This document shows, one piece after another, positions 1-64,000 of a stretch of DNA of 64,000 nt. How positions within the stretch are numbered: position 1 is the stretch's first letter; each line of letters begins with the position of its first letter. The translations under genes and the position numbers were made by a program. This stretch comes from an uncultured Fodinibius sp. (GTDB lineage Bacteria; Bacteroidota; Rhodothermia; Balneolales; Balneolaceae): assembly GCA_913056455.1 (NCBI GenBank), contig CAJXMJ010000007.1, forward strand, positions 1-64,000. The letters are read 5' to 3'. The notes below the pieces were generated by a model that was not told the DNA's origin, made no database searches, and saw only the letters and a program-made list of their open reading frames with translations.

Positions 1-66
1 CCCGCGACTTGCATGTGTTAAGCCCGCCGCCAGCGTTCGTCCTGAGCCAGGATCAAACTCTCCATG
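1..66 (-). rRNA. rrs: 16S ribosomal RNA, 5' end only (partial)
   Basis: Read on the minus strand, this stretch contains the universal 16S 5' sequence (AGAGTTTGATCCTGGCTCAG) followed by GACGAACGCTGGCGGCGGGC and the ACATGCAAGTCG block. The gene runs off the left edge of the window, so only about the first 66 bases are visible. The mature 5' end is placed by similarity to other 16S genes, to within a few bases. The rest of the rrn operon must lie outside the window. Confidence 0.97.
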
Positions 67-140
67 GTAAATACACCTAATAAATTGTTTGAGTCTCTGG
101 CCTTAGCTTCACTGTACTTCTATCAATTGATCTCTCATCG

Positions 141-158
141 GCTCCGATAACTCGGAGC
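141..158 (-). other. Small hairpin in the 16S leader
   Basis: GCTCCGA and TCGGAGC form a perfect 7-bp stem around a 4-base loop, about 75 bases upstream of the 16S sequence. It probably belongs to the precursor-rRNA leader, for example as a processing or folding element. There is no T-run after it, so it is not a terminator. Confidence 0.45.
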
Positions 159-199
159 TGACAAGGGCTCGACGTGCGATCGTCTGTATGTTCTCAGTC

Positions 200-211
200 T
201 GTCAAAGAACG
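200..211 (-). promoter_or_regulatory. boxA-like antitermination motif in the rRNA leader
   Basis: On the minus strand the leader reads CGTTCTTTGACA. This resembles the E. coli rRNA boxA (GCTCTTTAACA), where NusB/NusE bind to make RNA polymerase resistant to termination. The position, about 135 bases before 16S, fits a leader boxA. The assignment rests on motif similarity only. Confidence 0.5.
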
Positions 212-248
212 AATTGTTCTTCCCAATTTTGGCTAATTTCTTAGAGCC

Positions 249-293
249 AAAAAAACGGAGTTGAACTCATTTGCTGCTGGGCTCAACCCCGTT
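249..293 (-). terminator. Terminator-like hairpin with U-run, upstream of boxA and 16S
   Basis: On the minus strand AACGGGGTTGA pairs with TCAACTCCGTT over 11 bp (one G-U pair) around an 18-base loop and is followed directly by seven T. This has the form of an intrinsic terminator. It could end transcripts of the upstream transporter gene (416-1186). It also lies only a few bases downstream of a promoter-like TTGACA/TACATT pair, so it may sit inside the rRNA leader. Confidence 0.6.
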
Positions 294-308
294 TCAAATT
301 GGAATCCT

Positions 309-338
309 AATGTAAGACCAAACCGGGGTATATGTCAA
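309..338 (-). promoter_or_regulatory. Possible rrn promoter (TTGACA-N18-TACATT)
   Basis: The minus strand carries TTGACA, an 18-base spacer and TACATT. A start site near position 301 would give a leader of roughly 235 bases before 16S. The -35 hexamer is perfect and the -10 hexamer is moderate. There is no TAnnTTTG box here, so this is a candidate only. Confidence 0.4.
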
Positions 339-415
339 TGTTTTTCTGGGATTAATTTTACTTTTTTTGCTAACCTAAGCCAACGTTATTTAAACCGTAC
401 TTTGCCATTCAAAAC

Positions 416-1186
416 TTACTCATAAAGGCTATTTCCACTCGGATCTTCCTCGAATTTTCGGAAGATTTTGACCCCCAAATAACAAAGTGGAGTATCGAAT
501 AGTGCGAAGAAGAATTTAAAGAGGTAAGAATTCAAAATTAAGATGACTAATTTACCAATTGTATCGACGTCTTGCCCCAAGTTTCCGGCAAAGTAAAGGA
601 TCGATAAAATGGCTGTTGAATCCACTAATTGACTCACTGTTGTAGATGCATTATTGCGCAACCACAAGTGTTTCCCATCCGTCAAATCTTTCCAAAAATG
701 AAACAACCGTACATCTACTGTTTGTGCAACCAAGTACGCAATCATGCTGGCAATGGTATTGCCAATCATAAATTCATACACGCCCTCGAAAAGCTGAAGC
801 CCTCCACTTACGCCTGTAGTGCTGGGCAACCAATGGTTCACAGTCATCAAAAAAAGCATAAACACATTCATCCAGAAACCTATCCATACGACCAATTGTG
901 CTTTTTTTCGTCCATACAATTCCGATAACAGATCCGTGGCCAAAAAGGTAAAAGGATACGCAATGACTCCTACCGGCACACTCATCGTATAAACACTGTT
1001 ATCACGAATTAACTCGGGAACAACAGTTAGCATCCAATCAGAAAGTTCAACGGAAAATATCGTGACAAACTTGGTGGTACCAATGACATTCCCCAGTACC
1101 AGGGATGTCAAAAATATACCAGCCAATGATAAGAACAGAGCATCTCTTTTATAGGTAGCAATAGGGGGCGTATTTTCACCGTCCAT
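416..1186 (-). CDS. yhhQ: Queuosine precursor transporter (YhhQ/VUT family, DUF165)
   Basis: A 256-residue inner-membrane protein with about six hydrophobic segments. The order of motifs fits the YhhQ/DUF165 family: the N-terminal LVLGNVIGTTKF region, the ITYPFTF-like segment (here VIAYPFTFLATDLLSELYG), and the later TIASMIAYLVAQ and NNASTTVSQLVDS segments. The polar residues in TDLLSELYGR and VAQTVDVRLF are typical of the family. Characterised members import queuine/preQ0/preQ1-type precursors for tRNA modification; the exact substrate here is inferred. It starts at an ATG and is followed on the same strand by the rRNA leader region. No other queuosine gene is in the window, so it appears to be a stand-alone salvage gene. 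Confidence 0.9.
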   Translation of the reverse strand: MDGENTPPIATYKRDALFLSLAGIFLTSLVLGNVIGTTKFVTIFSVELSDWMLTVVPELIRDNSVYTMSVPVGVIAYPFTFLATDLLSELYGRKKAQLVVWIGFWMNVFMLFLMTVNHWLPSTTGVSGGLQLFEGVYEFMIGNTIASMIAYLVAQTVDVRLFHFWKDLTDGKHLWLRNNASTTVSQLVDSTAILSILYFAGNLGQDVDTIGKLVILILNSYLFKFFFALFDTPLCYLGVKIFRKFEEDPSGNSLYE

Positions 1187-1301
1187 CTGTAAGTAAAAGG
1201 TTGACTTGCTTGCTATTTCTTTTTCTTATGATTGTTTCTAATAATAAATTAAATAAAAGCAATTTCCACTCTCATCGTTTCAATTATATACGAGTAAATC
1301 T

Positions 1302-1604
1302 ATTTACGCTCTAATCGACTGTACCAATTTAAACGCTTCGCGCGAACGTGTTTTTAACCCACAGCGTTATGAAAAGATATTACCCATTATTTCGAATGAT
1401 GACGAATGGATTATCGCCAGACCTGATTAAGCCAAAAAACGTCTGTAAATCTTACAGATATTTTAGCAGTGTCGGAAGCGCTGCAAAATCTGTCTATCAA
1501 AAAATCACAATACTAAAACTGAATACAACTTGATGCGAAAAGTCGATGAAACCAATACAAGGTATACTACAACATGGTGGGATCTTGCAGAAATTCAGAC
1601 TTCC
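1302..1604 (+). pseudogene. umuC: Decayed umuC (Y-family DNA polymerase V subunit) relic
   Basis: This is not an open gene. In the frame starting at 1302 the translation begins IYALIDC and continues with the spaced residues N, AS, ERVFNP, then K, SN, D and IAR. This matches without gaps the start of UmuC proteins (MYALIDCNNFYASCERVFNP... SNNDGCVIAR). The start codon appears as ATT, the ASC cysteine is Arg, and an in-frame TAA at 1428 stands where UmuC usually has Glu before AK. More stops follow. In the same frame, 1530-1600 gives LMRKVDETN then RYTTTWWDL, resembling the LMxAVDxLN and RYTTxWDEL motifs near the UmuC C-terminus. The whole middle, about 300 residues, is missing. It therefore looks like an internally deleted and mutated remnant. 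No umuD is seen. The family match is from memory of motifs and was not searched. Confidence 0.72.
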
Positions 1605-1610
1605 CAAATA

Positions 1611-2324
1611 TTAACTATTAAATATCTGAACTGTTGACTGCAATGAGTTGCCAATATCTTTTTGTAATTGTTTCCATTCTTCTTTCAAGGAGGATTCCGT
1701 AAAACGCTGATTTACCTCAATCTCCAAGCCCAAATAGTTATCACCGGAAAACTGTTTCCTAAGATAGGTTGTAAATCCATCCATGGTACCACGATAAGGC
1801 TCATTCATTTTAAGGCGAAGATCTGCTGAACGCTGGTTAAGTTCATGACGCCAAAGATAACAGAAGTGTTGTTCTGCTTTACTTCTGGGATCAAATAGAA
1901 ACCCCACATCAACCTCTCGTTCTTCATTATTCCAGATTGGAGTGAACGTATGGACGCCTACATGAACAGCCTGCTCCTCATCTTCTATGACCTGACTAAT
2001 TTTTTCTTCAATTTTCTTACGATGTGGTTGATAGTATTTTTTGAATATTTTCTCTCGTACATGCAACGGCTGCTCCCTGGTAAACTCCGAAAAAAGAGTC
2101 GGGCTTTGAGTAGAACGATTTAGATCCACAAGTAACCGGGTAACCGTATTCAAATAAGGCTTTTTTTTGAGTATCTCAGAAATAGTATTGGTTAACTCCA
2201 AAGCCCCGATATCAATGCCCCGATGTGTCTCCAACACTTCCGGGTTATACTTAAAGAGATGTTGGAATTCTTCCGGAACTTCATTGCCGGCATGCTCACA
2301 TGTAATAATAAGCTGGGTTCCCAT
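1611..2324 (-). CDS. N-formylglutamate amidohydrolase family protein
   Basis: A 237-residue cytosolic protein. The N-terminus IITCEHAGNEVPEEF and the later HRGIDIGALEL contain the Glu-His and Arg-Gly-x-Asp-x-Gly blocks typical of the N-formylglutamate amidohydrolase (FGase) family. VDLNRS and GVHTFTP are two further family blocks, the latter with a conserved His likely to bind metal. Characterised members hydrolyse N-formyl-L-glutamate in histidine breakdown, but many members have unknown substrates. No hut genes lie nearby, so the physiological substrate here is open. Its left neighbour is the umuC relic on the opposite strand. Confidence 0.85.
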   Translation of the reverse strand: MGTQLIITCEHAGNEVPEEFQHLFKYNPEVLETHRGIDIGALELTNTISEILKKKPYLNTVTRLLVDLNRSTQSPTLFSEFTREQPLHVREKIFKKYYQPHRKKIEEKISQVIEDEEQAVHVGVHTFTPIWNNEEREVDVGFLFDPRSKAEQHFCYLWRHELNQRSADLRLKMNEPYRGTMDGFTTYLRKQFSGDNYLGLEIEVNQRFTESSLKEEWKQLQKDIGNSLQSTVQIFNS

Positions 2325-2427
2325 TTTCTAATGGATCCTTTTGTTTTGATCTGTCTTTCATATAAATAACAAACGATTCAAGAATATTTCATTCCCTGAC
2401 CAGTCTAAAAACAATTACTATTTTTCA

Positions 2428-2435
2428 TACCTTTG
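2428..2435 (+). promoter_or_regulatory. TAnnTTTG -7 box for the hydroxyacid dehydrogenase gene
   Basis: TACCTTTG fits the Bacteroidota -7 consensus TAnnTTTG and lies 33 bases before the ATG at 2469. The -33 region is weak. The box overlaps the upstream in-frame start at 2433, which is one reason to prefer 2469 as the translation start. Confidence 0.5.
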
Positions 2436-2468
2436 CCTGTGACTGTAAATTCAACCATTCATTTTTAT

Positions 2469-3398
2469 ATGTCCCTATTATTTATTGCCCCCGATCGAGA
2501 TCTTTCTTCCTGGGAAAGTGCTATTCAAGATATTGATCCAAATATTGAAATTGATATTTGGCCGGCCATAAAGGATAAAGAACGTGTACAGTTTGCGGTA
2601 TGTTGGAATCATCCCCAGCATCTGCTCGACGGCTTTCCTAACCTCAAAGCCGTTTCTTCGTTGGGAGCCGGAGCTGATCACCTCCTTTCAGACGAGTCGC
2701 TACCAGAATCTGTTGATATATGTCGGGTTGTTTCACCATCGCTGGTCCAACAGATGAAAGAATATATTTTAGCGGCTGTTTTAAATATTCAACGAAATTT
2801 TGTGCAGTATATACGACAAAATGATCAGCGAAAATGGCAACCTCATAATCATCCCTCACCACAAGAACTACAGGTAGGCGTCATGGGATTGGGCGAACTC
2901 GGCAAGCCAACAGCCAAACAGCTGGCACAGTTGGGATACGAAGTTTCCGGGTGGTCACGATCAGCCAAAGAAATTGAGGGTGTTACCACTTTTGCCAAAA
3001 CTGAGGAACTACATCCATTTCTCAACAACACTCACATTCTTATCTGCCTGCTTCCTCTCACCGAAGAGACCAAGGGTATTCTTAATCTCGATATCTTTAA
3101 ACAGATAGATGAACGTGGCTGGATTATCAATGCGGCACGGGGTGAACACCTGGTAGACGAAGACTTGATTTACGCATTGGACAGCAATATCCTGCAAGGA
3201 GCTTGGCTGGATGTTTTTTCCGAAGAACCACTGCCCGATAAACACGCATTCTGGAATCGCAATAACGTCATCATAACTCCCCACGTTGCCAGCATTACCA
3301 AACCCGACGAAGTGGCTGATCAGATTGTTGAAAATTATAAGAGGGCACTTTCGGGCCTGGAGCTAAACCACAAGGTGAATCGGGAGCTCGGATACTAA
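2469..3398 (+). CDS. D-2-hydroxyacid dehydrogenase (glyoxylate/hydroxypyruvate reductase A type)
   Basis: About 309 residues if started at MSLLFIAPDRD (2469). A longer frame from 2433 would add 12 residues that overlap the promoter box. The protein has the two-domain fold order of the D-2-hydroxyacid dehydrogenases: an N-terminal substrate domain (residues VSSLGAGADHLL), then an NAD(P) Rossmann motif GVMGLGELG, and the catalytic region with Arg in INAARGEHLVDEDL, Glu in DVFSEEPLP and His in ITPHVASIT. The N-terminal WNHP and GAGADHLL motifs are those of the GhrA-like branch, which reduces glyoxylate and hydroxypyruvate. The substrate is inferred from the subfamily. It is convergent with ilvE. 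Confidence 0.88.
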   Translation: MSLLFIAPDRDLSSWESAIQDIDPNIEIDIWPAIKDKERVQFAVCWNHPQHLLDGFPNLKAVSSLGAGADHLLSDESLPESVDICRVVSPSLVQQMKEYILAAVLNIQRNFVQYIRQNDQRKWQPHNHPSPQELQVGVMGLGELGKPTAKQLAQLGYEVSGWSRSAKEIEGVTTFAKTEELHPFLNNTHILICLLPLTEETKGILNLDIFKQIDERGWIINAARGEHLVDEDLIYALDSNILQGAWLDVFSEEPLPDKHAFWNRNNVIITPHVASITKPDEVADQIVENYKRALSGLELNHKVNRELGY

Positions 3399-3461
3399 AT
3401 CATATTAATCAGTGATTTGGAAGAGGTAAAGAACCTTGCTTCACTCTTTATTCAATATCTA

Positions 3462-4538
3462 TCACTTATTAACGTTGACCGATGTAATCCAATCAAATGG
3501 ATCTTCGGCCTGTCCGTACTGAATATCAGTTATTGCCTTGTAGAACTTTTGCCCAACCGGTCCCCTGCCATCGATATCAAAAGTCACAGATTGCCCATCG
3601 TGATGAACTTCCTCGACCGGAGCCACTACAGCCGCGGTGCCGGCACCGAATACTTCGTCCAACTTTCCATCTTTGCCGGCCTGCATCACTTCTTCAATAC
3701 TTATTCGACGCTCCTCCACCGGCATATCCCACTGCTTAGCTAATTGGATTACGGAGTCGCGCGTAACCCCCGGTAAGATAGTGCCCCTCAAATTCGGGGT
3801 TACCAATACTCCATCAATGACAAAAAAGATATTCATCGTCCCCACTTCCTCAACATATTTATGCTCGTCGGCATCCAGCCACAAAATCTGATCAAACCCC
3901 TCTTTTTTCGCCTGTTGTGCCGGATATAAACTGGCTGCATAATTGCCGGCTGTTTTGGCAGCCCCCACCCCACCTTTTACAGCTCGCACATACTGCTGAG
4001 TGGTCGTCAGTTTCACCGGACGATCATAATAAGACCCTACAGGAGAGGTAATAATATAAAATCTATATTCTTCTGCTACTCGTGCCGAAATGATGGGATC
4101 AAAAGCACAGGCAAAGGGACGAATATATAATGAGTTACCACCCTTTTGGGGTACCCATTTATGATCCAATTTTATAAGCTCTTTAATTCCTTCTAAGAAT
4201 ACTTCTCGTTGAACCTTGGGAATACACATGCGCTCACAAGATCGGACCATGCGTTCGTAGTTCTTTTCCACCCGAAACAGGTTTACCGTATTCTCATTAA
4301 CATAATAGGCCTTAGTACCCTCAAATACCGACTGAGCATAATGCAGCGCACTTAGAGCCGGTGTTACCTCGATAGAACCATAGGGCTTAATTTCAGGCTG
4401 CTGCCAATTGCCATCCCGATATTCCATTTCGAGCATATGATCGGCAAATTCACGCCCAAAACCCGGTTTATCCAGATCTACATTGTCTATTCTACTCGAG
4501 GATGTTTCTGTTACACTAAAAATAGTATCAGTAGTCAT
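3462..4538 (-). CDS. ilvE: Branched-chain amino acid aminotransferase
   Basis: A PLP-dependent class IV aminotransferase of 358 residues when started at MTTDTIF (4538), the usual length. The frame stays open upstream to 4613, but the extra 25 residues look non-conserved, and GAAAAGAAAG precedes 4538 as a plausible ribosome site. Visible motifs are YGSIEVTPALSALHYAQSVFEGTKAY near the N-terminus, RPFACAFDP, the PLP lysine in VGAAKTAGNYAASL, and the FGAGTAAVV cofactor-binding block. It makes the last step of leucine, isoleucine and valine synthesis and the first step of their breakdown. TAnnTTTG-like boxes occur on the minus strand at 4630-4637 and 4663-4670. Other branched-chain genes are not nearby, but a fused 2-oxo acid E1 occurs at 57.4 kb. 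Confidence 0.95.
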   Translation of the reverse strand: MTTDTIFSVTETSSSRIDNVDLDKPGFGREFADHMLEMEYRDGNWQQPEIKPYGSIEVTPALSALHYAQSVFEGTKAYYVNENTVNLFRVEKNYERMVRSCERMCIPKVQREVFLEGIKELIKLDHKWVPQKGGNSLYIRPFACAFDPIISARVAEEYRFYIITSPVGSYYDRPVKLTTTQQYVRAVKGGVGAAKTAGNYAASLYPAQQAKKEGFDQILWLDADEHKYVEEVGTMNIFFVIDGVLVTPNLRGTILPGVTRDSVIQLAKQWDMPVEERRISIEEVMQAGKDGKLDEVFGAGTAAVVAPVEEVHHDGQSVTFDIDGRGPVGQKFYKAITDIQYGQAEDPFDWITSVNVNK

Positions 4539-4760
4539 AATAAAATCTTTCTTTTCAAGTATCCTAAAATACGGTTTTTGTGAATGAATTTCTTCAGAAA
4601 ATAACTTCAGCAATAATTAAAACTTCATTCAAAAATATTAGCAGAGACTCCGGGTAACCCATCAAAACTATTTGTATTTCAACCTTTTAATAGTTGACAA
4701 ACTTAATCGGTTTCTGCTTTTTAGAAATGCTTGTTCCCTTTTACAAAACATCTATCGCCA

Positions 4761-6113
4761 ATGAAAACATTATCGAAGTCCTTTATTCTTATTTCAATCC
4801 TCTTATGGGTAGCTGCACCTATTTCATTGGCACAACAAACTACACCTCCTAACATATTATCAATGCAGGAACGCGCCGATGTAATAAATAACTGGCTCGA
4901 ATATCGACTCGATAATATCGTTCCAGAACTCATGCAGCGAGAAAATATTGATATGTGGATTATTATTGCGCGAGAATATAATGAAGATCCTGTTATTAGA
5001 ACGATGCTTCCGGCCACATGGCAATCTGCGCGCCGCCGAACAATACTTGTTTTTTCGGACAACGACAAAGAGATAGAACGACTGGCCGTTGCGCGATATG
5101 ATATCGGAAAATTTTTTAAAACGGCATGGGATAAAGAGGAAGAACCGAACCAATGGAAACGATTGGTTAATGTTATCGAAGAGCGTGATCCAGATAACAT
5201 TGCCTTAAATTATTCCTCGACTTTTGCATTGGCGGACGGTATTAGTCACTCAGAGTATAAAGCCTTTACCTCTGCCCTACCTGATCGCTATCAAAGTCGA
5301 ATTGTATCAGGAGAAAAGCTGGCAATCGGGTGGCTTGAAACCCGAACCGAGCCCGAAATGCAGGTATATCCTATGATCTGCCATATTGCCCACGATATTA
5401 TTACTGAGGGATTTTCAGAGAAAGCTATCCAACCCGGTATTACGACTACCAAGGACCTGGAGTGGTGGTACCGTGAGCGAATTCGAGACCTTAATTTAAC
5501 GGTGTGGTTCCAACCAAGCGTATCGATACAGCGGGCTGTCGAAGCCGACACCTCGTTTTTAGCCAACTTTTCAAAACGTCCGGCTGAAAATGTAATCCGT
5601 CCCGGTGACCTTCTGCATGTAGATTTTGGCATTGCTTATCTTGGACTAAATACTGATACCCAACAACATGCTTACGTTTTGAAAGCCGGAGAAACGGAAG
5701 CTCCAAAAGGATTGCAAAAAGCATTAGCAACTGGGAATCAACTGCAGGACATTTTAACCAATAATTTTAAAGAGGGCTTAACCGGTAACGAGATTTTATC
5801 AAAAAGCCGCAAAGAAGCTATTGATCATAATATTGACCCAAGTATCTATACGCACCCGATTGGGTATCACGGTCACGGGGCCGGACCAACAATCGGACTT
5901 TGGGATCAACAGGATGGCGTGCCCGGCAAAGGTGATTATCCACTTTATGCGAACACTGCACACTCCATCGAACTTAATGCAACGGTACATATTCCAGAAT
6001 GGGAGAAAGATATTCGCATTATGCTCGAAGAAGATGCCTTTTTTGATGGCGATTCTGTTCGATATATTGACGGCCGCCAGACCAAACTTTGGCTTATTCC
6101 ACGACAACAATAA
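4761..6113 (+). CDS. Secreted M24-family metallopeptidase (Xaa-Pro aminopeptidase-like)
   Basis: The frame begins at 4731, but the ATG at 4761 gives a clean signal peptide (MKTLSKSFILISILLWVAAPISLAQ), so export to the periplasm is predicted. The mature part has an N-terminal creatinase-like domain and a C-terminal pita-bread M24 domain. The five metal ligands can be placed: Asp in HVDFGI, Asp in LNTDTQQ, His in GYHGHGAGP, Glu in IELNATV and Glu in MLEEDAF. Members remove N-terminal residues ahead of proline or cleave related peptides; the exact substrate is unknown. A TTGACA at 4694 may be part of its promoter. The uracil-DNA glycosylase-like gene follows 22 bases later on the same strand. 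Confidence 0.9.
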   Translation: MKTLSKSFILISILLWVAAPISLAQQTTPPNILSMQERADVINNWLEYRLDNIVPELMQRENIDMWIIIAREYNEDPVIRTMLPATWQSARRRTILVFSDNDKEIERLAVARYDIGKFFKTAWDKEEEPNQWKRLVNVIEERDPDNIALNYSSTFALADGISHSEYKAFTSALPDRYQSRIVSGEKLAIGWLETRTEPEMQVYPMICHIAHDIITEGFSEKAIQPGITTTKDLEWWYRERIRDLNLTVWFQPSVSIQRAVEADTSFLANFSKRPAENVIRPGDLLHVDFGIAYLGLNTDTQQHAYVLKAGETEAPKGLQKALATGNQLQDILTNNFKEGLTGNEILSKSRKEAIDHNIDPSIYTHPIGYHGHGAGPTIGLWDQQDGVPGKGDYPLYANTAHSIELNATVHIPEWEKDIRIMLEEDAFFDGDSVRYIDGRQTKLWLIPRQQ

Positions 6114-6135
6114 TTCTAACTGATTTATCTTTTTG

Positions 6136-6822
6136 ATGAGCAGTATCGACTCCTTATTAACTCTTCTACAAAACACTCCGGATGGTCCGTTCTTTAACCC
6201 TTGGTATCAAAAGGATCCCGAACATGATTTAAATGATAACAGCCCTGAAATCCGTAAAACCCAGTTAGCATACTATCTCAAAGAACGACTCGATACCGCC
6301 AAATACCTATTTATTGCTGAAGCATTGGGATATCAGGGCGGCCATTTTACCGGTATTGCCATGACCTCCGAGCGCATTTTACTGGGGCATCATAAGCCCG
6401 TACACGGCATTCCGGCCGACGGGGCTTTTCAATCCATTGAAGCACAACGCACCAGCAAGCCGGAAGTCAATAAAAAAGGAATGTCGGAGCCTACTGCTAC
6501 TATCATGTGGAAAGCGATCTATCAGCTTGGGATTGATCCGTACGAAACGGTACTCTGGAACGCCCTCCCCTGGCATCCGTATGATTCTGATGACGGGCTT
6601 CTGAGTAATCGCACCCCTACCGACCATGAACTCGAGCAGGGATATCCATCTCTGAAGGCTTTTTTGGATCTCTTCCCAGATGGACAAATTATTGCAGTAG
6701 GGAGAAAATGCGAGCAGAGTCTGGACGCCTTCGGTATATCAGATTACACCCCTGTTCGCCATCCTGCCAATGGTGGTGCGCCAAAATTTCGAAAACAGAT
6801 GAAAGAGTTAATTAGGAATTAA
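6136..6822 (+). CDS. Uracil-DNA glycosylase-superfamily protein
   Basis: 228 residues from the ATG at 6136 (a TTG lies one codon upstream). The N-terminal region FFNPWYQKDPEHDLND, then KYLFIAEALGYQGGHFTGIAMTSER, corresponds to the superfamily pattern of a nucleotide-pocket loop (iaEAPGxxG-like) near the start. VLWNALPWHPYD follows in the middle, and the late IIAVGRKCEQSL and VRHPANGG segments resemble the HPSP loop, with HPAN replacing it. This suggests a base-excision enzyme of the UDG superfamily, but the catalytic type and substrate cannot be fixed from the sequence. It ends in a TAA that overlaps the stop codon of the convergent ppc gene. Confidence 0.7.
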   Translation: MSSIDSLLTLLQNTPDGPFFNPWYQKDPEHDLNDNSPEIRKTQLAYYLKERLDTAKYLFIAEALGYQGGHFTGIAMTSERILLGHHKPVHGIPADGAFQSIEAQRTSKPEVNKKGMSEPTATIMWKAIYQLGIDPYETVLWNALPWHPYDSDDGLLSNRTPTDHELEQGYPSLKAFLDLFPDGQIIAVGRKCEQSLDAFGISDYTPVRHPANGGAPKFRKQMKELIRN

Positions 6823-9617
6823 CCTGTGCTTTGCATGGCAGCGGCTACCCCATTAATGCTCAAGAACAAGGCATCACGTAGCTTTTCTTCATTTTTATTT
6901 CCCACTTCTTCTTTGTTTCTCCACCGTTCCAGCAGCTCAGTTTGCATCATATTCAGCGGATAGGTAAACGGATTCCGAAATCGTATCGATTTCTTTATTA
7001 CAGGATTAATATCAAGGAGCTCTTCTTGTCCGGTAATCTGCTTAATAGCATCTTCTGCTTTATCAAAATCTTCTGTGATACGATTATGGAATCTCCCATC
7101 ATCAATATCATGATAAATACTTGCAGTTGGAATGTGCGTCCGAGCCATTTCTCGCTGGGCATTATCAAGTACCGTTTTAAAAAAAATGACCTCATCATAC
7201 CATTCCTGAAGCTGAGAAAGCATACCTTCTTTCTGTAGCATCTGCTGTAAAGCCATTCCGATGCCATACCAACCCGGCACGTTGTAGCGAACCTGGGTCC
7301 ATGCAAAAACCCATGGAATAGCTCGCAGGTTTTCAAAATCAGCAGCTTTGGCACTGCCCCGTGAAACCGGACGTGATGCAATAGGCAACCTGCTGATATG
7401 TTCGATGGGCGTCTTTGCTGTGTACCATCCCCAAAAGTCTTCATCATCAATAAGATCCCGATACCCTTTCATCGATGTTGCTGCCAGCTTTTCCATAGCC
7501 TTATTAAACTTCGGTTGCTGCTGCATTTCAGACTGTTCTGATATTGTGACGCGAATCATGGCATTTACAATTTGCTCCAGGTGACGCCGTGTAATAGGTG
7601 CAAGTGAATATCGAAACGAGATCACTTCTCCCTGTTCCGTAAAGCGAATGCGTCCATTATTACTTACGGGCGGTAGTGCCAGAATGGCCTGATTCGACCG
7701 ACCGCCGCCTCGACCAACAGTGCCACCCCGACCGTGAAACAGCCTAAAATCAACCTCATATTTTCGACATACTTTGCCGAGATTACGCTGTGCTTTCTCG
7801 AGGGCCCAATTGGCCATCCAATATCCGCCATCTTTATTACTGTCAGAATAACCAAGCATAATTTCCTGTAGGTTATCACGCGCTTTTAGCTGTTTCTGAT
7901 AGACCGGGCTCTCATAAATTTCAGTCATTAATCTCCCGCACTCCTCCAGATCCTTAATCGTTTCAAAGAGCGGAACCACATCAATCTTACTCTCAACCTT
8001 CTCATCCTCATAACTCCAGAGCCCGGTTTCTTTTGCCAGAATAAGCACCTCCAACATATCACTCACTCCGTGGGTCATGCTGATGATATAATTTCCAAAG
8101 CTATTTTCATCCAGCTTCAACATTTGATCCACAACCTGAAACACCTCCAGCATTTGCGAAGTGTTTTCACTCAAATGTGCCCTAACCGGAGAAAGTGGCC
8201 GCGGATTTTTCAGCTCTTTAGTTAACATCTGGACCTTTTCTTCTTCGGACAGAGATTGATATTCATCCGTAACCTGCCCTACTTCCAAAAGCTCAGTCAC
8301 AGCAGCCTCATGCTTTTCGGAATGTTGACGGATATCCAATCCCGCTAAATGAAAACCAAATGTTTGAGCGCGAAGTCGCAAATGCCGCAGTTTTCCCTGA
8401 GATGCAACACACTCTAAGCCAGATCTTTGCAAACTCGTAGATATCAAGTCTAAATCATGGATAAAATCGGACAGTTGATATTTTTGCGCTTCCTCTAACA
8501 CTTCATTGGGGCGCCCTTTTTTTATCATATCGAGCTGATGCTGCAGCTTGTGCATCATGTGTGTAACTTTTCGGCGATACGGCTCTTGATTATATAGTCG
8601 CTGATACCGATCGGAAAGTGAATCTTCTTGCTCATCCTGCTCCAATGAAGCGCCCAATTCATCTGATATATTAAACTTGTTTTGAGAAATGCTCAGGTAA
8701 CGTCGCAAGTCGTCGAGTTCATTTAAGTATAACTCCATCACATTTTTACGCTGCTCCAAAATAGTCTCCCAAGTTACCTCCGGGGTTACGTTAGGATTTC
8801 CGTCCCGGTCACTGCCAATCCAAGATCGGTACTGTAAAATTGTATCAAAATCCGGCACCTCATCATAATACATTTCAAAAGCATTTTGCAGATCATCATA
8901 TAAAATTGGAATGGTCTGCCAGATAGCATTTCTGAAATAAAAAATCCCGTTTTCAACTTCGTCTTCGACAGTCACCCGCTCGGTTCGCACTTCATCAGTA
9001 GCAAGCAGCAGATAAATCTCATTAAAAATATCCATGGTTAATGTCTTGCGCTCGTCCGGCGTCAAATCATCAGCTTTAAACTGTTCAATCATCTCGGTTA
9101 TATGCTGCTGTTTAATAAGCACACTATGGCGCCGTGCTTCTGTGGGATGTGCCGTAATGGTCGGTTGGATATCAAGCTTTGCAATTACTTCAGCAGCCTC
9201 GTCAGCTGAAAATCCTTCCTCTTTCAGATGATAAACAGCCTCTGCAATACTTTCACTGCGGGGCGAATCCGGCCCTGTATTCATCGCCCGTTCGTGATTG
9301 ATACGCGTAATTTCTCGCTGCTCCTGCGAATTCATTAAGTGAAAGAAAACAGTAAAATAACGTAGAAATTGAGCAATTTGATCAGTCGAAAGATCCGCTA
9401 TGCTCGACTCCAACTTCGACAGAGCCTCATCATCATTTTCATCAAAAGCTTGGTAAGCAATGCTTGGAAATGAAACCAGCAGTTCTAAAAACTTCTGATC
9501 TTCTTTGTCTTCAATAATCTTCTCCAAAAAATCTGCCAGCAACTCCAGACGCCCCGAAAGTTTTTCACTAATACCGCTCTGTCTGCTTCGCTCTTTTATA
9601 AGGTTATCCCACTTCAT
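6819..9617 (-). CDS. ppc: Phosphoenolpyruvate carboxylase
   Basis: About 932 residues from MKWDNLIKERSR (9617), the family's usual size. The upstream in-frame extension to 9653 is rejected because it adds a basic, unconserved tail. The catalytic His lies in QPTITAHPTEARR, the bicarbonate/PEP region in GSDRDGNPNVTPE, and the glycine-rich catalytic loop in FHGRGGTVGRGGGRSNQAI. It forms oxaloacetate from PEP and bicarbonate to refill the TCA cycle. Its start faces the divergent tag gene 66 bases away, so the two share a short promoter region. Its stop codon overlaps the stop of the convergent UDG-like gene by sharing the bases TTAA. Confidence 0.97.
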   Translation of the reverse strand: MKWDNLIKERSRQSGISEKLSGRLELLADFLEKIIEDKEDQKFLELLVSFPSIAYQAFDENDDEALSKLESSIADLSTDQIAQFLRYFTVFFHLMNSQEQREITRINHERAMNTGPDSPRSESIAEAVYHLKEEGFSADEAAEVIAKLDIQPTITAHPTEARRHSVLIKQQHITEMIEQFKADDLTPDERKTLTMDIFNEIYLLLATDEVRTERVTVEDEVENGIFYFRNAIWQTIPILYDDLQNAFEMYYDEVPDFDTILQYRSWIGSDRDGNPNVTPEVTWETILEQRKNVMELYLNELDDLRRYLSISQNKFNISDELGASLEQDEQEDSLSDRYQRLYNQEPYRRKVTHMMHKLQHQLDMIKKGRPNEVLEEAQKYQLSDFIHDLDLISTSLQRSGLECVASQGKLRHLRLRAQTFGFHLAGLDIRQHSEKHEAAVTELLEVGQVTDEYQSLSEEEKVQMLTKELKNPRPLSPVRAHLSENTSQMLEVFQVVDQMLKLDENSFGNYIISMTHGVSDMLEVLILAKETGLWSYEDEKVESKIDVVPLFETIKDLEECGRLMTEIYESPVYQKQLKARDNLQEIMLGYSDSNKDGGYWMANWALEKAQRNLGKVCRKYEVDFRLFHGRGGTVGRGGGRSNQAILALPPVSNNGRIRFTEQGEVISFRYSLAPITRRHLEQIVNAMIRVTISEQSEMQQQPKFNKAMEKLAATSMKGYRDLIDDEDFWGWYTAKTPIEHISRLPIASRPVSRGSAKAADFENLRAIPWVFAWTQVRYNVPGWYGIGMALQQMLQKEGMLSQLQEWYDEVIFFKTVLDNAQREMARTHIPTASIYHDIDDGRFHNRITEDFDKAEDAIKQITGQEELLDINPVIKKSIRFRNPFTYPLNMMQTELLERWRNKEEVGNKNEEKLRDALFLSINGVAAAMQSTG

Positions 9618-9683
9618 AGATTTTCTTTTTCGTACATTAAAATGTATTCCCAAAATGGGATATTAATTCTTAAAAACACAATT

Positions 9684-10259
9684 ATGCCAAAACGATGTGA
9701 CTGGTGCGAAAATACGTTTTATGAATATATCCGTTATCACGATGAAGAATGGGGAATTCCCGTTTTTGATGACGAAACACAGTTTGAATCTTTAGTACTT
9801 GAAAGTTCTCAGGCAGGCTTAAGATGGAGCACCATCTTAAAAAAACGCAAAGGATATCGAAAAGCTTTTGCTAACTTTGATGTCGAAAAGGTAGCTACTT
9901 TTGGTGAGGACAACGTCCAGCAACTTCTCACTAATCCGGAAATAATCCGTAATGAAAACAAAATACGGTCAACGATTAATAACGCCCGCCAATTTATTCA
10001 AATCCAAAGGGAGTTTGGAAATTTTTGTGATTATATCTGGGATTTTGTGGGTGGCAAACCAATTCATAACCATTGGGATTCCATGGACCAGGTTCCGGCA
10101 ACAACCGAAATTTCCGACAAATTAAGCAGAGACCTAAAGAAACGCGGGTTCAAATTCATCGGCAGTACCACTATCTATGCCCACATGCAGGCTACAGGAT
10201 TGGTTAGCGATCATTTGACGTCATGTTTTCGCCATCAGCAAATTATAGATCAATATTGA
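9684..10259 (+). CDS. tag: DNA-3-methyladenine glycosylase I
   Basis: 191 residues from the ATG at 9684 (MPKRCDWCENTFYEYIRYHDEEWG); the 14 residues possible upstream are not conserved. The CxWC at the N-terminus and the DHLTSCFRH at the C-terminus carry the Cys and His residues that hold the structural zinc in Tag. The block LESSQAGLRWSTILKKRKGYRKAF corresponds to the family motif LExxQAGLSWxTIL, and VGGKPIHNHW to the VxGxPI block. It removes 3-methyladenine from alkylated DNA. It is divergent from ppc and probably monocistronic. Confidence 0.95.
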   Translation: MPKRCDWCENTFYEYIRYHDEEWGIPVFDDETQFESLVLESSQAGLRWSTILKKRKGYRKAFANFDVEKVATFGEDNVQQLLTNPEIIRNENKIRSTINNARQFIQIQREFGNFCDYIWDFVGGKPIHNHWDSMDQVPATTEISDKLSRDLKKRGFKFIGSTTIYAHMQATGLVSDHLTSCFRHQQIIDQY

Positions 10260-10347
10260 CAGCAAAATTATGCACAGGATTTACAATAATTTTACCTCTT
10301 GCTCCAAAACAACCGTTTTGAGGGGTATTAAAAAAGTTGAATTTTTC

Positions 10348-10355
10348 TATCTTTG
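10348..10355 (+). promoter_or_regulatory. TAnnTTTG -7 box for the small HTH gene
   Basis: TATCTTTG matches the Bacteroidota -7 consensus exactly and lies 46 bases before the ATG at 10402. No good -33 TTTG is seen at the expected distance. Confidence 0.5.
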
Positions 10356-10401
10356 AGGCAAAATAAATTTACCAGCTAACTTTAAAAGAGATACCACTGT
10401 T

Positions 10402-10611
10402 ATGCGTTCAATGTTTTCACTGGAAGAGGTTGGAGAAATGTTAGATATGAAAACCAGTGAGGTGGAAAAAGAAATTGAAACTGGTCATCTTACTTATTCA
10501 TTTCATGATGGAGAGAAAATGATTACGCTATACGATTTGGAAAAGTATATGGGAGCTGAACAAACACGTAAAATAACCAACGAATATTTGGAGAAAGAAG
10601 ATACCGAATAA
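10402..10611 (+). CDS. Small helix-turn-helix (excisionase/MerR-like) protein
   Basis: A 69-residue protein. FSLEEVGEMLDMKTSEVEKEIETGHLTYSFHDGEKMITLYDLEKYMG has the pattern of an excisionase/MerR-type winged HTH: 'sleEvAemLgvs...v...i..G.l.a...g....i...dl..yl'. It is likely a DNA-binding or adaptor protein of unknown target. It has its own -7 box and no phage or integrase neighbour, so it is unlikely to be a true excisionase. The next gene converges on it. Confidence 0.6.
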   Translation: MRSMFSLEEVGEMLDMKTSEVEKEIETGHLTYSFHDGEKMITLYDLEKYMGAEQTRKITNEYLEKEDTE

Positions 10612-10655
10612 AGCGTATTTCCGCTTCTCTTATATTGTAACCGGACGATAGAATA

Positions 10656-12083
10656 TTATTTCCTTACTTCTTCGCGCTGTCTATTGGCCAGCCACGCCTC
10701 TACATCGTCATTCACATATTTGACATCAAAGCCATCTCGGTGTAACAGTGAGGTAGCTACTGACGCACGAACCCCCGTACGGCAATAAACCAACCATGTT
10801 TTTTCTTTATCCAACTCTTGCTTACGCTCCAGCAAACGAGTATGTGCAATATTAAACGCCCCATCAACATGCCCCTCATTAAACTCCGTCAATTTTCTAA
10901 CATCAAGCGCCTGATATTGGCTATCCTCAATTAACGTAGCCACATCATCAAAGGTAATGGTTTCTACTCGTTCTGTATTTTTACTATCCTCCAAAAACTG
11001 TTCTAACTCATCCGGCGTCACATATCCTTCAATATTATCCAATCCAATTCTAATCAGATCACGAACTGCTTTTTCCAGATTATTTTCATCAATAATCAAA
11101 TAAATATCCTCATCTTCTTGTACATACGATCCAACCACCGTGTTAAAAGCCTTGTTGTATGTAGCAAGTAACGATCCTTTCAGATGTCTATCCATAAACT
11201 CGGTTCGCTCTCGGGTATCAACTACAGCACTTGCCTGCTGCATTGCTCGATTCGCCAAACCTTCAACGGTCATCTTTTGGGGATTCGGCAAGCTGCCAAG
11301 CACTTTGGGGCCTCCCCTGTTATCACGTTTCATGCGAGCAAAATAGAGAGGGGGTTCGGGCTGTCCCTCCAAAATGAAATCAACAAACTCTTGCTCACTT
11401 TCAGAAGCTTGAATAGATGGATTATAACGCAATTCATATCCTACTGTTGACTCAGGCACCGCCCCCAAAGCCTTTCCGCATGCACTTCCGGATCCATGCC
11501 CCGGCCATACCTGTAAATATTCAGGCATCGACTTAAATTTTTCTACTGATTTATATAACGTGCGGGCGGATGACTGCATCACTCCTTTTTGTCCGGCCGC
11601 CGTTTCAAGCAGGTCAGGCCGGCCGACATCACCCACAAAAACAAAATCACCGGTAAGCATACCCATGGGATCACTTGCTGCAGCCCCGTCTGTCACCAGG
11701 TAACTTACATGCTCAGGCGTATGCCCCGGTGTATGCTTCACCTCGAAATGGATGTTTCCAATGCTAAATCGGTCTCCGTCTTTAACCAAATCGTAATTGT
11801 AATCACTCCCCTTTACCCATTCATATTTCCAATCCTCGTTTCCCTCATCCGAGGCATATATCATAACACTTTCCTCAGCAAATTCCCGAAGCCCCGTTAA
11901 ATAGTCCGCATGGATATGGGTCTCAGCAGCTGCAACAATGTCCAAGCCCTCAGCCTCAGCTATTTTCTTATACCGATCGATATCCCGCATAGGATCAATA
12001 ATAATAGCTTCGCCGGTAGCTTGACATCCAATTAAGTAGGAATACTGAGCTAAATTTTCTTCAAATATCTGCTTGAAATACAT
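10656..12083 (-). CDS. MBL-fold metallohydrolase with two rhodanese domains (persulfide dioxygenase-like)
   Basis: 475 residues. The N-terminal half is an ETHE1-like metallo-beta-lactamase fold: ETHIHADYLTG (HxHxD), HTPGHTPEHVSYLV, FVGDVGRPDLL and WPGHGSGSACGKALG. Two rhodanese-like domains follow. The first (around residues 275-370) has no active-site Cys. The second carries CRTGVR, the active loop. This arrangement is known in bacterial persulfide dioxygenase-rhodanese proteins that oxidise glutathione persulfide and move sulfane sulfur; that role is inferred here. A minus-strand TATTTTTG box at 12141-12148 may be its -7 element. It probably acts in the cytosol in sulfide handling. Confidence 0.88.
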   Translation of the reverse strand: MYFKQIFEENLAQYSYLIGCQATGEAIIIDPMRDIDRYKKIAEAEGLDIVAAAETHIHADYLTGLREFAEESVMIYASDEGNEDWKYEWVKGSDYNYDLVKDGDRFSIGNIHFEVKHTPGHTPEHVSYLVTDGAAASDPMGMLTGDFVFVGDVGRPDLLETAAGQKGVMQSSARTLYKSVEKFKSMPEYLQVWPGHGSGSACGKALGAVPESTVGYELRYNPSIQASESEQEFVDFILEGQPEPPLYFARMKRDNRGGPKVLGSLPNPQKMTVEGLANRAMQQASAVVDTRERTEFMDRHLKGSLLATYNKAFNTVVGSYVQEDEDIYLIIDENNLEKAVRDLIRIGLDNIEGYVTPDELEQFLEDSKNTERVETITFDDVATLIEDSQYQALDVRKLTEFNEGHVDGAFNIAHTRLLERKQELDKEKTWLVYCRTGVRASVATSLLHRDGFDVKYVNDDVEAWLANRQREEVRK

Positions 12084-12449
12084 AGGTAGGGATTACAAGT
12101 AATTTTAAATTTCATGAAAACGTATATGTCAATCATCTATCAAAAATACCAATCATAAATAAAAAATATAAAGAATTTTACTGATCCCCTGTGACGTTAT
12201 GGCAGTTTGTTATTCCAAAATTAATTAACCCTCTATTCTCCATAATTAACACTGATTAAATTTCATTATTAGCCTCTCACCATTAAAATAATTTAATATC
12301 GTAACAAACCCCCTTTTTGCCTTTCTTTAATATCTAAGTTGTTTAAGTTAGTTCGTTTTGAGATTCAAACTATTCATTTACAAATCATTTAGGGGCATCT
12401 CTTCCACTATACATTAATCATAAACTATCAATCATAAACTGGAGTACAT
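12084..12449. other. Intergenic region between MBL and M16 genes
   Basis: 366 AT-rich bases between two divergent genes. It contains a possible minus-strand -7 box (12141-12148) for the MBL gene and a short direct repeat just before the M16 gene. I found no protein-like frame and no RNA gene here. Confidence 0.5.
12416..12440 (+). repeat. Two direct copies of AATCATAAACT, 14-base period
   Basis: AATCATAAACT occurs at 12416-12426 and again at 12430-12440, separated by ATC, directly before the GGAG ribosome site of the M16 gene. It could be a small tandem duplication or a binding site in the 5' leader. Confidence 0.6.
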
Positions 12450-13985
12450 ATGAAAGTAAAACACAGTACCTGGATTTTGGGGATGCTATTGTTTGTTATC
12501 TCATTTACCCAATCTACCCAGGCACAATCGTTAGACGAGTTCGAAGAAAAAGTAACAGAATTTACCCTCGATAATGGATTGACCTTTCTCATTATTGAGC
12601 GACCGGTTGCACCGGTGGTCAGTTTTGCTACTTATGTAAATGTAGGTGGAGCAAACGAACCTATGGGACACACAGGGATGGCTCATATTTTTGAGCACAT
12701 GGCCTTTAAGGGTACACATACCGTAGGGACTACCAACTGGCAAAAAGAGAAAAAAGTGCTAAAAGAGCTTGATAACACCTATCAAGAATGGTTAGCTGAA
12801 AAATACAGTACGCAACCCGATTCCGCCAAGATGGATACGCTATGGAGTCAGTTTAAAGCACTTCAGGAAGAAGCAGGAAAATATGTAGTCAATAATGAGT
12901 TCTCAGAAATTATCGACCGTAATGGTGGCACCGGCATGAATGCAACTACCAGTCAGGATCGTACAAACTATTTTTACAATCTGCCCGAAAACAGGTTAGA
13001 GCTGTGGTTCAGTCTTGAATCGGATAGATTCAAGAACCCCGTCTTTCGTGAGTTTTATAAAGAAAAAGAAGTGGTTCGTGAAGAACGTCGTATGCGTTCT
13101 GAATCGCAGCCTCTCGGACGCCTAATTGAAGAATTTGCAGCTGTTGCCTATACCGCTCATCCCTATGGACGTCCAACCGTCGGTTGGCATTCTGATATTA
13201 CAGCCACTACGATGGAAGACGCGCGCCAGTTTTACAATACTTACTATGTACCCAATAATATCACAATGGCCATTGCCGGTGATGTAGATCCAAAAGAAGC
13301 AAAAAAACTGGCCAAAAAATATTTCGGTGATATGAAAGAAGGACCTGAACCTCCCCCTGTTTATACCAAAGAGCCGGAACAGCGAGGGGAACGTCGATTT
13401 ACCATCAAAGGACAATCCCAGCCATTTTTCATCATGGGATATCATACCGTTGCTCAGGATCATCCAGATTCAAAAGCTCTGCAACTGCTGGGTAGTATTC
13501 TCTCCGGTGGTCGTACTTCTATCCTTTATAAGCGTATGGTGGAAGAAGAACAAACAGCGATGCAAGTTAGTGCTTTTAACGGATACCCCGGCCAAAAATA
13601 TGAAACACTCTTTGCTACCTTGGCGATTCCCAATCAAAATTTTAGGGTAGATACCATGGAGACCTCCATTCTTGAAGAGATTGAAAAGATAAAAAATGAA
13701 GGAGTATCCCAAGAAGCGCTTGACCGAGCCAGAACCAACGCGCGAGCCAATTTAATTCGTAGTCTTGATTCGAACTCCGGACTGGCTTCTTCCCTTGCAT
13801 CCGCGGAAAACCTACGAGGCGACTGGCGAAAGGTCTTTACCGATATTGAAGAACTCAACAAAGTAACGGTTGATGATATCCAACGCGTTGCTACTAAATA
13901 TCTCACTAAGGACAATCGAACGGTTGGAGCTATCGTAAACGAAGAAGATAACTCATCCAAGGAGGTTGCCGATGCAAAGAACTAA
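12450..13985 (+). CDS. Exported M16-family zinc peptidase (catalytic partner)
   Basis: 511 residues. The first 26 residues form a signal peptide ending in TQAQ, so the protein is exported. The inverted zinc motif HxxEH is complete at residues 79-83 (HIFEH), and the distal Glu lies in EVVREERRMRSE. Two M16 lobes follow (the second begins near GERRFTIKGQSQPFFIMGYH). M16 proteases such as PqqL and mitochondrial processing peptidase cut short peptides and unfolded segments. It is preceded by GGAG, and the second M16 gene follows 43 bases after its stop. The partner lacks the zinc motif, which suggests a heterodimer of active and inactive subunits. Confidence 0.92.
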   Translation: MKVKHSTWILGMLLFVISFTQSTQAQSLDEFEEKVTEFTLDNGLTFLIIERPVAPVVSFATYVNVGGANEPMGHTGMAHIFEHMAFKGTHTVGTTNWQKEKKVLKELDNTYQEWLAEKYSTQPDSAKMDTLWSQFKALQEEAGKYVVNNEFSEIIDRNGGTGMNATTSQDRTNYFYNLPENRLELWFSLESDRFKNPVFREFYKEKEVVREERRMRSESQPLGRLIEEFAAVAYTAHPYGRPTVGWHSDITATTMEDARQFYNTYYVPNNITMAIAGDVDPKEAKKLAKKYFGDMKEGPEPPPVYTKEPEQRGERRFTIKGQSQPFFIMGYHTVAQDHPDSKALQLLGSILSGGRTSILYKRMVEEEQTAMQVSAFNGYPGQKYETLFATLAIPNQNFRVDTMETSILEEIEKIKNEGVSQEALDRARTNARANLIRSLDSNSGLASSLASAENLRGDWRKVFTDIEELNKVTVDDIQRVATKYLTKDNRTVGAIVNEEDNSSKEVADAKN

Positions 13986-14028
13986 CTCATCATTTTCAAA
14001 AATTTTGAATAACCATAATTCAACTATT

Positions 14029-16128
14029 ATGAAGAGGTTAAGCTTATTTTTACTTATGGCTGTTTTTGCGTTCGCCTGTTCACAAACCGAACAGATGACG
14101 GACACGCAACAGTCTGACGATACTTCAACGAATCCATATGAAAATATGGACTTCCCGGAACTGAATAACTTTCAGAAACCCGAGGTAGAAACATTTACAA
14201 CTGAAAACGGGGTGACGTTTTATCTGGTAGAAGATAATGAACTGCCTCTTATTAACGTGAGCACTCGTGTTCGTACCGGCGGTGTTCTTAATTCCAATGA
14301 AAAAACAGGTCTCGCTTCTATTACCGGAACCGTTATGCGATCCGGTGGAACCGAAACGTATCCTGCCGACACACTTAATACACTTCTCGAAAACAGAGCA
14401 GCCAGTATCGAAACCGGGATTGGGTTTACCAGCGGGAACGCCAGCATGGATGTTTTAAAAGAAGATTTTGATGATCTTCTTCCGATATTTATTGATGTGC
14501 TGACAAATCCCGCATTTCCGGAAGACAAAATTGAGCTGGCTAAAACACAGCAAAAGTCATCCATATCGCGCCGGAATGATAATCCACAACAGATCGGTGT
14601 TCGGGAATTCCAGGCATTAATTTATGGGGAAGATTCTCCCTATGGCCGAACCACCGAATATTCAACCATCAATAACATTACTCGGGAGGATTTAGTTAAT
14701 TTTCACGACAAACACTTCTCAGCAAGTAATATGATGGTTGGCGTTGTTGGAGATTTCAATGCCAAAGAGATGAAGCAAAAACTCCGTAATACCTTTGGAG
14801 AACTTCCTTCTGGAGACGAAACCACATTGAAATTTCCAGAAGTGGATTATGAACCACAAAGCACTATCAACTTTATTGAGAAGTCTGATGTAAATCAGAG
14901 CTTTGTGATGATGGGTCACATTGGCGGTATGCGTGACAATCCTGATTATGCCAAAATACAAGTTATGAACCGCGTACTCAGTGGTGGTTTTTCGGGACGA
15001 TTGATGCAGGTAGTACGTACTGAAATGGGACTGGCCTATTCGGTATTCGGTCAATATGGAATGAATAGTTTCTATCCAGGCCTTTTTTACGCTGGTGTAA
15101 TGACTAAAAGCTCTACTACGGCTGAAGCTATTGATGCCATTATCAAACAAATTGAACGTCTGCAAAACGAACCTATCACCAAACAAGAGCTGCAAGACGT
15201 GAAGGATCAAATTCTCAATTCTGCGGTCTTTGAGTATGATAGCTACGAAGAAGTACTTAGCGAGCGTATGTCTAACGAGTACCGTGGATTGCCGGCTGAT
15301 GCTTTTGAACAATATATCGAAGGCGTTAAGGCTACCACTATCGAAGATGTACAGGCGGTAGCCCAAGAATACTTGAATCCCGATAATCTTCAAATTCTCG
15401 TGGTTGGTAACAAAGAAGAAATCGGTGATCAGCTAGAAAAATATGGAGATGTCAATAAGATAGATATCAGCATTCCTGAGCCCGGCAGCGGTGACGAGCA
15501 AATGGTTAAAGGTGATGCTGAAAAAGGAGAAGAATGGCTATCAAAAATGACCAGTGCTGTCATTAATGACAACACGGAACTTAACAGCATTTCCCTTTCC
15601 GGAGAAATGAATATGCAAGGTCGAAAAATGCCAATGTCCACAACCATCAACTATCCCGACGCCATTAACCAAACTATTAAGGGTCCAATGGGAGAAATTA
15701 AAGTGAATTATAAAGATGGATCTGGCAAAATGATTGTCGGCGGCCAGGAACGTCCCCTCCCTCCCCAAATGGCGAAGAATCTTCAAAGTACACTCAACAG
15801 AAGCTTTCTCTCCATCGCCCTAAATGCGGAAAATGTAAATCCGCAATACTTGGGTACCGAGAAAGTTGATGGAATGAGCTACGAAAAAGTTAACGTAACG
15901 GTAGATGGCTCGAACGTTGAACTTCTACTGGATACAGAAACTCATTATCCGGACATCATCCGCTATAAACAATTTAATCCACAGATGGGTGAACAGGTTA
16001 CCGTAGAGAATCATAATTCTAACTGGCAAACAGTCGACGGTGTAGCCTATCCTTATCTACAAGAAACAATAATTAATGGAAATAAATCTGGTGAGGCGGT
16101 GTACAAAAGTCACGAGGTAAATAAATAA
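14029..16128 (+). CDS. M16-family peptidase-like lipoprotein without zinc motif, with extra C-terminal domain
   Basis: About 699 residues from the ATG at 14029, which gives a lipoprotein signal peptide (MKRLSLFLLMAVFAFACSQ, lipobox Cys). The frame is open from 13966, inside the end of the previous gene, but that start would hide the signal. The M16 fold is visible (TENGVTFYLVEDNELPLINVSTRVRTGG, then a second lobe from about TINFIEKSDVNQSFVMMGH). At the place of HxxEH it reads GLASITGTVM, so it cannot bind zinc in the usual way. Beyond the M16 lobes, the last 220 residues or so form another beta-rich domain with LolA/outer-membrane-lipoprotein-like wording (YEKVNVTVDG, LLLDTETHYPDIIRY, NWQTVDGVAYPYL). 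It probably anchors and partners the upstream catalytic M16 subunit. Confidence 0.88.
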   Translation: MKRLSLFLLMAVFAFACSQTEQMTDTQQSDDTSTNPYENMDFPELNNFQKPEVETFTTENGVTFYLVEDNELPLINVSTRVRTGGVLNSNEKTGLASITGTVMRSGGTETYPADTLNTLLENRAASIETGIGFTSGNASMDVLKEDFDDLLPIFIDVLTNPAFPEDKIELAKTQQKSSISRRNDNPQQIGVREFQALIYGEDSPYGRTTEYSTINNITREDLVNFHDKHFSASNMMVGVVGDFNAKEMKQKLRNTFGELPSGDETTLKFPEVDYEPQSTINFIEKSDVNQSFVMMGHIGGMRDNPDYAKIQVMNRVLSGGFSGRLMQVVRTEMGLAYSVFGQYGMNSFYPGLFYAGVMTKSSTTAEAIDAIIKQIERLQNEPITKQELQDVKDQILNSAVFEYDSYEEVLSERMSNEYRGLPADAFEQYIEGVKATTIEDVQAVAQEYLNPDNLQILVVGNKEEIGDQLEKYGDVNKIDISIPEPGSGDEQMVKGDAEKGEEWLSKMTSAVINDNTELNSISLSGEMNMQGRKMPMSTTINYPDAINQTIKGPMGEIKVNYKDGSGKMIVGGQERPLPPQMAKNLQSTLNRSFLSIALNAENVNPQYLGTEKVDGMSYEKVNVTVDGSNVELLLDTETHYPDIIRYKQFNPQMGEQVTVENHNSNWQTVDGVAYPYLQETIINGNKSGEAVYKSHEVNK

Positions 16129-16152
16129 CACAAAGTCTCCCATACTTATTCT

Positions 16153-16181
16153 AAAAGGCCGGTATACTCCGGCCTTTTTTT
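16153..16181 (+). terminator. Intrinsic terminator after the M16 operon
   Basis: AAGGCCGG and CCGGCC(TT) form a GC-rich stem around TATACT, followed by a long T-run. It lies 25 bases after the second M16 stop codon. Confidence 0.92.
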
Positions 16182-16253
16182 ATTTTACATTGAAAGTTTT
16201 TCGGGAGTACTTCAACAAAGGAAGAAGAGATAAAAAATTACAAAAAGAACCAA

Positions 16254-16799
16254 ATGGCACTTTTAGATTGGGAAGACCAAAGACCTCAACCCGATGAATT
16301 CGGTGAGTTCTATGAAGACTATATCAATCTTGTTGATGAACTAAACGTAATTCAGTCACTTATTCAGCAAGGACAACGAGTTTACACATTTATTCGTCAG
16401 CTTTCTGCAGATAAGGCAAAACATCGCTATGCCGATGACAAATGGAGCGTTAAAGAAATCATTGGCCACTTAGTAGATACCGAACGTATTATGGCATACA
16501 GGGCACTTTGTATCAGCCGGGGAGAACAAACAGCACTGCCGGGATATGATCATGAAGCTTACGTTGAGCAGGGTAACTTTGATCAACGGAGTCTGCAAAA
16601 TTTATCTGTAGAATATGATGCATTGCGTAATGCCAATATCAGCATGTTCAGCAGCTTTACGAAAGACCAAATGCTGCGAAAAGGAACTGCAAATGGTGTA
16701 ACCATTTCGGTTCGGGCATTAGCTTTTATAATTGCAGGACATGAAAAACACCACTTGACTGTCTTGAAAGACAAGTACAATGTTACGGGTCTAAACTAA
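16254..16799 (+). CDS. DinB-family protein
   Basis: 181 residues with the four-helix DinB_2 layout. The three metal-binding histidines can be placed: His in VKEIIGHLVDTERIM, and the two in IIAGHEKHHLTVLKDKY. Family members are metal-dependent, often thiol-transferring or of unknown function, and some are induced by DNA damage. Nothing here defines the substrate. The last 17 bases overlap the end of the convergent glycosyltransferase gene. Confidence 0.85.
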   Translation: MALLDWEDQRPQPDEFGEFYEDYINLVDELNVIQSLIQQGQRVYTFIRQLSADKAKHRYADDKWSVKEIIGHLVDTERIMAYRALCISRGEQTALPGYDHEAYVEQGNFDQRSLQNLSVEYDALRNANISMFSSFTKDQMLRKGTANGVTISVRALAFIIAGHEKHHLTVLKDKYNVTGLN

Positions 16800-17829
16800 C
16801 TCGTCGATCAGATGATTCAGTTGACTGAACCTGGGCTTTTCGCTCATTTATTCCAATTTCTAATATATTCCGGACTACTTCGTGGGGATCAGCAATCTTT
16901 TTTATTTCTGTAATCTTCTGCTCTTCCAGCCAATACCGAATGTTATCACAATTTTCTTCTAAATTGTTAACAACACTTATCCCCATTTGTTTTAGTGCCG
17001 CCGCATTACATTCTTGTTCATACTGTCTTAGGATTGGAATAGTTAGCAACTTCTTTCCAAGGTACATTGCTTCTGCACAGGTTTCAAAACCTGCATTACA
17101 AATAACCCCTTGGCAAGAAGCCAAACTATCTAAAAATGGTTCGTTGCTAACCGGATATACACGAATATGATCGTGTTGGACAGGGGTTCGACAGTATGGA
17201 GAAAATATGTGCCAATCGACTTCTGTAATCGGACCCAAAAACTTTTTCAATGCCCCGTGATGATAGGCCGATAAATAAACGGTAATGTGATCTTCATTCG
17301 TTGCTTTCAACTTTCGAATTGGTGAACGGATGATGGGTGGCTCAATAAACCTATCATATTGTTGAAAATGGAATCCAATGGCACGATCAGCAGGTGCAAA
17401 GTGCTGCAAAATAACTTCTGCTATCCTGGATTGCTGTTTCGGTCGTGGTGTATTAGGAGATAAAAACGAAGCTTGGTGACTTAAAGCAATACAAGGTATG
17501 TTTTTAAGCTTGGCCGCCCATGCAGATATTGGCTCATAATCACTCACAACCAGATCATAGTGCTGTAGTGAAATTCTATTAACATCTTTGATAAAAGAGA
17601 TTGGCCGCAGTTTCAGTAACGTATCTATAAATGATATTCCTCCCTCGTCATCATAAGAAAGGCTTACTCCATGCTTTATATATGCTACGAAGTCCTCTAT
17701 CCCCATGGCACTATTCCCACCACTGAGAAGAACATCAACCGAGACATATTTTGCTAACTGCGGTAATAATTCTTTTGCGCGACTTACATGTCCGTGACCG
17801 GTGCCCTGTATGCCGTAGAGTATTTTCAT
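16783..17829 (-). CDS. Glycosyltransferase of the MJ1255/VC2487 type (GT28-like)
   Basis: 348 residues. The N-terminal MKILYGIQGTGHGHVSRAKEL contains the glycine-rich GTGHGHxxR motif of GT28/MurG-like enzymes. The C-terminal ICNAGFETCAEAMYLGKKLLTIPILRQYEQECNA is the nucleotide-sugar-binding block (NAGxxTxxEAxxxGKPxL...QxEQ). Acceptor and sugar are unknown; a cell-envelope glycoconjugate is a reasonable guess. The start codon overlaps the stop of the upstream metallophosphoesterase as ATGA, so the two were translationally coupled. The same pairing of a phosphoesterase with this type of glycosyltransferase is common in bacteria as far as I recall, but I could not check this. Confidence 0.85.
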   Translation of the reverse strand: MKILYGIQGTGHGHVSRAKELLPQLAKYVSVDVLLSGGNSAMGIEDFVAYIKHGVSLSYDDEGGISFIDTLLKLRPISFIKDVNRISLQHYDLVVSDYEPISAWAAKLKNIPCIALSHQASFLSPNTPRPKQQSRIAEVILQHFAPADRAIGFHFQQYDRFIEPPIIRSPIRKLKATNEDHITVYLSAYHHGALKKFLGPITEVDWHIFSPYCRTPVQHDHIRVYPVSNEPFLDSLASCQGVICNAGFETCAEAMYLGKKLLTIPILRQYEQECNAAALKQMGISVVNNLEENCDNIRYWLEEQKITEIKKIADPHEVVRNILEIGINERKAQVQSTESSDRRVSLDP

Positions 17830-18644
17830 CGTATCACTGCGGTATTTCTTAATCTCTTTCTAATGGGCACCATTACGGAACTATTTTTATCGAGAAAATC
17901 ATCTTCGGCATATTTATACATTGACCATTCGCCCTCATCGAATTCGAGTGCAGTCAAATTTTCAACCCAATCTCCTGAATTCATGTAAATAACCGTGCCT
18001 TCCTCATTTTCATATCCCCGTATTTTTGGCTGATGAATATGTCCGCATATCACATAATCGTAGTTGTTTTGGATAGCGAGATCCATGGCCGCAACCTCAA
18101 AATCATCAATAAAGCGAACAGCCTTCTTGATGCTGTCTTTTATTCGTTTAGAAAGGGATACCTTACTTCGTCCCAACTTTTCCAGCATCCAGTTAACAAC
18201 ACGGTTAAATAGAATAAGCAGATCGTAGCCTTTCCCTCCTAACTTAGCCACCCATTTCGTCTGCTTCATTGTGATATCGAAGATGTCACCATGAAAGATC
18301 CAGCATTTTTCGCCATTTAAATCCAACACCAATTTGTCTCTCACAAAAAGTGGCCCCAGCTGCAGACCTGATATTTTTCGAATGACCTCGTCATGATTTC
18401 CCGTCAGGTAATAAATATCCGTACCATTGGCCATCATGCTTAAAAAGCACTTTACTACCCTCATGTGCGAATCGGGCCAGTAGTACTTTTTGAAATTCTA
18501 GATATCAAAAATATCCCCGTTCAGAATAAGTTTATCGGGAGCGATAGAATTCAAATACCTTGTAAGTTCAATGGCATGGCAACCTACGGTCCCCAAATGA
18601 AGGTCTGATAGAACAACTATGTCAACTGATCGCTTACTAGCCAT
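17826..18644 (-). pseudogene. LpxH-like metallophosphoesterase interrupted by an in-frame amber codon
   Basis: Read from the ATG at 18644 the frame encodes a 272-residue calcineurin-type phosphoesterase, except that codon 49 (18498-18500) is TAG. Before it lie the metal motifs DLHLG and NGDIFD. After it come NFKKYYWPDSH, TGNHDE, WIFHGDIFD and VICGHIHQP, so all catalytic blocks are present but split. Trp is expected at the stop position (GDIFDIW...), so a single G-to-A change explains it. The open part from M61 (18464) lacks the first two metal motifs and would be inactive alone. Full-length members of this group resemble UDP-2,3-diacylglucosamine diphosphatases. The 3' end overlaps the glycosyltransferase start (ATGA). 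Possible explanations are a recent inactivation, a sequencing error or readthrough. Confidence 0.85.
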
Positions 18645-18812
18645 ATTCTGTAGTAATTTTTGGTATAATAAACGGTAGTTATGTTATTGAACTATAATCT
18701 CAGTATTACTAATAGATCATCCATAAAAGCAGTTAACGACCCTTACTTCTTTCCAAGGCAAGGATATGTTAGCTTTTAAGTTCCAATTTTTAATTCAAGA
18801 TAGCTGATAATC

Positions 18813-19271
18813 ATGGCTAAAGATTCTGATAAGAAGAAAATTGTACACGCGCATCTCCCCAAAGAAGAAACCTATACCACAACACTCACAGCCGGCAAAC
18901 ATGAATTTAAGGGCGACGAACCCGAAACAGTGGACGGTGGAAAAGATAAAGGTCCCGATCCTTACGATTACCTATTGATGTCATTAGGCTCATGTACAGT
19001 AATGACCATCAAGATGTACGTTCAGCACAAAGGATGGGAAAACGTGGAAGACATCTATATGGAGCTTCGCCACAACAAACGTCATGACGAGGATTGTCAA
19101 AACTGTGAGGACCCCAAAAGCAGAATTGATGTTATTGAAAAAGAAGTGATTGTAGAAGGAGATATTTCTGACGAACAGCTCGACCGTATCCTGGATATCT
19201 CCCAAAAATGTCCCGTACATCGTACATTGATGAGTGATATCAAATTAGAGAGCAGCATAACTCGAAAATAG
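18813..19271 (+). CDS. OsmC/Ohr-family protein
   Basis: 152 residues. The family's two reactive cysteines are visible: one in LLMSLGSCTVMTIKMY and one in SQKCPVHRTL. GPDPYDYLLMSLGSCTVM is the characteristic loop and helix of OsmC proteins, which reduce organic hydroperoxides as dimers. An extra charged insert with two more cysteines (EDCQNCEDPKSR) sits between them and could bind metal, though this is only inferred. The gene is divergent from the interrupted phosphoesterase and converges on gcvP, with a two-tier inverted repeat between. Confidence 0.9.
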   Translation: MAKDSDKKKIVHAHLPKEETYTTTLTAGKHEFKGDEPETVDGGKDKGPDPYDYLLMSLGSCTVMTIKMYVQHKGWENVEDIYMELRHNKRHDEDCQNCEDPKSRIDVIEKEVIVEGDISDEQLDRILDISQKCPVHRTLMSDIKLESSITRK

Positions 19272-19290
19272 ATTTGCTCCTCTAACAACT

Positions 19291-19346
19291 GCTTAAATAG
19301 AGAAGCCCACGGATTCACCGTGGGCAAGAAATGGATTAATTTAAGC
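19291..19346. terminator. Two-tier inverted repeat between convergent osmC-like and gcvP genes
   Basis: An inner hairpin (GCCCACGG / CCGTGGGC, loop ATTCA, 19305-19325) sits inside a second, outer pair GCTTAAAT (19291-19298) / ATTTAAGC (19339-19346). It lies in the 102 bases between two convergent stop codons, so a bidirectional terminator is the simplest reading. There is no clear T-run on either strand. Confidence 0.5.
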
Positions 19347-19373
19347 ATTAGGCTTCTATTCAAATCCAATAAT

Positions 19374-22289
19374 TTAGTCCACAGCTGCCGGTTCTTGTCC
19401 CTCACTGTAAGCGTCCATAGGCACACAATTACACATCAGGTTACGATCACCATAGGCATCATCAACGCGACTGACTGCCGGCCAGAATTTATTGAACTGT
19501 AGATAATCCAGCGGGAATATTGCCTTTTCGCGACTATAGGGACGATCCCAATCATCGGCCATTGCTACGCGCATTGTATGAGGTGCATGCTTAAGCACAT
19601 TATTTTCGGGATCGGCATTCCCCTCTTCAATTTCTTTTATTTCTTCGCGAATAGAGATCATCGCCTCACAAAAACGATCAAGCTCTTCTTTCGTTTCACT
19701 TTCGGTAGGCTCAATCATGAGGGTTCCGGGTACCGGGAATGACATGGTGGGAGCATGGAACCCATAATCCATCAAGCGCTTAGCTACATCAATTGATTCT
19801 ATGCCTGCGGATTGTTTAAAGGGACGTATATCCACAATAAATTCATGAGCAGTACGCCCGTTTTTCCCAGTGTATAAAATGGGATAATGATCCTTTAACC
19901 GTTCCTTCAAATAGTTCGCATTAAGAATAGCCGTTTCAGAGACCTTAGTTAGCCCTTCGGCTCCCATCATTTTGATATACGCATATGAAATAGATAAAAT
20001 ACTGGCACTGCCCCATGGCGCTGCCGAAATACTTTTAATAGCATGTTCACCTCCGGTTTCCTTCACGGGATTACCCGGCAAAAACGGAGCCAATTCCTGG
20101 GTAGCAGCAATCGGTCCCATTCCCGGCCCACCGCCGCCGTGTGGAATACAGAACGTTTTATGAAGGTTCAAGTGACAAACATCAGCACCAATTTCGGCCG
20201 GACTGGTAAGTCCAACCTGGGCATTCATATTCGCTCCATCCATGTATACTAAGCCGCCATTATCATGAATGACCTGGCAAATCTCTTTGATATCTTCCTC
20301 AAATACGCCGTGCGTTGAAGGATAGGTCACCATGAGTGCTGCCAGATTATCCTTATTAGCCTCAACCTTCTGCCGCAAGTCATCGAGATCAATATTTCCA
20401 TGTTCATCGCACTCTGTAACAACCACGTCCATCCCAGCCATAACCGCACTGGCAGGATTCGTTCCATGAGCAGAATCAGGGACAATCGTCACATTGCGAT
20501 GATCTTCACCGCGATGCTTGTGATAAGCACGGATGGTCATAAGCCCCGAAAATTCACCCTGTGCTCCCGAGTTTGGCTGCAGCGAGACTGCCGGAAATCC
20601 GGTAATAGCGCCAAGCTGATGCTCTAACTTATCAAACAAATCATGATATCCTTCAGCCTGATCTTTGGGCGCAAAAGGATGTAATTTACCAAACTCCGTC
20701 CACGTAAGTGGAATCATCTCCGAGGTAGCATTGAGCTTCATCGTACAAGAGCCCAATGATATCATAGAATGAACTAATGAGAGGTCCTTATTTTCCAGCT
20801 TCTTTAAATAACGAAGCATCTCATGTTCAGAGTGATATAGATTAAATACCGGATGCTCTAAATATTCTGATGTTCGAGACAGCTTGTCCGGATAATTGAC
20901 CTCAACAGATTTGGACAGCTTGGCTACATTAACCTTTTCCTCACTGTTAATCAGGGATGCAAAAATTGAGAGCAGTTCCTCAACGTGATCCAGATCTTTC
21001 ACTTCATCAAAAGCAATACCAACAGCCGGTTCGTCGAAATAGCGTAAGTTTAGTTTGTGATCAAGCGCTTTACGGCGGAGCTTTTCTTTCTGATCATCGT
21101 CTTGAAGCCTTACTTTAAGTGTATCAAAATAGAGGTCGTTTGCTACTTCAAAACCAAGTTTCTCAAGACCTTTATCCATTATCTTTGCCAATCCGTGTAT
21201 TCGCTCAGCAATGCGTCGCAAACCTTTTGGCCCGTGATATACTGCATAAAACCCGGCAATCACAGCAAGAAGAACCTGGGCCGTACAGATGTTGGATGTA
21301 GCCTTTTCACGCCGTATGTGTTGCTCCCTCGTTTGAAGTGCCATACGATAGACAGGATTCTCTTCAGTATCTTGAGTAACCCCAATAATACGTCCCGGAA
21401 TCTTGCGCTTATATTTTTCCCGAGTTGCAAAATATGCGGCATGCGGGCCGCCATATCCCATGGGCACACCAAATCGCTGGGTAGAACCCACAACAACATC
21501 AGCTCCCATTTCACCAGGCGGGGTCAATAAAGTAAGACTCAATAAATCAGCAGCTACTACCGACTGCACATTATTCTCCTCACAAGCGGCAATTAAATCC
21601 GAGTAATCTTCAACGGTCCCATCCGTAGCAGGATACTGTAACAAGACACCAAAAAGCTCCTTGTCTGTGACATCAAGCTCTTTATGGTCACCGACCACTA
21701 CCTCGATATCAAGCGGCTCAGCACGTCCTTCCACCACATCTATTGTTTGGGGATGACAAAGCTCCGAGACAAAAAACTTATGGGCTTTCTTACGCTTGGC
21801 ACCGCGCCGCATAGAATAGAGCATCGACATGGCTTCTGCTGCTGAGGTTCCCTCATCCAACAACGAAGCATTGGCCAGTTCCCTTCCGGTCAAATCAGAA
21901 ACCATCGTCTGAAAATTAATAAGCGCTTCGAGTCGTCCTTGGGCAATCTCAGCCTGGTAGGGAGTATAAGCCGTATACCATCCGGGATTTTCGAGCACAT
22001 TGCGCAAAATTACATTGGGAGTCAACGTATCGTGATAGCCCATGCCAATGTACGATTCAAAAATCTTATTCTTATTTGCAAGCTCACGAAACTCCTCCAA
22101 AAACCGATATTCACTCATCGGTTCATCAAGGTCAATTTTTTGCTGCAATCGAATACCTTTGGGGATGGTTTGACTAATTAACTCATCAATAGAATCAGCA
22201 CCAATGGCCGAAAGCATTTCATTTTCCTGCTCTTCATCGGGACCATTATGGCGGTTCATAAAGCGTTCTTTCTCAAAATCGATGCTCAT
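19374..22289 (-). CDS. gcvP: Glycine dehydrogenase (decarboxylating), glycine cleavage P-protein
   Basis: About 971 residues from [16 protein letters not shown] (22289); the frame stays open upstream to 22376, but the added 29 residues are basic and unconserved. It is the single-chain (fused P1/P2) form. The PLP lysine lies in [21 protein letters not shown] and the N-terminal half carries [33 protein letters not shown]. It decarboxylates glycine and passes the aminomethyl group to the H-protein lipoamide. gcvT and gcvH are not in the window. The region upstream contains a 105-base inverted-repeat structure that may be a structured leader. Confidence 0.97.
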
Positions 22290-22371
22290 CGAAAAGGATT
22301 TTTTATTAAAAAAGCGTTGAAATAAATAACAATCCCGCCTTACTAAAGGTTCTTCTTTGAATAAAGAAATC

Positions 22372-22476
22372 ACCAATCTTAACGGAGATTATATAAGTGC
22401 AAGAAGGTAAGGAAAAGTCTCCGAAATAAACAGCCTATAACTCTTCTCATGATCGACTTTTAAGTATAAGATTGGT
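22372..22476 (-). repeat. 105-base inverted-repeat structure upstream of gcvP
   Basis: ACCAATCTTA (22372-22381) and TAAGATTGGT (22467-22476) are perfect 10-base inverted repeats. Inside them CGGAGA and TCTCCG form a second stem. On the gcvP strand the outer stem would close 82 bases before the gcvP ATG. It could be a structured mRNA leader, a protein-binding site or a small inverted-repeat element. No flanking duplication was seen. Confidence 0.6.
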
Positions 22477-22507
22477 ACTGAGTGAAAGAAAGGCATATTC
22501 AGTAATT

Positions 22508-22528
22508 AGAGCTCTCCGCATGAGCTCT
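22508..22528 (-). terminator. Hairpin just after the metal permease gene
   Basis: AGAGCTC and GAGCTCT form a 7-bp stem around a 7-base loop, two bases after the permease stop codon on the minus strand. The following bases are A/T-rich but contain no true T-run, so it is at best a weak terminator. Confidence 0.35.
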
Positions 22529-22530
22529 TA

Positions 22531-23748
22531 TCATCCAAGAACACCGAATCCCATGCTGGCATATGGCCAGAAATAGTATATCAAAACTCCCACAATCAGG
22601 GCCGGTATTGTCGTATAGATAGTAGCAATAATAGCCGCTTTCATATCGATAGCCATGAGGGGAAACAGCGCATCCCCATCTTGACTAATAGCATTGGCTA
22701 CTAAAGCAGAAAAAGGGATTTGGTTACTGGCATAAAGCGTGGCAAAAATGATCTGAGGACCACATCCAGGCACAATACCCAATGCAGCTCCGGCTATCGG
22801 TGCCCAAATTCCTACGGCCGTTGCCAGTGCTCCAATATTCAGAGAGAAAATAACGATCGAATATTCATAAATAAGGTACGCAACAATTACCCAGACCGTG
22901 ACCATACTTGTTTCCATTGCGGCATGTTTAAACGCAGCATAGGTGTTGGAAAAATTACGCATTCGGCCAGAGCACTCCTCTCCAATAATACGCCGTCCAA
23001 CGATATAAAGATAGAATGATAACGTTGTACCTAAAAGTCCTGCCACAGTGAAGAGAGTCGGAAAATCGAGCCCAAAAGCAAGGGGGACCTCCGGGGCTCC
23101 ACGACGTAAATACTCAATACCTGCAATCAATCCGGCAATTGCCAATCCCCACCAGGCAATATGAATTGCGTGGCTGACCTTGTGCCAAAATCCACCTTTA
23201 CGCAAATTAGTAGAGGTATCATGATCACAACTTCTATCAATATTGGGAATACTTGGCTTATCATTGCTTACATTAGTTGTTTTAAAACTACCGTTCATCA
23301 CCGAGTCCCCAATCTGTTGAAAAGCACGATCGAGGCGGCCGGTACCCAATCCCCAATAGTCGATAGCATAACCAAAGAGAATCCCCGCTAATGCTGCCAA
23401 CCCATAAGCATATAACGCCGCAACCGGGGCCTGGGTGAGAATAACAAAAGCAGAATCACCGGCTGTTGCTGTAAGCGTTGCCACAACCGTTCCAAAACTA
23501 ATAGAACCACGCACATACAACGGCATGGCAATTATCGCTCCTCCGCACCCGGGAGTTAATCCAAGCAATGCGCCTGCGAGAGGCTGTAAATGTTTGTTCT
23601 TCTCAAGAAACCGTACCAGCCGTCCGCCTGACTGATACTGTATATAGCTAAATAACAATACCGTAATTGCTACAAACGCGCTTACCTGAACAAACCCATC
23701 GCGGACTGAAAATATAAAGATATCAGTAAGCTCTTGGACTGTAATCAT
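22531..23748 (-). CDS. Putative 10-TM heavy-metal/manganese exporter (ArsP_2-like permease)
   Basis: 405 residues, strongly hydrophobic, with two related halves. Each half carries the same motif: GALLGLTPGCGGAIIAMPLYVRG near residue 60-80 and GAALGIVPGCGPQIIFATLYASNQ near 325-345. This internal repeat with PGCG is typical of the putative 10-TM heavy-metal exporter family (ArsP_2), some members of which are annotated as manganese transporters. A His/Asp/Cys-containing hydrophilic loop (residues about 160-185) could sense metal. It faces a ZIP transporter gene across 294 bases that hold two TTAG-N6-CTAA repeats, which supports a role in metal balance. The metal is unknown. Confidence 0.78.
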   Translation of the reverse strand: MITVQELTDIFIFSVRDGFVQVSAFVAITVLLFSYIQYQSGGRLVRFLEKNKHLQPLAGALLGLTPGCGGAIIAMPLYVRGSISFGTVVATLTATAGDSAFVILTQAPVAALYAYGLAALAGILFGYAIDYWGLGTGRLDRAFQQIGDSVMNGSFKTTNVSNDKPSIPNIDRSCDHDTSTNLRKGGFWHKVSHAIHIAWWGLAIAGLIAGIEYLRRGAPEVPLAFGLDFPTLFTVAGLLGTTLSFYLYIVGRRIIGEECSGRMRNFSNTYAAFKHAAMETSMVTVWVIVAYLIYEYSIVIFSLNIGALATAVGIWAPIAGAALGIVPGCGPQIIFATLYASNQIPFSALVANAISQDGDALFPLMAIDMKAAIIATIYTTIPALIVGVLIYYFWPYASMGFGVLG

Positions 23749-23839
23749 ATCTAATAACTATACCTTGCTACTTTCACTTAGCTCACAAATAATGTTGTTA
23801 AGACCATTAAATAATTAATAAGCTTAATATAATATAAAT

Positions 23840-23855
23840 TTTAGACTAAGCTAAA
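23840..23855. promoter_or_regulatory. Candidate DtxR/MntR-type operator 1
   Basis: TTTAG-N6-CTAAA inverted repeat in the divergent metal-transporter intergenic region. It lies about 25 bases upstream of the ZIP gene's TACTTTTG -7 box, that is, over its -33 region. The half-site resembles those of DtxR-family metalloregulators (TTAGG...CCTAA-like). The regulator gene is not in the window. Confidence 0.5.
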
Positions 23856-23879
23856 CTTATGACTGGGATATCATTTTCC

Positions 23880-23887
23880 TACTTTTG
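23880..23887 (+). promoter_or_regulatory. TAnnTTTG -7 box for the ZIP transporter gene
   Basis: TACTTTTG fits the Bacteroidota -7 consensus and lies between the two candidate operators. It would give a leader of about 150 bases before the ATG at 24043. Confidence 0.45.
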
Positions 23888-23950
23888 CAAACAGCGAATG
23901 GCTTACAACAACACTTGAAGAAAAAAAAGCAAGTCCCAATAATTAGATTA

Positions 23951-23964
23951 TTAGATCAAACTAA
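23951..23964. promoter_or_regulatory. Candidate DtxR/MntR-type operator 2
   Basis: TTAG-N6-CTAA, the same half-sites and spacing as operator 1, lying downstream of the predicted ZIP transcription start. Two identical patterns within 294 bases support a shared regulator. Confidence 0.45.
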
Positions 23965-24042
23965 AATTTTCTTTCATTAAACATTTAATAGAAGTAAAAT
24001 CATTGTTTAACCTCTTTCGTTTACAAATACGGATTACAACCT

Positions 24043-24879
24043 ATGGACATCACAGTTATACAAGAATGGTTTTTATCTATCGGTGCTGTTTACCAAAGCC
24101 TCTTTGGGGGACTCTTTACCTGGGGATTAACCGCCCTGGGGGCAGCACTTGTATTTCTTACCAAATCAGTAAATTATAAGTTGCTCGATACAATGATGGG
24201 TTTTGCTGCTGGTGTAATGATTGCCGCCAGCTTTTGGTCATTGTTAGTACCATCCATAGACATGGCTTCTGCACAAGGTATGATAGAATGGCTGCCGGCG
24301 GTCATTGGATTTCTAACCGGTGGCATTTTTCTGCGGATCTGTGATGCCTATCTCCCCCACCTACACATCGGATTGCCCATTGAAGAAGCAGAAGGGGTCC
24401 CAACATCGTGGCGCAGAGCAACGTTATTGGTACTGGCCATTACTCTCCACAATATTCCTGAGGGCCTCGCTATTGGCGTTCTCTTCGGTGCTGCAGCATC
24501 TGGCATTGAAGCAGCAGGAGGCGCTACAGTAATTGGGGCTGTTACCTTAGCAATAGGTATTGGCATCCAAAACTTCCCGGAGGGAACAGCCGTATCTATG
24601 CCTTTGCGTCGTGAGGGGCTATCAGCCGGCAAAAGTTTTTGGTATGGACAACTATCAGGCATTGTGGAACCCATATCAGCAGTTATTGGTGCCGCAGCAG
24701 TACTAATGGTTCAACCTCTTTTGCCCTATGCCCTCGCTTTTGCAGCCGGGGCTATGATTTACGTTGTCATTGAGGAACTAATACCCGAATCTCAACTCCA
24801 TGGTAATACCGACTTAGCTACCCTCGGCACCATGATTGGTTTTAGTGTCATGATGATTCTGGATGTTGCCTTAGGTTAA
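24043..24879 (+). CDS. ZIP-family metal transporter (GufA/ZupT-like)
   Basis: 278 residues with about eight membrane helices. The two ZIP metal-binding helices are intact: [16 protein letters not shown] and [17 protein letters not shown], and a third conserved Glu lies in [17 protein letters not shown] proteins carry Zn, Fe or Mn into the cytoplasm. The gene is divergent from a putative metal exporter and has its own -7 box flanked by two candidate metalloregulator boxes. The pair looks like an importer/exporter set for one metal; this is inference. A response regulator gene follows after 60 bases. Confidence 0.92.
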
Positions 24880-24939
24880 GTCCAAAAAAATTATTTTATT
24901 ACTTACAACTTAAAATAAGGTGGGATCAAGTGACGCAAG

Positions 24940-25329
24940 ATGGCTAATTCAGTAACAGACAAAAAAGTTCTTATCGTTGAAGATGACATGATCATTTCTA
25001 TGGTCCTGGAGCGAATGATAAAAAAACTCGGCCACCAGGTTGTCAAAAAGGTTATCGCCGGCCAAGATGCAATCGACTCTACTTTTGAGCTCGAGCCTGA
25101 TTTAATCCTCATGGATATACAGCTCAAAGACGATATTGACGGCATTATGGCGATGCAAAAAATCCGCGAAAAATCGGACGTACATGTAATTTACATTACC
25201 GGTAACTCCGACCAGTATAACCTTGAGCGGGCCAAAAAAACTGATTTTGTAGATTACTTGGTAAAACCTATTCAAATGAGCCACCTGAAGAAGTCTATCA
25301 GTAAAGCTTTTGCTGAACAGATGTCTTAA
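24940..25329 (+). CDS. Single-domain response regulator
   Basis: 129 residues, a receiver domain alone. The acidic pocket (E14, D15, D16), the phosphoacceptor D59 in LILMDIQ, T87 in YITG and K109 in LVKP are all present, so it should be phosphorylated normally. With no output domain, it probably acts by protein contact or as a phosphorelay step. MDIQLKDDIDGI is typical of the CheY-like group that pairs with HisKA_2/HWE kinases, which makes the kinase at 31.5-33.0 kb a possible but unproven partner. It follows the ZIP gene on the same strand. Confidence 0.9.
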   Translation: MANSVTDKKVLIVEDDMIISMVLERMIKKLGHQVVKKVIAGQDAIDSTFELEPDLILMDIQLKDDIDGIMAMQKIREKSDVHVIYITGNSDQYNLERAKKTDFVDYLVKPIQMSHLKKSISKAFAEQMS

Positions 25330-25466
25330 AAAAGCAGTACTCCCTCTCTGTACAGGACTTAATTCTCCTTATTGCTATTTAACAAAAGAGTAATAACATT
25401 GTTATAGCAGGATATTATTACTTAACATTCTTCGCAGCTGTTACTTCTTAATAAACAGGAGGAGTT

Positions 25467-25940
25467 ATGGAAGCTAATCTTTTGATCGCTGCAATTTCAG
25501 GTTTAATAGGTGCACTAATATTAACCCTTCTTATCTACCTGTTAAAACTATTCGGACAAGATCTTGATATCCCCTACCTCATTGGGACGCGATTCGTAGA
25601 TATAAAAAACAAAACACAAGTTTATCTTGTGGGTATATTACTACACCTGCTAATTGGGGCCGGATGGGGTGTCTTATATGTGATACTACTTACCGCCATG
25701 GTAGTAACGCCCAATTGGCCGGCTGGCATTCTTTGGGGATTCGGGCATGGTATTTTTGTAGGTGCTATGATTGGAATAATTGCAGATACCCATCCCTATA
25801 TAGGGGAAGATCAACCCATTAAAAGCCCGGGCATTTTAGGTCAAGAATGGGGTGCCCTTATGCCCTACTGGATTTTAGTTCTCCATATCATTTTTGGGGT
25901 ATGCACGCTGTCTATTTATCATTGGTGGCTTATTGGATAG
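25467..25940 (+). CDS. Hypothetical membrane protein
   Basis: 157 residues with about four hydrophobic segments (around residues 5-30, 50-75, 85-110, 132-155). I do not recognise a family. The repeated Gly/His-containing stretch ILWGFGHGIFVGAMIGIIADTHPYIG could line a membrane cavity. It is preceded by AGGAGG, a good ribosome site. Its last 11 bases overlap the end of the convergent PH-domain gene. Confidence 0.7.
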   Translation: MEANLLIAAISGLIGALILTLLIYLLKLFGQDLDIPYLIGTRFVDIKNKTQVYLVGILLHLLIGAGWGVLYVILLTAMVVTPNWPAGILWGFGHGIFVGAMIGIIADTHPYIGEDQPIKSPGILGQEWGALMPYWILVLHIIFGVCTLSIYHWWLIG

Positions 25941-27426
25941 CATCGCGATTATCAGAATCCTCACTTAACAGTTCACGATCCCCTTCATTAGCTGTGTTAC
26001 TTTCACTTTCTCTGCCATTGGATAACCATCTCCGATAATCCATTGCCTTGGCAATATCAATATCTCTGACTGTAAAAGCGCGTCCCTGATTCCCGCTGGC
26101 TACATGTACCGTAAAATTACTTAACTCCAATCTCTTTTGGAAAGGATTTTGTTGAATTTGACATGACTGCATTCGGTACTTCTTAACCATAGCAGTTGTT
26201 TTGCTCAGTAACCGAAAAGTAAGTACCACGGTATCTTTCCCCCTGGCTATTCCAGCATCACGATACTGTTGATATCCTAACAGTAGGGCAGGCACCAACA
26301 AAAACCAGCTATAAACTCCATAAGGAATGCTGCTCCAAACGATCAAAATTACAGGCACGGAGATCCATAACATCCTAAATAAATAACGACGCAAGCCTCT
26401 CAGTGGCACATTACTTTTTTCTGATATCTCCGTTTGGTAATCGGGAATGACTTCGTTGATAAAACTATAAATTTGGGGCCTTGCTAACAATGGAAACAAG
26501 GTAGTAGAATTCCCTTCACTTTCTCCATAACCTGCGCTTTCAAGCACCAACGAAGCATATCCCAAAGGTTGGCGTAATAATTCTTCTTTAATTTGTACCG
26601 CCTGGATACGATTGAATGGAATTGTTAACTGTGTACGCTCAAATAATCCGCGACTTATTAGCAATTCGTTTTCACGAACCTCCACTACAAAATCGTAGTA
26701 CTTAATAATTGTACTTGCAAACGAAAACAGCCATGCTATAGCAATAACTGCAAAAATAGACATGGCAATCATAGAAGCATTGGTACTTCGGGGAATGATT
26801 GATTCTACAAAATAGATCATCTGTTCCTCAGAAATTAACTGCTCTACCTGAGAGAAAGCTACCCCCACCACCGAAAGTGCTACCCCAAATCGACCTGACG
26901 TTGAGGCCGCAATAAGCAAGTCTTTTGTATCCAGTGCATATACTTTCCGATGATCAATAGGATCAGCTTTCTGCGCATCATCAGATCTTTCAGCTTTCTT
27001 TCGAAGTAAAGCTTTTAACTTCTCCGCTTTTCCTCGAGAAATAGCACTAATTTTAGCCTCTTTTGAACTACTGCCTGCTGTTTTCACCTCTACCGCTACC
27101 AAGCCAAATAATCGCTGGACTACTCCAGCAGAAATATCAATTACCTGGATACGATCGGAGGTAAGATATAACTTCTTGCGCACCAACACGCCCTGTTCAA
27201 TACGAAGCTCTCCTTCTTCAACACTGAATTCAAACCGGTACCATGAAATAACACCCCAAATCAGCAAAAATAGAAAGGTCCCGATAATCCAGTAGAGCGT
27301 AAAGTTAGCCTCTCTTCCACCGCTTCCTACAAAAATAAGTATTAGGATAGTAACAAAGTTCGCCCGGATTATATCAAAGGCATTAGCCAGTGCTGCAGCA
27401 GGATGTTGTCGCTGTAATTCAAACAT
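25930..27426 (-). CDS. PH-domain membrane protein (YdbT-like)
   Basis: 498 residues with three bacterial PH (bPH2) domains, each preceded by a pair of membrane helices. The repeating words are 'EEGELRIEQGVLVRKKLYLTSDRIQVIDI', 'RENELLISRGLFERTQLTIPFNRIQAVQI' and 'LTFRLLSKTTAMVKKYRMQSCQIQ'. This is the layout of B. subtilis YdbT. The starts of this gene and the end of the YdbS-like gene overlap by 8 bases, so they form one operon. In Bacillus the YdbS/YdbT pair is linked to resistance to certain bacteriocins; the role here is unknown. Confidence 0.85.
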   Translation of the reverse strand: MFELQRQHPAAALANAFDIIRANFVTILILIFVGSGGREANFTLYWIIGTFLFLLIWGVISWYRFEFSVEEGELRIEQGVLVRKKLYLTSDRIQVIDISAGVVQRLFGLVAVEVKTAGSSSKEAKISAISRGKAEKLKALLRKKAERSDDAQKADPIDHRKVYALDTKDLLIAASTSGRFGVALSVVGVAFSQVEQLISEEQMIYFVESIIPRSTNASMIAMSIFAVIAIAWLFSFASTIIKYYDFVVEVRENELLISRGLFERTQLTIPFNRIQAVQIKEELLRQPLGYASLVLESAGYGESEGNSTTLFPLLARPQIYSFINEVIPDYQTEISEKSNVPLRGLRRYLFRMLWISVPVILIVWSSIPYGVYSWFLLVPALLLGYQQYRDAGIARGKDTVVLTFRLLSKTTAMVKKYRMQSCQIQQNPFQKRLELSNFTVHVASGNQGRAFTVRDIDIAKAMDYRRWLSNGRESESNTANEGDRELLSEDSDNRDAIQ

Positions 27427-27910
27427 CTTCTTCGGCTAATCGGGCAAATTCAGAAATTTGATTACGTACTTGGTCCGCAACCTCTTCGTTCAATGCCGGA
27501 ATACGGTGTGTTGTTGCCGCCGTGGAAATTGTTACATCCGCCAAATCATAAGATCGAAGAATTGGCCCCTGACGGGTATCTACATGCTGCACTCTTTTGA
27601 TCGGCACTAATGTACGGGTGATAATAAAAATACCGCTTTGCAGGTCAACCTCATGCTCATCAACCTCATAAGACCAACGCTGCCAGCGAATTTCAGGGAT
27701 AAAAAATATACCCAGTCCCGTAATAACTACAAGTATTACCGAAATGGCAGTAAGAGTCCATATAGAGAAAAACTCGGATTCGGGTGAAAGCAATTTATAT
27801 CCCCAAACAAAAAATAAACCGAGAACTAAGAATAAAATTAAAATCGATAATGACACGCGCCATGCTTTAATGGCGTCATGTGATAATTTTCTTTTCGGAG
27901 ATGAACGCAT
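27419..27910 (-). CDS. PH-domain membrane protein (YdbS-like)
   Basis: 163 residues from MRSSPKRKLS (27910); the frame extends upstream to 27979, but that part runs through the hc1 terminator. Two membrane helices (about residues 20-75) are followed by one bPH2 domain with the motif VDEHEVDLQSGIFIITRTLVPIKRVQHVDTRQGPI. This is the YdbS form, always paired with the three-domain YdbT form that follows here with an 8-base overlap. Function is unknown beyond its likely action as a membrane complex. Confidence 0.85.
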   Translation of the reverse strand: MRSSPKRKLSHDAIKAWRVSLSILILFLVLGLFFVWGYKLLSPESEFFSIWTLTAISVILVVITGLGIFFIPEIRWQRWSYEVDEHEVDLQSGIFIITRTLVPIKRVQHVDTRQGPILRSYDLADVTISTAATTHRIPALNEEVADQVRNQISEFARLAEEDV

Positions 27911-27949
27911 GAAATTCTGTCCTTCAAAATTGCAGCGAAAAAAGTATAT

Positions 27950-27976
27950 AAAAAAAGCCACTATTAAGTGGCTTTT
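27950..27976 (-). terminator. Intrinsic terminator after hc1
   Basis: On the minus strand AAAAGCCACT pairs with AGTGGCTTTT around TAAT and runs into more T. It lies 22 bases after the hc1 stop codon and just upstream of the PH-domain operon start. Confidence 0.88.
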
Positions 27977-27997
27977 CAAAATAAGATAGAAAAAAAA

Positions 27998-28174
27998 TTA
28001 TCCGTTGTTCTTGATATCCTGAATTTCAAGTCGGACTTCCTGAGCAAGCTTCTTTAATCCCTGTAGCCCTTTACGTGCACGAGTGCCAGCAGCTTTGTTT
28101 CCTTTTTTATAAAACTTCACCATGTCATCCTCTATTCCGGTGATGATACCTTTAATTTCGTCTAATCGACTCAT
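27998..28174 (-). CDS. Histone H1-like (Hc1 family) small basic protein
   Basis: A 58-residue gene, too short for most ORF lists. It reads MSRLDEIKGIITGIEDD, then KFYKKGNKAAGTRARKGLQ, then GLKKLAQEVRLEIQDIKN. The KGNKAAGTRARKxLQxLKKLAQxxRxEIQ pattern is that of the Bacteroidota Hc1/histone H1-like family (related to chlamydial Hc1). It is rich in Lys and Arg and lacks the long repetitive tail of chlamydial Hc1. A role in nucleoid binding is inferred. It has its own terminator and a 7-bp hairpin in its leader (28201-28218). Confidence 0.88.
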   Translation of the reverse strand: MSRLDEIKGIITGIEDDMVKFYKKGNKAAGTRARKGLQGLKKLAQEVRLEIQDIKNNG

Positions 28175-28200
28175 TTTTTCTCTGTTAGTTAGTTGTTAAT

Positions 28201-28218
28201 GGATGGGCATCCCCATCC
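28201..28218 (-). other. Hairpin upstream of hc1
   Basis: GGATGGG and CCCATCC form a 7-bp GC-rich stem around a 4-base loop, 26 bases before the hc1 start codon. It may be a leader structure or the weak end of the UMF1 transcript. No T-run follows. Confidence 0.45.
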
Positions 28219-28292
28219 CGGATATTATCATCCTTTATAATTATCAGCATAAGTTAGCATTTTCCGCATCAAAAACACGGTTTATTTTAAAA

Positions 28293-29585
28293 TTATCTAC
28301 TTTCCTCATTTGGGCGTGCATCTTCAGCATTCGGCACGAAGTAAAGAGTTATAAAACCAATCACAAATAAAACGACAATTACACTCATCCCAATACGCTG
28401 ACTATCAGCTATATAAGTGAGCCACCCCACTAATAGTGGACCTGCAAACGAGGTTACCTTTCCTGAAAGCGCCATTAGCCCAAACATTTGATTCTCTAAG
28501 TCCGGGGGAGATACCCGAGCCATATACGTTCTACTGGCGGCCTGTACAGGTCCTACAAATATTCCCAGTATCAGCCCAAACACCCAGAACCAAGTTAGCT
28601 CTGTAACTATCAAAACACCGGTGGTAGTCACAATAAGTCCGACCAACGATAACAACATTGTTGTGCGGCTCCCCAGCTTATCATCCAGCCAGGCAAACAA
28701 AACTGCTCCCAGCCCGGCTGTAACGTTTAATCCAATACCAAATATCAACACCTCCCGCTCACTGAAGTCAAAAGTTCCCGCCGCATAAATACCCCCAAAT
28801 GCAAAAACAGTTGCCAGTGCATCAATAAAAATCATTCGGGCAATAAGAAAACGAACGATATATTTATACTTGCGTACATTTGCTATGGATGTTTTAAGCT
28901 GCTGCCAACCAGACTTGGCAGCCTTTTTCAAGGTAACCCCTGACCTTGGTCGATCTTGGGAAAACCCAAACAGCGGAAGCGAAAAAAGAGCATACCAAAC
29001 CGCTACCATCAAAAAGGTGGCGCGCACGTGCTCAGCCATCGCTTTTTCTAAGCCAAAGGGTGGGTTCTCCACATCCACAAAAACGAAAAGAGCCACGACC
29101 AGACAGGCCAGCCCACCAGCGTATCCAAGCCCCCATGCCCAACCTGACCAGCGTCCCATTCGTTCTCTGGAAGCTAAATCCGGGAGCATTGCATTATAAA
29201 AAATAATGGCAAATTCAGAACCAACGGTTCCAATAAATACCAATACCAGTGCCAATATTATAAAATCTTGCGACGGTTCTACGAACCAAAGGCCGGATGT
29301 AGCCAAAATGCACAATAGGGAAAACCAAGCTATCCATGGTTTTCGACGTCCCATCTGGTCGGCAATAGCTCCAACAAAAGGAGCAGAAACAGCAATTAAA
29401 AGTCCTGCGGCACCAATAGTATTTCCCCATAATGTGCTACCTAAGGTTTCATCCTGAACCACTGACTGCATAAAGTATGTGGCAAAAACAAAGGTTTGGA
29501 TAACTGTGAAAAAGGCACTATTCGCCCAATCAAATAGTGCCCAAGAAAACAATGAGCGTGTGTTATCTTTTGTTTGTTGAGACAT
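28293..29585 (-). CDS. MFS transporter, UMF1 (Atg22-like) family
   Basis: 430 residues from ATG 29585 (a GTG three codons upstream is possible). About 12 membrane helices are visible. The N-terminal SLFSWALFDWANSAFFTVIQTFVFATYF is the hallmark of the UMF1/Atg22-like group, and GAIADQMGRRKPWI is the MFS loop 2-3 motif. GPVQAASRTYMARVSPP is a second group motif. Yeast Atg22 exports amino acids from the vacuole; the bacterial substrates are unknown. It is divergent from the hypothetical gene at 29689. Confidence 0.88.
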   Translation of the reverse strand: MSQQTKDNTRSLFSWALFDWANSAFFTVIQTFVFATYFMQSVVQDETLGSTLWGNTIGAAGLLIAVSAPFVGAIADQMGRRKPWIAWFSLLCILATSGLWFVEPSQDFIILALVLVFIGTVGSEFAIIFYNAMLPDLASRERMGRWSGWAWGLGYAGGLACLVVALFVFVDVENPPFGLEKAMAEHVRATFLMVAVWYALFSLPLFGFSQDRPRSGVTLKKAAKSGWQQLKTSIANVRKYKYIVRFLIARMIFIDALATVFAFGGIYAAGTFDFSEREVLIFGIGLNVTAGLGAVLFAWLDDKLGSRTTMLLSLVGLIVTTTGVLIVTELTWFWVFGLILGIFVGPVQAASRTYMARVSPPDLENQMFGLMALSGKVTSFAGPLLVGWLTYIADSQRIGMSVIVVLFVIGFITLYFVPNAEDARPNEESR

Positions 29586-29688
29586 CTGAATCACTATCTT
29601 TCAAATTTTGCCATATTATGGATGGAATAGTTGGGAAATGCAATTTGTTATTGTAAACTCAAACAGTAACGTAAGAAAGAATTCTTTT

Positions 29689-30261
29689 ATGAAGCACAAA
29701 AAGCAAGATCTAATTTATATCTACGATACCGAGCATCACAAAATCATTGTAATTGATGGTGAGACAGGCAATCGAGTTAAAGAAGAGGATGACCAAGTCA
29801 CATCACTACTCAAATATCTTCATGAAGAGGACAACCCTATTCTTCTTCGAAGATTTGCCGTATGGTGTGCCCGACAGATAAATGACGAACTGAAACCAAT
29901 ACAGAAAAAGATACTTGATCTTGCAGAAAAGGCTATTCAACAAGAGACCGAAGAGAAAGAGCTGCGAGAACTATACGAAGAAACCGAAGGAACTGCTATT
30001 GCTACCGATACTACCGGAATGATGCAGGGAAATAAAAATGCTCCTGCCTATCTTGCCGCCCGCGAATGTATCAATCCAGACCCATTAGAAGGTGCCATAC
30101 AAGCTGCCCGCTTTCACCGGCTTTGGGCCGAAATGAAGGACACAGAAGAAGACCTTAACGATGTGGCACTGAAAGAGGTAAAAGCAGAAGCATCGAAATC
30201 AAATATTCAAAAAGTAGAGCAGAAACAAACCAATTATTTGCTTGATTTGATGAATGAGTAG
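29689..30261 (+). CDS. Hypothetical protein with helical repeat-like region
   Basis: 190 residues from MKHKKQDLIYIYD (29689); the frame is open from 29608. I do not recognise a family with confidence. The middle (LLRRFAVWCARQINDELKPIQKKILDLAEKAI) and end (APAYLAARECINPDPLEGAIQAARFHRLWAE) are helical and alanine-rich, a little like the Imm5-type immunity protein family, but the match is too weak to use. It looks cytosolic, with no signal or membrane segment. A strongly palindromic 109-base gap follows it. Confidence 0.6.
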   Translation: MKHKKQDLIYIYDTEHHKIIVIDGETGNRVKEEDDQVTSLLKYLHEEDNPILLRRFAVWCARQINDELKPIQKKILDLAEKAIQQETEEKELRELYEETEGTAIATDTTGMMQGNKNAPAYLAARECINPDPLEGAIQAARFHRLWAEMKDTEEDLNDVALKEVKAEASKSNIQKVEQKQTNYLLDLMNE

Positions 30262-30364
30262 GCGTATACACTCTTAAAACCCTTCTAAAGGAGCATATTC
30301 CCAAAAATTGGGAATATAAACCCCTTTACCTATATTAGCTGATACGTATATACTTATCATACGC
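30262..30364. repeat. Nested palindromic region before the cyclase gene
   Basis: Within 110 bases there is a perfect 10-bp stem with a 3-base loop (30295-30304 / 30308-30317, arms ATATTCCCAA / TTGGGAATAT). It is extended by AAAGG / CCTTT, and GCGTAT (30262-30267) / ATACGC (30359-30364) enclose the whole. A TGATA / TATCA pair lies on the right side. It may be a cruciform-prone control region or terminator for the previous gene. Confidence 0.6.
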
Positions 30365-30371
30365 TAACTGT

Positions 30372-31505
30372 ATGTATCAAAATAACGGGAACATATTATT
30401 TATTTCTGATGACCAGCAGGTCTTGAACCGTTTTCGGCAGGCCTATGTTGATTCATATAATGTGTTTACGGCATCTTCAATCCAAAAAGCCCACCGCATT
30501 CTTACCGACTATGATATTCATGTAGTCACAGTTGAACATATGATGCCGGAAATGAGTGGATTGCAATTCTGTGAAAGTATTTCTCATGAGTTCTCAGACT
30601 TAACCAACATAATCATAAGCAGATCAAAGGATACGAACTCTTTGGAAAGAGCCTATAAAACGGGGCTTATTTTTAGGTTTATCTCTGAACCTTTCACGAA
30701 CGTGGACCTACAAATGGCCATTGATAACGCCTTGCAAATTCATAAGGCCCACTTTGAAAATAAAAAACTATCAGAAAAAATATCTTCGTATGAAGAAGAG
30801 CAGCAAGATATCCTGGATCTATTTAAGAAATATGTCCCCGGAGAAGTAGTATCACAGGCTTTAAAAACAAAAAAAGAAGATATTATGAAACCCGGAGAAT
30901 CCCGGGTGGTTTCTGTTTTATTCGCAGATATGCGGGATTTTACTAAAATGACCAGCGAGTTACCTCCTTCAGAGGTAGTTCAGTTTCTAAATGACTACTG
31001 GGATGTACTTTCTATTGCTATTAAAGAAAATAAAGGATCTATCAATAAATATATCGGGGATGGATTGTTAGCTGTTTTCGGCGCTCCGGTATCCCATCTC
31101 AACAATCACAAAAATGCCGTTTCCGCTGCACTCGATATGGTTGGCCTACTGGATCGAATCAATATAAAGTACAGTGAAAAAATGGGTACTGAAATAAGTA
31201 TCGGTATTGGTATCAATAGCGGAGAGGTTATTGTCGGAAATGTTGGTACTGATGACTTTATGGAATATACCGTTATTGGAAATACGGTAAATACAGCTTC
31301 GAGACTGGAAAAAATAAGCAAGAACAAACCGAATTCAATTATTATAAGCGAACGAACTTATAATCTTGTTAAAGACTCTTTCCAAACATCAGACCTTAAG
31401 GAAAAAACGCTTCCTGAAAAAAATGAAGTCATCAGATATTGCGAGGTACTCAGTCCAAAGCCCGGCAATATTTTTCCTATGAACTCAAAGAGTAATATTC
31501 AGTAA
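30372..31505 (+). CDS. Class III adenylate/guanylate cyclase with degenerate receiver domain
   Basis: 377 residues. Residues 5-120 form a receiver-like fold, but the phosphoacceptor position is Glu55 (TVEHMMPEMSG) and the usual Lys of the KPF motif is Glu106 (SEPF), so it cannot be phosphorylated normally. A coiled-coil linker (about 125-165) leads to the catalytic domain. The two metal aspartates lie in LFADMRDFT and NKYIGDG, with the purine-contact Lys in NKYIGDG. The transition-state Asn and Arg are in NTVNTASRLE. EYTVIG is the region that selects ATP or GTP; the residues favour adenylate cyclase. The catalytic residues are complete, so activity is likely. The promoter region is the palindromic gap upstream. 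Confidence 0.9.
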   Translation: MYQNNGNILFISDDQQVLNRFRQAYVDSYNVFTASSIQKAHRILTDYDIHVVTVEHMMPEMSGLQFCESISHEFSDLTNIIISRSKDTNSLERAYKTGLIFRFISEPFTNVDLQMAIDNALQIHKAHFENKKLSEKISSYEEEQQDILDLFKKYVPGEVVSQALKTKKEDIMKPGESRVVSVLFADMRDFTKMTSELPPSEVVQFLNDYWDVLSIAIKENKGSINKYIGDGLLAVFGAPVSHLNNHKNAVSAALDMVGLLDRINIKYSEKMGTEISIGIGINSGEVIVGNVGTDDFMEYTVIGNTVNTASRLEKISKNKPNSIIISERTYNLVKDSFQTSDLKEKTLPEKNEVIRYCEVLSPKPGNIFPMNSKSNIQ

Positions 31506-31530
31506 GGCTTTCTTCTCTCTTTCTTTTTGA

Positions 31531-33009
31531 TCAAACATCCTTAGAAAAAGTAAATGTAAACTTAGACCCCCTCTCCGTACTTTTTATGCCAATTGCTGCA
31601 CCAAGTTGTGCAGCAAAGGTATCAATGAGCATCGACCCAAGATTATCTTCCCCTTTAAAGTCAAAATCCTCGGGTAGGCCGGGACCGTTATCGGCAATAC
31701 TTAGTTTGATATTACCGTTCTCTTGCAAAAGCTCTACTTCTAATATTCCTTTCTTATCTTTTTTAAATGCATGTTTAAATGCATTTACTACAAGTTCATT
31801 AATTAAGAGCCCACAAGGTATTACCCGGTCAATATCCAGCTCAACTTTCTCTAAATTAAATCTTAAATCAACTGCTTCTTGATATTCTGTAAACGTCTCA
31901 TGGATAGCTTCTACTAACTCTTTTATATAGATATCCAACTCAATATCTGAAAGTGATTTCGTCTGGTATAACTTTTCATGAATCAAAGCCATAGAACGAA
32001 TTCGGGTTTGGCTATCCTGCAATACATGTCTGGCCACATCATTATCCGTACCATCCAACTGTAGATCAATAAGACCCGAGACAATAGCCAAGCTATTTTT
32101 TACTCGGTGATGAATCTCCTGGAGCAGGATCTCTTTTTCTTTAAGCGACTGTTTAATTTCACTCGTCTTACTATCTACCCGTTTGCGCAATATCAGAACC
32201 CAACCTACAATGAGTACTGTTACAACGATCAAGCCACCAATAATCAGTAACATATAGTATTTTGGAACCCCCACATAATCCAGGTCCTCAGGTGTTCGCA
32301 AAAACACCTTATAGGTTTGCTCTTTTGGAAATTCCGGATTGTTCTCAGTGATAATTCCTTTCACTGATATTTGATCTCCGGTACTAAGAATATCAAAATT
32401 AAACTGGTCAAATAAGTAATGGAAGTTTGATACATACACCATTATAGTACCACTTGCCAGCTCTCCTGGTGATATCCTCAGATATTTTCCATTGAAGGTA
32501 CTTCCCTTTTCAATGATACTTCCCTCTCCTTCAACTAACATGCCTAAATATTCAGATGGATTAGCAATAGCCTTATTCAAAGGTTTGGGCTCCGGCACTT
32601 TTGAGACTTCACGCAATACTTGGTAAGAATCTACATCAACCTCCACTAAACCGTTGTAACGTTTAATTTTACCACTCACAACTAAACTGTCCCCGGGCTT
32701 AAAAGGGGTATCAATTTGCATTGCAAAAATAGACATTCCCGCCGAATCATTTTGAATAAATGCCTGTAAATAATGTTCATGCAGCAGGCCGGTATTAATA
32801 TTAGCAATACCTGTTGTTGTTACCTCTTCACCAAGATAGTCAAGCTTATTATCGGCATTCGTATCTGTTCTGATTTTTGAAAATGACCAAAGAGAATCAC
32901 CCGACACCTGCCCAAAGCAATATTCCATAGGAGATAAGAACAGTACCAAAAAAAATGCTGTACATACCACAGTGCCTGGTAAGTATTTTTGCCAACCTAA
33001 TTTTTTCAT
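31531..33009 (-). CDS. Membrane sensor histidine kinase (HisKA_2) with OB-fold-like sensor
   Basis: About 492 residues from ATG 33009. The order is: N-terminal signal anchor (to about residue 35), a periplasmic part of about 210 residues, one membrane helix (about 249-275), a short linker, HisKA_2 with the phosphorylated His in LLQEIHHRVKNSLAIVSGL, and an ATPase domain with NELVVNAFKHAF, DNGPGLP and GSMLI. The periplasmic part contains two segments that read like OB folds (EEVTTTGIANI...PFKPGDSLVVSGKIKRYNGLVEVDV and EYLGMLVEGEGSIIEKG...GDQISVKGII), an unusual sensor. No response regulator is adjacent; the single-domain regulator at 24.9 kb is a candidate partner. It converges on the cyclase gene with only 25 bases between them. 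Confidence 0.88.
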   Translation of the reverse strand: MKKLGWQKYLPGTVVCTAFFLVLFLSPMEYCFGQVSGDSLWSFSKIRTDTNADNKLDYLGEEVTTTGIANINTGLLHEHYLQAFIQNDSAGMSIFAMQIDTPFKPGDSLVVSGKIKRYNGLVEVDVDSYQVLREVSKVPEPKPLNKAIANPSEYLGMLVEGEGSIIEKGSTFNGKYLRISPGELASGTIMVYVSNFHYLFDQFNFDILSTGDQISVKGIITENNPEFPKEQTYKVFLRTPEDLDYVGVPKYYMLLIIGGLIVVTVLIVGWVLILRKRVDSKTSEIKQSLKEKEILLQEIHHRVKNSLAIVSGLIDLQLDGTDNDVARHVLQDSQTRIRSMALIHEKLYQTKSLSDIELDIYIKELVEAIHETFTEYQEAVDLRFNLEKVELDIDRVIPCGLLINELVVNAFKHAFKKDKKGILEVELLQENGNIKLSIADNGPGLPEDFDFKGEDNLGSMLIDTFAAQLGAAIGIKSTERGSKFTFTFSKDV

Positions 33010-33172
33010 CGCCAAATTTTAATGAAATTTCCCTAAAGCAGATAATAATTTGACCTATTCTACAAAAGTTGATCATCTATTGAAAATGAATTAATAAGAT
33101 TTTTTTCTTCAGCGGACTTTTTTCATCCTTTATGCTGTTACATTCCTTAACCCTTAACCAACAATATTTACA

Positions 33173-34642
33173 TTGAAAAAACAGCTGCGATGTCTTGTTA
33201 CCGGAGTAACCGGTTATATCGGTGGACGTCTTGTACCAGAATTACTTAACAAAGGATATCACGTTCGTGTACTCTCTCGAGATACCAATCGCCTGCAAGG
33301 GCGCTCCTGGATTGATGATGTCGAGGTCGTTGAAGCGGATGTTCTACAACCTGAAACATTGCCAGCTGCTTTAAAAGATATTGATGTTGCTTATTACCTG
33401 ATTCACAGCATGAGTGGAAAGAGCAGTGCTGAGTTTCATGATCGGGACATACAAGCCGCTCGTAATTTTGGAAATATTGCAAAGCAACAAAACGTGTATC
33501 GAATACTTTACCTGGGAGGACTTGGTGATCCTAGTGATCAATTATCTGAACACCTGGCTTCACGACAAAAAACGGGCTCCATCTTAAGAGAATCAGGAGT
33601 GTCGGTAACTGAATTTCGTGCAGCAATTGTAGTTGGGTCTGGTAGCAAATCATTTGAGATGGTCCGTTATCTTACAGAACGAGTCCCCTTGATGGTTTGC
33701 CCTTCCTGGGTATACAGCAAGGTTCAACCTATTGCCATCCGCAATGTATTGCAATATTTGGTATCCGCCATCGAAAAACCCCAAACACGTGATGAAATTA
33801 TAGAAATTGGAGGCAGCAGTGTTATTACCTATGCTGATATGATGAAAATTTACGCAGAGGTTAATGAATTAAAACGTATTTTAATTCCGGTTCCGGTCTT
33901 ATCACCCACTCTTTCATCACACTGGGTCCACTGGATGACCCCCATTCCCGCCTCATTAGCTCGACCATTAATCGAAGGGCTTAAAAACGACGTAATTGTA
34001 CAAAGTGATAAAGCTCAAAAACTATTCCCCGAAATCAGCCCTCTTTCCTATAAACGAGCTGTTGAACTCGCCATAGCCCGCATTGACACCGACGATGTTG
34101 AAACAACATGGAATGATGCCCTTATCAGTAGCAAAGGAGATGAAGAGCCGGTTATCTTAAAAACAAAAGAGGGACTTAATATCGAACGACGTATAAAAAC
34201 TGTACATGTTCCTTCACAACAGGTATTTGAAACTTTCTCAAGCTTGGGAGGAGAAAAAGGATGGCCGGTATTCCAATGGGCTTGGAAATTACGTGGTATC
34301 CTGGATAGGCTTGTTGGCGGTGTAGGGTTTAGACGTGGCCGACGCCACCCGAAAGAGTTGCGCGTCGGAGATGCCCTCGACTTTTGGCGTGTAGAAGCCA
34401 TAAAACCGGGTGAATTGTTACGACTACGCGCCGAAATGAAGCTTCCCGGAAAAGCGTGGCTTGAATTTCAGGCTATCGAACAAGATACAGAAACAACAAA
34501 ATTAGTGCAGACAGCTTATTTTGCTCCCAAAGGGTTGTTAGGACTCCTCTATTGGTATGGAATATATCCATTACATTCGCTCATATTTTCCAGAATGATA
34601 GAAAGACTGGCTGAACAGTCAGAAAATAATAAAAGCACATAA
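33173..34642 (+). CDS. SDR-family NAD(P)-binding protein with DUF2867 domain
   Basis: 489 residues. No ATG is in frame near the N-terminus, and translation seems to start at TTG 33173, where the Rossmann motif begins almost at once (CLVTGVTGYIGGRLVPELL). The first 300 residues are an atypical SDR/NmrA-like nucleotide-binding domain. The last 150 (from VHVPSQQVFETFSSLGGEKGWPVFQW) are a DUF2867/polyketide-cyclase-like fold with GDALDFWRVEAIKPGELLRLRAEMKLPGKAWLEF. This two-domain form is widespread; its reaction is not known. The alpha/beta hydrolase follows on the same strand. Confidence 0.83.
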   Translation: MKKQLRCLVTGVTGYIGGRLVPELLNKGYHVRVLSRDTNRLQGRSWIDDVEVVEADVLQPETLPAALKDIDVAYYLIHSMSGKSSAEFHDRDIQAARNFGNIAKQQNVYRILYLGGLGDPSDQLSEHLASRQKTGSILRESGVSVTEFRAAIVVGSGSKSFEMVRYLTERVPLMVCPSWVYSKVQPIAIRNVLQYLVSAIEKPQTRDEIIEIGGSSVITYADMMKIYAEVNELKRILIPVPVLSPTLSSHWVHWMTPIPASLARPLIEGLKNDVIVQSDKAQKLFPEISPLSYKRAVELAIARIDTDDVETTWNDALISSKGDEEPVILKTKEGLNIERRIKTVHVPSQQVFETFSSLGGEKGWPVFQWAWKLRGILDRLVGGVGFRRGRRHPKELRVGDALDFWRVEAIKPGELLRLRAEMKLPGKAWLEFQAIEQDTETTKLVQTAYFAPKGLLGLLYWYGIYPLHSLIFSRMIERLAEQSENNKST

Positions 34643-34726
34643 CTTCGTTACTAATTTCTATATCTGTATTGTCATTTGAAACATACTCAGCTCTTTGTAG
34701 CTTTCAGGCCATTTAAATGACCGACT

Positions 34727-35527
34727 ATGCTTTATTATAAGACATTCTTTAAAAACGACGACACCGACTGGGTCGTATTTATTCACGGAGCAGGTGGAAG
34801 CTCTTCGATCTGGTTCAAACAGCTTCGGGCCTATAAAAAAGAGTTTAACGTGCTAATGGTAGATCTCCGAGGACACGGCAAGTCAAAAGGGATGCTTCAA
34901 AAATATTATGAGGATGAATACTCTTTTAAGTTAGCAAGTCAGGATATCATTGATGTTTTGGACGAAATCGGCATTACGAAAGCACATTTTGTCGGTGTTT
35001 CATTGGGCACTATTATTATCCGAACGATTGGTGAAATGCAGCCCGAACGAGTTCAATCGCTCATAATGTGCGGAGCCATAATGCGGCTTAATATCAGATC
35101 ACGTTTTTTAGTTTGGCTGGGACACCTTTTCAAAAAAGTAGTCCCCTTTATGTGGCTATACAAACTTTTTGCATGGATTATTATGCCCCGGAAACGACAT
35201 TCAGAGTCCCGAAATCTTTTTATCAGGGAAGCCAAAAACCTCTATAAAAAGGAGTTCCTCAAGTGGTTTAATATGACACACGAGGTAAATCCGCTCTTAA
35301 AATACTTTCGAGAAAAAGAATTAAAAACACGCACCCTATATATCATGGGCGGGGAGGATTACCTGTTCTTACCACCGGTTAAAAACGTAGTACAAGAACA
35401 CAAGAAATCTATGTTAGAAGTGGTAGAAAAATGTGGTCATGTGGTAAACGTGGAAAAACCAGAAGTTTTCAATCGTATAACGCTCAACTTTATCAAATCT
35501 CAGAAGCTAAGTCCCAATACCTCCTAA
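34727..35527 (+). CDS. Alpha/beta-fold hydrolase
   Basis: 266 residues. The oxyanion loop is HGAGGSSSIWFKQL, the nucleophile elbow GVSLGT (Gly-x-Ser-x-Gly), the acid probably Asp in GGEDYLF, and the catalytic His in KCGHVVNVEKPE. There is no signal peptide, so it should be cytosolic. The substrate is unknown. It follows the SDR gene by 84 bases and may be co-transcribed. It converges on the nucleotidase gene. Confidence 0.9.
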   Translation: MLYYKTFFKNDDTDWVVFIHGAGGSSSIWFKQLRAYKKEFNVLMVDLRGHGKSKGMLQKYYEDEYSFKLASQDIIDVLDEIGITKAHFVGVSLGTIIIRTIGEMQPERVQSLIMCGAIMRLNIRSRFLVWLGHLFKKVVPFMWLYKLFAWIIMPRKRHSESRNLFIREAKNLYKKEFLKWFNMTHEVNPLLKYFREKELKTRTLYIMGGEDYLFLPPVKNVVQEHKKSMLEVVEKCGHVVNVEKPEVFNRITLNFIKSQKLSPNTS

Positions 35528-35558
35528 CTGGCCGGGAAGATAGCCTCAGCCTCACAGA

Positions 35559-35999
35559 CTACTTAAGCAGATAACCTAATACAGCATCCCAGTCGAGAAA
35601 TGGCTCTTCCCCAAAATGGATGTGTTCACCCGGAAAGTCCCCGGCTCCATTTGCTGTTCTGTCATCAATAAGATAGTCCCCCCTGTTAAGATGCTTGTTA
35701 TGACTCAGAATAAGACGCTTATGTGCTACCTCGGGCAGGTGTTTTTTTACCCACAGCAATTTATCAATCCAAGCAGAGGGATTTCGCCACGGGGCCGTTG
35801 ACAAAATATAGACATCATACTGGGCACTCAGTTTGTGAAATGCATCAATAGCTCCTTCCACCGGTGGGAGATCTCGAAAAAAACCGGGCACTTCATCAAG
35901 ATCATCTTGATACTCCTGATACGTTTCCTCAGAAAGTTGATCGATCCCACTTTCAAAATCGACCAGTACATTGTCCATATCTACATAAATAATTTGCAT
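35559..35999 (-). CDS. 5'(3')-deoxyribonucleotidase-like HAD phosphatase (NT5C type)
   Basis: 146 residues. The HAD motif I is DMDNVLVDF, in which the two aspartates are kept and the usual Gly after them is Asn. Motif II is ILSTAPW, and motif IV DYLIDDRTANG. PWRNPSAWIDKLLWVKKHLP matches the NT5C/YorS-like group that removes phosphate from deoxynucleoside monophosphates. Length is shorter than the mitochondrial enzymes but normal for bacterial members. It is followed on the same strand, upstream, by the quinone oxidoreductase gene with a gap of 19 bases, so both may form one unit. Confidence 0.85.
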   Translation of the reverse strand: MQIIYVDMDNVLVDFESGIDQLSEETYQEYQDDLDEVPGFFRDLPPVEGAIDAFHKLSAQYDVYILSTAPWRNPSAWIDKLLWVKKHLPEVAHKRLILSHNKHLNRGDYLIDDRTANGAGDFPGEHIHFGEEPFLDWDAVLGYLLK

Positions 36000-36018
36000 A
36001 TACCAGTATAATCTAATC

Positions 36019-37044
36019 TTAAGGTGTTAAAATAACTTTCCCGATATTTTTCCGATTCTCAATATACCGATGAGCCTTATCCACATTTTCAAAATCAAAT
36101 GTCGCATCCACATGTGGATTGATCCAACCATCTTCCACTCCTTGTAGTATTTCCTGCATCCAGACTTTTGCCTTTTCCGGCTCGTGCCAAAGATGCCCCA
36201 AATTTACGCCAAACACACCTCGATTTTTACCAATCAATGGCAGTGGGTGATAAAATGGCATCTGCACAACTGTTTTTAGCATACCCCACATAGCGCTAAT
36301 TCCCCCGCTGGTCCCCTCACTTGCAGATGAAATTCCAAACATCCCCAAACGTCCGGTTGCTCGCAGTGCTTTATAACTGCGCTTCCATTCTTTTCCACCC
36401 AAGGGGTCGGTAATGAGTTCAACACCTTTTCCATCAGTCAAATCCATCAGTTCTTCATACCAATCCTTGTTCCGGTAATCGATGGTATAATCTAACCCGC
36501 GCTCAATCAAGAATTCGTGCTTTCGTTTACTGGCAGTACCATAGGTCGTGGCTCCGATATGCTCAGCTATCTCCAAAGCGGCAATCCCGACCCCACCACC
36601 CACATTGTGAATCAAAATAGATTCATAAGATTTCAATGATCCCATCACCTCAATCAAAATATGAGCTGTTAAGTAATTCACAGGCAAAGTAGCCGCTTCC
36701 TCAAATGATAATCGTTCAGGTTTTTCGAATAATTGCGATTCGCGAGTTGCTACCTGCTCGGCCTGTCCCTTAAAACGTGTGAAGGTAATAACCTCTTTCC
36801 CCAGCCATTTATCGTCAACCCGACTGCCCACTGAACTTACTACCCCCGAAACCTCATATCCCATTACGCAAGGCTTATCGGGCCCATCAGGATACTGGCC
36901 TTTTCGAGCAAGAATATCTGCAAAATTTAACCCGGCTGTTTTGACATTTATAATAACTTCATTTGATTCAGGCTCCAGGTCAGGGACTTCTTGAACTTCC
37001 AGCACTTCATATCCACCATTTGACGTGTTCACAATTTGTCTCAT
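36019..37044 (-). CDS. Zinc-free NAD(P)H quinone oxidoreductase (VAT1-like MDR)
   Basis: 341 residues of the medium-chain dehydrogenase family. The N-terminal GroES-like part has LNFADILARKGQYP and the Rossmann part has the cofactor loop HNVGGGVGIAALEIA. The zinc-binding cysteines of alcohol dehydrogenases are absent, which places it with quinone oxidoreductases. The insert SASEGTSGGISAMWGMLKTVVQMPFYHPLPLIGKNRGVFGVNLGHLW resembles VAT1-like proteins. The substrate is unknown. It is divergent from the MFS gene at 37217. Confidence 0.85.
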   Translation of the reverse strand: MRQIVNTSNGGYEVLEVQEVPDLEPESNEVIINVKTAGLNFADILARKGQYPDGPDKPCVMGYEVSGVVSSVGSRVDDKWLGKEVITFTRFKGQAEQVATRESQLFEKPERLSFEEAATLPVNYLTAHILIEVMGSLKSYESILIHNVGGGVGIAALEIAEHIGATTYGTASKRKHEFLIERGLDYTIDYRNKDWYEELMDLTDGKGVELITDPLGGKEWKRSYKALRATGRLGMFGISSASEGTSGGISAMWGMLKTVVQMPFYHPLPLIGKNRGVFGVNLGHLWHEPEKAKVWMQEILQGVEDGWINPHVDATFDFENVDKAHRYIENRKNIGKVILTP

Positions 37045-37160
37045 ATATATCCAGTTTTTTACAATTCTTCTCTTTGGGGTTATGCTATACTAAGATTATC
37101 AACAGCTAGCAGCCAAGCTACAACGAGCAATATTACTCATGAATACTCATCTCAGTTTTG

Positions 37161-37168
37161 TATCTTTG
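37161..37168 (+). promoter_or_regulatory. TAnnTTTG -7 box for the CynX-type MFS gene
   Basis: TATCTTTG matches the Bacteroidota -7 consensus and lies 48 bases before the ATG at 37217. The -33 region is not obvious. Confidence 0.45.
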
Positions 37169-37216
37169 GCTCGCCTTATTATAACGATATAAATTTTAGA
37201 ATTCTGAACTTTACGG

Positions 37217-38413
37217 ATGGCTGCATCTTCCCCATTTGAACAAAATTCTCGTCTCAAAAACATTTTACTTATTTCAGGCATTGTCCTTATCGCTCTGAAT
37301 CTTCGTCCCGCACTGGCGGGGGTCGGACCATTGGTAAGTACAATCCGAGAAGCCACCGGACTTTCTAACGCCATGCTGGGATTACTCACCACCCTGCCCT
37401 TGTTGGCATTTGGAGTGCTTTCAACATTAACGCCACTTTTCACAAAACGCATGGGTATTGAAGGTACCCTTGCCTTAGCAATGGCACTTCTTTCCGGAGG
37501 TATCCTTCTTCGAGTTATTCCGACAAACTGGGCACTTTTCGCGGGCACACTACTACTGGGAATTGCAATAGCTTTTGGCAATGTACTTTTGCCCAGCCTG
37601 GTTAAGCGCGACTTTCCCAATCACACTGGAATTATGACAAGCGTGTATTCCAGCATGCTGGGACTTGGAGCTACTATTGCAGCCGGCGTTAGCGTGCCAT
37701 TAGCCCATGATTTAGATTGGGGCTGGCGATGGTCACTCGGATCTTGGGCAGCCCTTGCAATTCTTGCTTTCATTGTTTGGCTCCCTCAGCTGAAAGATCT
37801 GACGGTTCCCAAGCAGGAGCGCAATTTTTTGACCTCTATGAAAGAGCTGGGCGGTTCACTCGTAGCCTGGCAAGTAGCATTATTTATGGGGCTACAATCG
37901 CTCGCATTTTATGTAGTCTTAGCTTGGCTTCCAGAAATTCTCCAAGATCGCGGACTTTCACCCAATAATGCCGGATGGATGCTTTCTCTCTCTCAGGCCA
38001 TGGGGGTAGTCGGCACCATCTTTATTCCAGTCTGGGCAGAAAAAATAAACGATCAGCGAAAGTTAGTTTGGGGGCTCATGATTGCCGAAGCCATAAGCTT
38101 AATAGGTTTGATGTTCCCGGATCCATTTTTGGTTGCCCTATGGGCATCAATAATTGGACTGACACTCGGTGGAAGCTTTGGACTGGCACTCCTGTTTATT
38201 GTACTTCGGTCATCTAACAGTGAAACAGCCACCGAACTTTCAGGGATGGCACAATCAATCGGATATTTGTTGGCTGCTATTGGTCCCACGTTATTCGGAG
38301 CCATGCACGACTTTACCGGCGCATGGTTTATTCCCCTTCTCTTTCTATTAATAATTGTAGGAGCAAAACTTATTTTTGGATTGGGAGCCGCTCGTCCGCA
38401 GGAAATAAAATAG
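37217..38413 (+). CDS. MFS transporter, CynX/NimT family
   Basis: 398 residues with about 12 membrane helices. The N-terminal NLRPALAGVGPLVSTIREATGLSNAMLGLLTTLPLLAFGVLS is the signature of the CynX/NimT (cyanate/nitroimidazole-type) branch, and FGNVLLPSLVKRDFPNHTGIMTSVYSS is its second block. No cynS gene is nearby, so cyanate is not implied; transport of a small anion or drug is the general expectation. It ends at a bidirectional terminator shared with the helicase gene. Confidence 0.88.
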   Translation: MAASSPFEQNSRLKNILLISGIVLIALNLRPALAGVGPLVSTIREATGLSNAMLGLLTTLPLLAFGVLSTLTPLFTKRMGIEGTLALAMALLSGGILLRVIPTNWALFAGTLLLGIAIAFGNVLLPSLVKRDFPNHTGIMTSVYSSMLGLGATIAAGVSVPLAHDLDWGWRWSLGSWAALAILAFIVWLPQLKDLTVPKQERNFLTSMKELGGSLVAWQVALFMGLQSLAFYVVLAWLPEILQDRGLSPNNAGWMLSLSQAMGVVGTIFIPVWAEKINDQRKLVWGLMIAEAISLIGLMFPDPFLVALWASIIGLTLGGSFGLALLFIVLRSSNSETATELSGMAQSIGYLLAAIGPTLFGAMHDFTGAWFIPLLFLLIIVGAKLIFGLGAARPQEIK

Positions 38414-38418
38414 TGTTA

Positions 38419-38457
38419 AAAAAAAAAGTGGATACCCATCGCTGGATACCCACTTTA
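38419..38457. terminator. Bidirectional terminator between MFS and DEAD-box genes
   Basis: AAAGTGG and CCACTTT form the base, CCA and TGG an inner stem, with a symmetric ATAC internal loop. On the minus strand the stem runs into about ten T, a strong terminator for the helicase gene. On the plus strand the T-run is short. Confidence 0.85.
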
Positions 38458-38481
38458 ATTGCTTTATCAATAATAAGATTA

Positions 38482-40047
38482 CTAAGCTACTTTAACATGC
38501 ACTTTTTTGCCCTTCACCCTGTTTTTATTCATCCCGTTGAGCACCTGATTTACGTATTGACCAGGAACGTCAACAAAAGAGTGCTTTGGAAAAATATCGA
38601 TATTCCCGATCACTTTTCCGGGGATACCTGATTCACCGGCAATCGCTCCGACTAAATCACCGGGATAAACATTGTTCTTTTTACCCACGTTAAAGTGAAC
38701 TTTTATCATCGCTGAATCATCATACTGAGCAACTTGCGCATTATCATTAGAAGATTCCTCTACTGAAGTGTTCATTTTTAGCAGAGCAGCTGCAATTTCA
38801 ATGGTCGTAAACCGATCGTCGGTGAACCCTTCGAGCTGCTCGATATACGGACGCAAATCTCCTTTTTCGAGCACTTCTACAACTTCTTCCATACGTCCGG
38901 CCATTTGTGACATTCGAACATCGACCATGGAAGGCATCTCAAGGGGATTCAACTGATTCTTAATCTGCTTCTCAATAGTATGCAGCTCCTTCCTTTTGCG
39001 ACGCGTGGTGAATGTAATCGCCATGCCCGATCGTCCGGCACGTCCGGTTCGACCGATGCGATGCACATAATACTCAGGATCTTGAGGGATATCATAATTG
39101 AATACTACTTCAATATCCTCAATATCCAATCCGCGGGCAGCTACATCTGTTCCAACTAAAATATCAATCGCACCAGATCGAAACTTTGCCATGACGCGAT
39201 CACGCTGATTCTGATTCAAATCACCGTTGATAAAGTCCGAAGAATATCCTCTTGACTTGAGTTCTCGTGTTACTTGCTCGGTTTTGCGCTTGGTATTACA
39301 AAAAACTAGCGCCAGCTTGAAATCATTAATATCCATAAATCGACAAATGGCTTCAGTACGAACAGAGTCGCGCACCTCTACCACATATTGCTCAATATTA
39401 GGGGCGGTAACTTTTTTGCGTTCAATTCTAATCGTCTGGGGATTATTCATATAGCGATTCATGATCTTGCGAATCCCTTTCGACATCGTTGCAGAAAACA
39501 TAATCGTTTGTACCGGCTGATCAGAATAAGATAGAATCTGTTCCATATCATCCCGAAAACCCATGTTGAGCATTTCGTCAGCTTCGTCAAAAACTACGCG
39601 TTTTAGATCATTTAGCTTCATCGTTCCCCGACGCAGGTGATCTATTGTTCGGCCCGGCGTACCAACGACGATATGGGCTCCTCGTTTAAGCGCTTTTATC
39701 TGTCGCGATATCGATTGTCCGCCATAAATAGGAATAACATTCAATCCATTAAGGTGCTTTCCTATCTTGATAAGTTCTCCCGTCACCTGTATAGCAAGTT
39801 CACGTGTGGGACACATTATTATAGTCTGTACATTTGCAATAGTAAGATCGGTTTTCTGGACTACTGGAATTCCGAATGCGGCGGTCTTTCCAGTTCCTGT
39901 TTGAGCTTGGCCAACAACATCCTTCTCCTCTAAAAGCGAAGGTATACATTGCACCTGTACGGGCGTAGGCTTTTCGAATCCCATCTGTTCTATGCCCTTA
40001 AGAATAGGATCGGTAATATTAAGTTCGTTGAAATCTAAATCTGTCAT
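38482..40047 (-). CDS. deaD: DEAD-box RNA helicase (DeaD/CsdA type)
   Basis: 521 residues from MTDLDFNELNITDPI (40047); the open frame above it to 40095 is part of the leader. All helicase motifs are present: Q motif (KPTPVQ), AQTGTGKTAAFG, PTRELAIQ, GTPGRTIDHL, DEAD in VFDEADEMLNMG, SAT, and HRIGRTGRAGRSG. After the two RecA domains, residues about 440-521 form a DbpA-type RNA-binding domain (KKNNVYPGDLVGAIAGESGIPGKVIGNIDIF). Such enzymes unwind rRNA precursors and structured mRNA, often in the cold. The upstream non-coding region is long (412 bases), as for many cold-shock mRNAs. Confidence 0.95.
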   Translation of the reverse strand: MTDLDFNELNITDPILKGIEQMGFEKPTPVQVQCIPSLLEEKDVVGQAQTGTGKTAAFGIPVVQKTDLTIANVQTIIMCPTRELAIQVTGELIKIGKHLNGLNVIPIYGGQSISRQIKALKRGAHIVVGTPGRTIDHLRRGTMKLNDLKRVVFDEADEMLNMGFRDDMEQILSYSDQPVQTIMFSATMSKGIRKIMNRYMNNPQTIRIERKKVTAPNIEQYVVEVRDSVRTEAICRFMDINDFKLALVFCNTKRKTEQVTRELKSRGYSSDFINGDLNQNQRDRVMAKFRSGAIDILVGTDVAARGLDIEDIEVVFNYDIPQDPEYYVHRIGRTGRAGRSGMAITFTTRRKRKELHTIEKQIKNQLNPLEMPSMVDVRMSQMAGRMEEVVEVLEKGDLRPYIEQLEGFTDDRFTTIEIAAALLKMNTSVEESSNDNAQVAQYDDSAMIKVHFNVGKKNNVYPGDLVGAIAGESGIPGKVIGNIDIFPKHSFVDVPGQYVNQVLNGMNKNRVKGKKVHVKVA

Positions 40048-40459
40048 AAATAAATATAATTGAGTATTAGTGAATACCTGACGCCACAAAAACATACTTA
40101 TAGTACCGGTCTTCTAAACCGCTATCCAAAAACCGTATATATTAGAGGCGCCGACAGACCAAAGAAAGGATTGCAAGAACCTGTTTAACGAGTAGGTGGG
40201 ATATTAAGTAACACCAGCTGGCGGGTAAGATACGTAATAATCGGCAGAACAACACTTTATTCTTTTGCTAAGTTGGTTACAGAACGAAACACCTACATTC
40301 CAATCTTTAATTTTCTATAATATAATCTTCAATAACCAAAAATATACTCTCTATTACCTTTAAACACTGCTTGTGAGATAAGTTAAAATCCGCTAATTGT
40401 TTTTTACACGAAAATATTTGTTCCGTAATTGTTAATAACTATTGATTTAACATCCATTT
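40048..40459. other. Intergenic region upstream of deaD; possible long leader
   Basis: 412 bases between divergent deaD and the small pilin-like gene. On the minus strand a TATAGA-like hexamer near 40310 preceded by TTGGTT could be a promoter, giving a leader of about 260 bases. The part nearest deaD (40090-40250) is richer in G and C than the rest. I see no protein-like frame with recognisable motifs and no known RNA family. Confidence 0.4.
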
Positions 40460-40843
40460 ATGGGACAACAACAACTACTTTTAGCCATTTTAGTAACTAT
40501 TCTGGTAGGCATAGCGGCAGTCGTTGCGATTAATACAATGCAAGAATCCCGGACTAATTCAAATGAGTCGGCTGTTCGCCAGGATATACTCATGATAATC
40601 AATGATGCTCAAATCTATTACAAGAAACCTAACATGCTGGATGGCGGTGGAGGCTCCTTCGATGGCATATCTAAAGAGAACATTTTATCCATCGAACCTG
40701 AAAACGAAAACGGCAGTTACGAAGTTTCCGGAACAGGCAACACTCTAACAGTTACTGGCACCGGAACGGATGAAAATGTCGAAGTGGTTGCAACAGCCGT
40801 GATGACATCGGACGGGTTAGAAGTATCATGGCCTACCCCTTAA
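40460..40843 (+). CDS. Small pilin-like membrane-anchored protein
   Basis: 127 residues. The N-terminus MGQQQLLLAILVTILVGIAAVVAIN is a short polar start directly followed by one long hydrophobic helix, with a G-Q junction of the kind cut by prepilin peptidases of class III type. The rest is soluble and rich in Gly, Thr, Asn and Asp, with a NGSYEVSGTGNTLTVTGTG beta-rich part typical of pilin head domains. I do not recognise a named family. It stands alone between deaD and the DUF420 gene, with no pilus-assembly gene in the window. Confidence 0.6.
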   Translation: MGQQQLLLAILVTILVGIAAVVAINTMQESRTNSNESAVRQDILMIINDAQIYYKKPNMLDGGGGSFDGISKENILSIEPENENGSYEVSGTGNTLTVTGTGTDENVEVVATAVMTSDGLEVSWPTP

Positions 40844-40848
40844 ACTCA

Positions 40849-41412
40849 CTAAGAGTATACTCGCAGCAAAAAGAAAATTACCACTCCCGTTACTGATACA
40901 TACAACCATACCGGCAAGGTAATTTTTGATACTTTTCGGTGCAATCTTAGCTTACCGGAAAAAGCCAGATAAAAACTGGTCAATATCATTGGCATAACAA
41001 GTGCTGATAAAATGATGTGAGTTATGAGGATAAAGAAATATATCGGTCGAACAATTCCCTCTCCTGTAAATGATGTATGACCCTGAAAGTTATGATAGAT
41101 CACATAACTAATCAGAAAAAAGGTTGACGTTACAAAAGCAGTGAGATTAAATTTCATATGCCTGCTAAAATCTCTCTGAAGTATTGCCTGATATCCAAAT
41201 AGCAACAATACAGCACTCGCACTATTGAGTAATGCGTTCAGAGCTGGCAAACTTGTAATCAGGTTTGAACTATAGTCGCTGCCTCCTTTATAATAAATCA
41301 ACCAGATCAAAAAGCCGAACACCACACTACTTATTAACAGTATTACAGCAATAGCTTTGGTTAGACTAATATTTTTCAAAAGTTCAATCGTAGCAGGTTT
41401 TTCAGAATTCAT
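40849..41412 (-). CDS. DUF420 membrane protein (CtaM/YozB-like)
   Basis: 187 residues with about five membrane helices. The layout and the conserved histidines in SRHMKFN, YHNFQGHTSF, ILITHIILSAL and KLRLHRKVSK match DUF420. Gram-positive members (YozB/CtaM) are needed for maturation of heme-copper oxidases. Its place directly upstream of, and divergent from, the act-cox operon supports such a role here; the function is inferred. The stop codon is five bases from the stop of the convergent pilin-like gene. Confidence 0.85.
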   Translation of the reverse strand: MNSEKPATIELLKNISLTKAIAVILLISSVVFGFLIWLIYYKGGSDYSSNLITSLPALNALLNSASAVLLLFGYQAILQRDFSRHMKFNLTAFVTSTFFLISYVIYHNFQGHTSFTGEGIVRPIYFFILITHIILSALVMPMILTSFYLAFSGKLRLHRKVSKITLPVWLYVSVTGVVIFFLLRVYS

Positions 41413-41741
41413 GAACTGGTATTAATGGTACATAATTTCGAGTGGAGTGAAGATACATATATATTGGATTTTTCTACAGGTTCGTCTTTGTTTAAACACC
41501 TGTCAAGTTTTCAGATATAATTCCCGGGATTCCCTGAATTCAATTAGGCATCTTTGATAAATAGATTATATTTTAGGCACCAAAATTTCGGACATGGTGA
41601 AGCGACTCCATCTATTTAGATTCGATTTAAATATGAGAAAGCTCATTTTTATGGGTTCTAAAAGAGTTGGATTTTCCATACTTTCATGCCGAAACTTTTA
41701 GAGGACAATTGACTCAAGTAACGATAAATTTTACTTAACCC
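41413..41741. other. Regulatory region between DUF420 gene and act operon
   Basis: 329 AT-rich bases. They hold a possible plus-strand promoter (TAAACA-N17-TATAAT, 41493-41521), an inverted repeat ACAGGT-N16-ACCTGT (41476-41503) over its -35 part, and TCTAAAAG/CTTTTAGA (about 41656-41702), which could form a stem in the leader. A short frame from ATG 41594 has no recognisable features. Confidence 0.45.
41493..41521 (+). promoter_or_regulatory. Candidate promoter of the act-cox operon
   Basis: TAAACA, a 17-base spacer and TATAAT. The -10 is perfect and the -35 moderate. It would give a leader of about 215 bases before actA. No TAnnTTTG box was found in this region, so this is a tentative choice. 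Confidence 0.35.
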
Positions 41742-42395
41742 ATGGCTCAGATTTTTCCCCGATGGGCAAATGAAGTACCCCAACGTATTTTGCTCGGGCT
41801 CATTATTTTCGCGACGGCAACAGTAGCAGGAGTTTGGTATTACTTTTCTCCAGAATATACCGATGTTGGCTATGCTCCCGAGCAGCCCATCGAATACAGC
41901 CACAAACTGCACGCTGGTGAACTTGATATTGATTGTCAATACTGTCATACCAACGTCTTTGATTCTAAGTTCGCGAATGTGCCACCTACAGAAACATGCA
42001 TGAATTGCCACAATCAGGTTGATGGCTCACAAAATCCTGAAGAAGTACAAAAAATTCGAGACAGCTGGGAGTCCGGTGAGTCTATCGAGTGGGTACGCGT
42101 GCACAACCTACCAGATTATGCTTACTTCAATCACGCAGCGCACGTCAACGTAGGGGTAGGTTGTGAAAGTTGCCATGGCAGGGTAGATCGAATGGAGGTT
42201 GTTCGACAAGTTGAACCTTTAAGTATGAGTTGGTGTCTTGACTGCCACCGAAACCCGGAACAAAATGTTCGGCCGGTTGAGGAAGTCACTACAATGGGAT
42301 ATGAACCGGAAAAAGATCAGATTGAAATGGGACGTGAGCTCGTAGCAAAACACAATATTGCTCCCCCTACCTACTGTCAAAGCTGTCATTATTAA
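41742..42395 (+). CDS. actA: Alternative complex III subunit A, pentaheme cytochrome c
   Basis: 217 residues. One N-terminal membrane helix (residues 15-35) anchors a periplasmic domain with five CxxCH heme sites at residues 65, 86, 141, 165 and 212. This number and spacing fit ActA, the pentaheme cytochrome of alternative complex III (ACIII). ACIII oxidises membrane quinol and replaces the bc1 complex in many Bacteroidota and in Rhodothermus. ActA forwards electrons within the complex. It is the first gene of a plus-strand run reaching coxD, with actB 51 bases downstream. Confidence 0.95.
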   Translation: MAQIFPRWANEVPQRILLGLIIFATATVAGVWYYFSPEYTDVGYAPEQPIEYSHKLHAGELDIDCQYCHTNVFDSKFANVPPTETCMNCHNQVDGSQNPEEVQKIRDSWESGESIEWVRVHNLPDYAYFNHAAHVNVGVGCESCHGRVDRMEVVRQVEPLSMSWCLDCHRNPEQNVRPVEEVTTMGYEPEKDQIEMGRELVAKHNIAPPTYCQSCHY

Positions 42396-42446
42396 AAAGA
42401 AGAAATATTTAAGCGAACGAATCTGAATTAACGCAATCGTAACGGA

Positions 42447-45400
42447 ATGAGCGAAGAAGTAAAAAATCCCAATTACTGGAAAAGCCTTGGTGAACTTGCT
42501 CGCAATGAAGAGTATGAAAAGTTCGTCGAGCGCGAATTCCCTGAAAATGCCACTGAACTTAACGACAAAGTATCACGACGTAGTTTTCTGCGTGTGATGG
42601 GAGCTTCCATTGCGCTTGCGGGTTTTGCTGCCTGTCGTCGTCCAGTGCAAAAAATTGTCCCTTTTAGTAAGCAACCAGAAGATCTGGTAGAAGGGGTACC
42701 TCAATATTACGCTTCGGCCTCCCCATTTCAGGATGCTCTAAACGGTATCGTCGTTGAAAGTAATTCGGGGCGACCTACAAAAATTGAAGGTAATGAGATG
42801 CATCCGGCCAGTAGCGGAAATACCAGCATCTTTGGTCAGTCCGAGATATTAAACATGTTTGATCCTGACCGTTCACGCTATGTCCGAAAAGACGGAGAGC
42901 GTTCTTCGGTCAGTGCTTTTGCAGAATTTTGTAACGACCATTTTTCTAACACAGATCAAAACATTGCCTTTGTCTCAGAAGCAAACTCCTCTCCTACTTA
43001 TAATAGATTGAAGGATCAGGCAATGAATCAATTCTCCAATGCTCAATGGATCACCTACGAACCATTTGGAGAGGACAACGCCCTTGAAGGTACTAATATC
43101 GCATTCGGGGAGCGATTGCGAACATATAATAAGTATGATGAGGCCGATGTCATCGTAAGTTTTGATGATGATTTTCTGAATCCGGCTGGTGACAAAAACA
43201 GTGTTGAAAACACCAAGCGTTTTACGGACCGACGTCGTGTAATGTCTGAAGACGATGACATGTCACGGTTTTATGCTGTTGAAAGTACATTTAGCATTAC
43301 CGGTTCCAATGCTGACAACCGTCTGCGTATAAAATCAGGTGAAGTTGAACTCTTTATATATGCATTAGCCGCTGAGCTTTCTAATTCTGTAAATGAATTA
43401 TCCGCATTTAGTGGTTATAGCAACAAGTTTTCTGATCACGAATGGATCCCTGTTCTTGCTGAAGAACTACTCAACAGTCAAGGAAATTCTATACTAACAG
43501 TCGGACGCGATCACAATTCGGAGCTTCATGCTACCGTTGCAGCGATGAATGTTGCACTTGGCAACGACGGTGAAACTGTTGATTATCTTGATGTTCCACA
43601 TATTGACAACCAAAGTAACAGTGAAGCTTTTACCGGCTTAGTTGAAGACTTGAATAACGGAAATGTTGATACTGTTGTACTGGTTGGCACCAACCCTGCC
43701 TTTACGGCACCGGCTGACTTAAAGTTTGATAAAGCCCTTGCCAACGCAGAACAGGTTATTCATCTCTCTGACTATTATGATGAAACCTCAAAACTGGCCA
43801 ACTGGCATATAAATCGGGCTCATTTTCTTGAGGCATGGGGCGACGGCTATTCCTATTCCGGAACACGTTCTATTATTCAGCCACAAATTGAGCCGCTATA
43901 TTCCGGGATCAGCGAAATTGAATTTTTGAATGTCATTCTGAGCGGTGAACAGGCAAAAGGTTATGACTTAGTTCAGAATACATGGAAAGATTATTACTCA
44001 AATAATTTTACAAGTCAATGGAATAAAGCCCTGCATGATGGAGTAGCAGGCAAAGAAACATTTTCTGTCGCTTCTGTTAGTATTTCAAACGGATTTAGCT
44101 CACAAGCCAGCGACTTCATTAGTAATGCAAACCCTTCTGAAGGCATGGAGCTGGTTATTCGACCAGATTCAACGGTCTTTGACGGGCGTTTTGCCAATAA
44201 CGGCTGGCTGCAAGAGCTTCCCAAGCCGATGACGAAAATTACTTGGGATAACGTCGCTTTGATGAGTAAGAAAACAGCCGATGAGCTGGGCGTTAAAGAA
44301 GCCGGGCTTGGGAAATCAGAAGTTGAAATTGTTTCTATTACTGTTGACGGTACTACTATTGAGATTCCGGCTTGGGTTCAGCCCGGTCATGCTGACGACA
44401 GCATCACTATTACCGTAGGATATGGGCGTGAAGGTATAGGGCGCGTAGCAAATAAAACAGGCGTTGACACCTATCCGCTTCGTACAACAACTAACATGCA
44501 TTTTGCCAGTAATGTATCAGTAGAAAAAACTGGCGAAACGTATGAAATAGCTTGTACACAAGACCATAACACGATGGAAGGGCGATCGTTACTGCGACAT
44601 GCCACCCTTCAAGAATATAAGGAGAACCCCAACTTCTCGACGTACGAATCTGCTTACGATGCCGAGATGCCGGGTCTTGCCTATGCCGATGAGCACGGAG
44701 AAGATGAACCTCTATCCATTTTTAACTCTATTGATGAACAGGAATACCCCGAGGATGAACCGCAATGGGGTATGTCTATCGACTTAAATACCTGTACCGG
44801 CTGTGGAGTCTGTACAATTGCATGTACGGCTGAAAACAACATACCGGTAGTAGGTAAGCGCGAAGTGAGTCGAGGGCGTGAAATGCACTGGATCAGAAAT
44901 GATCGCTATTTTGATGGTGATGTTAACGATCCGAAAGCGCTACACCAGCCCGTGCCTTGTATGCACTGTGAGCTCGCTCCTTGTGAGCAAGTTTGTCCTG
45001 TAGCGGCAACTACTCACAGCGATGATGGAATGAATCAGATGACTTATAATCGCTGTATTGGAACACGTTATTGCGCAAATAACTGTCCTTATAAGGTTCG
45101 TCGCTTTAACTTCTTTAATTACTCAGAAGAATTTTTAACCGGTGGAGATGACCCGGAAATCATCCAGATGGCGATGAATCCGGAAGTAACCGTACGATTC
45201 CGCGGTGTGATGGAGAAATGTACTTATTGTGTACAACGTGTCAACCGCGCCAAGATCAATCGCAGCATTGAAACAAACGGCGAAACCAAGAAACCTAAAG
45301 ATGGAGCTGTAGAGACGGCTTGTCAGCAAGCTTGTCCCGCAGATGCTATCTACTTTGGTGATCTCACCGATCCCGAAAGCGAAGTAGTGAAAACCAAAAA

Positions 45401-45497
45401 GAACAATCGAAACTACTTACTGCTTGAAGAACTTAACACGCGACCAAGAACGTCGTATCTTGCTAAAGTTCGTAATCCCAATCCCAAATTGGCTTAA
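42447..45497 (+). CDS. actB: Alternative complex III subunit B, molybdopterin-oxidoreductase-like iron-sulfur protein
   Basis: 1016 residues. A twin-arginine-type signal lies at residues 44-63 (RRSFLRVMGASIALAGFAAC), so it is exported folded. Residues to about 720 resemble molybdopterin oxidoreductases, but the cofactor-binding motifs are poorly kept, as in other ActB proteins, which hold no molybdenum. The C-terminal part (from about 775) is a ferredoxin-like domain with four cysteine clusters: CTGCGVCTIAC, CMHCELAPCEQVCP, CIGTRYCANNCP with CTYC, and CQQACPAD. They relay electrons from the quinol site towards ActA/ActE. It follows actA and precedes actC by 18 bases. Confidence 0.95.
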   Translation: MSEEVKNPNYWKSLGELARNEEYEKFVEREFPENATELNDKVSRRSFLRVMGASIALAGFAACRRPVQKIVPFSKQPEDLVEGVPQYYASASPFQDALNGIVVESNSGRPTKIEGNEMHPASSGNTSIFGQSEILNMFDPDRSRYVRKDGERSSVSAFAEFCNDHFSNTDQNIAFVSEANSSPTYNRLKDQAMNQFSNAQWITYEPFGEDNALEGTNIAFGERLRTYNKYDEADVIVSFDDDFLNPAGDKNSVENTKRFTDRRRVMSEDDDMSRFYAVESTFSITGSNADNRLRIKSGEVELFIYALAAELSNSVNELSAFSGYSNKFSDHEWIPVLAEELLNSQGNSILTVGRDHNSELHATVAAMNVALGNDGETVDYLDVPHIDNQSNSEAFTGLVEDLNNGNVDTVVLVGTNPAFTAPADLKFDKALANAEQVIHLSDYYDETSKLANWHINRAHFLEAWGDGYSYSGTRSIIQPQIEPLYSGISEIEFLNVILSGEQAKGYDLVQNTWKDYYSNNFTSQWNKALHDGVAGKETFSVASVSISNGFSSQASDFISNANPSEGMELVIRPDSTVFDGRFANNGWLQELPKPMTKITWDNVALMSKKTADELGVKEAGLGKSEVEIVSITVDGTTIEIPAWVQPGHADDSITITVGYGREGIGRVANKTGVDTYPLRTTTNMHFASNVSVEKTGETYEIACTQDHNTMEGRSLLRHATLQEYKENPNFSTYESAYDAEMPGLAYADEHGEDEPLSIFNSIDEQEYPEDEPQWGMSIDLNTCTGCGVCTIACTAENNIPVVGKREVSRGREMHWIRNDRYFDGDVNDPKALHQPVPCMHCELAPCEQVCPVAATTHSDDGMNQMTYNRCIGTRYCANNCPYKVRRFNFFNYSEEFLTGGDDPEIIQMAMNPEVTVRFRGVMEKCTYCVQRVNRAKINRSIETNGETKKPKDGAVETACQQACPADAIYFGDLTDPESEVVKTKKNNRNYLLLEELNTRPRTSYLAKVRNPNPKLA

Positions 45498-45515
45498 TTT
45501 TCAACATACTTTACG

Positions 45516-46949
45516 ATGAGCACAGATTATCAATACGCACCAGAGCCAGCACTCGTAAAAGGAGACCATTCCTTTGGGAGTATAACTGATCTTATTGCTA
45601 AGACTCCATTATCTCCCACTCCTAAACTATGGTATTTAGCGTTTGGCCTTGCCAATATTCTAATGATTACTCTTTTAGGAGCTATCGGTTATCTCGTTTG
45701 GGATGGTACCGGAATTTGGGGACTCAACAACCCGGCCGGATGGGGTTGGGCTATTATTAACTTTGTTTGGTGGGTTGGTATTGGTCACGCCGGAACACTT
45801 ATTTCTGCAATTCTTTTCCTCTTTCGACAGGGGTGGCGAACGGCCATTAACCGTTTTGCTGAGGCGATGACTATCTTTGCCGTAATGTGTGCCGGGATCT
45901 TTCCTGCTATCCACGTGGGACGTATCTGGGTTATCTACTGGGTATTTCCAATTCCCAACCAGATGGCAGCCTGGCCGAACTTCTCCAGTCCACTACTTTG
46001 GGATGTTTTTGCAGTAAGTACATACTTTACCGTTTCACTCCTCTTCTGGTATGTTGGATTGATTCCTGACTTCGCCACACTACGAGATAAGGCCAAGAGT
46101 AAGATTGCTAAAATATCGTACGGAATTGCTTCTCTGGGCTGGACAGGAAGTTTTCGAAACTGGTGGAACTATGAAAAGGCCTACATGATTCTGGCCGGCC
46201 TTGCTACTCCGCTGGTACTTTCGGTCCACACTATTGTATCTTTTGACTTTGCCGTCTCCGTTATTCCGGGCTGGCACAGTACCATTTTCCCACCCTACTT
46301 CGTTGCCGGTGCTATTTACTCCGGTTTTGCCATGGTATTAACACTGATGTTGATCGCTCGAAAGATTTATGGTCTTGAAGACATCATGAACATTGATATC
46401 ATGGAAAAGATGAATCTGGTGATGATGATAACAGGTAATCTGGTTGCATTTGCTTACCTGATGGAAGGATTTATTGCTTGGTACAGTGGATATATTTACG
46501 AACAAGGAATTTTCTGGCTCTACGTCGTTGGTCCTTATGCATGGGGTTTCTGGATCTTGATGTTCTGTAATGTGGTAACCCCGCAGTTCCTCTGGTTCAA
46601 GAAAATACGGCGCAATGTAGCTATCACTTTTGTTATTTCGATTATTGTGAACATCGGTATGTGGTTCGAACGCTTTATGATTTCCGTTGCTTCACTCTCA
46701 ACAGACTTTATGCCCTCTGCGTGGGACTATTATTCCCCCACCTTCTGGGATATCATCACCTATATCGGAACATTCGGACTATTCTTCACTTTCTTCCTGC
46801 TCTTCCTCCGCTTTCTGCCAATGGTTGCCATTGCAGAAGTTAAAGGAGTTATGCCGCAGGCAGATCCGCATAATTATGATGAAGAAACCAACGAATTTGA
46901 TATAGAGAAAACCAAACCTGTTGTTGTTCAACAAGAGCAAACTGTTTAG
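45516..46949 (+). CDS. actC: Alternative complex III subunit C, NrfD-like quinol-binding membrane protein
   Basis: 477 residues with about ten membrane helices. The NrfD/polysulfide-reductase-C fold is shown by [46 protein letters not shown]-like text (here [19 protein letters not shown]) and [33 protein letters not shown]. These segments carry the His/Asp residues of the quinol pocket. With ActF it forms the membrane core of ACIII; ActB contacts it on the periplasmic side. It is 13 bases upstream of actD. Confidence 0.95.
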
Positions 46950-46961
46950 TAACTGATATTT

Positions 46962-47510
46962 ATGGACGCAGAAAACAAACAAATTTACGGTGTATTAGCC
47001 GAGTTCAGAAATCCAAAGGAACTCGTTGATGCCGCTTCTTCCGTTAAAAAATCCGGGTATCAGGATTTCGACACCTATGCCCCCTTCCCCATCCACGGGA
47101 TGGAAAAAGCCATGGGATTAAAAAAATCTCCCCTCGGCTGGATTGTATTAGGTGGAGCCCTGACCGGTATGATAGGTGCCCTTGCATTAATGATATGGGT
47201 AATGGGCTACGAATATCCAATGAACATTAGTGGTAAGCCCTATATCAATTTCCCAATTTATATACCAATAACATTCGAATTAACGGTTCTATTGGCCGCT
47301 TTTGCCACTACTTTTGGAATGCTTGCTCTCAATAAATTGCCACGCCTACATAATCCGCTGTTTAATGTAGACCGTTTCTCAAAAGCATCGGATGATGGCT
47401 TTTTTGTTCATATTGAGGCTTCTGATGATCTATTTTCGGAAGAGAAAGTAAAAAAACTGTTCCAGGATAATGGGGCAACGCATATTGAAACCGTATACGA
47501 TTCGGAATAA
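46962..47510 (+). CDS. actD: Alternative complex III subunit D (DUF3341)
   Basis: 182 residues. The N-terminal part YGVLAEFRNPKELVDAASSVKKSGYQDFDTYAPFPIHGM is the DUF3341 signature. Two membrane helices follow (about 60-85 and 100-125). The cytoplasmic N-terminal domain closes the inner face of ACIII in known structures. The C-terminal part FFVHIEASDDLFSEEKVKKLFQDNGATHIETVY is typical. It is followed by actE after 35 bases. Confidence 0.95.
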   Translation: MDAENKQIYGVLAEFRNPKELVDAASSVKKSGYQDFDTYAPFPIHGMEKAMGLKKSPLGWIVLGGALTGMIGALALMIWVMGYEYPMNISGKPYINFPIYIPITFELTVLLAAFATTFGMLALNKLPRLHNPLFNVDRFSKASDDGFFVHIEASDDLFSEEKVKKLFQDNGATHIETVYDSE

Positions 47511-47545
47511 TTGATCACAAAAACTTTAGTTCGCATAACGATCCG

Positions 47546-48535
47546 ATGAAAGTTTCCAAATATTTATTATTAGCTGTTATTGTCCTTCCATTGGCTTTAG
47601 CTGGATGCAGGGGTGAGAAATTTCAATCTCAGCCTGTTCATCCTGTTATGGATATGGACCAGCAGAAACGATTCGAGGCACAAGAAAAAAATGAATTCTT
47701 TGCTGATAATCGTGCCATGCGTAAACCTGTTGAGGGAACGATTGCCCGGGGCAACCTTAAAGCAGATAAAGCACTGTACCAAGGTATCAATAAAGACAGC
47801 AGCTTTGTAGAAGAAATTCCTGTTGATGTTACTAAATCCTTTATATATCGAGGTAAAGACCAGTACGAGGTATTTTGCACCCCCTGCCATGGTATAGCTG
47901 GTGATGGTAACGGCATTATTATGGCAAACAACTATGGATATGTACCTGCCCCAAGTTTTCATCTTGATCGATTAAGAAATCAAAGTGATGGCTATATTTA
48001 TTCAACTATTTCCAACGGTATTCGAAATATGCCGTCGTATGCTACACAGATTCCTGTAAAAGACCGATGGGCCATTGTAGCCTATGTGCGAGCACTTCAG
48101 ACAAGTCAAAACGTTTCTGAAGACGAGATTCAACAATATGATGTGGATATTGCTGCACTGGAAGAAGATTATCAAGAAAAGTTAGCTGCGGAACAAGCCA
48201 AAGAAGAAGCACAAGCAGGCGGCGACGGGGGTGAAGTTTCTGTTGAAAGAGGTAAAACAATTGCCCAAAATAATGGTTGCATGACTTGCCACTCTACTGA
48301 TGGTTCGAAGATGGTTGGTCCAACCTGGCAAAATTTATACGGTTCCGAACGAACGTTCGACGATGGATCCACAGCTACCGCTGATGATGAGTATTTAGTA
48401 CAATCTATTGTAGAACCATCTGCAAAAGTCGTAGAAGGATATCCTCCTTCTATGGTTTCATATGACTTTCTGAGTGATAGCGAAATAAATTCACTTGTTG
48501 AGTACATAAAGTCTCTGAGTGAAAACGCTGAATAA
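47546..48535 (+). CDS. actE: Alternative complex III subunit E, lipoprotein cytochrome c with an added second heme domain
   Basis: 329 residues. A lipoprotein signal ends at LALAGC (Cys21). The ActE core holds one heme (CTPCHG, residues 111-115) with the typical sequence after it (GDGNGIIMANNYGYVPAPSFH, then the Met-ligand region NGIRNMPSYATQI). An acidic/alanine linker (about 195-230) leads to a second mono-heme domain, C245xxC248H249 to the end. That second domain is very like the C-terminal cytochrome domain of CoxB (about 50 identical of 81 aligned residues, counted by eye). ActE of well-studied complexes has a single heme domain as far as I recall, so the extension is notable; it could pass electrons straight to the caa3 oxidase. 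Confidence 0.92.
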   Translation: MKVSKYLLLAVIVLPLALAGCRGEKFQSQPVHPVMDMDQQKRFEAQEKNEFFADNRAMRKPVEGTIARGNLKADKALYQGINKDSSFVEEIPVDVTKSFIYRGKDQYEVFCTPCHGIAGDGNGIIMANNYGYVPAPSFHLDRLRNQSDGYIYSTISNGIRNMPSYATQIPVKDRWAIVAYVRALQTSQNVSEDEIQQYDVDIAALEEDYQEKLAAEQAKEEAQAGGDGGEVSVERGKTIAQNNGCMTCHSTDGSKMVGPTWQNLYGSERTFDDGSTATADDEYLVQSIVEPSAKVVEGYPPSMVSYDFLSDSEINSLVEYIKSLSENAE

Positions 48536-48579
48536 TATTTTAAAACGTATTTAACGTATATAAACGATTGGTTTAACCT

Positions 48580-49764
48580 ATGAGCAAGCCTAAAATAACT
48601 GATACTCTGGAGTTTCCTTCTGATTTGAATGTAACCAAATCATTATTTGGTGTGGGAATTGTTGGCCTTCTGGCTACCGGTGTTGGATATTTTCTGGATC
48701 ATGATCAGTTTTTCTTTTCCTACCTTGTAAGTTTTTCTTTTTTCTCAAGTATAGCACTGGCAAGTTTGTTTTTTGTAATGGTTCAACATCTGACGCGTTC
48801 AGAATGGAGTGCCGTACTGAGAAGAATTCCGGAGACATTCTCATCCTATTTCTGGGTCTGGGGATTATTTATTATTCCCATATTTTTTGGAATGCATTCT
48901 CTTTATCACTGGACGCACGCTGATGCTGTCGCCGCTGATCCGGTTTTACAGGGGAAAGAACCCTATTTGAATACGACATTCTTTATCATTCGTCAGTTCA
49001 TCTACTTCGCTCTCTGGAGTTTCCTTGGATATCGACTCTATTCTAAATCGGTTGAAATGGATGAGACCGGCGACTGGGGACTACAAACACTCCTTCGAAG
49101 AACCAGCGGTCCGGGATTATTTTTCTTTGCCATTACCCTTGCTTTCGCCTCTTTTGATTGGATTATGTCACTTGATCCACACTGGTACTCAACTATTTTT
49201 GGCGTTTATTATTTCGCAATGAGTTTTCAAGGGTTATTCGCCGCCTTAATTCTCGTGATATTTTTCCTCTGGAAAAATGATTTACTTACTAACACCATCC
49301 AGAAAGGACATATATATGATCTGGGAGTCCAAATGTTCGGTTTTACCGTATTTTATGCTTACATCGCATTCAGCCAATTTTTACTGATTTATTATGCAAA
49401 TATCCCGGAAGAAACCGTATGGTATTTAGAACGACTCAGCGGCGGATATGAATATTTAGCATGGTTTTACCTATTTGGGCGTTTTGTAATACCATTTGTA
49501 GTTTTACTCCCGAAAGGGCCAAAGTCCAACCCCAAAATTGTTGGCAGTATGGCCGTATTGATTTTAGTGTCACACTTGGTTGAACTCTACTGGCTTGTAA
49601 TGCCGGTACTGAATCATCACGGGTTCCATCTTAATTGGATGACTATTACAAGCTTTATTGGACTTGGCGGTATCTTTTTAGGCTTATTCTTCTATAAGTT
49701 TAAACAAAATAAAATGGTACCAATTAAAGATCCGAAATTGGGAGACTCTCTTAATAAACATTAA
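48580..49764 (+). CDS. actF: Alternative complex III subunit F, NrfD-like membrane protein
   Basis: 394 residues with about ten membrane helices. It is related to ActC. Key text includes FVMVQHLTRSEWSAVLRRIPE, FIIPIFFGMHSLYHWTHADAV, ASFDWIMSLDPHWYSTIFGVYYFA and YIAFSQFLLIYYANIPEETVWY. With ActC it builds the membrane core of ACIII and is thought to help proton movement. It is followed by the HTH-membrane gene 58 bases later. Confidence 0.94.
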   Translation: MSKPKITDTLEFPSDLNVTKSLFGVGIVGLLATGVGYFLDHDQFFFSYLVSFSFFSSIALASLFFVMVQHLTRSEWSAVLRRIPETFSSYFWVWGLFIIPIFFGMHSLYHWTHADAVAADPVLQGKEPYLNTTFFIIRQFIYFALWSFLGYRLYSKSVEMDETGDWGLQTLLRRTSGPGLFFFAITLAFASFDWIMSLDPHWYSTIFGVYYFAMSFQGLFAALILVIFFLWKNDLLTNTIQKGHIYDLGVQMFGFTVFYAYIAFSQFLLIYYANIPEETVWYLERLSGGYEYLAWFYLFGRFVIPFVVLLPKGPKSNPKIVGSMAVLILVSHLVELYWLVMPVLNHHGFHLNWMTITSFIGLGGIFLGLFFYKFKQNKMVPIKDPKLGDSLNKH

Positions 49765-49822
49765 CCCTGTAGCTAACAAATAACGCAGTAGAAGTGATAC
49801 TGCAAACAAAGCTTTTATTTTC

Positions 49823-50377
49823 ATGGCTAACGAGAAGCAAAATTATTCTGCTGATTTTAAAAAAGAAGTTGCGCAAAAAGCATTAGATCAGTCCAAGAAG
49901 AATCTGGATAAGCTGTCAAAAAAGTATGATGTCCCAGTTTCTGTTATTCTAATGTGGGCAACAGAGCTCGAAAAAGGTGGAGAAGATGTTTTTGAAACGG
50001 AAGAAGATGAAAACACATCATCCCATGAGCAATCGGATGAAGGTATTAGTGTTGAGGTAACTGATGAACAGTTAGCCGATTCTGTTGAACACGGGGTAAT
50101 GCAGGATAAGCTGAATTACAAACGCCTTATATTTTGGAGCGTTTTTGGAACTACTTTAGTTATAGTATTTGTATGGGGCCTTATTCAAATGTATCAATAT
50201 AACACTGGGGTTACACAAGACCGAGTATCTTCAGAAAGTGAATATTACCAAGTTAATCAGATGAAAAGAGAAGCAACGCAACAACTCGACAGTTTTGGTG
50301 TTGTTGATCTTGAAAACGGTACTTACAGAATCCCCATCGACAGCGCCATTAATAAAATGGCTGCCAATGAAGAATAG
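49823..50377 (+). CDS. Membrane protein with N-terminal transposase-type HTH, in the act-cox operon
   Basis: 184 residues. Residues 8-56 (YSADFKKEVAQKALDQSKKN, LSKKYDVPVSVILMWATEL) read like the IS3/IS911 OrfA-type helix-turn-helix: 'ys.efK.e.v..al......l..ls..ygv....i..W...l'. An acidic linker (57-95) follows, then one membrane helix (about 102-123) and a periplasmic tail ending in SFGVVDLENGTYRIPIDSAINKM. That last motif resembles the (V)(R)IPI(D/E)xAM end of small membrane proteins coded next to Sco and oxidase genes in other phyla; this is from memory. The HTH end would be cytoplasmic. There are no transposon ends nearby, so this is a domesticated domain, not an IS. It may be an assembly factor or the single-helix subunit (ActG-like) of ACIII. 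Confidence 0.75.
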   Translation: MANEKQNYSADFKKEVAQKALDQSKKNLDKLSKKYDVPVSVILMWATELEKGGEDVFETEEDENTSSHEQSDEGISVEVTDEQLADSVEHGVMQDKLNYKRLIFWSVFGTTLVIVFVWGLIQMYQYNTGVTQDRVSSESEYYQVNQMKREATQQLDSFGVVDLENGTYRIPIDSAINKMAANEE

Positions 50378-50387
50378 CTAAACATCT

Positions 50388-51227
50388 ATGAAACATTTTG
50401 GGCTTACAATAGCAGTAATAAGCCTATTCTTACTCCCTTATTCTTCCGAAGCTCAACTGAATCAAAAAAAACCAAGCCAATTGGAAGATGTAGGAGTTGA
50501 AGAACGGTTAGGTGACCAAATACCGCTTGATCTTACTTTCGCCAATGCAAAAGGCGATTCCATAAAACTTAAAGAGTTATTTGCTAACGGCAAGCCGGTA
50601 CTCTTAAATCCTGTATATTATGAGTGCCCACAGCTATGCTCAATGATCAAAGAGGCCATTTTTAAAGGCGTCAAAGATTTAAAATGGTCGCCGGGCAAAG
50701 AATACAATATTGTTACTTTTAGTTTTGATCCCAGTGAAAAAACAGCTTTAGCTGCAGAAAACAGGGAACGTTTTTTAAACAAGTTGGATAGAGAAGGGGC
50801 CGATGAAGGATGGCACTTTCTAACTGGTAATAAAGAAAATATTGATAAACTTACTGAGTCTATTGGATTTAACAAGAAGCGCCTGCAAGATGGACAATAT
50901 GCACACGGCGCTGCTATTATGTTTCTCAGTCCCGATGGTGTAATAACACGCTATCTTTATGGACTCAAATTTGATGAATTTAATTTGCGGAATGCGCTAT
51001 ACGATGCAGCGGATGGTAACATCGGAAGTGCTGCAGAACAAGTATTACTTTATTGTTATCAGTACGATGCGGATTCCAACACATATGTCCCCGTAGCCTG
51101 GAGGATCATGCAGATTGGTGGCTTTGCTACCATGTTAATTCTGGGTATATTCCTCGGTTTTATGTGGTTGCGGCACCAATATTCAAATAATGAAAAGCAA
51201 ATAAAAGAAACGAATGAACGCGATTAG
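50388..51227 (+). CDS. Sco1/SenC-family copper chaperone
   Basis: 279 residues. A signal peptide (about 1-22) is followed by a thioredoxin-like domain with the copper ligands C80 and C84 (YYECPQLC) and H173 (YAHGAAIMFL). It also has a C-terminal membrane helix (about 242-265), so it is anchored with its domain in the periplasm. Sco proteins load the CuA centre of oxidase subunit II. The last 14 bases overlap the coxB start, a tight coupling that fits this role. Confidence 0.94.
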   Translation: MKHFGLTIAVISLFLLPYSSEAQLNQKKPSQLEDVGVEERLGDQIPLDLTFANAKGDSIKLKELFANGKPVLLNPVYYECPQLCSMIKEAIFKGVKDLKWSPGKEYNIVTFSFDPSEKTALAAENRERFLNKLDREGADEGWHFLTGNKENIDKLTESIGFNKKRLQDGQYAHGAAIMFLSPDGVITRYLYGLKFDEFNLRNALYDAADGNIGSAAEQVLLYCYQYDADSNTYVPVAWRIMQIGGFATMLILGIFLGFMWLRHQYSNNEKQIKETNERD

Positions 51228-52164
51228 AGATTTCTTGTTACCCCCGGCAAAATCTACACTGGCCGAACAACACGATACCCTTTTCTGGTTCGTACATGGA
51301 AGCAGCCTTATTTTAACAATCGGGCTCATTGCGGTATTAATTTATTTCATTTATAAATATCGCCGTAAGTCTGAAGATGAGGTAACCCCTCTTATCACTC
51401 ATAATAGTGCTTTAGAAGTTACATGGTCGGTTATTCCCTTGATATTAGTTCTTATCGTTTTCGGCTGGGGATACCAGGTATTTATGAACCAACAAATTGT
51501 CCCCGATGACGCCTATGAAGTTAAGGTCACGGCACAAAAATGGATCTGGCAGTTTCAATATGAGAATGGCGCTCAGTCGACCGGTAAACTGCACGTACCG
51601 GCTGATCGACCGGTAAAACTTATCATGAGCTCAAAAGATGTTATCCACTCCTTTTTTGTACCCGACTATCGCCTAAAACAAGATGTTGTACCGGGACGAT
51701 ATACCGAAATGTGGTTTAATGCTCCCGAACCCGGTGAATCAATCATATTCTGTACAGAATATTGCGGTGATGGTCACTCCGATATGCTGGGTGAAGTTAT
51801 TGTACATGAGCAAGACGAATTTGAAAACTGGCTTGCCGAAAATGCCGGTGGTGGTTCACAACCTGAAGATCTTGCCCCTGAAGAATGGGGTGAACAACTG
51901 GCTCAGGAGTGGGCATGTACAACGTGTCACTCTACAGATGGCAGCCAAATGACCGGTCCAACCTGGCAAGGGAAATTTGGTAGTGAGCAAACCTTTGAAG
52001 ACGGTTCAACGGTAACAGTAGATGAAAACTATCTCCGTGAATCCATCCTAGAACCGAATGCAAAAATCGTTGAAGGCTACCCTGCCGTTATGAATACTTA
52101 CCAGGGACAACTTAACGACGATCAGATTAATGCGATTATCGAATACATTAAAACATTGAAGTAA
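51214..52164 (+). CDS. coxB: Cytochrome c oxidase subunit II with C-terminal cytochrome c domain (caa3 type)
   Basis: 316 residues. Two membrane helices (about 27-47 and 70-92) lead into the cupredoxin domain. The CuA ligands are H145, C180, E182, C184, H188 and M191 ([12 protein letters not shown]). From about residue 220 a mono-heme cytochrome c domain follows (C235xxC238H239), which makes the enzyme caa3 type. That domain is closely similar to the second heme domain of ActE. The start overlaps the end of the sco gene by 14 bases, and coxA begins one base after the stop. Confidence 0.96.
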
Positions 52165-52165
52165 T

Positions 52166-53914
52166 ATGGACACAGCAGAATCAAGTTCTACATCTAAAAA
52201 AATACAGGTTCAGCGGTTTAAACCCGATGATAACCCTGACAAGCATTATCTAAATGAGGAGACAGGCCTGTGGGCTTGGCTTACAACGGTCGATCACAAA
52301 AAGATCGGCGTTATGTTCCTCAGTGCTGTTACTTTCTTCTTCTTCATTGGTGGAATAATGGCATTATTGGTCCGTACTGAATTATGGACACCCGCTAAAA
52401 CTTTTATAGAGGCTAACACATACAATCAGCTTTTTACTCTGCACGGTGCCATCATGGTTTTCCTCTTCCTGGTGCCTGCAGTACCTGCAGCTCTCGGTAA
52501 CTTTATATTGCCCCTGCAGCTTGGAGCCAAGGATGTAGCATTCCCGAAGCTTAACTTATTAAGCTTTTATCTGTATTTAACAGGAGCATTTGTTGCTATC
52601 TTTGCCATTCTCAATGGTGGCATTGATACCGGATGGACTTTTTACACTCCCTATTCCTCCACTACCGGCGGCGCTGTCACGACTATGGTCTTTGGAGTAT
52701 TTATAATCGGATTTTCGTCTATCCTAACAGGAGTAAACTTTATTACTACGATCCACAAATTGCGAGCTCCCGGTCTTACCTGGGATAAACTGTCGCTGTT
52801 TAGCTGGAGCTTATATGCTACAAGCATTATTCAGATTTTAGCAACGCCGGTGCTTGCCATTACGCTTGCACTTATAGGCATGGAACGAATTCTGGGTATT
52901 GGAATCTTCGATCCGGCAATGGGTGGTGACCCCGTTCTGTTTCAACACTTCTTCTGGTTCTACAGTCACCCGGCTGTTTATATTATGATTGTTCCCGGCT
53001 TTGGCGTTGTTTCAGAAGTTATTTCTACGTTCTCTCGCAAACATATTTTCGGATACTGGGCTATTGCTCTATCATCATTAGCTATTGCTTTTATTAGCTT
53101 CCTTGTTTGGGGACACCACATGTTTGTATCTGGCCAGGCATCATTGGCCTCTATGGTCTTCTCATTTCTAACCTTTTTGGTTGGTATCCCCACAGGTATT
53201 AAGATGTTTAACTGGACCGCCACCCTGTACAAAGGTTCAATCGATATCAAATCACCGTTGCTTTATATTTTTGGATTTTTCTTCCTCTTCTTGGTAGGTG
53301 GCCTTACAGGTATTGTACTTGCTTCTATCGCGCTTGATGTGCACCTGCACGATACCTATTACGTCGTTGCACACTTTCACTTTGTAATGGTAGGTGGTAT
53401 GGTAATGGCGTTATTAGCCGGTGTGCATTACTGGTGGCCTAAAATTACCGGACGCATGTACAACGAAGTAATGGCAAAAATTGCGTGCGGTATTATCTTC
53501 GTAGGATTTAATGTTACCTTCCTTCCCCAGTTCGTGATGGGATCGCAGGGTATGCCACGACGTTATTTCAACTATATCGAACAGTTTCAGCCATTCCACC
53601 AGGTTTCAACAATTGGATCATATATTCTTGGCTTGGGCTTTCTGATGGTGTTTTACTATTTAGTTAAATCACTATTCACCGGTAAAAAAGCTACGGCAAA
53701 CCCTTGGGGAAGCCGTGCACTCGAATGGCAAATAAACACACGCCCCCCATTGCATAACTTCCATCATATACCTGTGATTATTAACGGTCCATACGACTAT
53801 CACAAACCGATGGAAGAATTTCAGTTGGGCTTAGCGGAATCTACGGGTGATGGGCACGGCCAACAAAGTGATATCAAGGTAACAAGCGACGGGAAAGAAA
53901 TTAACGCTGAGTAA
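52166..53914 (+). CDS. coxA: Cytochrome c oxidase subunit I (A2-type, YS motif)
   Basis: 582 residues with 12 or more membrane helices. Low-spin heme ligand H93 (TLHGAIM), CuB ligands including H268 (FYSHPAVY) and the pair in [10 protein letters not shown], and the heme a3/a histidines in [12 protein letters not shown] are all present. Where A1-type oxidases have Glu in (G/S)HPEVY, this protein has Ala in HPAVY with Tyr-Ser just before His (Y266, S267). This YS motif marks the A2 type, as in the Rhodothermus marinus caa3 oxidase. Y272 is the cross-linked tyrosine. It reduces oxygen and pumps protons. Confidence 0.97.
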
Positions 53915-53953
53915 GTAAAAACGTATTAACCTGAAAATCATTAATAACTGATT

Positions 53954-54610
53954 ATGGCAGATCATTCATCTTCCACAACACATTCAAGATTTTTCCAGCA
54001 TCATTTTGTGGATGCCGACCAGCAGTTTGAAACTGCAAAAATGGGAATGTGGATATTTTTGGTAACAGAAATTCTGATGTTTGGCGGCTTGTTTGCTGCC
54101 TATATCGTCTTCCGATTATGGTATCCAGATCTGTTTACGCAGGCCTCTACACAGCTTAATACATTCTGGGGCGGCGTTAACACCGTAGTACTTATTGGCA
54201 GTAGTTTAACCGTAGCTATGGCCATTAAGTCAGCCCAACTAAATCAGAAAAAGAACATTGCCATAAACTTGGGAATTACGCTGGCTCTTGCCGCAGTGTT
54301 CATGGTTATTAAGTACTTTGAATGGACACATAAGTTTGAACTTGGCATTTTCCCTGGTCAGTTTTACGACTTTGGAGGTATTGAACATGAGAAGGCCAAT
54401 GTGTTTTTTAGTTTATATTACCTGATGACCGGCCTGCACGGCATCCACGTTTTAATAGGTATGGGACTAATGGGATGGCTGCTATGGAGATCCCTTAAAA
54501 ATCATTTCGACAGCGAATACTATACTCCTATTGAAATTACGGGGCTATATTGGCACCTCGTCGATATCATCTGGATTTTCCTTTTCCCCCTTTTCTATCT
54601 AATTGAATAA
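53954..54610 (+). CDS. coxC: Cytochrome c oxidase subunit III
   Basis: 218 residues with about five membrane helices: KMGMWIFLVTEILMFGGLFAAYIVFR near the start, STQLNTFWGGVNTVVLIGSSLTVAMA, then FFSLYYLMTGLHGIHVLIGMGLMGWL and YWHLVDIIWIFLFPLFYLIE. The Glu in VTEILMFG and the HxxH region are typical of subunit III. It stabilises subunit I and helps oxygen entry. It lies between coxA and coxD on the same strand. Confidence 0.96.
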   Translation: MADHSSSTTHSRFFQHHFVDADQQFETAKMGMWIFLVTEILMFGGLFAAYIVFRLWYPDLFTQASTQLNTFWGGVNTVVLIGSSLTVAMAIKSAQLNQKKNIAINLGITLALAAVFMVIKYFEWTHKFELGIFPGQFYDFGGIEHEKANVFFSLYYLMTGLHGIHVLIGMGLMGWLLWRSLKNHFDSEYYTPIEITGLYWHLVDIIWIFLFPLFYLIE

Positions 54611-54633
54611 TAACTCAAAATTTTTTAAAGCTC

Positions 54634-54936
54634 ATGAGCGGACATCATATATCCACAGATAAAACTTTACTCAGCGTTGCAGCAGCATTGCTGGCACTAA
54701 CAATACTTACCGTTGGAGTAACATATATCCACATACCCGCCCCATGGAATATTATCACGGCAATGGGAATAGCTGTTGTTAAAGCAGGGTTAGTTGCCCT
54801 ATTCTTTATGAATCTTTATTGGGATGAGCGCTTTAATTCCATGCTTTTAATAGCAGGGTTAGCCTTTTTTGGGTTATTGGTAGCACTTACACTTTTGGAT
54901 ACCCTATTTCGGGCTGAAGTTATACCAGCTTTCTAA
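54634..54936 (+). CDS. coxD: Cytochrome c oxidase subunit IV (prokaryotic COX4-like)
   Basis: 100 residues with three membrane helices. The pattern ITAMGIAVVKAGLVALFFMNLYWDERFNSMLL is the prokaryotic COX4 family motif (K.....F..L......). It is the last gene of the respiratory operon and is followed 32 bases later by a strong terminator. Confidence 0.92.
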   Translation: MSGHHISTDKTLLSVAAALLALTILTVGVTYIHIPAPWNIITAMGIAVVKAGLVALFFMNLYWDERFNSMLLIAGLAFFGLLVALTLLDTLFRAEVIPAF

Positions 54937-54968
54937 AAAAACGATTCATACTTTTGTAAACACTTAGA

Positions 54969-54997
54969 GCCGATCGTATCCTCGATCGGCTTTTTTT
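54969..54997 (+). terminator. Intrinsic terminator after coxD
   Basis: GCCGATCG and CGATCGGC form a perfect 8-bp stem around TATCCT, followed by seven T. It ends the act-cox operon. Confidence 0.95.
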
Positions 54998-55143
54998 ATT
55001 ACCCTTTGTTGGCAATTTTAAACTCTACAGCAACTAATTGTCAGACAATAATTGATTTACCTGTTATTTTCGGAAACCAATAAACTCATTCCACAAAAAG
55101 AATTATCATGCTTAGAAGGGTAACAATTTTCATTATAAATCAG

Positions 55144-55151
55144 TACATTTG
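55144..55151 (+). promoter_or_regulatory. TAnnTTTG -7 box for heme O synthase
   Basis: TACATTTG matches the -7 consensus and lies 25 bases before the ATG at 55177. So heme O synthase has its own promoter beyond the terminator. The -33 region is weak. Confidence 0.55.
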
Positions 55152-55176
55152 CACCTGATAAAATTATGGATCTGAT

Positions 55177-56082
55177 ATGAAACAAACCCAAACATTCTCC
55201 CTTTCAAAGCTTTTTGATTCCCAGCAGTTAGCAGCCTACTACGAGCTTACCAAACCGGGTATCACCTTAACAGTTTTAGCAAGTATGGTGATTGGGTTTA
55301 TATTGGGATCCGCCGGTCAAATTGATTACATCACCCTCATACATGCCACTCTCGGAACATGGCTAATTGCATCCGGTACCGCAGCACATAATCAGTTTTT
55401 GGAATGGCGCTACGACGGACAAATGAAACGAACTCAGAAACGTCCGGTCCCAGCAAGTAAAATTTCACCCAAAAAAAGTGTACTATTTTCTCTCACATTA
55501 ATCACTGTTGGACTATTTTATTTACTGCTTGCAGTAAATGCCGTTGCCGGGTTAGTATCACTACTGACAACCCTCATCTATTTAGGAATTTATACGCCTA
55601 TGAAGCGTATTTCGGTCGCTAACGTATTTATTGGCGCGATACCGGGTGCACTACCCCCAGTAGGAGGTTGGGCCGCTGCAACAGGCCATCTGGGAAGCAC
55701 AGGCATGTGGCTGCTGTTTGGCATCGTATTTCTATGGCAAATACCACACGTAATGGCTATCGCCTGGGTCTGCAAAGATGACTACTCAAATGCAGGATTT
55801 CAGATGCTCCCTAAGGATGATCCCAAAGGTATTAAGGCCACGATATTGATAGTGGGATGTTTAGTAGCCTTACTACCGGTCTCATACGGTCTCTATCATG
55901 TTGGAATGAACAGCTGGATCTACTTAGTTGGGGGGCTCTTGAGTAGTATCGTTTTCTTATATTATGGACTTATCTTTGCCAAAGATCGTGACAAACCTTC
56001 CGCCAAAAAACTAATGTTTGCTTCGTTTGGATACCTTCCTGTCATTTGGACATTCGTAATTGTCGATATTATTATTCTGTAA
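55177..56082 (+). CDS. ctaB: Protoheme IX farnesyltransferase (heme O synthase)
   Basis: 301 residues with about nine membrane helices. The first Asp-rich prenyl-diphosphate motif is represented by AHNQFLEWRYDGQMKRTQKRPVP (NxxxDxxxD variant with the typical RTxxRP), and the later block CKDDYSNAGFQMLP contains the second aspartates. It adds a farnesyl group to heme b to make heme O for the oxidase. The gene has its own -7 box after the cox terminator and is followed by the FG-GAP lipoprotein gene. Confidence 0.95.
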   Translation: MKQTQTFSLSKLFDSQQLAAYYELTKPGITLTVLASMVIGFILGSAGQIDYITLIHATLGTWLIASGTAAHNQFLEWRYDGQMKRTQKRPVPASKISPKKSVLFSLTLITVGLFYLLLAVNAVAGLVSLLTTLIYLGIYTPMKRISVANVFIGAIPGALPPVGGWAAATGHLGSTGMWLLFGIVFLWQIPHVMAIAWVCKDDYSNAGFQMLPKDDPKGIKATILIVGCLVALLPVSYGLYHVGMNSWIYLVGGLLSSIVFLYYGLIFAKDRDKPSAKKLMFASFGYLPVIWTFVIVDIIIL

Positions 56083-56152
56083 TTTTGTTTCTTCTTTTCT
56101 AAATTGCATAAGAGTTTAGCGATTAGCCGACGATGTAGTCATCTATATCCCA

Positions 56153-57364
56153 ATGAGACGTTCAATTCTGCTTTTATTTATTATCGGATTTTTGGTAAAT
56201 GCATGCGGATGGAACCTAAATGCCCCAGATGGCGGAAATGGTGGATCAGAACCCGGTGATGAAACACCCTACTTCAATAATGTAAGTTCTTCGAACCTTC
56301 CCGATGAGAGTAATTTCCAGTCAAACGCCGCCAAAGCCGTTGATATTAACAAAGATAACAACCTCGATCTTGTTTTAGCCATTGGTCTCCAGCAAAATAA
56401 AGTTCTTATTAATAACGGCAACGGTCTGTTTAATGACGAAAGCTCTGATCGGTTAGCAACCCGAAATTTAAATTCGCAAGATATTGCCATCGCTGATTTT
56501 AATACCGATGGAAATATCGATCTGTTCTTTCCGAGCGAACAAAATCAATCAAGTGGGCTTGCGATCAATAATAGCTCCGGCACATTTTCGGATCTGTCTA
56601 ACCGAATTCCTGTTGCAGGCAATTTCACCGCTGCAGTACCTCTCGACTTTGATAACGATGGAACAATAGATCTATTTATTGGAAATCGAGGACAAAATAT
56701 TTTGCTCGAAAACAGTGGAAATGCTTTTTTTAATAATCAAACCACACAGCGGCTTCCACAAATCCTGGATACCACCTATGATATCACAGTTGGGGACATC
56801 ACCGGGAATAACATGCCTGACCTTTTAGCTGCTAATGAAGGCCCAAACCTAATACTTATAAATACCGGGTCCGGTTTCTTTTCTAACCAATCCGGGAATC
56901 GTATCCCTTATATTGATGCTGTGGAAGAAAGCCATCACGTTTCACTTGCTGATGTAGATAATGATGGTGATCTGGATATCTATTACGGCAATACCGGTTT
57001 TCAAGAAAACTCAAATCCTCAAGATCGCCTGCTGATCAATAACGGACAGGGATCTTTCTCTGATCAGACATCCGATCGATTACCTGCGATTACCACCAAT
57101 ACCTTTGATGTCGAACTCAAAGATTTAGATAATGACGGTGATCTCGATCTTGTAGTCGGAAATTATAACGGAGGCTTACGTATTCTTTTAAATAATGGGA
57201 ACGGTTATTTTACAGACCAATCAGACGACTGGCTGCCCAATAATCTGACGCCTCTCGTTAAGGATATTGAAGTAGCTGATTTTAATGGGGATGGACTGCT
57301 CGATATCTATATAGCAATCCGCAGCGGACAAGATCAGCTACTTTTGCAGCAAGAGGTTGACTGA
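56153..57364 (+). CDS. FG-GAP/VCBS-repeat lipoprotein
   Basis: 403 residues. A lipoprotein signal ends in FLVNACGW (Cys18). The rest is about seven beta-propeller-type repeats. Each carries a calcium-loop core such as VDINKDNNLDLVL, ADFNTDGNIDLFF, LDFDNDGTIDLFIG, ADVDNDGDLDIYYG, KDLDNDGDLDLVVG and ADFNGDGLLDIYIA, followed by LLINNGxGxFxDQTSDRLP-like text. One repeat (GDITGNNMPDLL) has lost some calcium ligands. It should be an outer-membrane-anchored surface or periplasmic beta-propeller. The ligand is unknown. It lies 70 bases after ctaB with no promoter seen between, so it may be co-transcribed. Confidence 0.85.
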   Translation: MRRSILLLFIIGFLVNACGWNLNAPDGGNGGSEPGDETPYFNNVSSSNLPDESNFQSNAAKAVDINKDNNLDLVLAIGLQQNKVLINNGNGLFNDESSDRLATRNLNSQDIAIADFNTDGNIDLFFPSEQNQSSGLAINNSSGTFSDLSNRIPVAGNFTAAVPLDFDNDGTIDLFIGNRGQNILLENSGNAFFNNQTTQRLPQILDTTYDITVGDITGNNMPDLLAANEGPNLILINTGSGFFSNQSGNRIPYIDAVEESHHVSLADVDNDGDLDIYYGNTGFQENSNPQDRLLINNGQGSFSDQTSDRLPAITTNTFDVELKDLDNDGDLDLVVGNYNGGLRILLNNGNGYFTDQSDDWLPNNLTPLVKDIEVADFNGDGLLDIYIAIRSGQDQLLLQQEVD

Positions 57365-57387
57365 TTTTCTCTTAGAAGCTGCCTACT

Positions 57388-59829
57388 TTAGTCGTAAATC
57401 GGTGGATATTTTGCCGGGTTAGCCTCACTCATAAGGGCATATACCGCTTCAAATATGTCTTCTTCATTAGGTTTTGAGAAGTAATCACCATCCGAACCGT
57501 ATGCAGCACGGTGTTCTTTAGCAGTAAGGCACTGAGGTTCAGAATCCAGATAGTAATACCCTTTCTGATCCTGAATCACCTTATTCATCATAAAGGCTGA
57601 AGCACCACCGGGGACATCCTCATCCACAAATAAAATACGATTGGTTTTCTTCAGGGATTCCACAATCTCTTGGTTACGATCGAATGGGAGTAATGTTCGC
57701 ACGTCAATGAGCTCAGCAGATATACCCACATCTTCTAATTCCGGCAGTACATCCTCACAAATATTGCAGGTCGATCCATATGAAACAATCGTAATATCCG
57801 TACCTTCGGATACCACATTGGGAATACCAAGAGGAACTGTGAATTCTCCAAGGTTTTCGGGCAGACCTTCTTTCAATCGATAGGCATTGAGCGGCTCAAT
57901 CACCAGTGCCGGATCATCACCCTGAAGCAACGTATTATACATTCCAGCAGCTTCAGTTAAATTCCGTGGCACGCATACATGCACCCCTCTGATTCCATTA
58001 ATAATCATTCCCATGGGCGATCCGGTATGCCAAATCCCCTCCAAGCGATGTCCGCGCGTTCGAACAATAAGCGGAGCCTTTTGTCCACCCATACTTCGAT
58101 AGCGAACAGTGGCAAGGTCATCACTCAACCCCTGGAAACAGTAGAGCAGATAATCCAAATACTGAATTTCAGCGATGGGCCGAAGACCACGTAGTGCCAT
58201 CCCAATACCCTGTCCGAGAATAGTAGCTTCACGAATACCGGTATCGCTGACGCGGAGCTTACCGTATTTATCCTGCATATTCTCGAGCCCCTTGTTTACG
58301 TCACCCAGCTTCCCGGTATCTTCACCGAAAACAAGCGTTTCAGGATATTTATCGAACAGCTTGTCAAAATTATCGCGCAGTACAACACGTCCGTCTACAC
58401 TTTTGGGATCATCACTGTATACAGGTGGGTTTTCTTCTACATTTAGCGGAGACTGCTCACCTTCGCTGTATAAATAACTATCGTAGCGATAACTGTTGGC
58501 CTCTATGCTTTTTTCCAACCATTGCATCAGTTTTTTGCGCGAAGAAGTATTTTCATTCCTTGTCAATCGCAATGCTTTGCGAACTCCTGAAACGATATAT
58601 TTTCGTAACGGTACAATAGGAGCCTTCATATCATTTATTACTTCCTTCAACTCCTCCGACTTGCTACTCTCAGAAGACAAACCTTCAATCAGCGTAGTAA
58701 CTGTTTCAAGCTCTTCCTTTAGCTCTGATTTAAAAGACTTCCAAGCTGCTTTCTGGGCTTCTTTAACTTCTTCCTCAGCTTCTTTTTCAATGGTTTCAAT
58801 CTCCTCTTTCGAAGCGATATCCTCTTGGATCATCCAGCTTCGGGTTTTGTTGAGGCAGCAATACTCTTCTTCCCATTCAAGGCGCTCATCAGACTTATAA
58901 CGCTCATGTGATCCCGAAGTAGAATGTCCCTGCGGCTGTGTAACCTCGGTTACGTGAACCAACACCGGCACATGTTCTTCGCGGGCGATCTTTTCCGCTT
59001 TTTCATAAGTTTGCATGAGAGCAGGATAATCCCAGGCATTTACTTTCAGGATCTCGATACCCTCTTGCTCTTCCGTTCGCTGGAAGCCTTTAAGAACTTC
59101 AGAAATACTTTCTTTCGTTGTTTGATACTTCCGTGGTACAGAAATACCGTAGCCGTCATCCCAGACAGACATCACCATAGGAACCTGTAGAACACCCGCT
59201 GCATTGATGGTTTCCCAGAAAATGCCCTCAGAAGTACTCGCATCTCCAATAGTACCCCATGCAACTTCATTTCCTCCATCCGAAAACTTCTGGAACTCTT
59301 CTTTATCCAAAAGCGACTCATGATTGCGATATACTTTGGATGCTTCGGCTAAGCCGAGCAAGCGGGACATCTGTCCAGCAGTCGGGGAAAGGTCCGGAGA
59401 TGTATTTTTCATCTCAGTAAGATTTTTCCAGCTGCCATCATCATTGAGACTACGTGTGCTAAAATGAGCATTCATCTGGCGTCCACCGGAGTGAGGCTCT
59501 TCCTCAACATTTGCATGTGCATAGAGCTGGGCAAAAAACTGCTGCACCGTAACCTGGTCGATTGCCATCATAAACGTTTGATCGCGGTAGTATCCGGCAC
59601 GAAAATCTCCTTCTTTGAAATATTTAGCCATCGCAATCTGCGGCATCTCTTTACCATCACCGAAAATTCCAAACTTGGCTTTTCCGGTTAGTGTTTCTTT
59701 GCGGCCTAAATAAGAAGCTTCTCTACTTTTATAAGCTAATTTATAATCACGTAAAACCTCTTTCTTCTGCTCTTGAGAGTAAGAAATGTCTGAGGATTTC
59801 TTCTCTTTTTTAGTCTTTGTAGATGCCAT
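57388..59829 (-). CDS. Fused E1 alpha/beta subunits of a 2-oxo acid (branched-chain) dehydrogenase
   Basis: 813 residues that join E1 alpha and E1 beta, as often seen in Bacteroidota. Alpha half: GYYRDQTFMMAIDQVTVQQFFAQLYA near residue 80, the TPP-binding GDASTSEGIFWETINAAGVLQVPMVMSVWDDGYGIS near 200. Beta half (from about 480): VVLRDNFDKLFDKYPETLVFGEDTGKLG, then EIQYLDYLLYCFQ and the later GAS/FMMNKVIQ segments. A coiled, acidic linker (about 330-420) joins them. It decarboxylates 2-oxo acids, most likely those from branched-chain amino acids, for transfer to an E2 that is not in the window. ilvE at 3.5 kb would supply the 2-oxo acids. Confidence 0.9.
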   Translation of the reverse strand: MASTKTKKEKKSSDISYSQEQKKEVLRDYKLAYKSREASYLGRKETLTGKAKFGIFGDGKEMPQIAMAKYFKEGDFRAGYYRDQTFMMAIDQVTVQQFFAQLYAHANVEEEPHSGGRQMNAHFSTRSLNDDGSWKNLTEMKNTSPDLSPTAGQMSRLLGLAEASKVYRNHESLLDKEEFQKFSDGGNEVAWGTIGDASTSEGIFWETINAAGVLQVPMVMSVWDDGYGISVPRKYQTTKESISEVLKGFQRTEEQEGIEILKVNAWDYPALMQTYEKAEKIAREEHVPVLVHVTEVTQPQGHSTSGSHERYKSDERLEWEEEYCCLNKTRSWMIQEDIASKEEIETIEKEAEEEVKEAQKAAWKSFKSELKEELETVTTLIEGLSSESSKSEELKEVINDMKAPIVPLRKYIVSGVRKALRLTRNENTSSRKKLMQWLEKSIEANSYRYDSYLYSEGEQSPLNVEENPPVYSDDPKSVDGRVVLRDNFDKLFDKYPETLVFGEDTGKLGDVNKGLENMQDKYGKLRVSDTGIREATILGQGIGMALRGLRPIAEIQYLDYLLYCFQGLSDDLATVRYRSMGGQKAPLIVRTRGHRLEGIWHTGSPMGMIINGIRGVHVCVPRNLTEAAGMYNTLLQGDDPALVIEPLNAYRLKEGLPENLGEFTVPLGIPNVVSEGTDITIVSYGSTCNICEDVLPELEDVGISAELIDVRTLLPFDRNQEIVESLKKTNRILFVDEDVPGGASAFMMNKVIQDQKGYYYLDSEPQCLTAKEHRAAYGSDGDYFSKPNEEDIFEAVYALMSEANPAKYPPIYD

Positions 59830-59897
59830 AATATCCGTATTCAGTTAAAACTTTTGCAGCAGTATAAATTATATTTCAATAGCTAGATCTTAAAAAA

Positions 59898-61292
59898 CTA
59901 CTCCATAAAACCGCCCTTAGTCATTTTAATGGGATCTAATGCCTGATCCAACTCTTCATCGCTCAAGTCTGTCATTTCACGCGCCACCTCTTTAACCGGA
60001 CGACTTTCTGCAAAGGCCTTCTTCGCGATTTTTGCCGCTTTGTCGTATCCAATCAGCGGATTCAGAGCGGTTACCAGTACTGGATTTCGCCCAACCATAT
60101 CAGCAACCCGTTCTTTATTAACATCCAATCTAGAAACAGACCGATCTGCCAAATTTTGCACGGCATTTCCTAAAATGTTGATAGACTCCAGTAAATTATG
60201 AGCAACAACCGGCAGCATAACATTCAGTTCAAAGTTACCTGATTGTCCCGCTACGGTGATAGCAGAATCGTTACCAATAACCTGGGCACAAACCATGGTA
60301 ATAGATTCTTCGATTACGGGATTTATTTTACCTGGCATAATTGATGAGCCTGGTTGGAGTGCTTCAAGTTCAATTTCTCCAATTCCGCTATTAGGACCGG
60401 AATTCATCCAACGAAGATCATTGCCAATTTTCATTAATCCGGTAGCAATCGTTTTTAATTGACTGCTTAATTCAACAGGCGCATCAACCGTTGCCTGTGC
60501 TTCAAAATGATTTTGGGCTTCCCTTAAATCGGCATCAACTTCTTTCGAAAGGGCTTTAGCCATTTCTGCCCCAAACTTCGGATTTGTATTCAATCCCGTT
60601 CCTACTGCTGTTCCACCCTGAGGAAGTTCTGTTAGTCGTTCCAACGCTGATTCCAATCGCTCAACACCAAGCTCAAGCTGACGAGCATAGCCATCAAACT
60701 CCTGTTTGATTGTTACCGGCATAGCATCCATCAGATGCGTGCGACCAGTTTTAACGACATCAGCAAACTCTTCGCCCTTTTTCTCAAAAGTTTTTTGCAG
60801 ATGCTTGAGCGCGGGAATTAAATTATTCTCTACAGCTAATATTGCCGCAATACGAATGGAAGTAGGAATAACATCATTGGAACTCTGTCCATAGTTCACA
60901 TGATCATTGGGATGAATTTCGGTATTAACATCATCTCCCTTAAGCTCATTCGCCCGTTTTGCAATAATTTCATTGGCGTTCATATTGGTTGATGTCCCCG
61001 ACCCTGTCTGAAATATATCAATGGGGAAATCCTCGTCAAACTTTCCTTCTGCAACTTCCGATGCCGCTTTTTGAATAGCTTCCGCAACACCTTCTTCAAG
61101 TTCACCCAATTCTGCATTAACTTTTGCAGCATTTTTCTTAACCAACCCAAGCGCCTCAATAAATCCCCGGCTAAATGGTATTCCACTTACCGGAAAGTTA
61201 TCAACAGCACGCTGGGTTTGCGCGCCGTAATATGCGTCCTTCGGAACTTTAACTTCTCCCATTGAATCAGTTTCAATACGATAATCACTCAT
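59898..61292 (-). CDS. fumC: Fumarate hydratase class II
   Basis: 464 residues. The signature GSSIMPGKINPVIEES is present, as are the early TDSMGEVKVPKDAYYGAQTQRAV, the substrate-binding SGTSTNMNANEVI-like text (here GSGTSTNMNANEIIAKRA), HPNDHVNYGQSSNDVIPTSI and KTGRTHLMDAMP. It interconverts fumarate and malate and needs no iron-sulfur cluster. A TACCTTTG box on the minus strand (61357-61364) lies 64 bases upstream of the start codon. Confidence 0.97.
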   Translation of the reverse strand: MSDYRIETDSMGEVKVPKDAYYGAQTQRAVDNFPVSGIPFSRGFIEALGLVKKNAAKVNAELGELEEGVAEAIQKAASEVAEGKFDEDFPIDIFQTGSGTSTNMNANEIIAKRANELKGDDVNTEIHPNDHVNYGQSSNDVIPTSIRIAAILAVENNLIPALKHLQKTFEKKGEEFADVVKTGRTHLMDAMPVTIKQEFDGYARQLELGVERLESALERLTELPQGGTAVGTGLNTNPKFGAEMAKALSKEVDADLREAQNHFEAQATVDAPVELSSQLKTIATGLMKIGNDLRWMNSGPNSGIGEIELEALQPGSSIMPGKINPVIEESITMVCAQVIGNDSAITVAGQSGNFELNVMLPVVAHNLLESINILGNAVQNLADRSVSRLDVNKERVADMVGRNPVLVTALNPLIGYDKAAKIAKKAFAESRPVKEVAREMTDLSDEELDQALDPIKMTKGGFME

Positions 61293-61356
61293 AATACTCG
61301 ATTTTTAGTCAAAAATTCTTTTCAATGCTACAGAAAGTACGTTCTGCACAGGCATT

Positions 61357-61364
61357 CAAAGGTA
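61357..61364 (-). promoter_or_regulatory. TAnnTTTG -7 box for fumC
   Basis: On the minus strand the box reads TACCTTTG, an exact fit, 64 bases before the fumC ATG. No TTTG is seen at the -33 distance. Confidence 0.45.
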
Positions 61365-61449
61365 GGAAATTTTTCGGAAATTTCGGAGTTTTGGAAGGTA
61401 GTAAAATCAACTCCGTTTGGGGATACAGTAGGTTAGTACAGCAAAGAAG

Positions 61450-62583
61450 CTAAAGCTCCTTTGTATACATGCGGTAGGTCTTTTCAATATTTGCACCAAG
61501 CTTTTCAGCAACACGAATCATATTTTTATTGGATTCCAAAACCCAACTTAATTCAGACGAGTTATACCCAACTTCCCTACCGTTAATTATTGCTTCTTTA
61601 TGAAGCAATGCATCTATTCCCTTGCCCTGATATTCTGGTATAACCCCCATCAAAGCTGTACGAAGTTGATTAATATTTCGACGATGCCAAAGCAATTTAA
61701 AAATCCCGGTCGGAAACAATGTTCCGTCAGTATGCTTTAAAGCCTGATTTAAATCCGGAAGAGCAATAGAAAAGGCAACCGGCTCTCCATCAACTTCAGC
61801 AATATGAGCTACCTTTGGATCCAAGATAAGTTTCAGATCATTGGCTAAATCTTCCAACTCTTCTTTTGAAAGCGGAATAAACCCCCAATTTTGGGACCAA
61901 GCCTGATTAAATATATTTCGGACAATTTCTACTTCTTGATCAAGATTTTTGGTATCAATCTCACGGATCTTGAGTTTAGGCAAGCGTCGGCGGACAATCT
62001 CCTCGGCTCGATAAATCCGATCAAGTGTTACGTTGGCCTGCGTGACCCGAAAAGCATACAAATCCATCTCCTTTTCAAGTCCCGCAGAGGTAATTAAGTT
62101 ATTGTAATAAGGCTTATGGTATGGCATCATAAAACTGGGTTCGTATTCAAACCCATCTATTAAAACACCAATCTCATCCATCATACTCGGATTTGCAGGC
62201 CCCAAAACATCCGTATGCCCACGCTGCTTCAGCCAGTCGCCGGCAACTTTAAACAAAAGGTTTGCTACCGACTGATCATTAATACACTCGAAGAATCCAA
62301 AAAAACCAGTCTTGTTTTTGTGATGTTCGTTGTAGCGACGGTCTTGTATAGCAGCTATTCTTCCACAGGGTTCACCATCCTGCTCTGCTAAGAACAAGGC
62401 AATATCAGCATTGTTGTAAAACGGATTTTTTTCTGTATCAATGAGCTTTTTCTGCTCCATTTTCAATGGAGGAATCCAGTTCTCATCTTCAGAATAATGC
62501 TGGTAAGGGAATTCTATAAACTGCTTACGCTCATTTTTCGTAGTTGCAAGCGTAATGCCATTTATTCGCTGAGTGGTTTTCAC
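61450..62583 (-). CDS. GNAT-like acetyltransferase in the sphingolipid operon
   Basis: 377 residues, starting at a GTG (62583) only three bases after the spt stop codon. The C-terminal half contains a GNAT fold: HIAEVDGEPVAFSIALPDLNQ, then VIPEYQGKGIDALLHKEAI (acetyl-CoA loop) and SELSWVLESNKNMIRVAEKLGA. The N-terminal half (FIEFPYQHYSEDENWIPPL, GPANPSMMDEIGVLIDGF) is typical of a longer group of GNAT-like proteins. Such genes often accompany serine palmitoyltransferase, suggesting N-acylation or a related lipid step; this is inferred from context. Confidence 0.8.
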   Translation of the reverse strand: MKTTQRINGITLATTKNERKQFIEFPYQHYSEDENWIPPLKMEQKKLIDTEKNPFYNNADIALFLAEQDGEPCGRIAAIQDRRYNEHHKNKTGFFGFFECINDQSVANLLFKVAGDWLKQRGHTDVLGPANPSMMDEIGVLIDGFEYEPSFMMPYHKPYYNNLITSAGLEKEMDLYAFRVTQANVTLDRIYRAEEIVRRRLPKLKIREIDTKNLDQEVEIVRNIFNQAWSQNWGFIPLSKEELEDLANDLKLILDPKVAHIAEVDGEPVAFSIALPDLNQALKHTDGTLFPTGIFKLLWHRRNINQLRTALMGVIPEYQGKGIDALLHKEAIINGREVGYNSSELSWVLESNKNMIRVAEKLGANIEKTYRMYTKEL

Positions 62584-62586
62584 AAC

Positions 62587-63840
62587 TTAATCCATTTCGA
62601 GAAGTGAGTGGCCGTTCTGATCAATAATACCCTGTTCAATACCCACTTTACGGAAGGCTTCGAGTATTCGATCCAAATGCTCATCAGTATGCGTAGCCAT
62701 GTAACTGGTACGGACCAGTGACTGACCGCGTGGTACTCCGGGAGGAACTACTGCATTTACATAAACACCCGCTTCAAAAAGACCTTTCCAAAACTTGAAG
62801 CAGTCCATCATTTCACCGATTACCACAGGGATAATGGGTGTTTGACTGCTCCAGACATTAAAACCCATATCGCGAAGCGAATCCCGCATATAATTAGAAA
62901 TCTCGTCCAATCGCTCCAGACGCCAGGTTTCGTCCTTCAAAATTTCAAGGGCTTTAAGGACTGTTGCCACGTTGGCGGGAGGCATAGACGCACTAAAAAT
63001 ATGGGCGGGTGAGTTGTGTCTGATATATTCAATTACTTCATGGTCACCAACCAAAAATCCACCAAGTGAGGCAAATGATTTTGAAAACGTTCCACTAACT
63101 AAGTCGACCTCATCCAGCAAATCAAATGTAGATGCCGAACCACGTCCACCTTCACCGATCACCCCAATGGCATGGGCATCATCGAGATATAAACGAGCAT
63201 CAAATTTTTTCTTCAATCGTACCAGCTCCGGAACGTTTGCAATAGTTCCCGACATCGAAAATACACCGTCACTAACAATGATTTTGCCGGCATTTTCGTC
63301 AGCCCTTTCCATCAACATTTCCAGCTGCTCCATATCATTGTGCTGAAAACGCATTGTCTTGGCATTGGAAACAAGGGTCCCCGTTACAATACAGGCATGA
63401 TTATCTTTGTCCGAAAAGATTACATCCTTACGACCTGCAATAGTCTGAATTGCACCTTCATTGGTTTGGTACCCTGTGCTAAACAATACACAGGAATCCT
63501 TGTGCATAAACTCTGCTAATTTCTCTTCAAGCTCAATATGCAAATCAAGCGTTCCATTCAAATACCGGGAACCTGTACATCCTGTTCCATAAACTTTCAA
63601 AACATCGGTAGCAGCTTCAATAACACGGGGATCATTTGTCAATCCCAAGTAGTTATTGGAACCGGCCATAATTACTTCACGACCGTCTATCTGTACCGTT
63701 GTACCGTCGGTTGCTTGAAGGGGCTTGAAATAGGGATAAAGTCCCTCGGCTTTAATTTCCTCGGCTTTGGTAAAATCGTAAGCCTTGGCAAAAATATCGT
63801 TTGATTTTACATCTGATTTAGAATCAGCCATTCGTTCCAT
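62587..63840 (-). CDS. spt: Serine palmitoyltransferase / alpha-oxoamine synthase
   Basis: 417 residues of the PLP-dependent alpha-oxoamine synthase family. The PLP lysine lies in SGTFSKSFASLGGFLVGD; earlier motifs are GSNNYLGLTNDPRVIEA, GTGCTGSRYLNGTLDLHIELE, and DDAHAIGVIGEGGRG. The family also includes KBL, BioF and HemA. SKSFASLGG with the long N-terminus and C-terminal VPRGQSLVRTSYMATHTDEHLD fits serine palmitoyltransferases of Bacteroidota, which condense serine with an acyl-CoA to begin sphingolipid synthesis. A downstream start (ATG 63831) is possible. It has a clear promoter and is followed by the GNAT gene after three bases. Confidence 0.88.
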   Translation of the reverse strand: MERMADSKSDVKSNDIFAKAYDFTKAEEIKAEGLYPYFKPLQATDGTTVQIDGREVIMAGSNNYLGLTNDPRVIEAATDVLKVYGTGCTGSRYLNGTLDLHIELEEKLAEFMHKDSCVLFSTGYQTNEGAIQTIAGRKDVIFSDKDNHACIVTGTLVSNAKTMRFQHNDMEQLEMLMERADENAGKIIVSDGVFSMSGTIANVPELVRLKKKFDARLYLDDAHAIGVIGEGGRGSASTFDLLDEVDLVSGTFSKSFASLGGFLVGDHEVIEYIRHNSPAHIFSASMPPANVATVLKALEILKDETWRLERLDEISNYMRDSLRDMGFNVWSSQTPIIPVVIGEMMDCFKFWKGLFEAGVYVNAVVPPGVPRGQSLVRTSYMATHTDEHLDRILEAFRKVGIEQGIIDQNGHSLLEMD

Positions 63841-63871
63841 TTTTCGGCTTTTAAAAAAGTGCTTATCGTTG

Positions 63872-63903
63872 CAAATATACTTCCATATTAACCATCAATC
63901 AAA
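63872..63903 (-). promoter_or_regulatory. Complete Bacteroidota-type promoter of the spt operon
   Basis: On the minus strand: TTTG (63900-63903), a 20-base spacer, and TATATTTG (63872-63879). This matches the -33/-7 consensus TTTG-N19-21-TAnnTTTG and gives a leader of about 25 bases. It is the best promoter in the window. Confidence 0.75.
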
Positions 63904-64000
63904 TTATCAATAAGATAATATTAATTCGGGTACCGGTGGGTATATCTGTTGATTATAGTTTGAAAAAAGTCAATATACTGATGTGCTACATGCTTCCAGC

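Follow-up and report, generated by a model that had tools for sequence, protein, structure and literature searches.

The locus raises the question of why a protein that resembles a transposase in its first part should be encoded in the middle of a respiratory operon. The window, a 64,000-nucleotide stretch of DNA from an uncultured Fodinibius sp., contains a 184-codon ORF on the + strand, with its ATG at 49823 and its stop codon ending at 50377, which starts 58 nt past actF and ends 10 nt ahead of sco. Use of the ATG at 49823 is backed by close relatives, whose proteins start at the equivalent residue, and the ORF is a real gene. The features of the locus are as follows.

48580..49764, + strand: actF, the upstream neighbour (position, conserved order).
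49823..50377, + strand: actG, predicted single-helix subunit of alternative complex III (ACIII) with an N-terminal IS3 OrfA-type helix-turn-helix (HTH), 184 aa (ORF, homologues, actF upstream, tail profile against 8k9e_G).
49823..49996, + strand: HTH domain, residues 1-58, derived from IS3-family OrfA, with helices at 10-22, 28-35 and 39-59.
49934..49975, + strand: former recognition helix, residues 38-51 (PVSVILMWATELEK), with a hydrophobic exposed face and no K/R directly past Trp45.
49997..50074, + strand: linker, residues 59-84, acidic, of low confidence and fast-evolving (AlphaFold pLDDT, dN/dS).
50117..50197, + strand: single membrane helix, residues 99-125, N-terminus predicted cytoplasmic (hydropathy, flanking K/R counts, model).
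50285..50374, + strand: predicted periplasmic tail, residues 155-184, a hairpin (160-162/167-169) and a C-terminal helix, with the ActG signature motif GVVDxExGxYRIPIDSA.
50388..51227, + strand: sco (SCO1/SenC), the downstream neighbour (Pfam SCO1-SenC, gene order).

An acidic linker, one membrane helix and a conserved tail had been described in an earlier, sequence-only reading of this DNA, and all three were present as judged by sequence, AlphaFold modelling and hydropathy. The AlphaFold model showed a three-helix HTH (H10-22, H28-35, H39-59), a linker in which pLDDT fell below 50 at residues 61-79, and a long helix (residues 99-157, pLDDT above 90 in its first part) followed by a hairpin and a further helix. 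Hydropathy analysis gave one hydrophobic segment, at about residues 101-125. No redox-cofactor motif was present in the protein, which has no cysteine and so no CxxCH. K/R residues were more numerous on the N-terminal side of the membrane helix, which by the positive-inside rule is moderate evidence for an N-in topology; among HTH-bearing proteins they were more numerous before the helix in 43 of 68 and fewer in 5 of 68. The HTH would then lie on the cytoplasmic side.

The identity of the protein was approached through its relatives. A homologue was found in 38 of the 38 relatives searched, and a profile of the membrane-plus-tail core matched 72 of the 74 sampled genomes of the class; the remaining two do possess actC. 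The gene order actF-actG-sco was conserved: actF lay directly upstream (<=400 nt) in 160 of 163 actG loci, and in two of the three loci without it (L063 and L144) the sequence ends upstream of the gene. The 163 loci included contigs of KSB1, Zixibacteria, Neomarinimicrobiota and Deltaproteobacteria. When the core profile was compared with 177,635 PDB sequences, the best match was 8k9e_G, the ActG of Chloroflexus ACIII (E 0.0023), and this match runs through the tail '...HIPIDRAMDLIVER'. YRIPID in the tail is near-invariant. The Rhodothermus marinus ActG has been described as a one-helix subunit that was found by mass fingerprint and had no density in the structure (PMC5928083); a statement that R. 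marinus is without ActG (PMC9316378) is at odds with that report. A 130-aa homologue lies behind actF at the presumed R. marinus locus (L059). On the basis of the gene order, the tail match to 8k9e_G and the R. marinus description, the window gene was filed as actG, and its product is, to judge from these comparisons, ActG, the small membrane subunit of ACIII. It resembles the known ActG of R. marinus and C. aurantiacus (8k9e chain G) in being encoded directly behind actF, in its single membrane helix and in its IPIDxA tail signature. Unlike them it carries an HTH, and it is 184 aa long, compared with 112 aa in Chloroflexus and 130 aa in the presumed R. marinus protein.

Some further observations were made on the act genes. 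In two genomes of family f6 (G038 and G040) actC was present with no detectable actG, and a reduced Balneolaceae genome (G145) had actC and no actG match. The window ActE (47546-48535) is 329 aa long, with two matches to cytochrome c domains; across Balneolaceae ActE has ~328-387 aa, versus ~205-220 aa in Rhodothermus and in most of the order's other families.

The origin of the N-terminal domain was settled only via relatives, because the HTH score of the window protein alone was below threshold, both against Pfam HTH_Tnp_1 (12.6 bits, E 0.16) and against NCBIfam (IS66 TnpA, 15.7 bits; IS3, 12.9 bits). At the family level the match was significant. HTH_Tnp_1 was matched at E<0.1 in 21 of 33 members (best 2.3e-7), two members passed the curated cut-off of 24.1 bits with 29.8 and 26.0 bits, and a genome-wide search with PF01527 landed independently on actG (31.9 and 27.3 bits). 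When the ActG HTH was aligned with IS3 OrfAs by hhalign, the probability was 98.9%, and the 59 aligned columns took in the end motif, conserved Phe included. The OrfAs had been selected for their likeness to the ActG HTH, and this value therefore does not come from an independent sample, whereas the PF01527 matches are independent. In the reverse direction, an ActG HTH profile was searched against the relatives and the class, and outside actG almost all matches at E <= 1e-4 were OrfA-type frames of ~70-140 aa, among them a 12-copy element. The frame of the best OrfA match (L246) overlaps with a gene for a DDE integrase of 280 aa, the arrangement seen in IS3 elements. The remaining strong matches were one 201-aa frame and a PAS-kinase family: in two Balneolaceae genomes, PAS-PAS-HisKA_2 histidine kinases (L252:1480-3147 in G021 and L247:1-1686 in G013) begin with the same IS3-type HTH, which is a second reuse of the domain.

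PF01527 found no match in the window genome at E<=0.01, a plasmid search with the window protein found no match, and a Foldseek fold search of the window model returned nothing at E <0.001. VIA-align of the model reached Z <=5.8 with HTH and homeodomain folds, too low for proof alone. A PDB search with the HTH profile alone placed designed repeat proteins (many sub-threshold stretches) and homeoboxes on top, and these were taken as noise.

A chance likeness to HTHs is ruled out by the family-wide Pfam matches, the reverse genome searches and the profile comparison, and a remnant IS at the site by the lack of terminal or target repeats and by a gene order that is constant across the class. No IS-end-like repeats were found near 49823-50377, as the sequence-only reading had said, and its central claim, that the act-cox operon encodes a membrane protein with one helix and a transposase-type HTH, was borne out by the family Pfam matches, hhalign and the model. 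On these comparisons residues 1-58 of ActG are a separate addition that is homologous to IS3-family OrfA. They align over the whole OrfA HTH (PF01527), including the motif at its end that precedes the zipper. In contrast to an IS3 OrfA, the window protein has no leucine zipper, no OrfB/DDE gene and no IS ends, its neighbours are actF and sco, its recognition face is no longer basic, and the HTH is followed by a linker, a membrane helix and the ActG tail. The sequence-only reading knew of no described function for the combination. No paper with an HTH in ActG was found in a literature search; the membrane part is the known subunit ActG, which that reading had missed. Mobile-element HTHs have been co-opted for gene regulation before (PMC8987985), ActG and the OrfA HTHs are likewise known, and what is new is the HTH-bearing form of ActG.

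Two uses had been offered for the domain, membrane-tethered control of genes and a contact surface on other proteins, and the recognition face bears on both. The exposed positions 39, 40, 41, 43, 44 and 47, assigned as outward-facing from general HTH geometry and not measured on the model, were compared with those of 27 IS3 OrfAs. In the Fodinibius clade they were 65% hydrophobic, 1% basic and 0% acidic, as against 14%, 21% and 2%, respectively, in the OrfAs. A K/R at positions 46/47, after the core Trp, was present in 0/13 proteins of the Fodinibius clade, 24/55 of other Balneolaceae and 26/27 OrfAs, and the net charge of helix 3 was -0.9, -2.0 and +1.3 in the same three groups (rank tests, p 2e-6 and 7e-11, which are indicative only because the compared sequences are related). 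The hydrophobic face of the HTH was near-invariant in Fodinibius, and in Balneolaceae outside Fodinibius the recognition face was mostly acidic. As far as computation on sequence goes, these values show that the basic DNA-reading face has been lost in the Fodinibius ActG HTH. K/R is kept at 46/47 in 24 of the 55 other Balneolaceae, so that DNA contact may persist across the family. The HTH of ActG now probably contacts another protein, not DNA.

It could be that ActG is a membrane-tethered one-component regulator, with a periplasmic tail that senses assembly or redox state and a cytoplasmic HTH that binds promoters. The order of HTH, linker, one membrane helix and periplasmic tail fits such a protein, the HTH shares ancestry with a DNA-binding domain, and most fold matches of residues 1-65 were DNA-binding HTHs and homeodomains, at low Z. 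ToxR/CadC-type regulators have a winged HTH together with a sensor domain. The window ActG is like them in its predicted cytoplasmic HTH, one helix and periplasmic C-terminus; it differs in being a respiratory subunit and in having a simple three-helix HTH whose reading face is not basic. The disappearance of basic recognition residues in Fodinibius (a sequence proxy) also speaks against a regulator, as do the HTH-less ActG that is normal in Rhodothermus and other families of the order and the several sister species that lost the HTH yet retain the operon. Gene control is accordingly disfavoured and considered quite unlikely, the face being uncharged and hydrophobic in Fodinibius and largely acidic in other Balneolaceae where the IS3 OrfAs have K/R. 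The hydrophobic, uncharged face in Fodinibius favours the other use, a contact surface.

The sequence-only reading had also asked whether related act-cox operons carry the gene. The gene is indeed widespread in the class, as the core profile indicated, but the HTH was found only in Balneolaceae, in most though not all members. The HTH is thus an addition specific to this family that has been lost several times, a point which that reading missed. In Salinibacter, Salinivenus, Roseithermus and others the ActG N-terminus consists of ~110-130 aa of other sequence, in the rest it is short, and Rhodothermus ActG has no added N-terminal domain. The long Rhodothermales N-terminus was predicted as a beta-sandwich (pLDDT near 95) and matched fibronectin type III (FN3) structures (126 PDB chains at E<=0.001). 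Loci with FN3-fold ActG are L046-L053, L057, L061, L065, L176, L177, L179-L184, L187, L188, L193 and L195; Pfam barely detects the fold in ActG of Salinibacter-like Rhodothermales. These proteins have the same core and operon place as the window ActG and likewise carry an additional domain in the N-terminal slot, but theirs is an FN3 beta-sandwich and the window's is an HTH. As a set they found Chloroflexus ActG again, weakly (E 0.042), and their K/R counts around the helix were balanced. One FN3-like ActG homologue (L056, genome G115) lies on an 8-kb stretch without a recognisable adjacent actF, and actC of that genome sits on a different contig.

When the presence of the HTH was mapped onto a 94-row tree built from ActF, Sco and Cox2, it required five changes, each of them forced by branches with good support. 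The rows with the HTH fell within a single clade (support 99), and the outgroups were without HTH. One gain of the HTH followed by several losses is the simplest reading, although the tree alone does not separate gain from loss. HTH-less ActGs with short N-termini retain the first residues (e.g. MASEEPTYSSESKAKE), which looks like in-frame deletion of the HTH. A wider reading, advanced here tentatively and as a possibility rather than an expectation, is that ActG is a platform whose cytoplasmic N-terminal slot has been filled in each lineage with an unrelated captured domain (an IS3 HTH, an FN3 domain or nothing), and that each of these brings a cytoplasmic partner particular to its lineage to the ACIII-caa3 respiratory assembly.

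Selection on the domain was assessed between closely related genomes. Between close Fodinibius genomes dN/dS was 0.03-0.14 in the HTH, 0.05-0.10 in the tail and 0.19-0.79 in the linker, and the HTH, with 84-98% identity between pairs, was as conserved as the tail. The Fodinibius HTH is under strong purifying selection. In the Balneola pair L036/L039 the HTH was 57% identical and the tail 97%; the silent difference was also higher in the HTH (0.43 versus 0.08), so that local recombination within the gene may have contributed. With the HTH constrained in Fodinibius and fast-changing in Balneola, the need for it appears lineage-specific. Repeated loss and the fast change in Balneola are what would be expected of a functionless remnant tolerated at a free N-terminus, but the low Fodinibius dN/dS, conservation like that of the tail and not like that of the adjoining linker, and the near-invariant hydrophobic face make this very unlikely.

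One interpretation of these data, held with moderate confidence, is that ActG in a Balneolaceae ancestor captured an OrfA HTH, the face of which was rebuilt into that of a cytoplasmic contact domain. The membrane helix and the periplasmic hairpin-helix tail, the conserved part, would attach ActG to the edge of ACIII. The actG N-terminus would have gained the HTH from an IS3-family OrfA, with neither the leucine zipper nor the IS, and DNA reading would have been given up as the recognition face became hydrophobic in Fodinibius and mostly acidic in relatives. As a small helical domain the HTH would now make protein contacts, most likely with ActC/ActF at their cytoplasmic face or with a partner complex, and may stabilise ACIII itself or the association of ACIII with the caa3 oxidase. 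A docking place could be offered by the small domain that ActC and ActF, both of which end in the cytoplasm, form there (PMC5928083). Both the protein-contact role and its partner are inferred; the role is supported by sister lineages, in which the corresponding slot is occupied by FN3, a fold that commonly serves in protein binding. Against it, the HTH is dispensable, as its several losses within Balneolaceae and its fast evolution in Balneola indicate, and the lack of density for R. marinus ActG suggests that attachment to ACIII may be loose.

That same map, in which density was absent although peptides were detected (PMC5928083), would also suit an ActG that is mainly an assembly or insertion factor, acting with Sco on ACIII or the caa3 oxidase and holding an assembly partner in the cytoplasm through its HTH, rather than a stable subunit. 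The gene adjoins sco and cox genes throughout the class. However, the entries for Chloroflexus ACIII include ActG as a resolved chain, and in Chloroflexus the photosynthetic operon contains actG but no cox genes (PMC3150298); such a role is considered unlikely.

A DNA-binding domain of transposon origin has apparently been remodelled into a structural component of an energy complex, and the kept, relaxed and lost states of a co-opted transposon HTH are visible within one family. A previously unassigned gene family is now tied to a respiratory subunit that has a name but is poorly understood, and the signature GVVDxExGxYRIPIDxA finds ActG in other phyla. If the partner of the HTH were found, it would reveal how ACIII is organised on its cytoplasmic side.
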